A stretch of DNA of 64,000 nt from Ianthella basta (lineage: Eukaryota > Porifera > Demospongiae > Verongiida > Ianthellidae): positions 702,501 to 766,500 of the forward strand of contig OZ025870.1 in NCBI GenBank assembly GCA_964019415.1. Direction: 5' to 3'. The translations under genes and the position numbers were made by a program. Numbering within the stretch: position 1 is the first letter of the stretch; the number at the start of each line of letters is the position of its first letter. Positions 1 to 64,000 of the stretch are shown here, one piece after another. The notes beneath the pieces are model-generated. The model searched no databases and was not told the origin of the DNA. It saw only the letters and a program-made list of their open reading frames with translations.

Positions 1-215
1 GCTGTCATGATACTACATGGCCATAGTCTTATAGGATTGGTACAAATGGCCCTTCCTGTCAATGTTTGCTGTTCTGGCCTGAATTGTCTGATGGGGCACT
101 TCTGTTCTAGATTCACTAGAGGATAAACTGATGATGGTATGTGTCCAGTACGATGCGTCAGACAGCAGTAACTGAAGTAGGGTTCTGTTGTTTTAGACAT
201 GGTCTACTGCCAGTA

Positions 216-790
216 CAGTGGAACCCCTATAATGCGGACACCCTTCGGAACAGGAGAAGTGTCCTGATTATAGGGGTGTCCGTATTTCAGAGGTATGGCT
301 TATAAGCCCATATGTTAAAACAATCATCTACTATGCATGAAAAGTATCAAAATAAGACGATTTTGTAAAGGTAGAGGTGGCTCGCTCGAGTACTCGACTC
401 ACGCACCATTTCTGAAGACGATTCAAAAGGGTAGCTGTTCGCGCTGAACTTTCCCATGTTAAAGACACTTTTAAAACCCTTAGTATAGACGATTTGCGGC
501 ACTCGTCAACTTCTGTGCTATTCCTGTCACTTGTCAGAGGTAGCGTTGCAAATCAGGGAGCGGCCATTTTCTGACAGCTGATTGTAATGTCCGGATTATC
601 GGGTGAGGTTTATACAGAGTTGTATAGGGCGGTACACAGGGCGCTGTCTGCAATACGGAATAACGGGATGTCCGCATTTCAAGGGGAAGCTTATACAGGT
701 AGAATAGAGCCAATCATTGGGACTTTAGAAAGTGTCCGCATGATCGAGGTGTCCGCTTTTCAGGGGTGTCCGCAAGGCGGGGTTCCACTG
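216..790. mobile_element. pogo/Tigger-like MITE, 575 bp
   Basis: The element starts CAGTGGAACCCCTATAATGC and ends with the imperfect inverted counterpart; both ends share CAGTGGAACCCC and GCGGACACCC. It is flanked on both sides by TA (214-215 and 791-792), the target duplication of Tc1/mariner and pogo elements. No transposase is encoded, so it is non-autonomous. Internal phrases such as GTGTCCGTATTTCAGAGG resemble the minisatellite unit at 7572-8556, which suggests that array grew out of a related element. Confidence 0.75.
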
Positions 791-792
791 TA

Positions 793-1211
793 ATAACATG
801 CTGTCCACATACAGTGGATTTGTGCTGTGTGAAAGCTAGTAACTAGCCTCGTCCCCATGGTGTCACTGATAATGTTAAGGGTCTGGGGATGAGGCTAGAA
901 AATAACATGTTTCATTGTCTGAGTTGCATGCGTACGCATTATTGCATCATTGCTTGTTGCAACATTGCATTATGTTACATACACAATGTAACAAAAGTCA
1001 TACTAAACTAAACTGGCTAACTCAATTATCATGTGGACATTCAGAAATGTTCATTGCTGATTAGCCATGCATGGTTAACAATAAAACACCTTACTACTGT
1101 ACCTGCGTATGTTGTAGGCTAACTGTACGTACTGTTAATGTAGAAAGGAAGTTATTATATTGTTACAGTCATAAGAAATTGAGTTAGCCACAGTGACTAT
1201 ACGATAGTTGT
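793..1211. other. Intergenic, nothing recognised
   Basis: AT-rich spacer. Exons downstream of the minus-strand GTPase gene could lie here or beyond the window edge, but none is visible. A short inverted pair (actagcctcgtcccca and tggggatgaggctag, about 840-896) could form a hairpin. Confidence 0.5.
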
Positions 1212-3177
1212 TTACCTTCCCTCATGCACGACATCTTTTCGCATCTTTGCTTTCATACGATTTAAAGTAGACAGAAACATTCCCTTTGCACTTGCAATCC
1301 ACCAAAAACGATCCCAGAATTTGCCTGTTAATGAAATTGTTCTCGAGTCTCCTCTGCCACCAAAAGTAATGCTTGTTTCATGAATTTTTAAGAATGCATG
1401 GTAGTCTTTAGGCACCAACACCTCCAAAACACCTAGCCATAATTGTGTGAACCACTCACAATTTCCGGGTAGTAGTGATCCCCTATCATCTGTTGTTGGT
1501 CGCACGAGCAGGTTATCTATCATTGATGGTTGTACACGAACATTCTCTTGTAAAGCTTGTTTGAGAGTTTTTTCCCATTCATCTACTTTGTCCTGAAAGT
1601 ATCTGGTATGATCAAATCCAACAGCATTGCGCTCTGCACGAGGTGCTCTTATCATGTCAGCAAATGTCAGTGCCACTATGATGTTGTTCCAGTTGACTCC
1701 AGCTTCATGGCAGGTTTGCATGGTAGCAACATGGCTTCGTTTTATATAACGTTCACATGCTGAAAAGCAGAATATGGTGAGGGAGACCTTCTTGGACCTA
1801 ATGAGCCCCTTAATTTCCCTGCAAAGCCCCTTGTCAGATGTAACATTCAACTCGTATGTGCCTGGCGTGTCATACAGTACAACTGGAACGCCTGCAACTG
1901 TACCTCAATACTGTGTGATTCCCTCTGTCTCTGGGTTGCAACTGTCTCCCTCTTTAGCTATATCTGTTCCCAGGAGGTTGTTGATGAGGGTAGATTTACC
2001 TGAGCCTGTGGCACCAATCAGGAGGACACCGAATTCCGGACACTCTGCTACTGGATCTTTCTTGAACACCTGTGCATATATACGTATGTATTGAAAGGAA
2101 GTACATCAAATCCTTAGGATGCCATGTGCTGTAAAGTAGTTTGCTCAAAACTCTTGCCCCCATGTTTGGTGTAGTAGCACTGATCAGGTTAGCTACCACT
2201 GCACGGAACCAGGCTATAATTAAATGTTGTATGAAAATGGCCATAGGAGTGCACAGGGAAACAACAGAAGTCAGCAAAATGGCTGGATTGGCACTGGCAA
2301 CCCACTTTTAGCAACCTTTCCAGCCATGCACGAATATATATAGTCCTTAACATTCCTGTGGCTCTAGGCATTTAATTGTGCATAGTTTGAATGCATACCT
2401 CAGGGTGAAGTGTAAAATCTTTTCTTGCAACCTCCAGTCTAACATGCCCGACATACGTGATCTCTTCCACTTGCAGAGCAAGTACCATGTCTGTGTCATC
2501 ATACACTGCTAGTAGCAACTTCTCAGGACTGCCTTCTGGTAAGTAGAGCACCAAGGTGTCATTTGCGATGCCTGCTAAATATAGTATGTTGATTTTGGTA
2601 GTTTTCGAATCCTTAGGCTTGAGGTATTCTGCCAAGCAGTCCCGCACCTCCACCGCCTCTCTCACTGTGGTGCTGTCTTGCTTTTTCATCTTGACAAGCA
2701 TGATTTTGTAAGTGGAGGGTGGTGCAACATCAATTTCGGTATCCCACTTAGTCTGCTGTAGCTGGCCTGATAGAATGCGCTCATGTTCCTGAAGAAGTCT
2801 TTTAAATTCGTCATCTGTCAGGCAATCACTAATCATGTTGAGGAGCTGCGTGTTGAGAGGGCTGCAATGTAATCTCACATGCCTCATAAGTTCCTTGGGT
2901 GGGCTGGATGAAGCTAGCACATTAGGTGCTCTAGAGTAAAGTGTGCATTGGATGAAGTCACTAAGCTTCTTCCGCTTTTCTGGATCTGCTTCAATGCTCT
3001 GCTTCACTCTCTCCAAGACATTTTTGAACGATTCATATATTTTGAAGTGCTCTGGAGGTTTTACTTTTGTGGGAGGCTCTGGAATTTCTGTGGGTAGAAG
3101 AGTTAGTGTTTCAAAACTGGGAACTGGTCTAGTCTCTCTATATGCTAACAATATCCCTTACCTGTAGCTTCTGCCAT
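1212..3177 (-). pseudogene. Helical domain-AIG1-type GTPase, interrupted by TGA
   Basis: Exons can be placed by comparison with the intact paralogue at 27386-31003. Exon 1 is 3177-3162 (start MAEAT, donor GTAAGG). Exon 2 is 3087-2399 and encodes a domain of about 230 residues that I do not recognise, mostly predicted helical. Exon 3 starts at 2069 and carries Walker A (GATGSGKST), a G3 motif YDTPG and a G4-like TFAD, the pattern of AIG1/GIMAP GTPases. Exon phases are all compatible. At 1905-1907 there is an in-frame TGA where the paralogue has CGA (Arg), so the GTPase is cut before G3. After the stop the frame stays open to 1212, with a possible donor (GAAG/GTAAAC) at the end. The C-terminal membrane segment of the paralogue is absent. 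It is either a young pseudogene, a polymorphic null allele or a sequencing error. Confidence 0.8.
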
Positions 3178-4284
3178 ATGGCTCTGTATTTCGTGGGCTT
3201 GCTTACAACTTTGTGGACGGCTGTGGCAAGTTGCCTCTACTTATTAGATTGGAAGGAGTGCTTGTACCATATTTGGTATCCCAGGCCCATCAAACAATGT
3301 GCTTTGTCATCATATGTAAGAGTATTCATTGTGTAGTAAGCACGGGGCATTCCCTCCATGAATCCCTTGCCTTGACCCTTCCTGAATTACATTATACCTT
3401 ATGATTATGCTGATCACCTCACCAAAGACCATGCATGGCCTGTTACTACCAGTAACATATACAACCTCATCACTGACATGTAAGCAATTGTATTGGAAGC
3501 ACTTAATTCTGCACGACTCCCGTAGTCGCTCTACTCCATGCATTTTGACTGTAAGGTTATTCTATGGCCTGTTATATTGCCTGAAAGCATTGTACCATGT
3601 TGGTCACGCAGATCTATAGATATATGTAGCCACACAGAGCTTTTATAAACTGACATGTGGGAGCATTATCATGCATGTCTGCATTGTATATATCTATGCA
3701 TGCAGCGTCCCCTATACCCACAGCTGTGACATCTACCATTGTGCTCCAGTTGACATGTTATGACTAACTACATGGGGGCCCCTAGGGCACACTTTGCCTA
3801 TAACGGTCACAAACAAGCTTCTATATTTGGCAGTTAAGCTGCATGACTACTGCATGATAATGTGCCCTGTCAGCCTCAAGTAACTGTATTCATTGTCTTA
3901 TGTTTGGATAGTGGAAGGGTCATCCCCTCCGTAAGTCCCTGATTATGCTAATAGCCAATTGCCCATGGTTAAGGTATCGGATATAATAATATTATACATT
4001 CACAGCCGTCTTGCTTTTACACTAGTATGCAAGCATGCAACCATAATCTCATTCTTGACATTTACCCCACGATAGGCTTTCGAGCTGGTTACATGTAGTA
4101 GGACTGCATGAAGCAGGTCATTTTGGCCACATAGGCCTTCATCAGCTGATAAACAGCTACTGTACATAGCAGTGAGTCTCTATACTATTATTAAACCCCA
4201 CATTGTACATAAGTAGGTGTGACCAGTTCAGCTAAGTTCGATTTAAACTGTTCACTTAGTGTATAGTATACATGTTTTATATGC
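3178..4284. other. Intergenic between the two GTPase genes
   Basis: No exon recognised. Sequence around 3310-3420 and 3870-3980 is internally similar (attcattgt...ccctcc...gattatgctgat) and resembles 31160-31290 between the paralogous genes, so the spacer was duplicated together with the gene pair. Confidence 0.5.
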
Positions 4285-6661
4285 TTAGGGCAGTAAGATG
4301 TTCAGTATGTCATCCCATATTGAAGCATACCAATCTCTGTTTGGGAGCAGTACTGTGGAGTGCTCAGTAGTTGAGTGAATATGAATAGCGCTGAAGGCAC
4401 TCTCGGAGAGGACACATTTGTCAAGTAGTTGCTGCTTCATCTCTCTAACCCAGTCTTCCTTTTTCTTCATGAAGAATGCCCCTTTATCAAAGTCTGGTAG
4501 GGTACGCTCCTTTTTAGGTATTGGTAACTCATCAGCAAATGTAAAGGCAATTATACACCTGTCCCAATTGACACCAATCTCACTGTGTTTCTTGAATGTG
4601 CCAAAGACGTTGGATCGCAGTCGTGTGTCATTTATCGGTAGGCAGTAGATGATAAGTGACAGGGAACCATCACGAACCAGCTGTTTGATTGTTTTTAAGT
4701 GTTTGTCAGTGTCTTCTTGTACCCCGTAGCTGAAGTAGATCACCAGTGGACATCCGTTTGCTGTTACCGAGCGCTCACACAGCTCACCGCACCTGCCTTT
4801 GAGCTGTACTCCGAATAGGTTTTGCATTAGTGTTGACTTGCCACTTTGCGGCTCTCCCACAACCAGGATCCTGATGAGTTTATCGCCACGTTGACTTCTT
4901 TCCTTCAGCTTTGTTAAAGCGTCCTTTTGCATGGTTGCGGCTGATCTTGATGATGTATCCTGTAGAAGGTAGTAGTACTAGTTATGTTGATCAATACTGA
5001 TTTCATTGCGTGCATGGTAAGAGGCAGACAGAAGTTTCCTTTAGCATAATATTATTTAGCATTAATACAATCATGCTGTATTGCAGTGAGCTCTGGTTGT
5101 GGCCGGACCCAACACGCAACAGTGTGCCCTTCTTTACTGCAAGGGATCATTATACATCAGGAATGTACACATAAGGCTCATGCATGACCGCTGCTACACT
5201 CTGTGACTCTCCTTCATTGTTTACGCACTAAATATTAATGGTGCGGTAGCAATGTGCTGGCTGTGGTCGGTCTCATACCATAGTTATGTACTAGTGCTCG
5301 ATTAATTAAGAAATGTGAGTCATGAAGTACGGGTGGGGGATGTACTCCGTTTTGCGAAGTAGAATTTACGTAGTAGCTTGATGCCCTAAAACCCCTCATG
5401 CCAAATAGTAACTATTGCTGTCTACAAATAGTTCTGTAATCAATAGCATTTAACCCAGAGCATTAGTAATAATGAGGAGATCCTTTTTCTATCCTTCTAT
5501 TACTTAACCTTGTCCCTCACCTCGCTGCAGTCTTGTTGATCTGAGATTAGAGGTGGTGTAGCTTCTACTGTTGGCAGGCTTTGCTCTGAGGTACCAACCA
5601 GTATGTTTGGACCTACGTATATACAGTATAATGTGTTATGAGTATACATACATGAATGGTGATGTGTATAAGTGTCGCCTGCCTTACTTGTGATGGCATC
5701 AGTTGTCATAGCTAGGGCCCAGTTATATACAATACTGCATATTTGCATACAAATGTATACTTGTGGGACTTAAAATTCACGTTTTTGTCATTATGACATA
5801 GCATATGACGTTGTACCACGAGAACATAATTATGCAAGGACATAACATAGCCTATTTATTATGTGTATAATATGGCCAACAGTTAATTGTGCTGTCATCA
5901 ATTGATAGACATGTGATATGGAGTGATTAGCTATCCATATGGCTCATTCACTCTATGGCACATGCTTGGCAATGAAGCACTTATAAGATGAACCGGGGTA
6001 ATTCTGTTACCACTTCAGAGTAGGGTAATTCCGTCATGTGAGTCTACCACTACTTATGGAGAAGGAGTGCGCTCACACCCGTTTAGGTTTAGAGAGTGCA
6101 GTGGATAGGTTGTAAAACAGCGGTGTTGTGGTGAGCAAAAAGCAAACTGCGAAAGAACAAGAGTCAAGACAAAACCCTAGTGACGGTATTACCCTAGTGA
6201 TGGAATTACCCTAGTGACGAAATTATCCCAGTTTACCTTAAGGTCCGGTAGGTAGCTAAAGCTAATATATATAGCTACAGTATTACAGCCGGTAGCTAAC
6301 CAGCTACGTTCGTATATGCAGTGACTGTGTAGCTACTATGTAAGCTTTAATTCTTTGTATAGCTACCTCCTTCGGCTGCTTTCTCCAGCTCCTCTGCTAT
6401 CCCTTCTAGACCAGCTTTCTTCAGAACAGCAACAAATGCTGCAAACGCCTTTTCATCTTTGGTTTTCAGTATCTCTATAAGCTTCCTTACTTTGCTGTAG
6501 TCATTAGACTGGCTTGTAATGTCTTTCTCTTCCTTGTTGGTGAGGAACCCTCCTGGCACTGCTTCATGAAGGCAGGAAATGTGGTGGTCGATGTTCAGCC
6601 TCTCTTCCAGCTGAGGACGAAATGTGAAGAGGGCTCTCTGCCAGGCACTCAATTCAGCCAT
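4285..6661 (-). CDS. CARD-linker-AIG1-type GTPase
   Basis: The inferred gene has three exons: 6661-6367 (CARD, residues 1-98), 5612-5521 (linker, about 99-129) and 4959-4285 (GTPase, about 130-353). All borders are GT/AG, and exon lengths 295, 92 and 675 add to an open frame of 353 residues. The N-terminus has the CARD pattern: a bundle with LHEAVPGGFLTNKE, then KVRKLIEIL and KAFAAFVAVLKKAG. The GTPase has Walker A GEPQSGKS at about 164-171 and a G4-like TFAD at about 269. The G3 DxxG motif is missing: the aligned stretch reads YFSYGVQED. CARDs mediate homotypic assembly of immune or death complexes, and AIG1/GIMAP GTPases often scaffold on membranes, so a nucleotide-controlled CARD adaptor is a reasonable inference. 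No transmembrane segment is seen. It is the partner of 31477-33700. Confidence 0.82.
5842..6224. mobile_element. MITE-like element inside intron, copy 1
   Basis: This element of about 380 bp carries inverted short motifs: GGGTAATTCCGTCA at 6024 against TGACGGTATTACCC at 6180, followed by two further copies of the latter. The same element occurs at 18040-18410 in reverse orientation. It lies in the first intron of the CARD-GTPase gene, directly beside the left edge of the segmental duplication. No coding capacity is seen. Confidence 0.65.
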
Positions 6662-7287
6662 GTTGTTGTAGCTTATGTTTGCAAGTTTATGAATAATGCA
6701 AATATGCAGGGTGGGGCATGCCTGGGGTTGAAGTGAAGTATGAATATCATTAACGTGCTCAATGTTGGTTTCATTGTCTAGGTTATAATAATAATGCTGT
6801 TATGGTCAGAAAATGGCTGCAGCAACAGGCTTCTATGGCCAGTTGAGGGTACTTGTGCATTTCCAGAGATGATGTTTACCTTTCAGCATATTGGTGATTT
6901 GTGAACCAAGCTCAGGCAAGACAGCAACATCCTATGGAATAGGATAGCTAGCTGGCAAGGAAACAGGATGCAGACCTTGTCTTAGGTCTTTCCACGTGCA
7001 CCTTTCATGGAATAGTCCAAGGAGTGAGAATTATGTACTGTGTATGAGTTGTGTGATATTGGGAGAAAGAACTGTCGTATACTATACAATTGATGTTTCA
7101 TTAAGCTGTTTTCTGTATGAATCATTGATATCCACATGGCTAACACATAATCATTGTACAGATGCTGTGGAATGTTCTGTGAGTAGCATACTTGTGTGTC
7201 TTAGTGCAATCGCTATAGCTTGTGATTTGGTTGCTTCCCTCTGTTGGGCGTTCATGACATATATAACATGTCAGTGTTAGTATGCAA

Positions 7288-7333
7288 CCCCCTCCCCCTC
7301 CCTCCCCCTCCCCCTCCCCCTCCCCCTCCCCCT
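7288..7333 (-). repeat. GGGGGA tract, G-quadruplex candidate
   Basis: Runs of (CCCCCT)n on the plus strand give more than four G-runs on the minus strand, the coding strand of the CARD gene, about 630 bp upstream of its start codon. A second copy is at 19565-19614 beside the duplicated CARD exon. Confidence 0.6.
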
Positions 7334-7571
7334 TTCTCCCTGTGCTGCTTTATCACTACAGCTACAGTACGTATTAGTCTATCGAGCTAGACCTCTTTTG
7401 CATTTTCATGTAGCCGAAAGTACAATCCATTGCCATTTACGCGAAAACGTGAATGAAGTGTAGCTCGATAGAGTAAGAGTGTATCATCACCTTTATGATT
7501 AGGTCAATCAACTATAATTACAGTTTAGCCATTTTGTTGGGCTGTCATTCCTACTATGAGAACCTCTGAGG

Positions 7572-8556
7572 TGGTCTTGTAAGCATCTCTGCATATCTTT
7601 ATAGCTGGGACAGTAACCACTGCCCTCATTAGAGAGGTGTCCTTATTTCAGAGGCAGTTTTGTACACATCTCTATGTAGCTGGGACAGTAGACACTGTCC
7701 TCATTAGAGAGGTGTCCTTATTTCAGAGGTAGTTTTGTACACATCTCTATGTAACTGGGACAGTAGGCATTGTCCTCATTAGAGAGGTGTCCTTATTTCA
7801 GAGGCAGTTTTGTACACATCTCTATGTAATTGGGATGGTAGGCACTGTCCTCATTAGACAGGTGTCCTTATTTCAGAGGCAGTTTTGTACACATCTCTAT
7901 GTACGTAGCTGGGACGGTAGGCATTGTCCTCATTAGAGAGGTGTCCTTATTTCAGAGGTAGTTTTGTACACATCTCTATGTAGCTGGGACAGTAACCACT
8001 GTCCTCATTAGAGAGGTGTCCTTATTTCAGAGGCAGTTTTGTACACATCTCTATGTAGTGGGGACAGAGATAGTAGGCACTGTCCTCATTAGAGAGGTGT
8101 CCTTATTTCAGAGGCAGTTTTGTACACATCTCTATGTAGCTGGGACAGTAGACACTGTCCTCATTAGAGAGGTGTCCTTATTTCAGAGGTAGTTTTGTAC
8201 ACATCTCTATGTAGCTGGGACAGTAGGCACTGTCCTCATTAGAGAGGTGTCCTTATTTCAGAGGCAGTTTTGTACACATCTCTATGTAATTGGGATGGTA
8301 GGCACTGTCCTCATTAGACAGGTGTCCTTATTTCAGAGGCAGTTTTGTACACATCTCTATGTACGTAGCTGGGACGGTAGGCATTGTCCTCATTAGAGAG
8401 GTGTCCTTATTTCAGAGGTAGTTTTGTACACATCTCTATGTAGCTGGGACAGTAACCACTGTCCTCATTAGAGAGGTGTCCTTATTTCAGAGGTAGTTTT
8501 GTACACATCTCTATGTAGCTGGGACGGTAGGCATTGTCCTCATTAGAGAGGTGTCC
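7572..8556. repeat. 75-bp minisatellite, copy 1
   Basis: About 13 tandem units of 75-81 bp, each containing GTCCTCATTAGAGAGGTGTC, CTTATTTCAGAGGCAG and TTTTGTACACATCTCTATGT. Unit differences include a six-base insertion variant (GGGGACAGAGATAG) and AATTGGGATGG variants, and blocks of several units are repeated as higher-order copies. No function is known. Confidence 0.9.
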
Positions 8557-9063
8557 TGGATTTTGGCTATCCTATGCATTTATACGAATCCACAGTGCTA
8601 GCTGTACATATACGTGAATACGCAAACCTATTCAATTGCATAGCACACAATGGTACATGTGGGTGCAATGATGTTATAGTGCACAGCTGTAGCCGTGTAC
8701 TGTAAGTGGGAAACAGTAATTGTATTATGTGGGTGCTGTGAAAGCATGCATGCAGAAATTAAGTGTGCTTTGTACTTACATATTGTACATCACATGAACG
8801 TATTCAGTACTATATATACACACAACATACTATATAAGTGCTAGCTGTCCATGCCATGTCAACTGCTGTCATGCATGTTTGTCCCTTTGGAGCCAGCTGC
8901 AGTGCACTTGGTTGATACCACTCAACATTAAGCACTGCATTCTGTGAGCTACTCCTCAATCTTACATCACACTGTCCATGTACAATCATGCTAGTTGCAC
9001 CAAATGCATGTACATTGATATGACATCTATTTCCAGTTTGGCCCCTACTTTGCGTCTTGAATA

Positions 9064-9248
9064 TAGTGTAACCTGTCTAAGGTGGTCACTATGTTGGGCA
9101 ACCACCCTCTCTAAAACAGCAAACCTTCCTGCATGGCCACATATAGCACTGAAACATAGCAATCTGCCAGTGAAGAGCAGCCACCTCTTTATAAAGGTCA
9201 GTTAAATACCACTGGCACACATGTGGCTGTCTTAAACAGACTTTACTG
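9064..9248. mobile_element. Short TA-flanked MITE, copy 1
   Basis: The left end TAGTGTAACCTGTCTAAGGT and the right end GTCTTAAACAGACTTTACTG form imperfect terminal inverted repeats of about 26 bp. The better-preserved copy at 21819-21998 has TA on both sides. It resembles the ends of the element at 216-790 and is probably pogo/Tigger-derived. Confidence 0.5.
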
Positions 9249-9454
9249 GTACAGTACCATGTGCATCATTATAGGTTGAGTCATGAGTGTGTAGGTATGG
9301 ACCACAAACCTTTCCTACATATTATATGCAGGTGGTGATCTGATGATGGAAGGAGACTTATAATGGTGAACTAACTATCAACGCAGATGGCATGCCTCCT
9401 TGGCGGCAGCTCCCTCTCGATCATTGGTGTGACTTGACTATTCAATCACTGTGA

Positions 9455-10823
9455 TGGCAGCTGATCACATCACTTATATACAGTGAAGGAAGGTATTATT
9501 GATTTTACACCGGCATCATGATCACAAGAGATTGATGAAGGTTGAAGTGCATGTGTGCAGGTGCTTATATAAAGGACAGCTATATATTATAGTCGGCACC
9601 TACATAATATACTTGGAAAACTATATGGCCATTCTTGCCTAGTACAATTCTCATCCTTATGTATTATGATAGTAGAATATAATTTTAATCCCATGTATGC
9701 ACTATTTCATGCATAATAGCATTAAATTTTAACAAATTGGAAGACAGATAGCTATCTGCGTTACGTAAGCTTGCTGTTCTGGTCTGAGTTGACTGTTGAA
9801 GCACATCTATCCTATATCCACCAATGTGTCATGTGGAATACTTGTGTAGTGTGATGTGATGAAAGTATGTGTTTAGTGGAATGCATCAGACAGTATAATC
9901 ATACGTAGCTACACCCACATGCAGCAGGGTGGTAAAGCCTATGCAGCATATGCAGTGTGGTTAACCCTTAGTCTCATACGCCAGCCCCTATTATTGCGAT
10001 TGCACAAAAATGAGTGCGGAGAAATAGGGTCTGGAAGCGAAACTAGTAAACCTTATTCCCAAGTATCATTCAAATTGTACAACTGACAGCAGAGGAATAT
10101 CTAACCTATGTTTGTAATCCCGAATTACAGTAAGGGTGTGGTATTCATATATACAACAGTCAGAAGCACACCACTCACAATGTTTGATCTGATTATATAC
10201 CCATCTGGTCTTCTCCTACAGATCGAGGGCTACGTATAATATTGCAATTGTGCAAGACCAGGAGAGGGAAGGAGTTGTGTGAAAGATTAAAGGCAGCAAC
10301 TCTGATTAGGACAATAGTTTTTGAGATGGACTATTATTCACTTGAACTTTAACCCCTATATGTCTGATGCCGTAGCTGTTGTAGCTATGTGAATAATATT
10401 AATAATTATGTGTTTTGTCTTATAATAATGGTATACTCAATCTAACAGCCCATTTACACTACGCGGTGGAACGGTTCTGGAACGTTTTTACTGTAGTGTA
10501 AACAGGCTGTAACAGCATGCATAAGACATTGAAATTATACACATAATACTATAGTAAGTACGTAATATTGTTTTTATGTTCAGAACCTTCTGGAGCAAGC
10601 ACTCTGCAGCTGGACTGACTTGGGTGTACATGTACACAAAACTGTTACCATCTCAAGTACATATTAGACCATTACATAACAGTATGCAAGCTAGGGCATT
10701 TTTAGGCCTACACACCATGAATGAACCTTCTTAATCCTACAAAAATACCATTGGCCAAAAAGCTATCATGTCATTTGGCAACATATGTGCTATTAAGCTA
10801 ATATTATTCTACAGTAGATTGTT
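9455..10823. other. Intergenic, no exon recognised
   Basis: AT-rich spacer. The stretch from about 10380 to 10823 is the 3' flank of the phosphorylase-fold gene and is similar to 12780-13156, which shows that the gene was duplicated with its downstream sequence. Confidence 0.5.
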
Positions 10824-11749
10824 CTAGGAATAGTGCACGATGGCCCTCAGCACCAGTGTGGCAGCCATGATGGTGCACATCTGCTGACGCTGGTCTTCTC
10901 CTACATTCAGTTTCTTTTCGCCGAAATAGTGAATGTCACAAGGCTCATTCTTGTCATGGCCGGCAAGGTCTGAAATTCCTTTCACAATGACATACTCCGG
11001 TACTGGAACTTTAGAGTCAGTGTCTTTGATGAGTCTGTCATTGATCATTTCGACAATCTTCACCGCCTCCGCCACACCTAGCCCCTCCATCTCAATGCCT
11101 ATGTCAGATGGATTAACAGAAAATCCACTCAATGCTTCTGCAGCCTGCTTACTCTTCACCACATAGTCACCTGATATGAATCGGTCGATTTCCTTGTAAG
11201 TAACCTGTTTATCAGGAATCTGCATATCTTCCATCTGTTGTATCTGGTAACACCAAGTGGTGCGGTGACTGCCATATTCTGTTGTTGGTTTCCACTTTAT
11301 TCCTAACTCTTCTTCAAATTTCCCCTTGTTGTAGTGGATGACATTATTTGATACATGCACTGTACCAACATCAGTGTTACCATCAACACTTCTACCTCCA
11401 CAGCACCCAATAACAAACACAGCTTCAGGCTGCCAACCTTGGTCATGAGCTGTAAGAAGAAGCTTTAGAGTCTCCATTCTTGAGCCGGATTTACCACTAG
11501 TGCCCATTGATTTGCACTTCATGACAGCAAAACAGACTACATTCCCCTCCTCTCCACGCACACTGAAAAACACATAGTCCTTGGAACTGCGCTTCATCTT
11601 AATGCGGTCCTTCAACTCAACTATATCAGCAAACGTTGTGTCTACCGGATCTTGTAGTTTACAATTAGGATACTTCAAGAAACTCATCAGGCTTACATAC
11701 TCATTCTTGTTGGCTGTGATGAGCACAAACTGAACGTTCTCCCCTGGCC
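10824..11749 (-). CDS. Nucleoside phosphorylase-fold protein, 3' exon
   Basis: A single large terminal exon encodes about 308 residues. It begins at a splice acceptor (TTGTAG/GGCC at 11750), so at least one upstream exon is missing from this annotation. The fold is the PNP/MTA-SAH nucleosidase superfamily: an early beta strand with VLITANKNEY, a central VFVIGCCGGRS, a ribose-site-like IGIEMEGLGVAEA, and VIVKGISDLAGHDK with the conserved Asp position used for base protonation in nucleosidases. The end, AATLVLRAIVHYS, is a terminal helix. Such domains hydrolyse or phosphorolyse nucleosides; in bacterial and fungal NLR-like proteins they serve as effectors. Whether this protein carries a death-fold N-terminus cannot be seen. 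The stop is TAG. Its paralogue is at 13157-14277. Confidence 0.75.
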
Positions 11750-11814
11750 CTACAATTGTAAGTACAAGTCATAGGTGAAGGATTATGTACTACTGCAATA
11801 TTTCTACTTACTAG

Positions 11815-12110
11815 CTGAATGCCCACCCTTTGGGTGGGTTCCCAGTCTACAGTTGGCAATTTGAGCGTCGAACCAATCAAAACTGTTCTTTATATTGGTA
11901 GCATTCCGCAGACTCGCTCCCTAAAACTCCGTGCGTACAGAATTTGATTATGCTAATCTATTTCATCTAAAGGAGTTCAGTGGTGCTAACCACCTTAGGT
12001 CACCCCATGTATTGCCGTGATATACTCTTCCAAGTTTGGTGAAGGTTAGTGGAAAATTGAAGGAGGAGTTTGTGAACAATAAAACATGATCTGTTCCCTA
12101 TCTCTTAGAT
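11815..12110. repeat. Interspersed repeat family R3, copy 1
   Basis: One end carries gcccaccctttgggtgggttc, which can fold into a hairpin. Related copies are at 43690-43990 (opposite orientation, full length) and 60955-61095 (opposite, partial). Shared phrases include cggagttttacggagcga (reverse complement here) and gaccaatcaaaac-like sequence. No coding capacity is visible. Confidence 0.7.
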
Positions 12111-13156
12111 ATGGTGGCAACCGTAAAAGTGGCAAGAACCCGGACGAAATGGCCTTAAACCAAGTTTCAGCTCAACGAGGTTACTTGCGCTATGCCTCTT
12201 TATAATCCTACCATGTTTTGTGATGCCTCGTCCAGAATTGAAGGAGTATATCTAGAACAACAAAATGTGCATCGTGTTTATTATGATAAGCTAAAGGAAT
12301 GGTCAAATTATTGACTGCTGAAGATGGAAATACAAGGCAGTTACTACCCTGTGATTATGTGGCTGCCCGCACAAGGCTTGCCATGTATATAGGTCAGTGG
12401 TGCGATTGAAGAGATTCATGTGAGTCACAATATTCTGTTGTTCTTGACTTTCCTTTTGAGGCAAAATTTGAGAGTCTGTTGGAAAGATGGACACTCCCAA
12501 GTGTTGTAGGAACATAACTATGCAGAAGGGATAGGGGCAGTGCATATACACGTGTGCAGTAGAATGTGTGTTTGGACGATAGAGAAATTTGACAATTTGA
12601 AGTATCTTAACCCTTTAGCCATGAAGTTTAAAATTTATGCCATACCCACCAGTGCCTAAATTTAAAATGGCTGCACATATGAAGAGTATTGCACACTATG
12701 TTTTCGCACTATCTGATCACCTTCTTCATCCGAATGACAACGTAAGCGGAGGGTAGTGTAGCTGTTAACATATCAGATTTAACTTTGCATGTGCAGCTGT
12801 TGTAATTATGTGAATAATATGTGTTTTGTATGATAATAATGGTATACTCAATCTAACAGCCCATTTACACTACGTGGGGGAACGGTTCTTACTGTAGTGT
12901 AAATGGGGTGTAACAGTGCTAGAATGCATATAACATTGCAATTATATGTCCAGACTCTTCTGGAGCAAGCACAAGTATATATCTAGTTCGAATGGCTTGA
13001 GTGTACACAAAATGATCAGACCATTACATAACAGTATGCAACTAGCTAAGGCATTTTGAGGTGTGCACAACAATAAACTTTCTTAATCCTATGAAAATAC
13101 AATCAGTCAAAAGCTATCATGTTAGTTAGCTATAATTATTATTACTTTAGATTGTT
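12111..13156. other. Intergenic between the phosphorylase-fold paralogues
   Basis: No certain exon. A minus-strand stretch near 12430-12500 after a possible acceptor (CCAACAG) could be an upstream linker exon of the 10824-11749 gene, but nothing confirms it. Positions 12780-13156 are the duplicated 3' flank. Confidence 0.35.
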
Positions 13157-14277
13157 CTAGGAATAGTGCACGATGGCCCTCAGCACCAGTGTGGCAGCCA
13201 TGATGGTGCACATCTGCTGACGCTGGTCTTCTCCTACATCCTGTATTGTTTCACCAAAATATTGAATGCCACAAGGCTTATTCTTGTCATGGCCAGCAAG
13301 ATCGGAAATTCCTTTCACAATGACATACTCTGGCACTGGAACTTCTTTAGAGACAGTGCCTTTGTCGACTCTGTCATTGATTATTTCAGCAATCTCCAAT
13401 GCCTCAGCCACGCCTAGCCCCTCCATCTCAATTCCTATGTCAGAAGGTTTAACAGAATATTTACTCAATAAATTCTGCAGTAGCTTATTCTTCACCACAT
13501 GGTCACCAGATAGGAATCGGTTGATTATTTTGCAAGTAATCGTTTCCCCAGAAATCTGCATATCTTGCATTCGTTTTATATTCCTACATCAATTACTGGG
13601 ACTGCCATACTCTGTCGATGGTCTCCACTCTATTTCACCCTCGCCCTTAACTTTCCCCTTGTTGTAGTGGATGATACGGCTTGATATACACACTGTACCA
13701 ACATCAGTGTCACCATCACCTTTGCCATCACCACTATCATCATCACCATTGCCATCACCATTGCCATCGCCTTTGCCATCACCACAATCACAATCACCAT
13801 CACCATCACCTTTGCCATCATCTCTGCTATCACCACCATGGCCATCACCATCACCATTGCCTTCACCATTGTCATCATCAACATCAACTAGCACACTTCT
13901 ACCTCCACAGCACTCAATAACAAACACAGCTTCTAGCTGCCAACCTTGGCCACGAGCTGTAAGAAGAAGCCTTAGAGTCTCCATTCTTGAGCCCAATTCG
14001 CCACTACTGCCCTTTGATAGGCACTTCATGACAGCAAAACAGATCACTTCCCCACTGTCTCCACACACACTGAAAAGCATGTAGTCCTTGAAACTGCGCT
14101 TCAGCTGAATGCGGTCATGCAACTTAACTATATCATGAAACGTTGTGCCTACTTGATCTTGCAGTTTACACTCAGGATGCTTCAAGAAACTCATCAGGTT
14201 TACATACTCATTCTTGTTGGCTGTGATTAGCACAAACTGGTCGTTGCAGTGGCTTACTGCAATGAACCGACCTCTCA
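13157..14277 (-). pseudogene. Nucleoside phosphorylase-fold paralogue with TGA and repeat expansion
   Basis: The frame is the same as in the 10824-11749 protein and the similarity is high. Two lesions are seen. First, an in-frame TGA at 13589-13591 sits where the paralogue has Trp in TTWCYQ; the surrounding alignment needs only a 3-bp deletion, so there is no frameshift. The putative ribose-site and Asp-containing half lies after this stop. Second, 13690-13885 is an in-frame Gly/Asp-rich insertion of about 60 residues, a (GATGGT/GATGGC)-type simple repeat, inside the GGRSV-TDVGTV loop. The upstream exon border is replaced by the ribozyme element starting at 14242, so the original acceptor is lost. 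It is probably inactive, although readthrough cannot be excluded. Confidence 0.75.
13690..13885 (-). repeat. Gly/Asp-coding trinucleotide-like expansion
   Basis: Irregular tandem GATGGC/GATGGT/AATGGT hexamers on the minus strand, read in frame as GDGDGNGD-type sequence. It is absent from the paralogue, which has only SVDGNTDV at this place. Confidence 0.85.
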
Positions 14278-14376
14278 ACAATCCCGCGCAAGTCACGCTC
14301 ATGACTTAGCCTTCCCCCATTAATATTCACTCTTGTTGAAACCACAAGTGTTTCACTGGTGGCGGATACAAGAGTG

Positions 14377-14474
14377 ACTAGTCATCCTGCATTCCATCAG
14401 TACGCCACACTGATGAGCCCCAATCAGGGCGAAACAGCTGTCTGTGGCTCTTCCATCTTTGTAGGATGACTAGT
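14377..14474 (+). ncRNA. Type I hammerhead self-cleaving ribozyme
   Basis: All core elements are present in order. Stem I 5' strand GCCACA is 14404-14409, CTGATGA is 14410-14416, stem II GCCC/GGGC is 14417-14420 with 14427-14430 (loop CAATCA), and GAAA is 14431-14434. The minimal stem III is ACA/TGT (14434-14436 with 14439-14441, 2-nt loop), the cleavage triplet GTC is 14440-14442, and the stem I 3' strand TGTGGC is 14443-14448. Stem I continues past an internal loop into a perfect 12-bp outer helix (14377-14388 with 14463-14474). Cleavage is predicted after 14442. Very short stem III is typical of hammerheads in animal retrozymes and Penelope-like elements. Confidence 0.93.
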
Positions 14475-14501
14475 GATGGGGGAGGGCAATCACTGGTTGC
14501 C

Positions 14502-14556
14502 ATCAATAGGGCTCCGGCCCCCCAGCCTCCTGAAACACTTCGGTGTAGAAGGCTGG
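14502..14556 (+). ncRNA. Hairpin with cUUCGg tetraloop
   Basis: CCAGCCT (14522-14528) pairs with AGGCTGG (14550-14556); an internal loop is followed by ACAC-TTCG-GTGT (14535-14546), the very stable C(UUCG)G tetraloop. This lies 3' of the hammerhead and is enclosed by AATCACTGG/CCAGTGATT. Confidence 0.75.
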
Positions 14557-14642
14557 TAGGCGTAATATCCAGTGATTAATCCTTGTTCAACCTAGCCCGG
14601 CCTGGCCGTTGCAGTGGCTTACTGCAATGAACCGACCTCTCA

Positions 14643-16785
14643 GCACACTATGTACGTAGCACAGCTAATGCATTTTGACAGCTTGACTGCGTAGTACAAC
14701 ACATCACATTGTGGGAGTATTGCAATAAATCAGCAGGCACTTAAGCATAGATGTAGGATCCCCATGCTTACAATATAGTAAGGTGATCTTATAACATGTA
14801 CAGGATAAGGTAACGTTCTTAGAATTTTATGCAAACGTCATAGTGAGATGGCCGCCGCATAGCGCAAAAATGCTTGTGCTATTTTACTTAGTAACTAGGC
14901 GAAACTCAGCCACCCGCTCGCAGTATGGAGACCAATCAGAAAGCAGAGTATTGCAAACTTTTGGTTGGTGCCTCCCCCAAATCTGAAAGTCTCTTAAAAT
15001 GCTTAGCTTTGATTTTTAGAAATTTTGTCTTTGAGGATAAAACCAGTCTGGCTGGTCAGCCACAAGGAAGGAGGACACAACATGTAATGAAGATGAGGAA
15101 GCAAGTCATCATGGATTCAGGTATATAGAACGTGGCACACTGATGGAATGACACAAAAAGCCATTCATATATTATGAGGAAAATCATGTTTAGACAAACA
15201 CACCAATGTAGGGTAGAAGAAACTTGTATGTAGTTAGGCCAAAATTAGATTGGTGAAACTCAATAGAGTCCATAAACATGCAATAAGAAATGAGTTTGGC
15301 TTTAAGCTAGATGTTTATTGCTGCGTCATCAATATACAGGAATATTATATATGTTCGAGTAATTATATAGTAGGGAGAAAATCTGGTTGCTTTCACCTTG
15401 AGGGTCTGCATCAGCTGAGTGACTGAAGAATGCGGGTAGAAACAAATCTGCATGCTAGAACACAATCACTGTTACAAACAGTACCTTTTTCTCTGAGCTT
15501 CCATATACACCGAAGCACCATGGTATAAGTGATATACACTCAGTCTAGCGCGTCTAGGCTCTTATTCAAAAGGCGGGCTTTTTCCAGGAAGGCAGCTCTG
15601 AAGAGCGGCTGCCTTTGTTAAATGTGCAAGTGCTATGAAGTTTTTGCCTTACGTTAAGCCACTGGAGCAACACTCTAAGGGGCCAGTGAAGTGATTGAGG
15701 CTTCTGTGATGTTCTCGGCCTTCGAGGGTTCTTTGCACTCGTGGCTCGACTTTCTGTTCTCCTTGAAACAGTGCATTCCCACTGCTGCAGTGACTTTGAG
15801 TGCCCTTGCGTACAAATTAGTGCACAAGCTTGCTGTTTTTCATTTCTGCACTGTGCGGGTTGCGTACATGGTTTATCTAGCTCGGCTACGGAGCACTGTA
15901 CGTTGTTGGCTTGCGTGCATTGATTGCAGCATGATGGAGGGAAGTATTCTCCTTTTCAATGCTTTGTGGACTCTCCCAAAGCCACACAAAGTTGAAGCTG
16001 ACTGCACGCTGCATTTGTACGTATGTGCTTTGGTGTGATTTGACACTTTCATAGTTATCAATAACAACTTCCATGATTTGGGCATGATAACAGGATTTAG
16101 GCGTCCCTGTGCAGTATATAGCTTCTTATTGCAGTCATACCCCCCAAACAGCTTCTTATTGCAGTTATATCCTGGCAGTTGCCCCGGCAAAGAAGTATAT
16201 ATATATAAAGTGAGATGACTCGGCGACGAGATTACTTGCCTCGCCTTTCGGCTCGGCAATAACATACCAGACCATCTAGCAGGATGTTTAACTGTTGGTG
16301 TTATACAGGCACCAGTGTCAGCACGTGCACATATGAAAGCTACACTGACTGATCAGATAACCTGTGGTCGTGGCAGTGGAAATGGCAGAGAAGGCCAAAC
16401 AGTTGAAATCACAGAGTTAGCTAAAATTGTCAGTGCAGTGTTTGGGATCATGTGTGCAAGCATGGAGATTAGCTACAAATCATAAGCCCCCACAAAATAT
16501 AGACACAAAACAACTAACTAACAACTGTGCATGGCCGCCCAAAGCTACGCAAAGCTATGGCTGAGGAATTGCAATGGCTTGTGGATAGCTAAGTGGTGGC
16601 TAGCTAGCTAATTGAGATGGCCCAAGGCAAAGATGCTAGTTAGCTAATAGTGACATGAACTCCACTATTAGAAAATAAAAATTGTAGCTAAAGCACAATT
16701 AAAGTTCATGTACACTTCTGGTCTGGATAGCCATGTAGGTAGTTAATGGTCTGATCAATTTCTGTAGAAACATGCATGCTAAATA
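14643..16785. other. Intergenic, fragments only
   Basis: No gene is supported. An open stretch at 14925-15119 (METNQKAEY...) ends at a possible donor (TCAG/GTATAT) and could be a first exon, but I do not recognise it. Positions 15437-15510 resemble 16765-16830, the 3' end of the CARD exon, so they are a small duplicated remnant. A short direct repeat (gcttcttattgcagt) lies at 16110 and 16151. Confidence 0.4.
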
Positions 16786-17350
16786 GAATACAATGACTGT
16801 CACAAACAGTACTTTTATCTCTCAGCTTGCTTGCCCAGTGATTGCACCCATTCTTCTTAAGGGTAGAGCAAACGCTTTCAAAAGTCGAGTAATGTTTGGT
16901 GAGCAAAATCCAGACCAACTCATCAACACGAGCGGCGTCATCTTCTTTGCCTTCAATACACAGATACAGTCCACTATATATACACATAAAACTGGTCATT
17001 CTGCAGAATGCATATCGAATGTGCATCAGGCGTGGACAAGCCTGAAGATTCACAGTGGCATATATCTACCACGTACATAGGAAAGCAATGAATTGGTTTG
17101 TTTCCAACGTACTGACGTGATGACTTAGTTGTCAGTGCATATAGCCAGTCAAATCCATTACACAGCTGCAAACAAATAACGTATAAGCTGCCATACTTCA
17201 AAATACCAGTGTTCAAGTTGCATAGCTATCAACTTACCATCAGTGTCATCAGTTTGTTTTCTTCTTGGTGCTGTTTGAGCTGTAGGATGTTCAACTGGAG
17301 GTCGTTTTTTTGGAAGACCGGCTGGGGAAGGAGTCGCAACAAGTGAGCCA
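16786..17350 (-). pseudogene. CARD-family gene fragment (linker and C-terminal CARD half)
   Basis: Two pieces match the plus-strand gene at 62667-63370. The linker exon runs from about 17359 to 17232 (basic Pro/Thr-rich, ending ...TDDTD before the donor GTAAG, phase 1 on both sides). A later piece around 16960-16800 encodes VDELVWILLTKHYSTFESV and KKNGCNHWASKLRDK, the last helices of a CARD. The first helices are not found, and the donor after the CARD piece is weak (AAAA/GTACTG). Order is linker then CARD, the reverse of the plus-strand copy, so a multi-CARD ancestor or rearrangement is likely. Function is uncertain. Confidence 0.5.
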
Positions 17351-17359
17351 CCTTGTGAT

Positions 17360-18039
17360 GCAGGATACTCTACTCATTCAAAAGAGAAGTGAGAACGTCA
17401 TTGTTACTCTTCTGAACAAACGAGCACAGTGGGTCATTTCTAATGTTAACATCATACATATAATGGACTACCAACAGTACGTGTCACAATAGTTATGTGA
17501 TGAACAACAACATCACACCAACACATAGCCCACACATGTACACATACATTAGGCACACACAGATCCTCAACACCCCATTAACTGAATACCCACAAATGAA
17601 AGCTGCTGAAAGGTCAGGTGGACAAGGGACCAGCTCTGATTGGTATAAGTTTGCAGTGCGTGACATACAACTAGCAATAGCTGTAGCTTGCACAATACCA
17701 TGGATTTGCTGAGGTTCACACCTACAGTGCATAAATACGTATATTGTCCAGGTTATTACTACATCCCACTCTAGCTTGTGTGATACTGATGGCTGCACGG
17801 TTGGTCCCCTTGACCTTCAGCAACTTGCAATTGTGCTCAATATACACTTGTACAGGTGCATGCACACACATCTTGATTCAGATATCAGACTGATATACGT
17901 AATTATGCTTATATACTATCCTGTATACAATAGTTTGCTGGCACCTGTACGTGTGCACGAGCTATTGCATACACAATCACCAGGTACAACACAGAGTCAA
18001 CATTTGATCTGATGAGACACATGTACGTTGTAAGCACAA
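17360..18039. other. Intergenic, nothing recognised
   Basis: AT-rich spacer with no repeat or exon that I can support. Confidence 0.4.
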
Positions 18040-18410
18040 AATTTCGCCACTAGGGTAATTCCATCACTATGGTTTTGTCTTGACTCTTGTTCATTCTCGG
18101 TGGGCTTTTAGCTCACCACAACACTGCTATTTTACAACCTATTCACTGCACTCTCTTAACCTAAACGGGCGTGAGCGCACTCCTTCTCGATAAGTAGTGG
18201 TAGACTCACATGACGGAATTACCCCGCTCTGAAATAGTGACGGAATTACCCCGGTTCGCCTTATAAGTGCTTCATTGCCAAGCATGTGCCATAGAGTGAA
18301 TGAGCCCTATGGATAGCTGATCACCCCATATCATGTGCACATGTCCACCAATTGATGACGGCGCAACTAACTGTTGGCCATATTATACACGTAATAAATA
18401 GGCTATGTTA
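18040..18410. mobile_element. MITE-like element, copy 2 (inverted)
   Basis: Reverse complement of 5842-6224, running from aatttcgccactagggtaat to ggctatgtta. Like copy 1 it abuts the left edge of the segmental duplication, but in the opposite direction. Confidence 0.65.
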
Positions 18411-18559
18411 CCACGGTTTACCTTAAGGTCCAGTGGGTAGCTAAAGGTAATATATAGCTACTGTTGTATGTATTACAGAAGGTAGCTAACCAGCTCGTTC
18501 GTATATGCAGTGACTGTGTAGCTACTACGTATGTAAGCTTTAATTCTTTGTATAGCTAC

Positions 18560-18854
18560 CTTCTTTGGCTGCTTTCTCCAGCTCCTCTGCTATCTCTTCT
18601 AGACCAGCTTTCTTCAGAACAGCAACAAATGCTGCAAACGCCTTTTCATCTTTGGTGTTCAGTATCTCTATAAGTTTCCTTACTTTGCTGTAGTCATTAG
18701 GCTGGCTTGTAATGTCTTTCTCTTCCTTGTTGGTGAGGAACCCTCCTGGCACTGCTTCATGAAGGCAGGAAATGTGGTGGTCGATGTTCAGCCTCCCTTC
18801 CAGCTGAGGACGAAATTTAAAGAGGGCTCTCTGCCAGGCACTCAATTCAGCCAT
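18560..18854 (-). CDS. Orphan CARD exon
   Basis: This duplicate of the CARD exon at 6367-6661 differs at only a few residues (for example F13K, K67N, G87E). The ATG and the donor (GAAG/GTAGCT at 18560) are kept, so the exon is still spliceable in phase 1. No linker or GTPase exon follows on the minus strand within the duplicated block. The next phase-1 exons downstream are the CARD-family pieces at 17359-16786, so a chimeric CARD protein is possible. Without splicing it would encode a 104-residue CARD-only protein ending SYTKN, comparable to dominant-negative CARD-only proteins in other animals. Confidence 0.6.
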
Positions 18855-18926
18855 GTTGTTGTAGCTTAATTAAGTTTGCAAGTTCATGAATAATGCAAAC
18901 AATGTAGGGTGGGGCATGCTTGGGGT

Positions 18927-18993
18927 TAGTCTGGCGCGCTTTCTTGCCCACGCGCAATCGGGGGCAGGAAGTTGGGGCTAGCGCGCCAGACTA
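18927..18993. mobile_element. 67-bp palindromic MITE with 9-10 bp TSD
   Basis: TAGTCTGGCGCGCT and AGCGCGCCAGACTA are perfect 14-bp terminal inverted repeats. The flanks GCTTGGGGT(T) at 18918 and 18994 are a direct duplication, and the empty site is preserved in the other segmental copy (cctggggttgaag near 6720). TSD length suggests a Mutator-like relationship. Confidence 0.75.
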
Positions 18994-19859
18994 GCTTGGG
19001 GTTGAAGTGAAGTATGAATATCATTAACGTGCTCAATGTTGGTTTCATTGTCTAGGTCATAATAATAATGCCGTTATGGCCAGAAAATGGCTGCAGCAAC
19101 AGGCTTCTATGGCCAGTTGAGGGTACTTGTGCATTTTCAAGAGATGATGTTTACCTTTCAGCATACTGGTGTTTGGTGAACCAAGCTCAGGGAAGACAGC
19201 AACCTCCTAGGGAATAGGATAGCTAGCTGGCAAGGAAACAGGATGCAGACCTTGTCTTAGGTCTCTCCACGTGCACCTTTCATGGAATAGTCCAAGGAGT
19301 GAGAATTATGTACTGTGTATGAGTTGTGTGATATTGGGAGAAAGAACTGTCGTATACTATACAATTGATGTTTCATTAAGCTGTTTTCTGTATGAATCAT
19401 TGATATCCACATGGCTAACACATAATCATTGTACAGATGCTGTGGAATGTTCTGTGAGTAGTATATACTTGTGTGTCTTAGTGCAATCGCTATAGCTTGT
19501 GATTTGGTTGCTTCCCTCTGTTGGGCGATCATGACATATATAACATGTCAGTGTTAGTATACAACCCCCTCCCCCTCCCTCCCCCTCCCCCTCCCCCTCC
19601 CCCTCCCTCCCCCTTTCTCCCTGTGCTGCTTTATCACTACAGCTACAGTACGTATTAGTCTATCGAGCTAGACCTCTTTTGCATTTTCATGTATATATAG
19701 CCGAAAGTACGATCCATTGCCATTTACGCGAAAACGTGAATGAAGTCTAGCTCGATAGAGTAAGAGTGTATGATTACCTTTATGATTAGGTCAATCAACT
19801 ATAATTACAGTTTAGCCATTTTGTTGGGCTGTCATTCCTACTATGAGAACCTCTGAGGT

Positions 19860-21316
19860 GGTCTTGTAAGCATCTCTGCATATCTTTATAGCTGGGACAG
19901 TAACCACTGTCCTCATTAGAGAGGTGTCCTTATTTCAGAGGCAGTTTTGTACACATCTCTATGTAGCTGGGACAGTAACCACTGTCCTCATTAGAGAGGT
20001 GTCCTTATTTCAGAGGCAGTTTTGTACACATCTCTATGTAGTGGGAACAGAGATAGTAGGCACTGTCCTCATTAGAGAGGTGTCCTTATTTCAGAGGCAG
20101 TTTTGTACACATCTCTATGTAGTGGGAACAGAGATAGTAGGCACTGTCCTCATTAGAGAGGTGTCCTTATTTCAGAGGCAGTTTTGTACACATCTCTATG
20201 TAGCTGGGACAGTAGGCACTGTCCTCATTAGAGAGGTGTCCTTATTTCAGAGGCAGTTTTGTACACATCTCTATGTAGTGGGGACAGAGATAGTAGGCAC
20301 TGTCCTCATTAGAGAGGTGTCCTTATTTCAGAGGCAGTTTTGTACACATCTCTATGTAGTGGGAACAGAGATAGTAGGCACTGTCCTCATTAGAGAGGTG
20401 TCCTTATTTCAGAGGCAGTTTTGTACACATCTCTATGTAGTGGGAACAGAGATAGTAGGCACTGTCCTCATTAGAGAGGTGTCCTTATTTCAGAGGCAGT
20501 TTTGTACACATCTCTATGTAGCTGGGACAGTAGGCACTGTCCTCATTAGAGAGGTGTCCTTATTTCAGAGGCAGTTTTGTACACATCTCTATGTAGCTGG
20601 GACAGTAAGCACTGTCCTCATTAGAGAGGTGTCCTTATTTCAGAGGCAGTTTTGTACACATCTCTATGTAGCTGGGACAGTAAGCACTGTCCTCATTAGA
20701 GAGGTGTCCTTATTTCAGAGGCAGTTTTGTACACATCTCTATGTAGCTGGGACAGTAGGCACTGTCCTCATTAGAGAGGTGTCCTTATTTCAGAGGCAGT
20801 TTTGTACACATCTCTATGTAGCTGGGACAGTATTCACTGTCCTCATTAGAGAGGTGTCCTTATTTCAGAGGCTGTTTTGCATGCATCTCTATGAAAGTTG
20901 GACAGTATGCACTGTCCTCATTAGAGAGGTGTCCTTATTTCAGAGGCAGTTTTGTACACATCTCTATGTAGCTGGGACAGTAGGCACTGTCCTCATTAGA
21001 GAGGTGTCCTTATTTCAGAGGCAGTTTTGTACACATCTCTATGTAGCTGGGACAGTATTCACTGTCCTCATTAGAGAGGTGTCCTTATTTCAGAGGCTGT
21101 TTTGCATGCATCTCTATGAAAGTTGGACAGTATGCACTGTCCTCATTAGAGAGGTGTCCTTATTTCAGAGGTAGTTTTGTACACATCTCTATGTACGTAG
21201 CTGGGACATAGGCATTGTCCTCATTAGACAGGTGTCCTTATTTCAGAGGCAGCTTTGTACACATCTCTATGTACGTAGCTGGGACAGTAGGCGTTGTCCT
21301 CATTAGAGAGGTGTCC
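19860..21316. repeat. 75/81-bp minisatellite, copy 2
   Basis: About 19 units, expanded relative to 7572-8556. The 75- and 81-bp unit lengths are multiples of three, so 19924-21174 stays open on the plus strand with a 25-27 residue periodicity. Its codons follow the DNA repeat exactly and it has no recognisable domain, so I do not annotate it as a gene. Confidence 0.9.
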
Positions 21317-21818
21317 TGGATTTTGGCTATCCTATGCATTTATACGAATCCACCATGCTAGCTGTACATATACGTGAATACACAAACCTATTCAATTGCA
21401 TAGCACACAATGGTACATGTGGGTGCAGTGATGTTATAGTGTGCAGCTGTAGCCGTGTACTGCAAGTGGGAAACAGTAATTATATCATGTGGGTGCTGTG
21501 AAAGCATGCATGCAGAAATAAAGTGTGCTTTGTACTTACATATTGTACATCACATGAAAGTATTCAGTACTATATATACACACAACATACTATATAAGTG
21601 CTAGCTGTCCATGTCAACTGCTGTCATGCCTGTTGGTCCCTTTGGAGCCAGCTGCAGTGCGCTTGGTTGATACCACTCAACATTAAGCACTGCATTCTGT
21701 GAGCTACTCCTCAATCTTACATCACACTGTCCATGTACATTCATGCTAGTTGCACCAAATGTATGTACATTGATATGACATCTATTTCCAGTTTGGCCCC
21801 TACTTTGTATCTTGAATA

Positions 21819-21998
21819 TAGTGGAACCTGTCTAAGGTGGTCACTATGTTGGGCAACCACCTCTCTAAAACAGCCAACCTCCCTGGCCACATATAGCACT
21901 GAAACATAGCAATCTGCCAGTGAAGAGCAGCCACCTCTTTATAAAGGTCAGTTAAATACCACTGGCACACAGGTGGCTGTCTTGAACAGACTTTACTG
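21819..21998. mobile_element. Short TA-flanked MITE, copy 2
   Basis: Starts TAGTGGAACCTGTCTAAGGT and ends CTTGAACAGACTTTACTG, with TA at 21817-21818 and 21999-22000. It is about 180 bp, non-coding and probably pogo/Tigger-related. Confidence 0.6.
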
Positions 21999-22231
21999 TA
22001 CCATGTGCATCATTATAGGTTAAGTCATGAGTGTGTAGGTATGGATCACATACGTATGATACGATACGTATGGACCACAAACTTTTCCTACATATTATAT
22101 GCAGGTGGTGATCTGATGATGGATGGAGACTTATAATGGTGAACTAACTACCAACGCAGATGGCATGCCTCCTTAGCGACAGCTCCCTCCCTCCCTCTCA
22201 TTGGTGTGACTTGACTATTCAATCACTGTGA

Positions 22232-22828
22232 CGACAGATAGATGTACATATATTTCTTGTGTGAGTATGACAATTTTGCTCTGTGCCCTTTGTTCCAGTA
22301 GTATAGCCTTAGAATTCTTGTAAAAGCTAAAGATTTTCTTCAGTAGGCATAGAGAGAGAGTGAGTTGCGAGAGAGGGGTATATATGAGGTGCAGTGGAAG
22401 ATGAGGATTGAGAGTGGGGATGGAGAAGTATATTAGATGTTGGAATGAGAATTAAGGTGAAATCCTAAAGGGGTATATTGTCGTAACATTTAACCAGCCG
22501 ACTTGCTACCTCAGGTCACCACTATCACTTTTAGTGCATGCAATCCTACACGCCACTATGACATCATAAAGCTCTTAATTCTTCCCTTCAGCAATGATAA
22601 TATGACCTAATAGCATCCAACCAGTCTAACAGCTCCTACCATGAGCTTTTTTTGGAGCTACAGGTGGCCAGTGCATAGCGAACGGCAAATGAACCATGGT
22701 GAACTTCCTAATTTTCAGAAAATAGATTAGCTCATTCTTGGTGACAAATGACCAAATATAGGCTACAAATTGTTTTTTTGGTGTCACATGTTGTGCAATA
22801 GGACGTCATGTTTGAATGGCCAGGCAGC
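22232..22828. other. Intergenic upstream of tyrosinase
   Basis: No exon recognised. It contains a purine-rich stretch (gagagagagtgagttgcgag near 22350) and leads into the tyrosinase promoter. Confidence 0.4.
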
Positions 22829-22836
22829 TATAAAAG
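22829..22836 (+). promoter_or_regulatory. TATA box of tyrosinase gene
   Basis: TATAAAAG lies 88 bp upstream of the ATG, in the sequence GGCAGCTATAAAAGTAGTGC. This predicts transcription start near 22858 and a 5' UTR of about 60 nt. The truncated second gene copy lacks this region. Confidence 0.6.
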
Positions 22837-22916
22837 TAGTGCCAGCCAAGAATCTAGAATTTGACTTACGTATAGCCCCAATCTTTAGCTGATTGTAGTT
22901 ATAGTGAAATCTCATC

Positions 22917-24710
22917 ATGCTGGTCCTGCCCTCTGTGGTATATATCTTGTTGCTCAACACTTGGCTCTCATCTGCCCAGTTTCCAGCTATTTGCAACATG
23001 CCAGAAAACATACAGATGAAAGCCTGCTGCCCGAATGACTGTGGTGGCTCATCCAGAGGAAGCTGTCGGAATGTTAGTGAAGAAGTTCGTGCTCAATGGG
23101 AAATGTCTGATTCAGAAGTCACTGGTGTCTTAGAAAATTCTTCAAACCAGCCACAGAAAGGAACGGCTGACTCTCGCTACTTGTGGCCGACAGTGGTGTT
23201 TGAGATGATGTGCATCTGCATTGGGAACTTTGGCGGAGTTGATTGCAATGAATGCAACTTTGGATGGACAGGAAATAACTGCACTACCAGGAAGACACCT
23301 GTAATTCGAAAAAGCTTCAACAGGCTCACTGAAACAGAGAAACAGACGGTTGTCAATGCAATTAGCGACTTAAAGAATGAGATGGGCTACTGGAGTGTGA
23401 TTGTAGAAGAACCCTCCAACTACACTTCAGGAAATGTCACTCTGCAGAATGTATCGACCTACAACTTCTTTGTGTTCTTGCACCAATTTGTCGCACGCAG
23501 TGACTCTAGCAAATGTACCAAAGAACTGAACAACAATGTCCCAATTGATTTTGCCCACTCAGGACCTGTTTTCCCTGTATGGCACAGACGTTACCTCCTC
23601 ACTGTCGAAAAGGAGATCCAGAGAATCACAAATAATCCCTCATTTGGCCTCCCCTACTGGCAGTGGGAAGAAGACGACCGGTCTCCCTTCACCCAAGAAT
23701 ACTTTGGTACACCTTCCAACAGCGCTGGTGATGCTGTCAATGTGAGTGGGAATATACTAAACCCAGATGACTGGCACACAATTTGTGACTTAACCTACGC
23801 GATCCCTGGCTTAAATTGTTCCGAATATTGGAGGGTTTGCAACCCAGCCAATGACCTAGCTGCACGAAGACCTTTACAGAGGGGGGGAGGGACCACCTAT
23901 GTTCCAAACCGTGTTGAAGTGATGACTGCACTAGCTGCACCTGCTTATGATGCTGCTGATGCAGGAGGGAAATATGCCAAGAATGCCCCTCGTCAGAGTT
24001 TCCGAAACAGAATGGAAGGGTGGGCCATCATCTGCTCAGCAGTGACTTGCACAGGATCGCGGGGTACATTTTCCCATCTGCACAATGATATTCATCTCTG
24101 GGTGGGCGGGCATTTGGCCGATGTTCCTGCAGCTGTTAATGATCCCATTTTCAACTTGCATCACTGCAATGTTGACCGTGTCTTCGAGAGCTGGATTCAG
24201 AGATTTTTTAGAAGGAATCTAAATTCATCTCTTCCACCATATGTTCCAGATTCAGGAGCCCATCCTGGGCACAACCGTGATGACTACATGGTGCCATTTG
24301 TTCCCGTTGTTACAGCTGGAGGTCAGTACCGTGCTGCAGTCGAGTGGGGATACATATATGATGAACTCATTCCTGCAAACATCTCGGATGACACCATCCC
24401 AGATTGTAGCAGTGTCATACCCAATGACACCTGTCCCGTTTGTGATGCAAACAGTACATGTATTGACTGCACGAATCAGACCTGTCCCGACCCAATGCCT
24501 GGACCAACTAGTGTTCTAATTGCAGACACTACAGTCGTTTCTTCACTTCTTCCACTGGGATTGGGACTTGGACTAGGACTGGGAATTCCCCTATTGGTTG
24601 CCATAGCAATTATCATACTTCTTGTCATAGTTATAGTCATCCTCAGCCGAAAGAAGTCTAAGCCTGCAAGCAGTGGGAAAGGATTGGAAATGACGGCAGT
24701 AAAGACATAA
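22917..24710 (+). CDS. Tyrosinase, type I membrane protein
   Basis: A single exon of 597 residues. A signal peptide (about 1-20, ending LSSA) is followed by a Cys-rich region and an EGF-like CICIGNFGGVDCNECNFGW. The type-3 copper centre has CuA ligand candidates H189 (FLHQF), H214 (FAHSG) and H223 (VWHRR), and CuB candidates H389 and H393 (LHNDIHLW) and H416 (NLHHCNVD). A Cys-rich stalk, a transmembrane helix (about 545-576) and a short basic cytoplasmic tail (SRKKSKPASS) complete it. Layout and length match the animal tyrosinase/TYRP family. It would oxidise phenols to quinones in a secretory or surface compartment, for pigment, melanisation defence or crosslinking. Several N-glycosylation sequons are visible. 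The lack of introns, in a window where neighbours have them, may point to retroposition. Confidence 0.93.
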   Translation: MLVLPSVVYILLLNTWLSSAQFPAICNMPENIQMKACCPNDCGGSSRGSCRNVSEEVRAQWEMSDSEVTGVLENSSNQPQKGTADSRYLWPTVVFEMMCICIGNFGGVDCNECNFGWTGNNCTTRKTPVIRKSFNRLTETEKQTVVNAISDLKNEMGYWSVIVEEPSNYTSGNVTLQNVSTYNFFVFLHQFVARSDSSKCTKELNNNVPIDFAHSGPVFPVWHRRYLLTVEKEIQRITNNPSFGLPYWQWEEDDRSPFTQEYFGTPSNSAGDAVNVSGNILNPDDWHTICDLTYAIPGLNCSEYWRVCNPANDLAARRPLQRGGGTTYVPNRVEVMTALAAPAYDAADAGGKYAKNAPRQSFRNRMEGWAIICSAVTCTGSRGTFSHLHNDIHLWVGGHLADVPAAVNDPIFNLHHCNVDRVFESWIQRFFRRNLNSSLPPYVPDSGAHPGHNRDDYMVPFVPVVTAGGQYRAAVEWGYIYDELIPANISDDTIPDCSSVIPNDTCPVCDANSTCIDCTNQTCPDPMPGPTSVLIADTTVVSSLLPLGLGLGLGLGIPLLVAIAIIILLVIVIVILSRKKSKPASSGKGLEMTAVKT

Positions 24711-26376
24711 AGTTGTAACTGTGATGGAGGCAGCTCCATTGTAGTGCTGAAGTAGCAACATAGTTTAGAATGGCTCATTATCGCTAAGTTTTGTATTCCT
24801 TATGTAGTGTTGTATTGGCTACAATAAAGCAGTGCAGTAGCTGTGTAGCATAAAATATGTATCATTCTATATATCTGCACTTGAAAGTGTTGAGTCAGAG
24901 TTCATGTATAATCCTTTTATGTAATTTACATTGATCATTTGGTACACTAGAGAGTGAATCAAGAAATTTTAGAATCTTCCTATACCATCATGATTGGTAA
25001 CAGTGCAAGTTGTGCCATTGGTTACTTACATACCCCTTCAATGATAGGCGGGGGCCAGAGGGGGGGGAGGGGGGCTATGGCCCCCTTGGCCCCCTGGTTC
25101 CCATGCCTACAGTATGCGTTTGTGTGCACTGGTGTCCTGCCTCTTACCGCGAAGCATTATAACTCAACACACCAAGAGGGGCACTTTTAGTGTCCATCTG
25201 TTTGATCTGCACATCCGTGCATTCACCATATGTACATGTTCTATGGACTCTGTGAGCCTTGATCATGTAAGGGGTACATATGAAGGTACAGGGTGCACGT
25301 GAGGAGGGGTGCATGGAGTGTGTAATAATATAGGATCAATGTAATAATGTTTGAGCTGGCTAGTAACATGCACAATGGAAATGCTCAATGGATAGATATT
25401 ATGATGGTGCACCTGGTTGATTTTAACAGTTGTTAATGTTAACTGCATGCACACGATGCCCTATCTTCAAGCATGGAGCTCATGTTACAGTGAGCTTGCC
25501 GTGCTACTGTGTGTATGCATACACTCACATATACATGCATGTAAGTGCATGTGGATTTGCTTCCTCACACTTCAATGGAACCAATGTGACACCATCATAC
25601 AATGGGCTTATGTTTCATGTGCATGGTGCTATGTAGCTACGGGTATCTGTTATGCACCACAGCAAGCACATGCATTGCTAATCTCACGTGGTCAGATCAG
25701 CCCTGTCCCCGCTACTGCTATTGTGCTATTCCTTCTTCAGGGAGGAGGTATGCAATAGCAGAAGCTGAGGACAGGGTCCGGCCATGTGAGACTAATGCAC
25801 TGCTGAATGATACAATTAGCTAAAGCCATAGTAGCTATAAGCGTATAGCTGCCATATTCCCTCACATGCTGTGAATGTATGCTGATGATCACAAGCAGTG
25901 CTGTATATAGTGTATTGTTGTATGGCAGTACTATAAGTATAATAATTATAGCAGTCTGAGCTAATTTTAGCAAATGACATCATCACGCAATCCAAAAATG
26001 GCTGCAATTCTTACCGTGTACCGTAATCGTTGAAAATCCCGCTGTGTTAAAAGAATGCAGTAGTAACTAATATAATACGCCTAACATAATGTTAAGACGA
26101 TACGAGGGTCTGCATCTGAACTCGCGCGGCATTTGTGTTCGTACGAGCTGTCAAGGATGGCTCTTCTGAGGTGCCTACAGCGAAAAGAAGTTAAGGACTT
26201 CCAGATTCATGCAGATCACTAACGTCTGCTATACTACCTTCGCGGCCATCGCCATAGCGAACATGGAGGTCCGCGCTGCACGGAGTGCGAAGGGGAAGCG
26301 CCGACTTTACCAGCATTACAGCGCCGACGCTAGCCCTAGGTTTGGACCGAAATAGGCAAGAACTCTGCTTGCGTCG
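23642..26376. repeat. Tyrosinase 3' half and flank, duplication copy 1
   Basis: This is about 2.7 kb, nearly identical to 36391-39178. It covers the tyrosinase from FGLPYWQWE to the stop, the poly(A) signal and about 1.7 kb downstream, including a CpG-richer end near 26230-26376. Confidence 0.9.
24823..24828 (+). terminator. Poly(A) signal of tyrosinase
   Basis: AATAAA about 110 bp after the stop codon, in gctacAATAAAgcagtg. Confidence 0.75.
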
Positions 26377-27385
26377 GATCAACCGGAATTAACGGACAAC
26401 GCCTGTAGGCGTTTATTGCCTAATATAAATGCCAACCCTAACCCTAAACCTAGCGTGCGCTAAGAGCCCCGGGCGAACGTATGTCCGTTTATTCCGGTTG
26501 AACCGGCCATTTTACCACTTATGGGGTAGGCTTCCCTAGGATGGCGGGACTCCTGCGCTACTCGTGCGATGCATTGGCTCTGAGTATGTAGGAGTGAGCG
26601 AATGGGAAGCTAGCAGTTCGTGAATCACCCTCAGTGGTACTTCAGTATGTAGTCTCGGGTAGCGGTCTGGGTTACGCGAGACTAGTCAGTGTGCGTGTAG
26701 CCAGCTAGCTAGCTAGCTATATAGCTACGTTCGTAGCTAGCCATGGGATCATGGATGTAAAGGTAGCTATTGGGTTGACTATTATAGGTCCCCTTGCTAA
26801 GTGGTTTGAGCATAGATACTTTTATTTAATGTTTGCGGTAGCTACAGATCTCATTCTTTCCATTTTCTGTAACCATAAACATCATCAGGAAGAGTGTATT
26901 TTGATTAGAACTATTTTGTAATCTTGATTCCTCTAAGCGTTTACAGATAATTGGATTTTACTATGTTTGTGTTCGTGTCATGCATGCAGTGTGCCTGTAC
27001 ACAAGGCACCAAGCACTGGAGTCACAGTTTCTGCAACTATGTTATTTAGGGCTCCCTTAATTATCAGGTACAAAACTGCTTGTTGCTGTTTTATACCCAA
27101 TGAAAACCTTCGTGGTCGAAATGTCATGCCACTGTGAATATTATGTTTTGCTACATCAACCCTCATTATCACTAGTGCTACTGATTCTAATGTAATTGCT
27201 GATTGTTATAATTGTCTACCAGAATATGCATGCCATAGATATTCAGAAGGCATTATGCAAACTCTCTAACTTGAATTGTGTCATGCATGCACATGTACAC
27301 ACAGAAGATGGTACATTGTATGATGACTAATCTAATACTCTCATTTCTTATTAACCCGTCGTAAGCAAATAGGTTATCAATGTGT
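24829..27385. other. Intergenic, duplicated flank then unique spacer
   Basis: Up to 26376 this is the duplicated flank. Around 26266-26355 a small basic open frame (MEVRAARSAKGKRRLYQHYS...) is preserved in both copies, but nothing identifies it as a gene. 26435-26455 has two telomere-like CCCTAA units. 26400-27385 shows no exon. Confidence 0.4.
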
Positions 27386-30300
27386 TTAATAATTGTACTC
27401 CTTGTTCCTCTGCTTGTAACAGTATACACCAATAGCAATAGCTGAACATCCAGCAGCTACCCCGGCCAGGCAAACTAAACTTCCTGCACCACATGTGCAA
27501 AACCCAACAGTGGCTCCAAGGACTGCCCCAGTTACAATTCCAGCTATCCCTCCTGCGACCAAGAGAACTGCAAAACCTCCAGTTCCTTCGCTAGCAATCT
27601 TTAGCTTGTTATCTCTGATCCACATGAAACGATCCTTGTGTTCGCCTGTTATTGGGATTCTCATAGGACCGCATGATATGGACTTTTCTATGTCATTTTC
27701 AAAAGTGATGTTGTCTCGATGAATTTCTAAGAATCGAAAGTAGGCTGCAGGCTCTAGCAGGTTCAGAATATCCTGCCACAGTGGTATGAACCATTCCTCC
27801 TCATTAAGTAGCTTTTCTTTCCAATCGTCTATTGTTGGACGCATGATCAGTTTCTTTGCTACTGCTGGTGGTACACCAACATTCTGCACTAGAACATCTC
27901 TGAGCGCTGATTTTCGTTCATCTAGCATTTGCTGAAACCATGCAGCCTCGTTGAAACCCTCCATTTTACGCTCATGACGTGGTGCTCTTATACTGTCAGC
28001 AAATGTTAGTGCCACTATGGCCCTGTCCCAGTCGACTTTGGCTTCATGATAGGCTTGCAGAGCAAGAACATGGCTTTGTTGTATACGTCTTTCGCTAATT
28101 GGAAAACAGAATACGGTGAAGCAGACCTTCTTGGATTTGATTAGTTTCTTGATTTCTTGGCAAATATTTTTGTCGATTGGGCTTGTCAACCCGTCTAGGC
28201 CAGGCGTGTCATACAATGTGATTGGAACGTCTTTGGCTTTACCTCGGTATGCCTTGATTTTTTTTGTTTCTGATTTTGATGTGTGACCTTCTATAGCCAC
28301 ATCTTTTCCAAGGAGATTGTTGATGAGGGTACTCTTGCCTGACCCTGTTTCACCGATCACAAGGATACCGAATTCTGGACACTCTGCTGCTGGGTCAATC
28401 TTGGGCACCTGAGCATAATTGAGAAGTTAACTGAGTTTACTTGCTGCATAGCACTTTCAGCTGAAAGCATGCATTTGCCATTCACAGGTATATTGATCAG
28501 AAAATGTACGTAGTGTGTTACGTAGAAAATGCATTCATGTGCTCTTGGTCTAGCTATCATTGTTAATTTCTAATTATTCATCTCCACTGTGAACGTAACA
28601 ATTTTCAAGGTATTTTTGCAATATTCACAGGCACCCTTAAACATTGTGAAAATACAGCCTGCATGTAAAAATGCACAACGCATGTTACTCGTATGTGACT
28701 TCCAGCCAGTTTGTTAACCTTGCGTGGCCTAGGCCCCTTTCTCCATTGCCACTATTATGCAATAAGGAGTAAAGGGTCTGATCAACTGCATATATCATTT
28801 GTTCTGCGCCCCATGGAAGTAGCCCCATGGAAGCTCATAAATATTCATAACTATGGAAATAGCAATTGTGTCGAGAACGGGAAAATATTACAGATCAGCT
28901 GTAAGCAAGAAGACGATGAGTTCTGGTGATTCTACACAAATGCTGCCATTCCACACAGCTGTACACACAACCATTAGGGGGCTTTGCAAGTTGTTTGTAC
29001 AGCTGTTTACACCTGCTTTGCACTTTGATTTGTGTACGTGGCACAATGGCATTTATTTGCATTTACCATGATACCGTTTTCCATAGTAAATTGCGCTGCA
29101 ATCCAACCTACAAAGGAATGCAGCCAGCCAGAACTGGTGCAATATGGTGTGAGAGGTATTCTCCTGGTCCTTTTGGTTCGGGCGCTACAACTGTCAGAGA
29201 AGAAGAAGAATAAGGAGAGAAAGAAGACGAAACATAGGGAAAGTCGAGGGCGCTCTCATATGTAGGCGCAGACGAGCGCAGATTTTCTTGTTGCAGGATA
29301 ACAGAAATCCACTCATAAATACATAGCTAGTTACTGTGTCATTGGACTGCATGCAATGGAGCATTAGCTACAGCAACAGACAGGATCATGCAGCAATACA
29401 AACTATGACCTAAATTACCCTTAAATAGTAGTTATGCTCAGAATTTGGGTCCCAAATTAAAGTCACTTCAGTGCTTTCAATGTGAAATAAGCATAGCTGG
29501 CCTAACATGCTCATCTAAGGCAGCATCTACAAAAGTCCATGCATGGGAAAAGCTCCCAATGGCACCAATTGAAGTGTCTCCTCTACTGCACTGTCATGCC
29601 ATTCCGCAGAGTAATAGGCCTTTAGCATCACTGTGAAAAGGCTCATAAAGAAAACCTTAATACTATCCTCCTTTATGCACCACTTTGCACTTAGTCTCAC
29701 GAAGCCCAGACGCAACAGCGGAAATGGAGGAAAGGGTCTGGGATATGCGAGACTACTGTGCATTGCGATCTACAATCATTCATGCAATGTTGCGCTATTT
29801 CAACCTTTGGGTTCCATGTGCATAATGGGATTCGATAGAAAAACTCTCTGGCCCCCATAAACCTTCATGGTACATTCTTTCGCCGTCTGCCCGTAATCCT
29901 ACTTCATAGAGAGATCATTCAGCAAGAAATGAAGGGATAGTTTTGCAGCAACATGTATGTATTACAACACATACAAAATGGCTGTGATGACGTCATATAA
30001 ACTTCAACCACACTCTGCCCGCAATGTACGTGTATGGGGTTTATCATCATGCACACTCTGCCCACCACGTATGTCTATGGAATTTAGAATCACTCGTGAA
30101 GCAATTGGAATGCTTCTCTTAGATTTAGAATCATCATCTAGATGCACGTTACCATGGCAACAGGTACTATACCCTGGTCACCACCAAATTGTTTATGGTG
30201 TATGGATCTGAAATCTGAATGCTTACGTCTGGGTGAAATGTGATTTCTCTAGTCTCCGTGTCCAGTTTGGCCTGCTTGTCAAATGTGATTACTTCTACTC

Positions 30301-31003
30301 CTCGAGCAAGCACCTCTTGAATCTTCTGGTGCATCGTTTGCAGCACTGGGCCAAAATGTTCTTTCCATATGTATACCAAACTATCATTTGCTAAGCCTGC
30401 CAAGCGTAATATGCTTGGCTGATCTCCAAACTTGAGATACTCTGCCAGGAGCTGCTGCACCTCAACTGCCTCTCTCACTGTGGTGTTGTCTTTCTTTTTC
30501 ATCTTTGCAAGAATGACTTTGCAACCTGGGGGTGGGGCCACATCAACCTCAGCATCCCACGTAGCCTGCTGCATCTGCTCAGAGAGTGTGCGCTCACATT
30601 TCTGGAGTTGTCTAGTCAGTCCATCATTTTTGAGGTAGTCGATTATCATCTTGAGGAGGTCCAAGTTGAGGGAGTCGCAGTATTGCATCACATGCTGCAT
30701 AAGTTTCTGGGGTGAGCTATGTATGTGTGGCACTTTGCCTTTTAGCACCCCAGGATGAAGCAAAGTCTGGGTAAAGTCTCGGAGCTGCTTCTGCTGATGT
30801 CGTGGCAAAGATCCTATGACCTCCTGCACTTTGGCTGCGACAGAGGTGAAAGACTCGTGCCGTTGGAAGGATAGTGGGAATTTCACCTTTTTGGGAGGTT
30901 CTTGAAATTCTGTAAGCAGAGGATATTAAAATTCACAACTGGAAACACTCTAGTCTATCTTCTTCATGCTTATGACATCCATACCTATTCTCTCTGCCTC
31001 CAT
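27386..31003 (-). CDS. Helical domain-AIG1-type GTPase with C-terminal membrane segment
   Basis: The inferred gene has three exons: 31003-30985 (MEAERI), 30909-30227 and 28408-27386, all with GT/AG borders, and 19+683+1023 bp gives 574 residues without interruption. Residues about 7-234 form an unrecognised, mostly helical domain with a central RQLQKCERTLSEQMQQ region. The GTPase has Walker A GETGSGKS (about 253-260), G3 YDTPG (about 300-304) and a G4-like TFAD (about 369-372), the AIG1/GIMAP pattern. The C-terminus is a Gly/Ala-rich hydrophobic stretch of about 50 residues ending in CYKQRNKEYNY, probably a membrane anchor, as in several GIMAPs. Its own short first exon and ATG, and the stop of the upstream gene, show it is separate from the CARD-GTPase gene at 31477-33700. 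Intact partner of 1212-3177. Confidence 0.82.
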
Positions 31004-31476
31004 AACTCTCTCTGCCATTATTGTCTTTCTTCTATGCCACGCCACTGTGCATGTGGCAGTTGAATGACACTTATATATATATCTAGCTAATCATGTGATC
31101 GATGTTGTATGCATTACATCATTGTGGTGGCTTTGTAAGCAGCTGTTGTTTGACAGCGTCATTTAATTGTATTCATTGTATATACAAGGATTGGAGATCC
31201 CCTCCATCTGTCCCCCTCTTTTTCCCTTCTTAAAGCTTACGTATGATTATGGAAATTGACCTATGACCATCATGATCAGCCAGTTGCCCATCTCTACTTA
31301 AATTTGCTCCCATGCTAGTCATTCATGACATACATACACACGCCACTCTTAGAATGTAGCTGCATTTGTTTGAAATGCTAGAGTACTGACAAATACTGAC
31401 TACTGACAAGCTGTACACTGTGGCTTCTGTATGAGATATCTTCAACAACTGTGCTTACTGATGATACCTTGGCTGT
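31004..31476. other. Short intergenic spacer
   Basis: Lies between the two head-to-tail GTPase genes and is similar in part to 3310-3980 at the other locus. No exon is seen. Confidence 0.4.
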
Positions 31477-32579
31477 TTAGTTCATTAAGATGTCCAAAAT
31501 GTCAGCCCACAGTGGGCCATACCAATCTCTACCGTTATGGAGTGGTACTGTGGAGTGCTCAGTAGTTGAGTGAATGCGAATAGCGCTGAAGCTAAAGGCA
31601 CTCTTGGAGGGGATAGCTTCGTCAAGTAGCCGTTGTTTAATGTCTTTAGCCCAGTCTTCCATTTTCATCATGAAGAACGTTTTCATGTCAAAATCCGCCA
31701 GGTATCGCTGGTGCCTTGGAGCCTTTATTTCATCTGCAAATGTGAAGGCAAGCAGACACTTGTCCCACTTGATACCAATCCCACTGTGTTTTTGGACTGT
31801 ACCATAGAATCTATCATGCAGGCGTGTGCCCCGTATTGGGAGGCAGTAGATGATGAGTGACAGAGTGTCATTATGAACCAGGTCTATGACTTTTTTGAAA
31901 TGTTTATCGGTATCCTCTAACCCGTAGCTGATGTAGATCACAAGCGGGCACCCATCAGCTGCAACTGAGTGCTCTCGCAGTTCACCTCGTCTGCCCTTCA
32001 GGTCTACTCCGAATATGTTATGTATTAGTGTTGACTTGCCACTTCCGGGTTCTCCCACAACAAGGATCCTGAGGAGTTTATTGCTAAGATGACTTATTTT
32101 CTTCAGTGTGGCTAAAGCTTCTTTTTGCACAGATATGGCAGATATAGGTGTTGTATCCTGCGAATAGCAAACCCAGCAAATCATAACAGATGGTGTTTGT
32201 GGTGTTCCATGATGCAACTAGCAGTACAGTCTATATGTATGCAGCATATGAATTGGCTGACTTATAAGAACCATTGTTTTAATTGTTTACTTGCTTGGTC
32301 ATATGGCATACAGTTTGTTACACTCAAGACTTCGATATTACCATTTTGTCTGTGGCTTCTGTTTTGCTTCTTTCTTCATTTCCTGACTCCATGAATGTTG
32401 TTCCTTTCTGCACAGTGCTGTCACCTATGTAGGAATAAGTAGGATTCAGTAGTTTACTTGTTTAATTCCAGTAGCTCCTTCCCCCGGCCATCCACATGCG
32501 CACACATATTGTTTGACATAGTCCTGGGCTAAATATGCAATTGCAGCACGTTCTTTCATGCATGCACGCACACACACAC

Positions 32580-32620
<41 letters not shown>

Positions 32621-32630
32621 ATGCACACAC

Positions 32631-32678
<48 letters not shown>

Positions 32679-32745
32679 TACGCACACACACACACACATG
32701 CAAATGCACATGCACACACACGCACACATGTGCATGCACACACGT

Positions 32746-32809
<64 letters not shown>

Positions 32810-33700
32810 GCGCACACACACATGCGAATGCACATGCATACACATGCACACACAGTGTGCGCTCGCATGCATGCATGCACACATACACACACACACACAC
32901 ACACGCACACCTGCACACGAACTTCGTGTGTGGCTCGTACACATCTCTATTCCTTCAGCATTTCCCATGTTTCCGCATACGTCTTCCGGTTTGTCTGGAG
33001 TAATAAGAATTACAACTACATTCACGTACACTATATACATACTGTAACTGTGCTATAAGGTTTAGATTTGTTGCAAATGCTTGTTGGCTGCTGTATTCAG
33101 CTCTTCTACTAATCCAACTGGACCAATTGTTGCCACATGTTCATTCCACCAACGTTAGAGCCTCATACAGTACGTACTGTATGTACCCTACTTACACACC
33201 TCCTGAAGCGTCTCCTTTGTTGCTTGACAGGTCTTCTGCTTTGTCTACAGTAATACATAAGATGTAAGTAGAGTAGATTGTGCTAGTTATATAATAGTAG
33301 TTGCAATTAAGGTGCTAATGTGGAACATAATAGCTGCTTTTCCTGGCCAGAGTGTTATGTAATTAGCTACAGGCTACGGTGTGTGCTATGAAAGCTTTTA
33401 ACCTTCTTTGGCTTCTTTTCCCATCTCCTCTGCTAACTGTACTAGACCATTTGTCTTCAGGAATGCAGCAAATGCTTCAAAGTCCTTTTCATCCTTGGTT
33501 GCCAGTATTTCTACAAGTTTCCTTACTCTGTTGTACTCAGGTGCCTGGCTGATGATGTCTTGCTCTTCCTTGTTTGTAAGGAATCCTCCTGGTACTGCTT
33601 CATGAATGCTGGAGATGTGGTGATCAATCTTCAGCCTATCTTCCAGCTGAGGACGGAATTTGTACAGTGCTCTTTGCCACCCACTCTGGCATTCAGCCAT
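31477..33700 (-). CDS. CARD-linker-AIG1-type GTPase, second locus
   Basis: The inferred exons are 33700-33403 (CARD), 33244-33200 and 32424-32342 (linkers) and 32157-31477 (GTPase). Lengths 298, 45, 83 and 681 give 368 residues in one frame, with GT/AG borders (one donor is the weaker GTTAAA). The CARD keeps SIHEAVPGGFLTNKE and VRKLVEILATKDEKDF. The GTPase has GEPGSGKS (about 177-184) and TFAD. As in the other locus the G3 DxxG is missing (YISYGLED). The linker is acidic and polar. A second linker-like exon at 32994-32947 (DKPEDVCGN..., compare DKAEDLSSN) has an acceptor but no GT donor, so it is probably a dead exon. The 0.8-kb intron holds a large (AC)n array. Confidence 0.8.
32567..32904. 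repeat. (AC)n microsatellite cluster in intron
   Basis: Several long AC runs separated by short interruptions. Open frames of Cys-Val or Thr-His dipeptides across it are artefacts. Confidence 0.95.
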
Positions 33701-34819
33701 TTCTGTTATGAATATTCATTAAACCTGTATACGTATGTGTATAATGTGGTCGCAGTGTTGTACATATTCAATAACATTAACAAAGCTTGCTTTTGAGTAA
33801 TTTTTGTTGATTTTGATACCTAACTGTACGCACTGTTGTGTTAGACAGTGGCCATGGCTGGAAGCCTCATATGGGAATTTGCTTCAGGAGGTAATAAGAG
33901 ATATATATATATATATATATATAATAGATATCTAAGTATATGGCAATGCACAATTTGGTATCTTGGTGGTGGTGGTTGCGTAGTTTAGAATATCTATGGT
34001 GGTACATACTACTATACATACCTTCAACTAGCAATCATCCAGTTGAACAGTATATACCATGCACGGCAATGACAGTTATTAGTATAGGTGTCTGTAAGTT
34101 GTGCTGCATGGAGGAATACACTTGTACGTCACATCAAGTGGACATGGTCCTTTTGAGTGAAGTTGAAGGTGGCACATTCCTGAAAATTTCCCCCATGGCC
34201 ACTCTACTGGACGGTGTTGCCATTGATGCCATTGGAGTACCACCAAGTCCAGATTGATTGATCTCGAGGGTGTTGGTGAACCTCCTGTCAGTTAGGAATA
34301 CCAAATATGGAGGCCTTGACCTGATCATGTGAGTTTACTTTAGCAGAACCTCTTCCCTCCATTTTGGGAGGTAAGATAAACTGCATGACTTGTGGTCAGA
34401 CATTCCTCCTGGAACTGCAATCCCAAAATTGATATTCATAGTGCATGGAATGTGCACATGACTGGTTAACAGTATTCATGATAAACAATTGCACAGCAAA
34501 GTGCTATGAATTACATTGAAGTCTGACCTGCCCACACAAGAGGAATGTTTCTTGTCAGCAACACCATACCAGCTGCAGTACCATAACATGTGGCCAGGAC
34601 ATATAGACCATGCAATATAATATTTTTATGTGTGTAATGTCCAGCAACTAGCATGTGTTCCATTACTATATGTATAGTATGTATAGTTATATGTAGTATA
34701 TAGTTATAGATAGCTATATATAGTTGCTTTAGTATAATTATTGTAGTACATACACACATGCCATCCACCAGCAATCTGTCCAGTTGAACACTATACCATG
34801 ACTACATGACATTGACACA
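33701..34819. other. Intergenic, nothing recognised
   Basis: Includes a (TA)n run at 33901-33922 and otherwise no exon or repeat that I can support. Confidence 0.4.
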
Positions 34820-35010
34820 TACACTGTAAAAACACTGGTGGCGTATATCCACCACTGTGGTGGATATATTCCACCGCATCAAGTTTCGTGTTGGTGGTAA
34901 ACATACTGGTGGTTTATGTCCACCAAGGCGGTGGTTGTATGCCACCAGGGAACCGCCGTGGAGGGGTATGGTCTGGAGTGGTGGTGATAAACCACCAGCT
35001 ACCCTAACCA
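34820..35010. repeat. Palindrome-cluster repeat, copy 1
   Basis: Begins TACACTGTAAAAACACTGGT and then carries successive inverted pairs built from CTGGTGG...CCACC and GGTGG...CCACC. Same head motif as 35391, 50733 and (reverse) 54531. Confidence 0.65.
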
Positions 35011-35390
35011 TAGATAGAGAAAACAAGAAAGGTTCTTCCTCTATCTATGCCCTGACCAGGGTGTCACATGCAGGAAATCTGACTCCCCCACTTTACGGGA
35101 ACCCCCTCTTGCAGAAAATGGCACCCCCTTCTTTCGCAGCTTATGGACGATTTGCTGCTATGCGATGGGCGACTTCGACACAGCTTTGACTAGTTTGTGA
35201 CTTCTTTGCCACAATGCACTCTTTGTGCAGATTCTGCACTAGGAATCGCACTGGGTTACAGTGAGCACAATTAGAACATCCCACTGTTGGTGTGTACGAC
35301 AGTCTGTGCATGTCTGCCAGCCTCTACGAAAGTGCAGATCTCAGCACTCCTGCAAACAGAAGAGAACGATCAGAGTGGAATGGGCTAATG

Positions 35391-35574
35391 TACACTGAAA
35401 AAACTCTGGTGTTCGTAGGACACCAACACGCTGGCACACCACCGGTGATAGGTGTGCGCGGCACACTTGTAAACCAAGAGAGTCGGCAGGACACTAAGAG
35501 GGTGAACGCTGGGAGCACAAGTAGTGCCATTGGTTAAGTAGCCGCCTGCGGATCGAAAGGCTCTGGTTCTAGTA
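35391..35574 (+). mobile_element. Palindrome-cluster repeat with tRNA-like segment
   Basis: The head TACACTGAAAAAACTCTGGT is followed by palindromic GGTGT/ACACC pairs and then a tRNA-like stretch from 35511 (GGGAGCACAAGTAGTGCC...) with A-box-like TAGTGCCATTGGTTAAG and a weak B-box-like GGTTCTAG. The copy ending at 54531 on the other strand has a better B box (GTTCGAGCACC). This looks like a SINE-type promoter, probably non-coding. Confidence 0.55.
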
Positions 35575-35681
35575 ATTAACCTTCAATTACAGACCATTTA
35601 CTTTAGTAATTAATTAATTAATTAATTAATAATAATTAATAATAATAATAGACCGGTCTCCTTTCACCCCAGAATACTTGT

Positions 35682-35716
<35 letters not shown>

Positions 35717-35830
35717 TAATAATAATAATAATAATTTATTAGTAATTAATTAATTAATTATTTTAGTAATTAACCTTCAATTACAGACCATTTTGTTAAT
35801 CACAATTACATTCTATCCTTACCATCATTA
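35575..35830. repeat. (AAT)n/(TTAA)n microsatellite with embedded tyrosinase scrap
   Basis: Long AATAAT and AATTAATT runs. 35651-35679 is a 29-bp piece of the tyrosinase coding region (accggtctcctttcacccca). A phrase of about 30 bp, agtaattaaccttcaattac..., occurs at both 35571 and 35767. This is a complex rearrangement or template-switch junction. Confidence 0.8.
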
Positions 35831-35879
35831 GCTAGAAATACAACAGTGCTATTGCTTGTGTGTATTGTATTGTAATGTT

Positions 35880-35962
35880 TTCAGGACTCCCAGGCAGACC
35901 AGCCATATGAGCTGATGGGACTATCCTGTTTCAATAAAAATAACCTAACCTAACCTAACCTA
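35880..35962. mobile_element. LINE/SINE-like 3' tail ending (TAACC)n
   Basis: The sequence gggactatcctgtttcaata followed by AAAATAACCTAACCTAACC resembles the simple-repeat tail of non-LTR retroelements. The tail also equals four units of the arthropod-type telomere repeat TTAGG. Only the tail is visible. Confidence 0.4.
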
Positions 35963-36390
35963 GTACCGCTGTGAACACTTTTTTAGGGTAAGTTGAAGTT
36001 TTATATGCACTATACTTGCTATATTTCCTGTAGTATTTCAGTATCAGCAAATGGCCGTCGTCGCATGACATATTAGGTAGTTTTGTATCCTCTTAATCCT
36101 TTTCACATGCAATGAAGCGAAAACATGTCCTATTGGATATTTGTAGAGAAAGGTTAGTCAGTTTTAAAGAACGCTAAATAAAGATGCAATCTTCAGATCA
36201 GCGTAAGTCACTTAGTTGTGCTTAGTTAGCGAAGTGGCTGTGTCGTCCTTTGTCTGCCTCTATGTGATACCTTGTCTGCCTCTGTGTGCTTCCTAGGCCT
36301 CTACTGCGTCTGCACCGCTTGTCTGCCCCCGGCGCTTCCTGTTCTGCGCATGTGTATCTTGTCTGCCTCATTGTCTTGTCTCATTGTCTT
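35963..36390 (+). mobile_element. Body and tail of composite repeat
   Basis: Matches the reverse complement of about 53990-54342: gtgaacactttt, tatatgcactatacttgct, aatccttttcacatg and tcctattggatatttgtaga are shared. It ends in a few GTCTGCCTCTGTGTG units, the minisatellite that is strongly expanded at 52880-54010. Confidence 0.65.
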
Positions 36391-37459
36391 ATTTGGCCTC
36401 CCCTACTGGCAGTGGGAAGATAACAACCGGTCTCCTTTCACCCCAGAATACTTTGGTACACCTTCCAACAGCGCTGGTGATGCTGTTAATGTGAGTGGGA
36501 ATATACTAAACCCAGATGACTGGCACACAATTTGTGACTTAACCTACGCGATCCCTGGCTTAAATTGTTCCGAATATTGGAGGGTTTGCAACCCAGCCAA
36601 TGACCTAGCTGCACGAAGACCTTTACAGAGGGGGGGAGGGACCACCTATGTTCCAAACCGTGTTGAAGTGATGACTGCACTAGCTGCACCTGCTTATGAT
36701 GCTGCTGATGTAGGAGGGAAATATGCCAAGAATGCTCCTCGTCAGAGTTTCCGAAACAGAATGGAAGGGTGGGCCATCATCTGCTCAGCAGTGACTTGCA
36801 CAGGATCACGGGGTACATTTTCCCATCTGCACAATGATATTCATCTCTGGGTGGGCAGGCATTTGGCCCATGTTCCTGCAGCTGTTAATGATCCCATTTT
36901 CAACTTGCATCACTGCAATGTTGACCGTGTCTTCGAGAGCTGGATTCAGAGATTTTTTAGAAGGAATCTAAATTCATCTCTTCCACCATATGTTCCAGAT
37001 TCAGGAGCCCATCCTGGGCACAACCGTGATGACTACATGGTGCCATTTGTTCCCGTTGTTACAGCTGGAGGTCAGTACCGTGCTGCAGTCGAGTGGGGAT
37101 ACATATATGATGAACTCATTCCTGCAAACATCTCGGATGACACCATCCCAGATTGTAGCAGTGTCATACCCAATGACACCTGTCCCGTTTGTGATGCAAA
37201 CAGTACGTGTATTGACTGCACGAATCAGACCTGTCCCGACCCAATGCCTGGACCAACTAGTGTTCCAATTGCAGACACTACAGTCGTTTCTTCACTTCTT
37301 CCACTGGGATTGGGACTTGGACTAGGACTGGGAATTCCCCTATTGGTTGCCATAGCAATTATCATACTTCTTGTCATAGTTATAGTCATCCTCAGCCGAA
37401 AGAAGTCTAAGCCTGCAAGCAGTGGGAAAGGATTGGAAATGACGGCAGTAAAGACATAA
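36272..37459 (+). pseudogene. 5'-truncated tyrosinase copy fused to repeat
   Basis: From 36391 onward this is nearly identical to the tyrosinase at 22917-24710, starting inside FGLPYWQWE (residue about 243). The signal peptide, EGF-like part and all CuA histidines are missing. CuB ligands and the membrane segment remain; substitutions include G398R and D402H beside CuB. The frame is open through about 40 residues read from the repeat, giving a 395-residue chimeric frame. Without CuA it cannot form the two-copper centre, so it is probably a pseudogene, or at most a membrane-anchored fragment if a promoter is supplied. Confidence 0.85.
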
Positions 37460-37571
37460 AGTCATAACTGTGATGGAGGCAGCTCCATTGCAGTGCTGAA
37501 GTAGCAACATAGTTTAGAATGGCTCATTATCGCTAAGTTTTGTATTCCTTATTTAGTGTTGTATTGGCTAC

Positions 37572-37577
37572 AATAAA
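37572..37577 (+). terminator. Poly(A) signal of truncated tyrosinase copy
   Basis: AATAAA retained in the duplicated 3' UTR. Confidence 0.6.
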
Positions 37578-38794
37578 GCAGTGCAGTAGCTGTGTAGCAT
37601 AAAATATGCATCATTCTATATATCTGCACTTGAAAGTGTTGAGTCAGAGTTCATGTATAATCCTTTTATGTAATTTACATTGATCATTTGGTACACTAGA
37701 GAGTGAATCAAGAAAATTTTAGAATCTTCCTATACCATCATGATCGGTAACAGCGCAAGTTGTGCCATTGGTTACTTACATACCCCTTCAATGATAGGCG
37801 GGGGCCAGAGGGGGGGGGGGGGCTATGGCCCCCTTGGCCCCCTGATTCCCACGCCTACAGTATGCGTTTGTGTGCACTGGTGTCCTGCCTCTTACCGCGC
37901 AGCATTATAACCCAACACACCAAGAGGGGCACTTGTAGTGTCCACCTGTTTGACCTGCACATCCGTGCATTCATCATATGTACATGTTCTATGGTCTCTG
38001 TGAGCCTTGATCATGTAAGGGGTACATATGAAGGTACAGGGTGAGGAGGGGTGCATGGAGTGTGTGATAATATAGGATCAATGTAATAATGTTTGAGCTG
38101 GCTAGTAACATGCACAATGGAAATGCTCAATGGATAGATATTATGATGGTGCACCTGGTTGATTTTAGCAGTTGTTAATGTTAACTGCATGCACACGATG
38201 CCCTATCTTCAAGCATGGAGCTCATGTTACAGTGAGCTTGCCGTGCTACTGTGTATATGCATACACTCACATATATATGCATGTAAGTGCATGTGGATTT
38301 GCTTCCTCACACTTCAATGGAACCAATGTGACACCATCATACAATGGGCTTATGTTTCATGTGCATGGTGCTATGTAGCTACGGGTATCTGTTATGCACC
38401 ACAGCAAGCACATGCATTGCTAATCTCACGTGGTCAGATCAGCCCTGTCCCCGCTACTGCTATTGTGCTATTCCTTCTTCAGGGAGGAGGTATGCAATAG
38501 CAGAAGCTGAGGACAGGGTCCGGCCATGTGAAACTAATGCACTGCTGAATGATACAATTAGCTAAAGCCATAGTAGCTATAAGCGTATAGCTGCCATTAT
38601 GCCCTCACATGCTGGGAATGTATGCTGATGATCACAAGCAGTGCTGTAGTGTGTGCATGCACGTTGTTGTATAGCAGCACCATAAGTGTAATAATTATAG
38701 TAGTCTGAGCTAATTTTAGCATATGACATCATCACAGTCCAAAAATGGCTGCAATTCTCACTGTGTACCGTAATCGTTGAAAATTCCGCTGTGT

Positions 38795-38850
38795 GGAAAT
38801 TTTCGTGGTTGCCTACATCCACGAAAATTATGCCCACGAAAGTTTATGTA
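38795..38850. repeat. Small inserted palindrome
   Basis: AATTTTCGTGG (38798-38808) and CCACGAAAATT (38819-38829) are an 11-bp perfect inverted pair; the block is absent from the other duplicate copy. A related, looser pair is at 39358-39420. Confidence 0.6.
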
Positions 38851-39611
38851 CAAAGAATGCAGTAGTAACTAATATAATACGCCTAACATAATGTTAAGAC
38901 GATAGGAGGGTCTGCATCTGAACTCGCGCGGCACTTGTGTTCGTACGAGCTGTGAAAGATGGCTCTTCTGAGGTGCCTACAGCGGAAAGAAGTTAAGGAC
39001 TTCCAGATTCATGCAGATCACTAACGTCTGCTATACTACCTTCGCGGCCATCGCCATAGCGAACATGGAGGTCCGCGCTGTACGGAGTGCGAAGGGGAAG
39101 CGCCGACTTTACCAGCATTACAGTGCCGCCGCCAGCCCTAGGTTTGGACCGAAATAGGCAAGAACTCTGCTTGCGTCGCGGCATGGTTGCAGCAACGCGC
39201 TTCTTCTTTTCCAGGGAGCTGAATCATTGGGTCAACTAGACTACAGCGTGTTCGGTCTGAAAGGACTACTTTGGAGAATGAGGAAAGATATGGAAGATCT
39301 TCGTTTGGTAAAGTGTAGTACTCTGTATTATGCAGTGTTTAACAATGTACACAGTTACATTTCGTGGGGTTTAAATTTTGTAGGTAGCCCAGGCCACGAA
39401 TTTTATGCCCCATGAAAATTTCTACTATTACAGTATATTGTATTTGTTACAGGGCCTTACTACTCAATACAAATGTATATTACCCTAACTATCATTATTC
39501 TCAGAGGCTTTATTTATACTGTATCGCTGACAGAAACTACTTGCTGCAAAGAGTTCGATCGAAGTGTTTACAGCGAACTACATACGTAGCTACGTAGCTA
39601 TATTACACGAA

Positions 39612-40568
39612 ATGGCTAGTTCTTCTCTCCCTCAGCAAGCTCTTGGATATTTTGAACAACTCAGAAACACTGGTCAGAGTCTGAGCATCCTGGTGATCGG
39701 TGAGACAGGTTCAGGGAAGACGTCTCTTGTCAACAACCTACTCGTGGAGGAGATAGCCGAAGAAGAGGAAGCAAGCGCCTCACCAATAACCACCTTCAGA
39801 GGGGTGGTACAAGGAGTTAATGTTACTGTGTACGAAGTTAGTGGCCTCTCATTAGAAGATGAACAACACCAAAGGGAATTGCAAGCACTCATTCTCAGCG
39901 GTTCTCTCTCGTTCATTCTGTACTGCTTCAACATATCAGAGACCAGGATGCGTCAGAGCCTCATCAACATCTTCAAGGTATTCCACAGTGCCGGTATCAA
40001 CTGGAACAAGACAGTCATTGCTCTTACATTTGCTGATTCCCTACCAGTGCCAAAGGCAGTGCGACGTGATCCAAACTTTAATGCAAAGCAACATTTTACT
40101 GCTCGTGTGAAGGAATGGAAGGACCAAGTTATTCGAGTTCTCAATCTTGAGGTAGGCGTACCCATGGAAACAGCTAGACTCATCCCTATGCTCCCCACCA
40201 CTGGTGACCCTGATGAGCTGCTCCCAACAGGTGAAGAATGGTGTGTCACGCTATGGTCTGCCATGCTGGATGCACCGACGCAAAAGGAGAAGCAACCCAG
40301 TACGTCAACGAACTGTCGGCGCACTCCCCCTGACAGTGCCTACTCATCTGAAGAGTATGGTATTCCACCAGTTGCACAGCCTCACACACGCCGGCCTCCT
40401 TCTTCAGGTCAGCAGCAACTAGTTTCAGTTAAAGGGGTAGTAACTCTCTGTGTTGTGGTGGTGTTGATAGGGGCATCATTTGCTGTTGGCGGTGTGTTGG
40501 GTGGAGTGGTTGCCGCAGCAGTGGTAGCAGTGGTAGGGCTTGTAGCGAAGATAAAAGGAGTGTGGTGA
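39612..40568 (+). CDS. AIG1-type GTPase with C-terminal membrane segment
   Basis: A single exon of 318 residues. I start it at ATG 39612 (cgaaATGGCT, good context, giving MASSSLPQQ as in related proteins) rather than at the in-frame ATG 48 bp upstream. Walker A GETGSGKT is at 30-37. The G3 position reads VYEVSG, with Glu replacing the usual Asp. The G4-like TFADS follows, then a Pro/Ser/Thr-rich linker and a C-terminal hydrophobic region of about 45 residues (LCVVVVLIGASFAVGG onward) ending KIKGVW, a probable tail anchor. AIG1/GIMAP GTPases act on organelle or lysosome membranes in lymphocyte survival and in plant defence; a membrane immune role here is inference. It lies just downstream of the duplicated tyrosinase block. 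Confidence 0.88.
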   Translation: MASSSLPQQALGYFEQLRNTGQSLSILVIGETGSGKTSLVNNLLVEEIAEEEEASASPITTFRGVVQGVNVTVYEVSGLSLEDEQHQRELQALILSGSLSFILYCFNISETRMRQSLINIFKVFHSAGINWNKTVIALTFADSLPVPKAVRRDPNFNAKQHFTARVKEWKDQVIRVLNLEVGVPMETARLIPMLPTTGDPDELLPTGEEWCVTLWSAMLDAPTQKEKQPSTSTNCRRTPPDSAYSSEEYGIPPVAQPHTRRPPSSGQQQLVSVKGVVTLCVVVVLIGASFAVGGVLGGVVAAAVVAVVGLVAKIKGVW

Positions 40569-40663
40569 AACATATATGGGCATTCTGCATTTGCTAGCTG
40601 TAATTACTTATTTTTGTAATGCCAAGCCTCTTTAGTGCAATAATGATGCATTTTGTGAATAGC

Positions 40664-40669
40664 AATAAA
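40664..40669 (+). terminator. Poly(A) signal of GTPase gene
   Basis: AATAAA about 95 bp after the stop, in tagcAATAAAgtcaat. Confidence 0.7.
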
Positions 40670-40739
40670 GTCAATGCTTTCAAGCTAGTGCGTGGTGCAA
40701 ATGTTCAGCATGCTAGATTCTGCATTTATTCTGGTAGTT

Positions 40740-41300
40740 AATATTTGAAGGGTGAATGCAGTGCATCATCTATAGATGCTGTGCATGAATGTTTCATTAC
40801 AGTGTCACTATACACAGCTACCAGAATGACATGTATCCAGCATTGCTGCCAAGCTATAAATAGCACTTAGTGTGTTTGCTTGGAGCCTCAGTGACATGGA
40901 ATTTGGCATGTCATGTCATGTCAATGATTGCATGCTTACTGTGACAGTGACTAAGTTGTCCACATGTACAACTGTTTGAGTGTATAAGTCATTACACGCA
41001 TGCACTCAAAGAATGAGCCCCTTGCATGAGGTACAATTATAGTATACACTATGGCCTAGAGAGGGGGCATGCTTGTGTGGTATTTCTGTGAATCATGCTA
41101 ATGAGATTCATGGAGTGGGGCAGCTTTCCCACCAGCCCTGTCTGTGAATTATATCATGTCCTTGGGTGGCCACGTTTGTGCCATATTTCTGGGAATTCAA
41201 ATGATATTCATGGGTATAATTACTGCAGTTGGGCCTGCCCCATCCTGTACCTGTCTATGAATTACCTTTGTTATGTTGACTTGAGTTAAAGGTTGTCAAG
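40740..41300. repeat. Interspersed repeat R4, copy 1
   Basis: Diverged direct copy of 49160-49760. Shared phrases include gcagtgcatcat, gatgaatgtttcatta, agtgtcactata, and later gattcatggag and ggtggccatgtttgt-like sequence. Non-coding. Confidence 0.65.
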
Positions 41301-41499
41301 ATGGTCATGTTTGTGTGGTAGTTTTGTGAAATCTAATAACAACATTCATGAGAGGTTGCCCTGTCAGGTTCTCCAATTCTGTGTTACAAGTCTATGAATA
41401 GAGTACAAGATGATGCGTAAGGCTGGAGGCGAATGTGCCTTGCAGGGGCTGTGTAATGCCATTGCGGCTGTCGCCTGCCGCCTATGCACCACCATGGTT

Positions 41500-43544
41500 G
41501 ATCCCAAAGCCCTGAGGGATTCACCTGCAGCAGACTAATAGCACTCGACAAGCAGCCAGGAGTCAGACCAATTGGAATAGGTGATGTTTCAAGGAGGGTG
41601 ATAGGCAAGGCTATACTATCGGTGATAAAGGAGGACATCATGAGAGTTACAGGTGTCAGGCAGCTGTGCGTTGGCCAGCAGGCTGGCTGCGAGGCAGCCA
41701 TTCATGCCCTGAGGTGCATTTATGACCTACCCACTTCCGAGGCCATCCTGCTGGTAGACGCATCGAATGCTTTTAACAACCTGAACCGCAAAGTGGCCCT
41801 CCTCAACATCCAACACAGCTGCCCAAGCCTAGCAACAGTACTGATTAACACCTACAGGCAGGACCCTGAGTTCTACATCGAAGGAGAAACAATCCTCTCT
41901 ATGGAGGGAATGACACAGGGGGACCCGCTGGCCATGGCGATGTTCGCCCTGGCCATGGTTCCACTAGTTGACAAAGCGAGTGGTGGGGCAAGACAAGTTT
42001 GGTACGCTGATGATGCATCGGCCGGTGGCAAGATGGAGGAGCTTAGAGCTTGGTGGGACAAAATCACACGGTTTGGTCCTGAGTATGGATACTACCCAAA
42101 CCCTGCCAAGACGTGGTTGGTGGTGAAGGAGGAGCATCTGGAGGCAGCCCGTAACACCTTTGGGAGTTCTGGTATCCAGGTAACCACCGAAGGACGGCAG
42201 TGCACCCTTGGTGCACCCATCGGGTCTAAGGAGTTTGTAGAGATGGCACTGAAGAGGAAAGTCGATGCCTGTGTGACTGAGGTAGAGAAGCTGGCACTCA
42301 TTGCTAAAACCTACCCTCATGCAGCCTATATACGCTGCGTACTGTCACGGGCTATGCCACAGATCGAAGTTCATCTCCAGGACAACTCCCACCAACGGTG
42401 AACTGTTCACACCACTGGAAACGGCCATTTGCGACCACTTTCTCCCATCCATATCAGACAAATTGGACATCAGCCACTGCATGAGGAAGATTATTGCCCT
42501 ACCAATCCGTTGTGGAGGACTCGGCGTGGTGAATCTACAAGAGGAATGTACTCGGGAGTATGCTGCCTCCTGCCTCTTGTCGGGACCACTGACCAAACTC
42601 ATTTTGCAACAAGAGGGGTGCATGCCCCCAAGCATTTACGCTGAGCAGAAACAGTCGAAAACAGCTATTTCCCAACAGAAGATGGTCACATAACTGAGGC
42701 AACTGAGAAGGTACTTGGGGAAGTGCAGGCAGAACAGAGGTGGATGATTGAGTTGGCATCCGAGAAAGGTGCGTCTAGCTGGCTGACAACTTTACCAATT
42801 GAAGAGCATGGCTTCAACCTGAGCAAGACCGCGTTCTGGGATGCAATCCATCTGAGATATGGGTGGAGGCCCGAGAGACTGCCTGACAAGTGTGTTTGTG
42901 GAGTCCAGTTCAGCGTGGAACATGCTCTCACCTGCCCCCATGGTGGTTTCACCTTCATCCGCCACAACTAGATCAGAGACATGACAGCCAACCTGCTATC
43001 AGAGGTGTGTCACGGCATCCAGACGGACCCTGACTTGCAGCTGCTTACAGGGGAGACCCTAGCCCACCAAACCGTGAACAGGCAGGACAATGCACGGTTA
43101 GACATCCGGGCCCAGGGCGTCTGGGGGGAGAGACGGCAGGATGCCTTCTTTGATGTAAAGGTTTTTAACCCACATGCATCCAGCAACCGCCTATCCTCAC
43201 CAGGAGCATGCTACCGAAGACACGAGAGAGAAAAACGAAGGATGTATGAGGAGAGAATCAGAGAGGTGGAACACGGGTCATTCACTCCCCTGGTATTTGC
43301 AGCAACTGGAGGCATGGGCATCGCTGCGGAGGTATTCTACAAGCGCTTGGCGTCACTGATTAGTGAAAGAAATGATCAGCCCTATGGAACCACAATGGCC
43401 TGGATACGATGTCGGATTAGCTTCTCCCTGTTACGATCAGCAGTGACGTGCCTGAGGGGCTCCAGATCTAGCCACCATCACCCCATCAGCCCAACTGCGC
43501 CAGTTGATCTTGTGGCAAGGGAGGGCAGGGTACCTAGGTGGTAG
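41500..43544 (+). pseudogene. LINE retrotransposon fragment with RT and RLE-like domain
   Basis: A 5'-truncated, frame-broken non-LTR retrotransposon. The reverse transcriptase part (about 41530-42400) has VDASNAFNNLNR, the QGDP motif and YADD at 42003. Reading then shifts frame near 42390, returns near 42700, and meets a TAG at 42969. A CCHC-like motif with HALTCPHGG (about 42894-42950) and a restriction-like nuclease signature, LDIRAQGVWG then FFDVKVFNP (about 43095-43175), follow. This order (RT, zinc knuckle, RLE) is that of R2/NeSL/HERO-type LINEs. The GC content is clearly above that of the neighbours. Flanks show no poly(A) tail. Not functional as it stands. Confidence 0.75.
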
Positions 43545-43689
43545 ATGACTGATTAACCTGATTAACTATATAACTTTCCACGGATCAGGACATTAATATT
43601 GACTTCTCATTAACCTTTTTACAATATGTAACCATGCAGGCAGTGCGCATGTGTGCCTAGCAAACTATGAATTATTGATTATTTCAGTT

Positions 43690-43990
43690 ATGGCAAAAGA
43701 TCGTGTTTGGCTGTGCACAAATTTCTCCTTCAATTTTTCACCAATCTTCGCCAAACTTGGAAGAGTATATAACGTCAATACGGGGGTGACCTAAGGTGGT
43801 TAGCGTCTTTGCCGCTGGACTCCTTTACACAAAATGAATTAACACAAGTGAGTTCTGTACGTACGGAGTTTTACGGAGCGAATCTACGGAATGCTCACAA
43901 TTAAATGGACGGTTTTGATTGGTCAAACGCTCTTATTTGTAAACGATATGCTGGGAACACACCCGAAGGGCGGGCATTCAGGTAGTATAT
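43690..43990. repeat. Interspersed repeat family R3, copy 2
   Basis: Reverse complement of 11815-12110, ending cccgaagggcgggcattcag. The central section with cggagttttacggagcga is well preserved. Confidence 0.7.
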
Positions 43991-46081
43991 ATAATTGTGA
44001 TAACCCTCCGTAGATGCATGTGTAATGGCCTCGAACTAATTTAATTTTTAACTTGCTTCATGCCTAGCCTTAGTGTGTATTTCAAAAGTTGCATTATTGT
44101 TGTAGTGTATTGAAGTATATATGTAAATGCATGTGGGTTATGTCCAGTTTTGTTTACATAAGGTAATATGACACAAGAAGGTGTGAATTCCTGTGTTGCC
44201 ATGGTAATGCAAGCGTTGGCATGTGACTTGCGCGTGATCTGATAGGCGCCTGAGGTCAAAATTGGTTCATAATAGGGTATATATCTTGCAGCTAGATATA
44301 TGCTCAAAAACAGCAACAGCCTTATCTTGCAGTTCTGATCAAAATCGTTTTAGTATAACCGCCGAATAGCATGACAAATCACAGCATCATTGGACATTTT
44401 CTGGAAATGTCACGTGTTATCACGAGTACGGAGGGCTTACAGTAAGTGCTGCCAGGAAATCGCTGTGTGGAAATCGTTGTGACGCTTTCTCGTTGAGAAC
44501 AAGTAAATTTTCTGGCCATTCCATGTGGCATAATGCTACCCATTGTTCCAAGCTGGAGTTATGTGAGCTGATATTTTTGGCACCAACTATTAGTTGAAGT
44601 TTTCTTATGATAATTCCAGAGTGGAATAGTTTAACAACTTATGCCACATGGAAAAGTTAGATAGTGCTAATGCGCATCGAATGAAACTGTTTTCTGCTGG
44701 CTGCGACTTTCCCCCGATTATCACACGAGCTTTTACTGCTTTTGCAATCACTTCGAGTTCACCCATATATCTCGATGACAGAAGGGATTGTTAACATGAA
44801 TTGTCCACAGTTTGGTAGAGGGGTTCTTTGACTTTTGTTTGGTACTAGTCTCGCTCTAATCCAGCTGAGCAAGTATGGAAATGAAGCCAAAATATGAAGG
44901 TCAAAATTGGTCGCGCACAGCAGCCTCATTGTTTACATAGCCATAACTCACATGAATAGCAATAGCATTGTCTCATATGGTAACCAGTGTCTACCTCTTA
45001 CTTTAATACTCACCGGCCAATGTATATAGAATTATGCAGTGTATGTATGTCATGTCTGTAATTGTATGTAAATTATGGTGTATTTGTAATGAATGGAATC
45101 TATGTAGTGCTCTTTTATTCATTGTGCTTTATGTCCCTATTATGGTTTTGCCAATGACGTGCCTTGCAATAATATAGTCCTGTATTTCACATTGACTAGA
45201 TGCAAGTGAAATATATATATAGAGAGCATGAGCTTACTAGCAGATATGTAAATCCAGCTACCCCAATAATTATGACATACTAGGTTGACCATATTTATGT
45301 GTTGGTGTAGTCTTGGGAATCAGGAAATGACACTCATGAGATGAGTCCTCATATCCTGTATCTATCAATTAAGTGAGTTGTGGTTAAGGTTGCCAAGCAA
45401 CTGTTTATCACAGTCATAATATTCTTCACAAATCAAAGTGGTACGTTTACTCTGCTGGAAGGAGTTCCTGATGACTAAGGACCTGGAAGTGTGAGCGTCG
45501 CAGTTCTTCATCAATGGAGAGTACTGCTTCACAGCATCAGTGACCGACCAACGAAGCTTCAGTGCGCAAACCATGTGGCACCAACTGTTCACTGCACCCC
45601 CTCGGCCTGTTGGCTTTGCATAATCTGCATTATGTGCAGATCATGCAAAAATATGATAATGAGCAATAATGTGAACCCTGCACATCCTTGCGTGCATTTA
45701 GCTGCCAGTGATGTTTTACGCCAACTTGTAGGATAATGCCAGATAAACGGTATGTGTGCATGCACAACCAAGTATTGTTAGACAACCAAGTGCCACGCTA
45801 CGAATGAGTAAACTACATAGAATGATGCATGTTAAATACACAAATCCGGATTACGCTATGCATTCTTGGAACAGTGTATCTATCCAACAGCTGAGCACAT
45901 TAAGGTGCTGCACACCGTGTGATCAAGATGATCATTCATGATCATTCACCCACAACCAAATTAAGTAATTTGCTCTGATCATTATAAGACATGGAATGTA
46001 TCCTGCATTTGAGCATTCATTATGTTACAATTTTATGTCTAAACTTGTATTGTTGTGGGTCATCCTGTCCACTTGCATGCA
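43991..46081. other. Intergenic, nothing certain
   Basis: AT-rich. The first exon of the RING/TRAF-like gene may lie in the last part, but I cannot place it. No repeat or exon is supported otherwise. Confidence 0.4.
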
Positions 46082-46897
46082 GGCCACCCCTACGATTATG
46101 CTGGAAGAACTTTCCATTTTGTGGAGAGACCCCCTGAGAGGCTGATATGTGTAGTGTGTCATGAACTATCTCAAGAACCAGATCAGGCCACCTGCTGTGG
46201 AAAGATATATTGTGCACCTTGTATCAAGAGTTGGAAGACCAATTCTAACTCCTGCCCATTTTGCAGAAGAACAGAGCAGTCGGATGTACCCTTTAGGTTA
46301 TTCCCAGATACACGAGCACAGCAGGAAATTAGATGCCTTGTAGTGTTATGTCCAAATTGGAAACATGGCTGTGATAGGATTATAGAACTTTCAGAGGTTG
46401 AAAACCACCTCAGTTTAGAGAGTGGCTGCCCCTTCCAGATTGTGGACTGTGGCAACAAGTGCGGACACAAAGACATGCGAATTGGTCTGAAGAAGCACAT
46501 GACATCCGAGTGTCGTCTGCGTCAGGAGAAGTGCCAGTACTGCGCTCTCGTCTCCACCTATGAGCAAGTAACTGGTGCTCATTTGAAGGAATGCCCTGGC
46601 TACCCCGTCACCTGCCCTAACAAGTGCAATGTTCGTGGTCTCACGCGTTTTGCTGTCCCTGCCCATTGAAAGGTGTGTCCACTTCAGCAAGTGGAGTGTG
46701 AGTATAAGCAGTTTGGCTGTGCTGTAGTCCTACCAAGGAAGGAGGTAGAGGGGCATGTGCAGACATCGATGCAAGAGCACCTCCAAATGACCACAAAAAA
46801 AGTAAAAGAGCAGGAAATACGACTCCAAAAAATGGAGGAATTGGAAGCACGTCTTAAGAAAGTTGAGGCTGCTTTAGCCCGTTTGGTTACAAAATAG
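46082..46897 (+). pseudogene. RING/TRAF-type zinc finger protein, interrupted by TGA
   Basis: The coding exon starts after an acceptor (cacttgcatgcag) at about 46082. It encodes an approach segment ERPPERLICVVC, a RING-type finger with CCGKIYCAPCIKSW and CPFC, then two to three TRAF-type zinc fingers and a short C-terminal coiled coil (KEQEIRLQKMEELEARLKK). The fold predicts E3 ubiquitin ligase or adaptor activity in TNF-receptor or Toll-like signalling. There is no MATH domain, so it is a short TRAF-like protein. A single in-frame TGA at 46667-46669 interrupts the last zinc finger (PAH-stop-KVCPLQQVEC), and the frame continues to 46897. The upstream exon with the start codon was not found. 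It is a pseudogene, an allelic null or a sequencing error. Confidence 0.75.
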
Positions 46898-47101
46898 ACT
46901 AACTGTAACTGTAGTGTGTGGTATGTAGCTGAAGCACAATCATATAATTATACGATACTTGAGTAAAAGTGTCTGAGCTTTTGTTTGTATAATTATAATT
47001 AATTTGCAGAATAACGTGGTTGAGCCTTTTTGATTTTGGAAACTCCTTTGCCTTTGTATATATCTGTACTATGCTCATTTTGGTGTGTGTCTGTGTGCGT
47101 T

Positions 47102-47360
<259 letters not shown>

Positions 47361-47678
47361 CCTGGCCCCAATGTACTGTGCCTTAACCTGCTGCACTCTG
47401 ATCTGCTGTACCCTGTCTTACTGTTCCTAGTATTTTACAGTCAATTTCAGAACGGTTGGCCAAAAATGGCAGCAAAAGGCAGAACAATCAAATGGTGTGA
47501 CATCACTATTATATCACTACTTGCCATTATTTCACACCTATGTCCATGCAGTACTTCCATTTGCTATGATGTCACGCTATTTGCCATTTAGCCTTTGGAC
47601 AACCATTGTGCTGCAGACAGGCTGTATTGAGAGCAACCACTGTTTTGACCTGATTTGGCCTCATCAGTGCAGCACACT

Positions 47679-47815
<137 letters not shown>

Positions 47816-48322
47816 GCACCAGTGCAATAAATGGTTTGTGTGTACACCTTTACTATCATGACATTATGTGATTTTGTGACCAGTAAAATTAATGTGTTAG
47901 CAACTGGAAATTGGTTCACCTCTCACCCAATGCATATATTTACGTAGAGGTTTCCATTTAAAACTATACCCTGTGTGTGTGTGCGTATGTTACAGTTTTT
48001 GGCAAAACTGTTAATCATTATTCGTATGCCAGAAAGGTAACAAATCTGACAGGTTTATAGCTATAGCTACAATGTGGTATATAATAATATGTGAAGCAGA
48101 AATTACCTCACTATCCTCGCTTATTCTTACAGCCCATCCCAGTAGAATTTACAGATCATAATATTAGTAGTATGGGCGTTTGCTACTGGGCACGGTGTGT
48201 AATGCAAACAGGCATCTCCTAATAACTTTAGTGAAGTCAGACTCAGTAGTCACAAACACACTCGCACTCTTCCAACTTATACACAGTCAAGAGTTTCTTC
48301 ATCCTCTGGGCAGCACATACTT

Positions 48323-48323
<1 letters not shown>

Positions 48324-48365
<42 letters not shown>
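48324..48365. repeat. (AC)n microsatellite
   Basis: About 21 AC units. Confidence 0.95.
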
Positions 48366-48368
<3 letters not shown>

Positions 48369-49159
48369 AGGTTATAATTAGTTCTGGGAAATCACTATTT
48401 ACATCAAGACAGATCAACCATATCTCATGGTATTGGATCCAGGCTCAATATTATACATATATAGATCCTGCTTTGCATGCGCAAAAGTCTGGCACACAAA
48501 AATAATGCATACAGTGCATAGCCAAATCTTGAATAATTGGTAGATTCAAATTTAAAATAGTACCAAAACAATATTCTTCAGTAGGTTAATGTTTTAACTA
48601 TCAGGTGAAGGTGAAACCCCATTGTAATTCATGAGCAATATGAGTTGCAAATGCAGTATCAAATTCCATATACATAACGAATGCCAACAACTTGAAGGCC
48701 GTTCAAGAATCAAAATATCCTCTACCGGCAACCAATCCATTCACTGTCCTGGCCCTGATGCATGCCTGATGTAAGTATCTATTTGCAGTATATAATTATT
48801 TCCAAATCACCTCCTCTTCCCTTGCATGCACTTTCTATCACATTCCTGAATGAATTCTCTTCGAAATTCTATATATAATTATGCAGACCCCTGCCATGAA
48901 CTGTCGCTTTGTACTTCTCTGATATTTATACAGCTGCAGACACACAACCAAAGTATGTTAACATGGCAGCATGCCTATACACAGTGTTCCCCTTTGTATT
49001 TACTTGCCAGTGTAATATTTTACACTGGCACATGAACATTTTTATACTACAATTCTGCTATAATTATGATTACTAATTAGTTCCTGCTTGCAAACAGCTA
49101 ATGTTATGTAATTTGTGACATTATAGCAACAATAAGACAATTTGATGATCTGCTAGCAT
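48366..49159. other. Intergenic, nothing recognised
   Basis: AT-rich; no exon or repeat is supported. Confidence 0.4.
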
Positions 49160-49760
49160 TGTCAGCATGCTGGATCCTGTTATTATTCCGGTGGTTACTA
49201 TTTTGAAGGGTGCGTGCAGTGCATCATGGAGGTTGTGGATGAATGTTTCATTAGTGTCACTATACTCAGCTACCATATGGCATGTGTGCTGCCCATGCTC
49301 AAACAGGTTACACATTTGATTGGAGCCTCAGTGACATGGCATTTTGCTTCTTATGCCAATGATTTCATGCTTGCTGTGACAGGGACCACATGTACAACTG
49401 TTTGAGAAGAAGTCATTAAACATGCACTCAAAGAATGAGCCTCTTGAGCTGCAAGAGCATGCACTACTCATGGCCAATTATGAATAAATATTTAATATTA
49501 TTATGAAGGGGTAGCCATGTTTAGTGTTGCACTTCTGTGACTTCTGCTAATAAGATTCATGGAGGGGTGGAGCCATCAGCCCTGTCTATGAATTATGTCA
49601 TTATGTCAACTCCTATTAATGGTCTTGAGTGGCCATGTTTGTATCTTATTTCTGGGAATTGTTCTGATGATAATCATGAGCAGTTGGTGCAGCTGGTCCC
49701 TACCCATCCTGTACCTGTCCATATATTGTTAAAGATTATCAAGATGGTCATGTTTGTGTG
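49160..49760. repeat. Interspersed repeat R4, copy 2
   Basis: Diverged copy of 40740-41300 in the same orientation. Confidence 0.65.
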
Positions 49761-49912
49761 ATGCATTGCACCAACTGCCTTAGTTACCAGAGTTATAAAA
49801 GATCTTAACTTGCTATAAAAGCTTACTTAACATGGTTTAACAGAGTTGTAAGTTAAAATATTTGCTCAACACTGTTAACCAAGGAATGAATGTATATATG
49901 ACAGTGTTGTGG

Positions 49913-49988
49913 TAGTCTGGCCCGCTAGACCGTCCCGTAAGCGCCCGGTAGGCGCGGAAGGGAAGGGACGGTCTAGCGGCACTCTAGA
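49913..49988. mobile_element. GC-rich palindromic MITE
   Basis: CGCTAGACCGTCCC (about 49923-49936) pairs with GGGACGGTCTAGCG (49965-49978). The outer end TAGTCTGG matches the terminus of the 67-bp element at 18927-18993, suggesting one family. Confidence 0.55.
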
Positions 49989-50130
49989 TTAGTTCACACC
50001 TCGAGGACCAATCAGATTCGACTGTGCCGAATTGCACACACCAATATTCATAGCTTCTTTTGACCACAGGAACGCATTATCTCTTTGAAGTCTACTCAGC
50101 TGCACTCTCTCTAGATCGGTTCCGTTAGCA

Positions 50131-50568
50131 ATGAAGAACGCAAGATTTTGCCGTATTTGTCTCCGCTCGCTCGACGAGAACTGCTATCTTCTTTGCAAGA
50201 GCACCAATGAGGGACTCACCGCTGCAGTTCATGCTCTTTTTCTCCTTACCAAGATCGACAGCAGAAATGAAGTCCGGTGAGATGCACCTGCGCGGCTTTG
50301 CAAGAGTTGCTACGATGTTGTCCTTCGAGTCAAGAAGAACGATGATGATGTGGCAGCGAAAAAGGAGTCATTGAAAGAAAGACTAGCAGTCGAGGTCGAT
50401 TTTCTTCGGGACAAAGCCTCAGCCAGAGCCGTCTGGCCCCATGCCTTCGAGAATACCCACCCTACTAGGTCACCTTCTTGCAAACGTATTCTAACGGAGC
50501 GAAGTCAGAGAACGTCCGCAAGAAAGTTGACGTGGCGCGTGGCCTCCTGTCCTCTTCGCCGTAAATAG
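50131..50568 (+). pseudogene. Cys-rich ZAD-like N-terminal domain, interrupted by TGA
   Basis: An ATG opens a frame with FCRICLRSLDENCYLLC, an LTAAVHALFLLTKID stretch and later LCKSCYDVV, giving two Cys pairs as in zinc-finger-associated (ZAD-like) domains. A TGA at 50278-50280 interrupts the frame between the two pairs, and it continues open to 50568. The segment after the second Cys pair is charged (KKNDDDVAAKKESLKERL). The last 60 bp overlap the minus-strand helicase remnant and are probably not coding on this strand. Assignment is tentative. Confidence 0.45.
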
Positions 50569-50740
50569 CTAATTTGCGTCTCCATCAGTGCAATCAACGG
50601 CGATATCGCCAACACGGCTGAAGGAGAAGCGTGTTGCTTGCAATTGAAGGCGTCGCAAAGATGAGGCAGCAACTCGAAGACGACCGATTTGCTATGTCCC
50701 GTTGGAAGGCTCACGAAAGTGTTCCTTTCTGCTACACTAG
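50505..50740 (-). pseudogene. RecQ-like helicase fragment
   Basis: Minus-strand reading gives a Walker A-like FVSLPTGHSKSVVFELLP (the usual Gly before Lys is Ser) and a motif Ia-like VLAISPLIALMETQ followed by ISYLRRRG, characteristic of RecQ-family DNA helicases. The upstream end is cut by the palindrome-cluster repeat at 50733, and there is no DEAH-box part. RecQ-like fragments of this type are commonly dispersed with mobile elements in marine invertebrate genomes (my inference). Confidence 0.65.
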
Positions 50741-50910
50741 AAAAAGTTTGGTGTCCTTGGCACACCAAATTTGGTGTCCTTGGCACACCAAATTTGGTGT
50801 GCCAGGCTTGTCCCAATACGCACACTCTTTTAGGTGTGCAAGGCACACTTCCTATATGTGGTGTGTTATGCACACCTTAAATTAGTGTGCAGGGCACACT
50901 TGCTAAGGGA
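50733..50910 (+). repeat. Palindrome-cluster repeat, copy 3
   Basis: Begins TACACTAGAAAAAGTTTGGT and consists of successive TTTGGTGT...ACACCAAA and GGTGTGC...GCACACC palindromes. Confidence 0.65.
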
Positions 50911-51689
50911 ATCAACAATGCACTAATTATATACATAACAGCACACATGAATGTACATAAAATAATACAATACAATAAAAAAACACTGTACAGTCTGTGG
51001 AATAATTTTATAGAAATATTACAGAAATGATGCATATAAAACTAAAAAATATGATATAAGGGTTGGCTATCGTCTGTCCCACTGGCCATGAGGTATGGCT
51101 GCATGCATGCATGCATGCGGCTGCCCCATTTCAGTCACAGTATAGCCTCAATGTTGGTTCCACCCTGCATGGAGATACAATATATATTTGACATGCATGC
51201 ATGGGTTTACACGAGCATGCATGCATGCATGGGTTTACACGAGCATGCATGCATGCATGTGTTACTGGAAATGTATAAATTTCTCCATGCAAGTAATAAA
51301 TCTTGTGGAAGAGCCAGCTGCATGTATATATACATGCATGCATGCACTTGAGACATCGCTTGGAAAGATTTTCATGCATGTATTATACTGTATACGTACA
51401 AATTCTCGCAGGATGTATATTTCACAAATGTCCCTCACCTGACAATTTTCGCATGTTAATTTCACAAAGCCCTAAACTTTTCATGAATAGCTCCCTTTCT
51501 ATGGAAGATGTCAACACCTAGAGTGGATCAGGCATCCCTGTACGCTTTGGTTCGTTCCACTGGCACTTTGAGGATCATTTCTGACTGTTTACGGATGTCT
51601 TCATTCCATCTAAGTAGTTGTGTTTGCAGGTATCATGTTTACAAGGATGTCTGGACTGCGTTGGCAGGAGCATGTAGTACCATGAGTGC
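50911..51689. other. Intergenic with (TGCA)n clusters
   Basis: Contains repeated CATGCATGCATG runs (51100-51340), including a duplicated gcatgcatgcatgggtttac at 51195-51258. No exon is supported. Confidence 0.5.
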
Positions 51690-52194
51690 TTCCATTTGAT
51701 ACCGATTTTGTGGGCATTGCACAATGTTTGAGTTTCTAGATCGAGTGTGTCGGGGCTTTGTGATTTGGCATACACTATACTGCAAATTTGACACAATTGT
51801 ACGGCAAACACCCGTGTTATATGATATGGCCTTTCATTTGACATGCATGATGCACCCACATGAGATGCACCTTGTAGTTTCATGGCAATGACCTTTGTCC
51901 TTCTCGCGTTATGGCTCTACGCAGATTCCACACAGATACTAAACGACCTCTTACTACAGTGTGCTTGCGTTAATCGCGTTGTGGTTTGCGCATTTGCATT
52001 CAGCGCAATGGACTCTTCCATTTGATACCGATTTTGTGGGCATTGCACAATGTTTGCGTTTCTAGATCGAGTGTGTCGGGGCTTTGTGATTTGGCATACA
52101 CTAAACTGCAAATTTGACAATTGAACGGCAAACACCTGTGTTATGTGACATGGCCCTTCATTTTACATGCATGATGCACCCACATGAGACGCAC
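51690..52194. repeat. Direct repeat of about 180 bp
   Basis: 51690-51872 and 52016-52194 are near-identical, beginning ttccatttgataccgatttt and ending near cccacatgaga(t/c)gcacc. No coding content recognised. Confidence 0.85.
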
Positions 52195-52879
52195 CTGCTC
52201 GCACACTTTTGATTCCTCCCTCAAAATGGCTGACAAGTACAGGCATGAATTGTGTATTGCACACACCATGGATTGCACCAACAGAAGGAACATGCCATAG
52301 GGTCCGTCATGATCAGCCGAAAGTGCAATTTGTGGTTGGAGACAAAGTGCTGGAGTAGATGCACCTCACTTGGGTGCAAGTAGCATGTCAGTTGAAAGGG
52401 CATGGCAGTTACCATAGGCTTTATCATACAAATACGTCAAATTAGGGATAATGTTCAAATCTGTGCAAAAGCCTAGTGTCGAGTATATTATACCACATCA
52501 CCAACTCCTGCTACAGTGCATTGCAAAATGCATGCAAGTATAAGGTCATGTATAAGTATGGAAAGCAAGCTTATATAAACTCCAGTGCAAACGACACACA
52601 AAGTGTGTTTCGGCCAATACCAGGCCATCATCAGGTTTGCTGGGAGTTTGTGAATGTGCCTGTCTGTTCTTCACAATCAGCACTTAAGATGTGACAAAAT
52701 AATGTTAACGTTTTGGTTTCTTCTGTTACAATTTACAGAATGATTTGTTCGTTCTACAGTCCGTTCCATTCCATTCTGTTCCTTTTCGTATCAGATAAGA
52801 AAACTGCTGTAATGTGCATGTAAAATGAATACGTTCATTGAGACGGATATGGAATAGAAAATTTCTAGGCGATCAGAAC
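52195..52879. other. Intergenic, nothing recognised
   Basis: No exon or repeat that I can support. Confidence 0.4.
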
Positions 52880-54010
52880 AACTATAGGCGCTGAGGCAGA
52901 CTAGGACACCCAAAGAGGCAGATTAGGGAACACACAGAGGTAGGCTAGGACACATACAGAGGCAGACGAGAGCACACAAAGAGGCAGACGAGGGCACACA
53001 CATAAGCAGTCAAGGGCACACACAGAGGCAGACGAGGGCACACAAAGAGGCAGACAAGGGCACACACAGAGGCAGATGAGGGCACACACAGAGGCAAACT
53101 AGGACACACAGAGGTATACGAGAGTACAAACAGAGGCAGACGAGGGCACACACATAGGCAGGCTAGGACACACACAGAGACAAATGAGAGCACACACAGA
53201 GGCAGACGAGGGAACACACAGAGGCAGACAAGGGCACACACAGGGGTAGACTAGGACACAAACAAAGGCAGATGAGGGCACATACTGAGGCAAACTAGGA
53301 CACACAGAGGTATATGAGGGTACAAACAGAGGCAGACGAGGGCACACACATAGGCAGGCTAGGACACACACACAGATAAATGAGAGCACACAGAGAGGCA
53401 GATGAGGGCACATACAGAGGCAGGCTAGAACACACACAGAGGCAGACGAGGGAACACACAGGGGCAGACGAGGACACACACAGAGACAAATGAGAGCACA
53501 CACAGAGGCAGGCTAGAACACACACAGAGGCAGACAAAGGCACACTAGGAAGCACGCAGTGGCAGATATGGGAAGAAGCTGGGGCAGGCAAGGAAACATG
53601 CAGAACAGACATTGGAGTACGCAGTAGCACACAAGGGAGCATGCATAGGCACACGAGATAGCGCACAAAGGCATGCAATGGAACACACAGAGGCAGACAT
53701 GTCTAGGTGACGAGCATGCAGAGGCAGGTAAAGGAGCATGCAAAGAAGGCAAGGGAGCATGCAGAAGCAAACGAGAGCACACAAAGACACAGCATGCAGA
53801 ACAGACATAGGTGCACGCAGTGACAGGTAAGGTAGCCATATAGGCAGACAAGGAAACATGCTGAGGTACAAATGGAAGCAGGCAAAGGTTTACACCAAAT
53901 AGCACGCAGAGGCAGGTAAGGCAGACAAGAGACGCATGTGCAGAAAAGGTAGCGCCCGGGGCAGACAAGCAGCGCAGACACAGAAGAGGCCTAGAAAGCA
54001 CACAGAGGCA
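52880..54010 (-). repeat. Minisatellite tail of composite repeat
   Basis: About 50 degenerate units of about 22 bp with the plus-strand consensus gaggcagacgagggcacaca. On the minus strand it forms the tail of the composite element whose head ends at 54531; the copy at 35963-36390 has only a few units. Open frames rich in Cys, Leu and Val across it are produced by the repeat. Confidence 0.85.
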
Positions 54011-54531
54011 GACAAGGTAGCACATAGAGGCCGACGGACGACACAGGTACGTAGCCACTTTGCAAACAAAGCACAAAATTATAATAAGTAGCGTACGCTG
54101 ATCTGATGGCTTCATCTTTATTTAGTGCTCTTTAAAACCAACTAAGCTTTCTCTACAAATATCCAATAGGACACGCTTTCGCTTCCTTACATGTGAAAAG
54201 GATTAAGAGGATACAAAACGACCACTGAATGTCATGGCTTCTGTTGAAGACGGCCATTTTGCTGATACTGAAATACTACACGAAATATAGCAAGTATAGT
54301 GCATATAAAACTTCCAACTTACCCTTAAAAAAGTGTTCACAGCGGTGCTCGAACGGGAGCCTTTCGATCCTCAGGCGGCTACTTAACCAACGGCACTACT
54401 TGTGCTCCCAGCATTCACCCTCTTAGTGTCCTGCTGACTCTCTTGGTTTACACAAGTGTGCCGTACACACCTATCACGGGTGGTGTGCCAGCGTGTTGGT
54501 GTCCTACGGACACTGGAGTTTTTTCAGTGTA
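54011..54531 (-). mobile_element. Composite repeat head, tRNA-like segment and body
   Basis: Read on the minus strand, it starts TACACTGAAAAAACTCCAGT at 54531 and continues with palindromes. A tRNA-like stretch at 54409-54343 (GGGAGCACAAGTAGTGCCGT..., B-box-like GTTCGAGCACC) follows, then the body shared with 35963-36390. Confidence 0.6.
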
Positions 54532-55899
54532 CAAATGTACTGTAGGTTTTCCGCTAGGAACACAATGTTTTGGAAGTCACTTCGGCCTGGAGCAAGGTGA
54601 AGGACTGCACATTGCTCCTATCTTGGTCATACTACCAGGCATCAATCAAATAGTGGAAATTCAGCTGCCTATATGCACACCATGCATGAATGTAGACTTC
54701 AGGAAGGTGTACATGTGTGCTTCTGTGTGTGCATGCATACACAAATCATGTACATTGCTGACTTCTGCATGCTACAGAATGAGTAGAATAACTGGTACTA
54801 GAATGCATAACTAGAATGCAGCAGTCATTCAGTGACACGCTTGCAAGCTCATGAATTTAGTTACTATACTGCTGTATGTATATTTGTGTGCATATAGTAG
54901 AATGAGAATATACTGTGAGGTATATATATGCACAGTTGTATGTTGTTAGTACTGTTTTAGCTATGGTGTACTTGAGTCATGCAAGCCATTTACAGGCATG
55001 AGAACAGAATGGAGGGCATTTTGTGTACAGTAAGCTGATAGTGAAAAGGCATGACAGCGGATGGAGCCCACTTACTTTGGAATGGTTGTACATGTACATA
55101 GCTTCTTCAAACAACTCCTGAGTAGCAATGGCTACCTTACAACCATTCCAAAGTAAGTGGGCTGTATCTGCTGTATGTGTCGCTATCAGTTTCCTGTACA
55201 CAAAATGCCCTCTATTCTGTTCTAATGCCTGCCTCCTCATGCCATGTGCTATGTACACTATACTATAGGGCATACATTATAAACGCTAGAATCCTCATTG
55301 GTGAACGCCCGTACACAGTGCAGAGAGAAGCTAAGAAGCTGACACATGGATAACTTAGTAGATGCAATGCAAATTACAGTGCTGCACTTTTAAATGCCTT
55401 GTAATTTTAAAATGGTGAACAGTCCTAACGGGTACATATGTATGTATATAACTAGCCTAGCTAGCCTAATTGGAAGCTGGCCTGAAAGTTAACATGTTGC
55501 ATGTGTGTACACAATCACTGTGGCTTGCGGTGATGAAAGCTCCTTTGTCCTCAGCATACTTCTGCAGTGTGATAGTGGGAGCTGTATATGCAGCCAAATG
55601 GCTTGCAATCGTCAATTGCTGTGCGAACCTGCTGCTCATCCCCCTGGACATGTTTTGGCCTCTTTGTTGTGCATGTACATTCATGCCGCTTGGGCAATGA
55701 TTGCATTATCCTCCATCACAGCTGCACAATCACCAGTACTACAAAGTGGCCAACCTGAGTAGCACATTATGCCTACCATAATTGAATTGCATGTGAAAGG
55801 TTCTGCTTCTCCAAAACAGGGTAGGTTTGAAAGCTGTATACTTAATATTTTGCATTACACAATAATGAAGGATTAGCTTTAGATTTAGCTACATAAGTC

Positions 55900-56788
55900 A
55901 TGCAATCTGAAATGCTCTGCACTTACACATCCACGCAGACAATAATAAGCTGTAGTAATCTAGAGAAGGCAGTGAGTGACAGCCATGCTATGCATCAAGG
56001 AGACAAGGATGCTCCTGAATCAGCTGTTTGCATTGAAACCACTGCATCAAACCCTAGTCTGCTGGAAAACAGCAAACCTACAAGTGAACCCTCAAGCAGG
56101 GACAGTACTCATGACTCCCCAGACATATATCCTCGACTTCCACAATTGACAATCCACATTTTGACAGTGATTCTACTTAATTTGAACCCAACCAAGATGG
56201 TGAGTGACGACCTTGCTACACCTCCAGTAGAGCAGGAGCCTAATGATTCTATTGTTCACAGTGAATCTGCTTCATCAAATGTGAGTCTGCAAGTGCCAGA
56301 ATCTGTCAAGCCTACACATGAATCGTCTGGTGCACGCTTGATATCTGCACCAATTAACCAGATGGAAAGCAATTCCATACCAGACCCAGAGGAGGTAGTG
56401 AGTGACGGCTTTCCTACTCCTCCGGGAGTACCAGACCCTCTTGATTCTGTTGCATGTCACGAAACCACTTTACCAAATCCGAGTCTGCCAGAAGTCATCA
56501 AGCCAACAAATGGACCCTCAAGTGGAGCCAGTGTTCATGAATTGCCTCGGAAGCCCTTCACTTCTACAATGCAAAACCGTATTCAATGTTTGGCAGAGGG
56601 AAGGTAGTAGTAGCTCCGCTACAAGGCCAATCATCATTTTAGATGAAGAGCAGGAGACCAGATTGTGCCACATTCTTCTAAGGAAACTGAAATTCAATGC
56701 TAAAGCAGTTGAGACTGTGATTAGATCCTCTGCTGGCGGTGCTGTTGGATTTGATCAAGTCATTGTTTTTCCAGAAAAGGGGACGTGA
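55900..56788 (+). CDS. Unrecognised Ser/Thr/Pro-rich repeat protein, partial
   Basis: An open frame (55900-56607) holds three degenerate repeats of about 45 residues, each starting (A/M/V)VSD and containing SNxSL, then KPTxxxSS. A second frame (about 56580-56788) continues with RPIIILDEEQETRLCHILL and ends FPEKGT. Joining the two needs a splice or a frameshift near 56590 that I cannot place. Each repeat start reads GTGAGTGAC, which also matches a splice donor, so the region could be a set of similar exons. No known domain is recognised. Confidence 0.35.
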
Positions 56789-57624
56789 ACATATCTTGTA
56801 GATGGAAAACACATTAACTTCGTATAATTTGACATTGTACATAATTGATATCAATTATTATAATTATTATATATAAGAATTTAAACAGAGCTCTCAACCT
56901 GCACAGCGTACACGTGTGATCAGATGGATATATACAGCAGGTGCACAAGGCTGACCCATGCACACAAGGATGCACATATGCATGCATGTTGGCATTACCC
57001 AGTGAGAGCATTTCCTAGTATTTTTTATGAAAGGATTGAACAAGTCATGCATTCGTCCACTTGAATAGAATAATTCAATAAACCCCTACAATGAAAGTAC
57101 ATTTATATTATAATTATGATTAGGAAACAGGTGTTTATTACAGAAAACGCAACAATACAGTCAACAGTAATATTCCCACATGCTTAATTCAAATTTGTTC
57201 CACATTGCTTGCACACATTTACAAGCATACATTTGCTGCACCTGAAAAAAATTAAATTAACTTCAGTGAAAACTACGTACAAGTAATAGCATGAGTGTAG
57301 AAAAGTATTCCCTAGACATTAAATGCATAATTATTATTCTAAGCAATTGTACTTATGTATTCCAGTTTTATGCGTATAGTGGACTGTGTCTGTGTATATA
57401 ATGTAATATATGATGTCCACCGTATAAATTGTACACAAGTGTATTCATTAATAATTATCACAGAATTACGTGCATATAACTATTATTAGATATAAATCGA
57501 GTTGGCAAGGCGTGGAGCATCCTTCAGCTGCAAGTATAACTGCAACTTGAGGCTTAAGCTTATCGCAAATTGTATACTGCTTCAGTGAGAAATACTAGTC
57601 GCGTGATTTGCAGATATACTGGCC
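56789..57624. other. Intergenic upstream of Cys-tailed GTPase
   Basis: Very AT-rich, no exon recognised. The promoter of the following gene should lie here, but no convincing TATA element can be chosen. Confidence 0.4.
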
Positions 57625-58659
57625 ATGGATTCAGGTGGAATACCAGCTGAAGTCTTCTTGTTCTTCAAAGACTGGAGAGCTAAGAAAGCAAGCTTGAGCA
57701 TACTGGTGATTGGTGATCGTGGCTCTGGGAAGACTACGCTTGTCAACAATCTACTGGGGGAAGATATAGCACAGGACAAAAGTCCATCCACTCTCTCCAT
57801 GTCCAAAGGAGGGTTTCAGAGCATACCAGTTTCTGTTTATGAGACAAGTGGGTTGGAGAGTGCACACAGTGAAGGAGAACTTGAATACAAGAATAAGATG
57901 CATATGCGTTCCCTTCTTCGTCCGGGAGAAGTAGAATTGATTATCTACTGTTTCAAAGGGACGGAGACAAGAATGCGCGAAAGCCTGATCAAGTCTCTTC
58001 AATCGTACCACAACATGGGTCTAGATTGGAGGAAGACGGTGATTGCTATGACATTTGACGATGTTATATCTGTTCTTAAGTCAGCCCGCAATGATCCATC
58101 ATATGACCAGGCCAGGTACTTTAACTCACGTGTAGCTGAGTGGAAGCAGACTATCTCACAGACCCTTACAACCCGGATTTGTGTTCCAATAGGAATGGTT
58201 GACGGCCTCAAGCTGGCTCCCGCGACCGGAGATATTGAAGACGAGCTACCGAATCATGAACACTGGTACGGAACGGTGTGGTCGCTGGTAATAGACGCTA
58301 TCAAAACTGTACCTTCCTCCAGCGCCAGCTTGCCTGACCAGACAAGGCCTTCGAGACTGCACACTGGCAGTGCCGTGCAGCCGACTACGAACAGGGCGGG
58401 AGCAAGATCCTTGGGGGCTCAGCCAAGTAGACAACAAGGCCCAAAGTCATCCTCAGGACATGAAGGATTCGGCAGCCGAGATGGATTGCTCGCGCCCTCA
58501 TCCCAAAGAGAAAACCAACCCAGCTGTATTGAATGTCCTTGCTCATGTTTTAAAGATGCTGTTGTCACTATTGGCTCTTGCATTGTGGCATGTTTTAGAG
58601 TATGCATTAACTCGTGTACTAATGTGTGCCAAGCATGCCGCAGGTCATGTAACTCTTAA
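57625..58659 (+). CDS. AIG1-type GTPase with cysteine-rich C-terminal tail
   Basis: A single exon of 344 residues with a strong start context (GGCCATGG). Walker A GDRGSGKT is at 30-37. The G3 position is VYETSG (Glu for Asp), as in the GTPase at 39612, and the G4-like segment reads TFDD instead of TFAD. A Ser/Gln/Arg-rich linker of about 70 residues leads to a C-terminal tail with 10 Cys within about 43 residues (IECPCSCFKDAVV onward, ending CQACRRSCNS). The relatives at 39612 and 27386 have hydrophobic anchors at this place, so multiple palmitoylation or metal binding could replace a membrane helix; this is inference. The gene lies within the segment bounded by inverted repeats (54528-60713). 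Confidence 0.85.
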   Translation: MDSGGIPAEVFLFFKDWRAKKASLSILVIGDRGSGKTTLVNNLLGEDIAQDKSPSTLSMSKGGFQSIPVSVYETSGLESAHSEGELEYKNKMHMRSLLRPGEVELIIYCFKGTETRMRESLIKSLQSYHNMGLDWRKTVIAMTFDDVISVLKSARNDPSYDQARYFNSRVAEWKQTISQTLTTRICVPIGMVDGLKLAPATGDIEDELPNHEHWYGTVWSLVIDAIKTVPSSSASLPDQTRPSRLHTGSAVQPTTNRAGARSLGAQPSRQQGPKSSSGHEGFGSRDGLLAPSSQRENQPSCIECPCSCFKDAVVTIGSCIVACFRVCINSCTNVCQACRRSCNS

Positions 58660-60713
58660 CTATACTTGCATTGTCACAGTGTAACTCTTAGTTGAAAGGC
58701 TAGCATTATGCTTGTATTCCGTCTTGCTTGCTTCATAATCTGTATAGTGTTACATGTCTATGTAGTTATAATTACCTATATATGTTTAATTCAAAGTCAT
58801 ACTAACAATCGGTATACTTATATATGCACAGCATGCATGCATGTAGACTTCAGGAAGCTAGGTGTATATGTGTGCTTCTGTGTACATGTTCATGTGCATG
58901 CATATATACACAAATCATGCTGACTTCTGCATGCTACAGAATGAGTAGAATAACTGGTACTAGAAAGCATAACTAGATTACAGCAGTCACTCAGTGACAT
59001 GTGCAAGCTCGTGAATTAAGTTACTATACTGCTGTATGTATATTTGTGTTCATATAGTAGATGAGAATGTACTGTGAGGTATATAGCGTAACATATATAT
59101 GCACATTTGTATATATGTTGCTAGACTAAGTACTGTTCTGCTATGGTGTATGTGAGGCATGGAAGCCATTTACAAGGCATGAGAACAGAATGGAGGGTAT
59201 TTTGTGTACAGTAAGCTGATAGTGAAAAAGCATGACAGCGAATGGAGCCCACTTACTTTGGAATGGTTGTTCATATGCAGCCATAGTTGTACTGCATGTG
59301 CAGGTCCTTGCAAGCCGTGCCGGGCAGTACATTTAGAGAATACTATCTATGGGTTTCAGATGTTCAATGCTGCTGTCATTGTGGCTTCTTCAAATAACCC
59401 CTGAGTAGCAATAGCTACCTTACAACCATTCTAAAGTAAGTGGGCTGTATCTGCTGTATGTGTCGCTATCAGTTTCCTGTACACAAAATGCCCTCCACTC
59501 AGTTCTCATGCCTGCCTCCTCATGCCATGTACTATGTATACTATGTATACCATACTAAGGCAAATTAGAAATGCTAGGTCTGGTTGGTGAACGCCTGTAC
59601 ACTAGTGCAGAGATCGAGAAGTTAAGAAGCTGACACATGGAGAACTTAGTAGATGCACTGCAAATTACAATGCACTTTCAATAGCCTTGTAATTTTAAAA
59701 TGGTGAACAGTTCTAACGGGTACATATGTATGTATATAACTAGCCTAGCTAGCCTAATTGGAAGCTGGCCTGAAAGTTAACATGAAGCATCTGTGTGCAT
59801 AATTGCTATGGCTTGCGGTGATGAAAGCTCCATTGACCTCAGCATAGTGCTCCAGTGCGGCAGTGAGAGCTGTAGAAGCAGCCAAATGGCTTGCAATCGT
59901 CAATTGCTGTGCGAACCTGCCTCTCGTTCCCCCGGGCATCTTTTGGCCTCAGTGTTGGGCAAGGCATTGCCCAAGCAGCAAGAATATACATACGTCATTA
60001 TACTGCATGCAAGGACCTGCACATGCAGTATATACAACTATGGCTGCATACATACCTGAGAAGCAATATAGCTACCTTACAACCATTCCAGAGTAAGTGG
60101 GCTCCATCCGCTGTCATGCCTTTGCACTATCAGCTTACTGTACACAAAATGCCCTCCATTCTGTTCTCATGCCTGTAAATGGCTTGCAAGCCTCACGAAC
60201 ACCATAGCTAGATCAGTACAATACCATGTGCATAGGGTTTTATAGAAGAACATACAGCTGTGCATGTATATACCTCACAGTATATTCTCATTCTACTGCA
60301 TGCACACACAAATATACATACAGCAGTATTGTAGCTTACTTCATGAGTTTGCATGCATGTAGTGACTGCTGCATTCTAGTTATGCATTCTAGTACTAGTT
60401 ATTCTACTCATTCTGTAGCATGCAGCTGCAGAAGTCAGCAGTGTACATGATTTGTGTATGCATGCACACACAGAAGCACACATGTAAACCTAGCTTCGAT
60501 TCTGAAGTCTATATACATTCATGCATGGTGTGCATATAGGCAGCTAAATGTCTACTGTTTGATTGATGCCTGGGAGTATGTGCAAAGCAAAGTGTCTATT
60601 ATCAGTTTGAGCATTCAAGCCAAGATAGGAGCAAGTGGCAGTCCTTCATCTTGCTCCAGGGTGAAGTGATTCCCAAAACATTGTGTTCCCAGCGGAAAGC
60701 ATACATTTGTACA
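58660..60713. repeat. Repeat modules downstream of Cys-tailed GTPase
   Basis: 58830-59990 is a direct copy of about 54660-55750, and 60073-60713 is an inverted copy of 54528-55096. Short open frames here are shared because the DNA is repeated; no gene is supported. Confidence 0.7.
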
Positions 60714-60762
60714 GCATATAAATGACACCATGAATGATAATATTGATTATTATGAGTAATAG

Positions 60763-60794
60763 TTAAATGGCGACCAAGAGTGGTCGCCATTTAA
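60763..60794. repeat. Perfect 14-bp hairpin
   Basis: TTAAATGGCGACCA, loop AGAG, TGGTCGCCATTTAA. It lies 50 bp outside the end of the long inverted repeat. Confidence 0.8.
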
Positions 60795-60954
60795 GTGATA
60801 TAGATCAAAATCCGTTCGCTTACCTAATCATTTCGCCTTCCTCTCGCTGCTTGACGGCGTACGTGTGAATGACGACATATTACGATGATATTTGCCCCCG
60901 CGGAGTTCCCGCAGATGGTTATATGGGATTTATAACCCCCCGAAATGGATTAAC

Positions 60955-61095
60955 ATAAGCAAATTATTTACGCACGGAGTTTTACGGAGCGAGTCTACGG
61001 AATGCTACCAATCAAATGGACAGTTTTGATTGGTTCAACGCTCAAATTACCAACTGTAGACTGGGAACCCACTCGAAGGGCGGGCATTCAGCTAG
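60955..61095. repeat. Interspersed repeat family R3, copy 3 (partial)
   Basis: Same orientation as 43690-43990; contains cggagttttacggagcgagt and ends cgaagggcgggcattcagct. Confidence 0.7.
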
Positions 61096-61125
61096 TATAG
61101 ATCAATGCACATGAACGATCAATGT

Positions 61126-61263
61126 AAAGTGTGTATAATATAATTATATGCATCAGGATTAATAATCATCATTGCAATAATATATATATAGAGAAAAGTG
61201 TGTATAATATAATTATATGCATCAGGATTAATAATCATCATTGCAATAATATATATATAGAGA
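61126..61263. repeat. Two exact 69-bp tandem units
   Basis: Unit begins AAAGTGTGTATAATATAATT. The two copies are identical, indicating a recent event. Confidence 0.9.
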
Positions 61264-61879
61264 GAGTCCATGCCATGGGACAAAATTTCGCATTTGAAGT
61301 GCATAATAATATGCGACATGCATGACACAAAGAAGATCTTTCCAATCATATTCATATTCTATGACAGCCATCTAGCAGGCCTGCCTGTCAATTTAATGTA
61401 TGAATGCAAATTAATCCACAAGTTTGAATGCAAATACCGCTTATCTTTCGTCAACTCAATCCATGTAAAGGGTTTCACTTCCCTTGCATGAGGTCTCGTG
61501 CATTAAAGCGTTGAGATTTCTTTGCGTAGCTTTCCTCGAGAAATTCCTCGTTTGAACTAGGCTGACGCCATTTGTAATATTATGCGAAACGGCCGTGGCC
61601 AAGAGACAGGTGGTTTAGCCGCATTCTATAAGTATCAATTACTAGAGAAGATCTCTATTCGACTCCAAATCTCAGTTAAGAAGGTGTCTTGTTGGCGGTT
61701 GTCTAGTCACCAGAAAGTAAGTGAAGGGCTATATCCCTAAGGGGATGTTTAGCTATGATTGTGGCGCATACGACTTTTAAGAAGTAAGGCGCTTCATGAA
61801 ACAAACAACCCGTGGAACAATTATTTGATCCGTAGTTCATTCAGCTGATGGGCGTTACATTCATTTCTATGGTGGCCCA

Positions 61880-62080
61880 TAAGGACACTCCCAAAGCGGA
61901 CAAAAGCAGCGAATTGGCCGGAGCGGACCAAAGCAGCAGCGATTCGGCCAAAGCGGACCAAAGCAGCAGCGATTCGGCCGAAGCGGACCAAAGCAGCATG
62001 CAGCGATTTGGCCGAAGCGGACCGAAGCAGCATGCAGCGATTTGGCCGAAGCGGACCGAAGCAGCATGCAGCGATTTGAT
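61880..62080. repeat. GC-rich 30/33-bp minisatellite
   Basis: Six to seven units around GCGGACCAAAGCAGCAGCGA TTCGGCC; later units gain ATG(CAG) to 33 bp. Unit lengths are multiples of three, giving a fortuitous ADQSSSDSA-type open frame. Confidence 0.8.
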
Positions 62081-62149
62081 CAGATTTGAAGGAAGAAAGT
62101 ATTTCGCTGCCGAGCGCTCAGCATTGCCACTGAAGTATGTGGGTGCGTA

Positions 62150-62150
<1 letters not shown>

Positions 62151-62222
<72 letters not shown>
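62151..62222. repeat. (GT)n microsatellite
   Basis: About 35 GT units. Confidence 0.95.
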
Positions 62223-62224
<2 letters not shown>

Positions 62225-62410
62225 CTAGGAAATTCAATGAAGCATGATCACTTTGCAACATCTTCAGTTCTCCTCTCGTCTCCTAGCTACTATCATAAAA
62301 TGGAGTTTGAAATGCATGTCAGTGATTAACTTCAACCTTCCAGTAGACATAACATACATACACATCAGGAATACGTCACACATATCAATACACACACCTG
62401 TGGCTGCAAT

Positions 62411-62555
<145 letters not shown>

Positions 62556-62666
62556 AACCTCTTCCGGTTCATGTATTACGTGTCTGATCACCCATTTCTT
62601 GTGTGGAGAGAATGCTAGTCTTACTTCTTTGTACATATATTGGCATGTTTGCATCACTTCACTCAG

Positions 62667-63370
62667 GTGACATGACTGATCCAATGCAGACAATGTCCAT
62701 TGATGAGCCATGGAGGAAATCACTCAAAATACACCACCAGGAGCTCAGGTCTTCTGCAGGTATCATAATCAACAGCTTTCTACCTGAACTCCGCAAACTG
62801 CCACTGACAGACCCGGAATATTCTCAGATTCACGACCTTACGAGCAACATGGAACAAGTTGATGTGCTCATTATGATCCTCTTGACCAAGACAAAGCTGC
62901 ACTTCGACCAATTTTGTTCTATCTTGGAGAATAATGGCTGTGAGCACTGGGCAACAATACTGAGAAAAGGTGAGGCCACCACGAACAGACCATGTTTAAT
63001 CTGCTCATACATACACAATACTCACATATATATGCAGTTAAGAGACAACATGGTCAGCGTGCAAATTTAGTAATATATAACAGTTATTACAATGATACAA
63101 ATGTACATATGTCTCCTCAGATTGAAATGTTGACTCTGCGTTGTAGCTGGTGATTGTGTGTGCAATAGCATGTGCACACGTGCAGGTGCCAGCAAGCTAT
63201 TGCAAAGGAGCAGTATGTAGCCCCCCTAGACATGGTAAAGGGCATCTAAACAATGATTCCAAATCACTGGTACCATCCCAAATCCCCATGGCCACTCGTA
63301 TTCCAAAACAAACTCCAGTTGCAGTGGCAACTCCACCTGAACATCCTCTGGCTCAAAGACACCAAGAATA
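62667..63370 (+). CDS. CARD-like death-fold protein, partial
   Basis: Exon 62667-62969 (acceptor ttcactcag, donor AAAAG/GTGAGG, 303 bp, phase 1 on both sides) encodes a death-fold, CARD-like domain: SSAGIIINSFLPELRKLPL, then VDVLIMILLTKTKLHFDQF and LENNGCEHWATILRK. A linker segment (about 63230-63370, SLVPSQIPMATRIPKQ, Pro/Thr-rich) follows and matches the linker at 17232-17359. Here it ends in TAG where the minus-strand copy continues to TDDTD, so the copy may be truncated. The upstream start exon is not identified; the sequence before the exon is microsatellite. Likely an adaptor in death or immune signalling. Confidence 0.6.
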
Positions 63371-63639
63371 GATCATAATTGATGACACTGATGAACAGTT
63401 GATTTCTATACCACTTGACCACTGGTATTTTAAAATATGGCATCTTACACAGGTTTGCAACTGTAAATTAAATTGACCGGCTACGTGCACTAACAACTAA
63501 GTCATCATGTCAGTTGGAATAAGCCAATTCATTGCTTCCCGTACGCGTGTAAGTGGTACATATATACCAGCTGTGAATCATAGTCTCAAGTGGCATTGAG
63601 AATACGTATGCATCTAACTCGCATATACACACATGCACA

Positions 63640-63644
63640 CACAC

Positions 63645-63686
<42 letters not shown>

Positions 63687-63705
63687 GCACACACGTACAC
63701 ACAGA
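63640..63705. repeat. (AC)n microsatellite
   Basis: Short AC runs with interruptions. Confidence 0.9.
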
Positions 63706-64000
63706 CACAATTGTAATACCACAGACTTGGCTAAGTGGACCCCATGAAAAGGGTGAGCCATGCAGCAGGTGGCAACAAGACGATGGCAACATTGGCTGTG
63801 GAGACACCAGCCTTATCACCCCAGTCGCATTGCTCCCTCGGTGTAGTAGGGGCCCCGTACTCATCTATGGGCTTGCAAGACCCATGAGATGAGAGAGGTG
63901 GGGTATGGCCTCGAGTGACGGCATCAGAGTATCCATCCTGTGCTCCTGGCCGTAGAATTCCCCACCTACACTTGGTAATGTCTAGGTGACTAGCATACGT
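63706..64000. other. Edge sequence, GC-richer, unidentified
   Basis: Higher GC than neighbours; tgtctaggtgac(t/g)agcat at 63979 also occurs near 53699-53711. Possibly the start of a mobile element beyond the window. Confidence 0.3.

Follow-up and report, generated by a model that had tools for sequence, protein, structure and literature searches.

A type I hammerhead ribozyme of Ianthella basta in a non-coding retrozyme family very probably moved by Penelope-like machinery

Animal retrozymes and their hammerhead ribozymes are known, and cleavage and ring closure of such RNAs were shown in other animals (PMC7229834). As to their movement, Penelope-like elements are named in the passages concerned only as a strong candidate (PMC7229834), animal retrozymes are said to possibly rely on them (PMC8969392), and the animal repeats are described as carrying no conserved motif by which the moving element could be told (PMC7761336). 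Minimal hammerheads are known in Penelope-like elements themselves (PMC7229834, PMC7761336), as is a head-to-head order of copies with an optional tail (PMC3846280). According to the relevant part of PMC11167929, a Penelope protein starts inside the RNA at two adjacent sites, and the stretch between them is the known tail.

The window analysed here is a whole stretch of 64,000 nucleotides of I. basta contig OZ025870.1, and the coordinates of its features are collected in Table 1. A complete type I hammerhead had been proposed by a sequence-only reading of the window, and this was borne out by the covariance search with the Rfam type I model (RF00163, Hammerhead_1), which matched over its full length (positions 1-45 of 45) with 38.7 bits against a gathering cut-off of 34 and an E value of 3.1e-6; it was the sole match above the gathering score on both strands of the window. 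The parts named in that reading were found in their places, i.e. CTGATGA at 14410-14416, stem II (GCCC/GGGC), GAAA, the GTC, the inner stem I (GCCACA/TGTGGC) and both strands of the outer stem I, except that stem III (ACAGCTGT), given there as 3 bp, is more plausibly a 2-bp stem capped by an AGCT tetraloop because 3 bp would leave a 2-nt loop. The 2-bp form has been described in invertebrates (PMC7229834). Judged from sequence, the core is complete and the self-cutting RNA is real, and since the GTC ends at 14442, cleavage is expected 3' of that base. The view that such an assembly is unlikely to arise by chance was likewise upheld: with up to 3 mismatches allowed, the 33-nt core had 611 matches genome-wide (331 + 280), and the reversed core had 0. 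The region 14280-14610 (331 nt) folded with a z value of -7.9 relative to 100 shuffles, of which 0 were as stable.

Table 1. Positions in the window of the ribozyme, the repeat unit with its end sites, and the adjoining gene copy.
Feature	Position	Strand	Remark
Host gene copy	13157-14236	-	Broken by the insert on its 5' side; does not belong to the element
Retrozyme insert	14237-14642	+	End of one unit (from ~u323) and one unit up to the tail end
365-nt unit	14280-14644	+	Coordinate system, u1 = 14280; period 365; tandem copies elsewhere
Outer stem I, 5' strand ACTAGTCATCCT	14377-14388	+	
Type I hammerhead ribozyme	14404-14448	+	Rfam RF00163
Outer stem I, 3' strand AGGATGACTAGT	14463-14474	+	
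Inner end site TTGTTCA	14583-14589	+	u310; used at one end of two-ended inserts elsewhere
Tail hairpin TTGCAGT-ggctt-ACTGCAA	14609-14627	+	
AATGAACC	14626-14633	+	Same place after the hairpin in Penelope families A and B
Tail end site CTCTCA	14637-14642	+	u363

A 53-nt stretch is repeated in the window 365 nt apart on both sides of the ribozyme. When 14280-14645 was searched against the same genome (209 Mb, 96 contigs; 40 of 1072 candidates scored), at least 140 matches were obtained, many of them 95-99% identical and many in tandem at ~365 nt. The unit has no protein-coding region, the longest stop-free stretch round the circle being 65 codons on either strand, and its GC content is 52.3% (window, 43.5%). 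Folded as a circle, it gave -143.7 kcal/mol with 60% of the nucleotides paired. The hammerhead thus sits in a mobile repeat with hundreds of units in the genome and is not a lone gene-serving ribozyme, and the anatomy of the 365-nt unit is that of metazoan non-LTR retrozymes, which are an established type of element; no LTR was seen when 38 stretches were mapped on the unit. An ORF with reverse transcriptase (RT) and GIY-YIG domains was not found in the 365-nt unit, which is therefore regarded as a rider of Penelope machinery and not as a Penelope element itself. Single exact core copies were also seen at G000:C4 9562715, 9567647 and 9572581 and at C8 2116874-2722296, and their regular or loose spacing suggests later duplication of larger stretches carrying an insert.

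The 38 mapped stretches are the clusters closest to the window copy (L055) and not a random sample. Two head-to-head arrays with their 3' ends outward and with readable ends were found in 25 of the 38, of which 23 were established by mapping alone, L071 by reading the end and L057 by 5 nt (GTTCA) only. In all 25, one outer end fell at the inner site (u307-315, in most cases directly after TTGTTCA) and the opposite outer end at the tail (u361 to u3, in most cases directly after CTCTCA). One-ended inserts were present in 9 of the 38 stretches (L050, L052, L053, L055, L056, L060, L064, L073 and L077), and in all 9 the 3' end lay at the tail, which suggests from the distribution of ends that the tail start comes first; the tail start seems to be needed and the inner start optional. 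Neither L067 (tail and u299) nor L078 (tail and u36) fits the pair, and L074 and L075 are nested and diverged, the outermost pieces of L075 (81% identical) both stopping at u305 in the mapping. L080, two copies of one duplicated insert, was counted once. Flanking direct repeats of at least 8 nt were present in 21 of the 25 two-ended inserts (8-16 nt, a few of which are common to the ends of the element) and in 3 of the 9 one-ended inserts, against 3 of 600 mismatched pairs of left and right flanks. The coordinates at which the arms join were scattered, being equal in L057, L065 and L079 (u18, u20 and u28, respectively), and the two arms of L061 together held ~8.7 units.

At least 18 other hammerhead matches, 13 of them above the cut-off, were found in the genome (73 of 23027 candidates scored) and are members of related families. 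Stem changes were read by structural parse, since the longer stem III of family D had been misaligned by MAFFT; 19 rows were tried and 18 parsed (L043 was not). The inner stem I was GCCACA/TGTGGC in 7 of the 18 rows and ACTGCA/TGCAGT in 6, namely L038, L042, L044 and L046-L048, where both sides were changed with pairing kept. These six rows make up an additional hammerhead family in which stem III is longer and stem I altered yet paired. Among 17 other hammerhead loci (a set without L041), 7 rows had readable ends and 10 had none, and the 7 represent 5 independent inserts (L032, L033, L034, L043 and one common to L036, L037 and L045), each of which had one inner and one tail end. Besides the element in Table 1, no second one was found in the window other than a decayed family-D-type hammerhead at about 47610-47680 on the minus strand. 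It keeps an 8-bp stem I (GTGCTGCA/TGCAGCAC) and CTGATGA, has AAAAC in place of the expected GAAAC, and gave no Rfam match at E values up to 1.

Penelope-like elements of the same genome were compared end by end. At least 55 GIY-YIG matches were obtained (150 of 176 candidates scored), and RVT_1 together with GIY-YIG was present in all three ORFs scanned (from L087 and L088). Two entries among the GIY-YIG matches listed have an uninterrupted frame of 844 aa, so that a source of Penelope protein in this genome is plausible from its predicted frames. Counting by eye among the 55 listed matches gave 15 pairs of GIY-YIG neighbours no more than 5 kb apart: 13 head to head (minus on the left, plus on the right), 2 in tandem and 0 tail to tail. 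Among the 13, C10:2498720 and C10:2831578 seem to be copies of a single locus. Ends were fetched for 12 of the 13 and resolved in 10, the C2 pair and C10:3575349 (one end seen) being the other two. In all 10 resolved pairs, one arm stopped at an inner site, the other was ~35 nt longer and ended in TATCA, and direct repeats of 9-15 nt were present (those of L087 and L088 were read by eye). A third GIY-YIG family (the C2 pair, L101, L102, L109 and L110) had one arm cut short, and L111, a single end, appears to stop at the tail. Upstream in the Penelope 3' regions, a minimal hammerhead-like motif was seen, CTGATGAAGATCTACGGATCGAAACGTC in one family and a CTGAAGA variant in the other; Rfam did not report this motif in the Penelope copies at E up to 5 and 10. 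A near-perfect palindrome of two Penelope-like copies occupies 749-4534 of L088 (G000:C19:1082700-1087950), and the microRNA-named Rfam matches at its centre were set aside as an effect of that palindrome.

Retrozyme and Penelope elements share a hairpin followed by (A)TGAACC ahead of the tail end. Up to the end of the element, the tail reads TTGCAGT-ggctt-ACTGCAATGAACCGACCTCTCA in the retrozyme, TGCTGTGT-loop-ACACAGCAATGAACCCTTATCATATCA in Penelope family A (PLE-A) and TACTGCG-loop-CGCAGTAATGAACCTCTACAGTATCA in family B (PLE-B). When compared with PLE-A, no other part of the unit scored as high as the tail, which agreed at 12 of 13 positions, a level reached by 19 of 20000 shuffles; the match to PLE-B was 8 nt long, was surpassed elsewhere in the unit and was equalled by 686 of 20000 shuffles. 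All four families compared (retrozyme A, retrozyme B as represented by L043, PLE-A and PLE-B), which are not fully independent, have a perfect 6-8 bp stem ending 0-2 nt before TGAACC. The same held for 1 of the 22 remaining TGAACC occurrences in the window, and 245 of 5000 randomly chosen positions likewise had such a stem. In retrozyme C (L034) the hairpin is present and TGAACC absent, and in L032, L033, L036 and L037 of retrozyme B, ACAAACT stands in its place. In the Penelope elements the inner site falls within the hairpin loop; in the retrozyme it precedes the hairpin. No homology to the 365-nt unit above noise was seen in two long Penelope copies, and the likeness is therefore confined to the tail motif.

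Because the same pair of inner and tail ends, the head-to-head layout and the hairpin with (A)TGAACC are shared, it is very probable that Penelope machinery moves the retrozyme. The hammerhead is accordingly read, with rather high confidence, as the putative processing ribozyme of a non-autonomous, non-coding 365-nt retrozyme, copies of which would be inserted by Penelope-like RT/GIY-YIG machinery from two fixed sites. By analogy with published retrozymes, read-through transcripts would be cut after the GTC (14442) and the monomer RNA would be closed to a circle. The Penelope-like machinery would then insert copies and leave short direct repeats, as the anatomy of the inserts suggests. Reverse transcription would start at the tail (u363, likely first) and at the inner site (u310, likely second), both of which flank the hairpin plus (A)TGAACC; one target strand would prime at the tail and the opposite strand at the inner site, perhaps both on one RNA circle. 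Copying round the RNA would yield tandem units, and the two cDNAs would meet head to head and then be joined. The fullest version of this scheme, which we regard as about equally apt to hold or to fail, is twin-primed rolling-circle reverse transcription, in which a Penelope-type RT would copy the retrozyme circle from both cut strands for several rounds, each at its own fixed site (tail first, inner second), with the hairpin and (A)TGAACC as the recognition tag; the unit would be colinear with the Penelope 3' region (hammerhead, spacer, hairpin, tail), its possible ancestor.

It is rather unlikely that Penelope machinery was at work but that the arms arose by fold-back or self-priming of one cDNA instead of priming from both strands. 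Self-priming has been argued from palindromes at the junctions of Penelope elements (PMC3846280), a 3.8-kb part of the Penelope copy L088 matches its own reverse complement with 99.6% identity, and the junction coordinates of the two arms coincide in the three inserts named above, out of 25 two-ended ones; however, they differ in the remaining two-ended inserts, and wherever the arms join, the second arm has its outer end at the inner site. Moreover, the Penelope protein of PMC11167929 cuts and extends both strands in vitro.

For signs of a common template, units of one locus were compared with those of different loci. The mean identity was 0.973 within loci (121 pairs) and 0.956 between loci (3341 pairs), and it was 0.972 across the arms of the same locus (57 pairs). 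In 19 of 22 multi-unit loci, the units were more alike inside than relative to the average other locus, which was reached in 0 of 2000 label shuffles, and the ten units of L061, from both arms, were nearly identical (mean 0.999). When each locus was instead set against its nearest other locus, the units were more alike within it in only 6 of the 22, and of 339 non-majority positions 58 were common to all units of their locus, so that the picture of a common template is blurred by later mutation. The likeness within a locus possibly stems from gene conversion or a multimeric linear template and not from one common circle. Two-site insertion by Penelope machinery from a multimeric linear read-through RNA, in place of a circle, is judged fairly improbable. 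Its case is that tandem source arrays are present in the genome, that unprocessed RNA was the dominant substrate of the Penelope protein in vitro and that hammerhead cleavage was dispensable for insertion there, hammerhead mutants being without effect (PMC11167929), so that the circle is no more than a proposed template. Against it stand the nearly identical units in both arms of the young loci L061 and L053, the RNA circles shown in three other animals (PMC7229834) and the hammerhead core, whose 14 positions vary less than the remaining unit (15 of 1016 cells vs 440 of 16847 in 85 unit copies, a set which leaves out L074, L075, the second insert in L080 and pieces below 120 nt).

That a different retroelement (LINE) or more than one helper moves the retrozyme is quite improbable: the genome abounds in RT domains (150 of 3653 candidates scored), but in the end-by-end comparison, which covered the Penelope elements of the same genome, the two end sites with a tail, the head-to-head arms and the size of the direct repeats matched those of these elements. 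Still less credible is plain satellite DNA amplified by recombination, with the hammerhead as a relic; tandem arrays and the likeness of units within a locus agree with it, whereas the flanking direct repeats of dispersed inserts (21 of 25, control 3 of 600), the fixed ends, the palindromic order and the reduced variation of the core (15/1016 vs 440/16847 cells) do not.

The window copy belongs to the one-ended class and has no clear target duplication (6 nt). The first 3-4 bases of the insert (14237-14240) are common to the host sequence and the element. To the left, the host sequence continues like a paralogous gene, the interrupted copy having ORFs at 13157-13570 and 13589-14302 on the opposite strand; to the right, no likeness to the upstream sequence of the paralogue was seen, and host sequence may therefore have been lost there. 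The better-kept paralogue (10824-11726) scored 18.2 bits with PF01048, below the Pfam cut-off of 25.1, and is from this score weakly phosphorylase superfamily-like; no relative was found in the PDB at E up to 0.1. The neighbouring gene was thus not retained as an immune gene, and the link between ribozyme and immune-type gene made in the sequence-only reading found no support, the insert being a mobile repeat lying 5' of an opposite-strand gene copy. AIG1 and CARD proteins are present elsewhere in the window, and since the element also occurs on many other contigs, the immune-gene neighbourhood is taken to be incidental. A host-serving ribozyme that regulates the neighbouring gene, as its position beside the gene copy might invite, is hardly tenable, given the opposite strand, the interruption of the gene copy and the hundreds of copies elsewhere. 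Within the broken gene copy, a low-complexity repeat (ATCACC.../GDGDGDG) at 13691-13894 was observed which was not seen in the paralogue ORF. On the plus strand, a long open frame at 19924-21174 consists of short repeats in tandem (SLFQRQFCTHLYVAGT...) and is probably a minisatellite that happens to read as an ORF.

The ends of the inserts address the question which autonomous element moves metazoan retrozymes, by a matching end pair, order, direct repeats and tail motif in one genome, and the question becomes testable in other animals and in vitro. The picture offered is of how a small RNA circle could leave tandem and palindromic DNA. Matching insert ends or head-to-head retrozyme arrays were not found in the literature searched, which mostly excluded subscription papers and preprints; relative to the literature examined, what appears to be new from the mapped sequences is how the retrozyme copies end.

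Compared with the metazoan non-LTR retrozymes as described in PMC7229834, the I. basta element agrees in its type I hammerhead with a 2-bp stem III and tetraloop, in its non-coding tandem units (170-400 nt there, 365 nt here), in its highly self-paired RNA and in duplications of more than 4 bp. It differs in a GC content of 52%, against a described tendency below 50% (below 45% in a figure legend), and has head-to-head arrays with two fixed ends, whereas the word 'inverted' is absent from the main text of that paper, as are 'sponge' and 'Porifera'. With the plant LTR retrozymes (PMC4918200) it has in common the nature of a hammerhead-processed, non-autonomous retroelement, the circular RNA being reported for the plant elements; these differ in a type III hammerhead, LTRs, a primer binding site and 4-bp duplications (PMC7229834, PMC7761336). 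The GIY-YIG Penelope-like elements, as far as described in the cited parts of PMC3846280 and PMC11167929, resemble it in head-to-head order, target duplications, an upstream hammerhead motif, an optional tail (30-40 nt in theirs) and a stem-loop region that holds two neighbouring internal start sites. Unlike them, the retrozyme lacks an ORF, its hammerhead is complete where theirs is minimal, its two sites are 53 nt apart and it forms tandem units of one short repeat, and while the authors of PMC11167929 observed no strand difference in start site, each two-ended insert here uses one of each.
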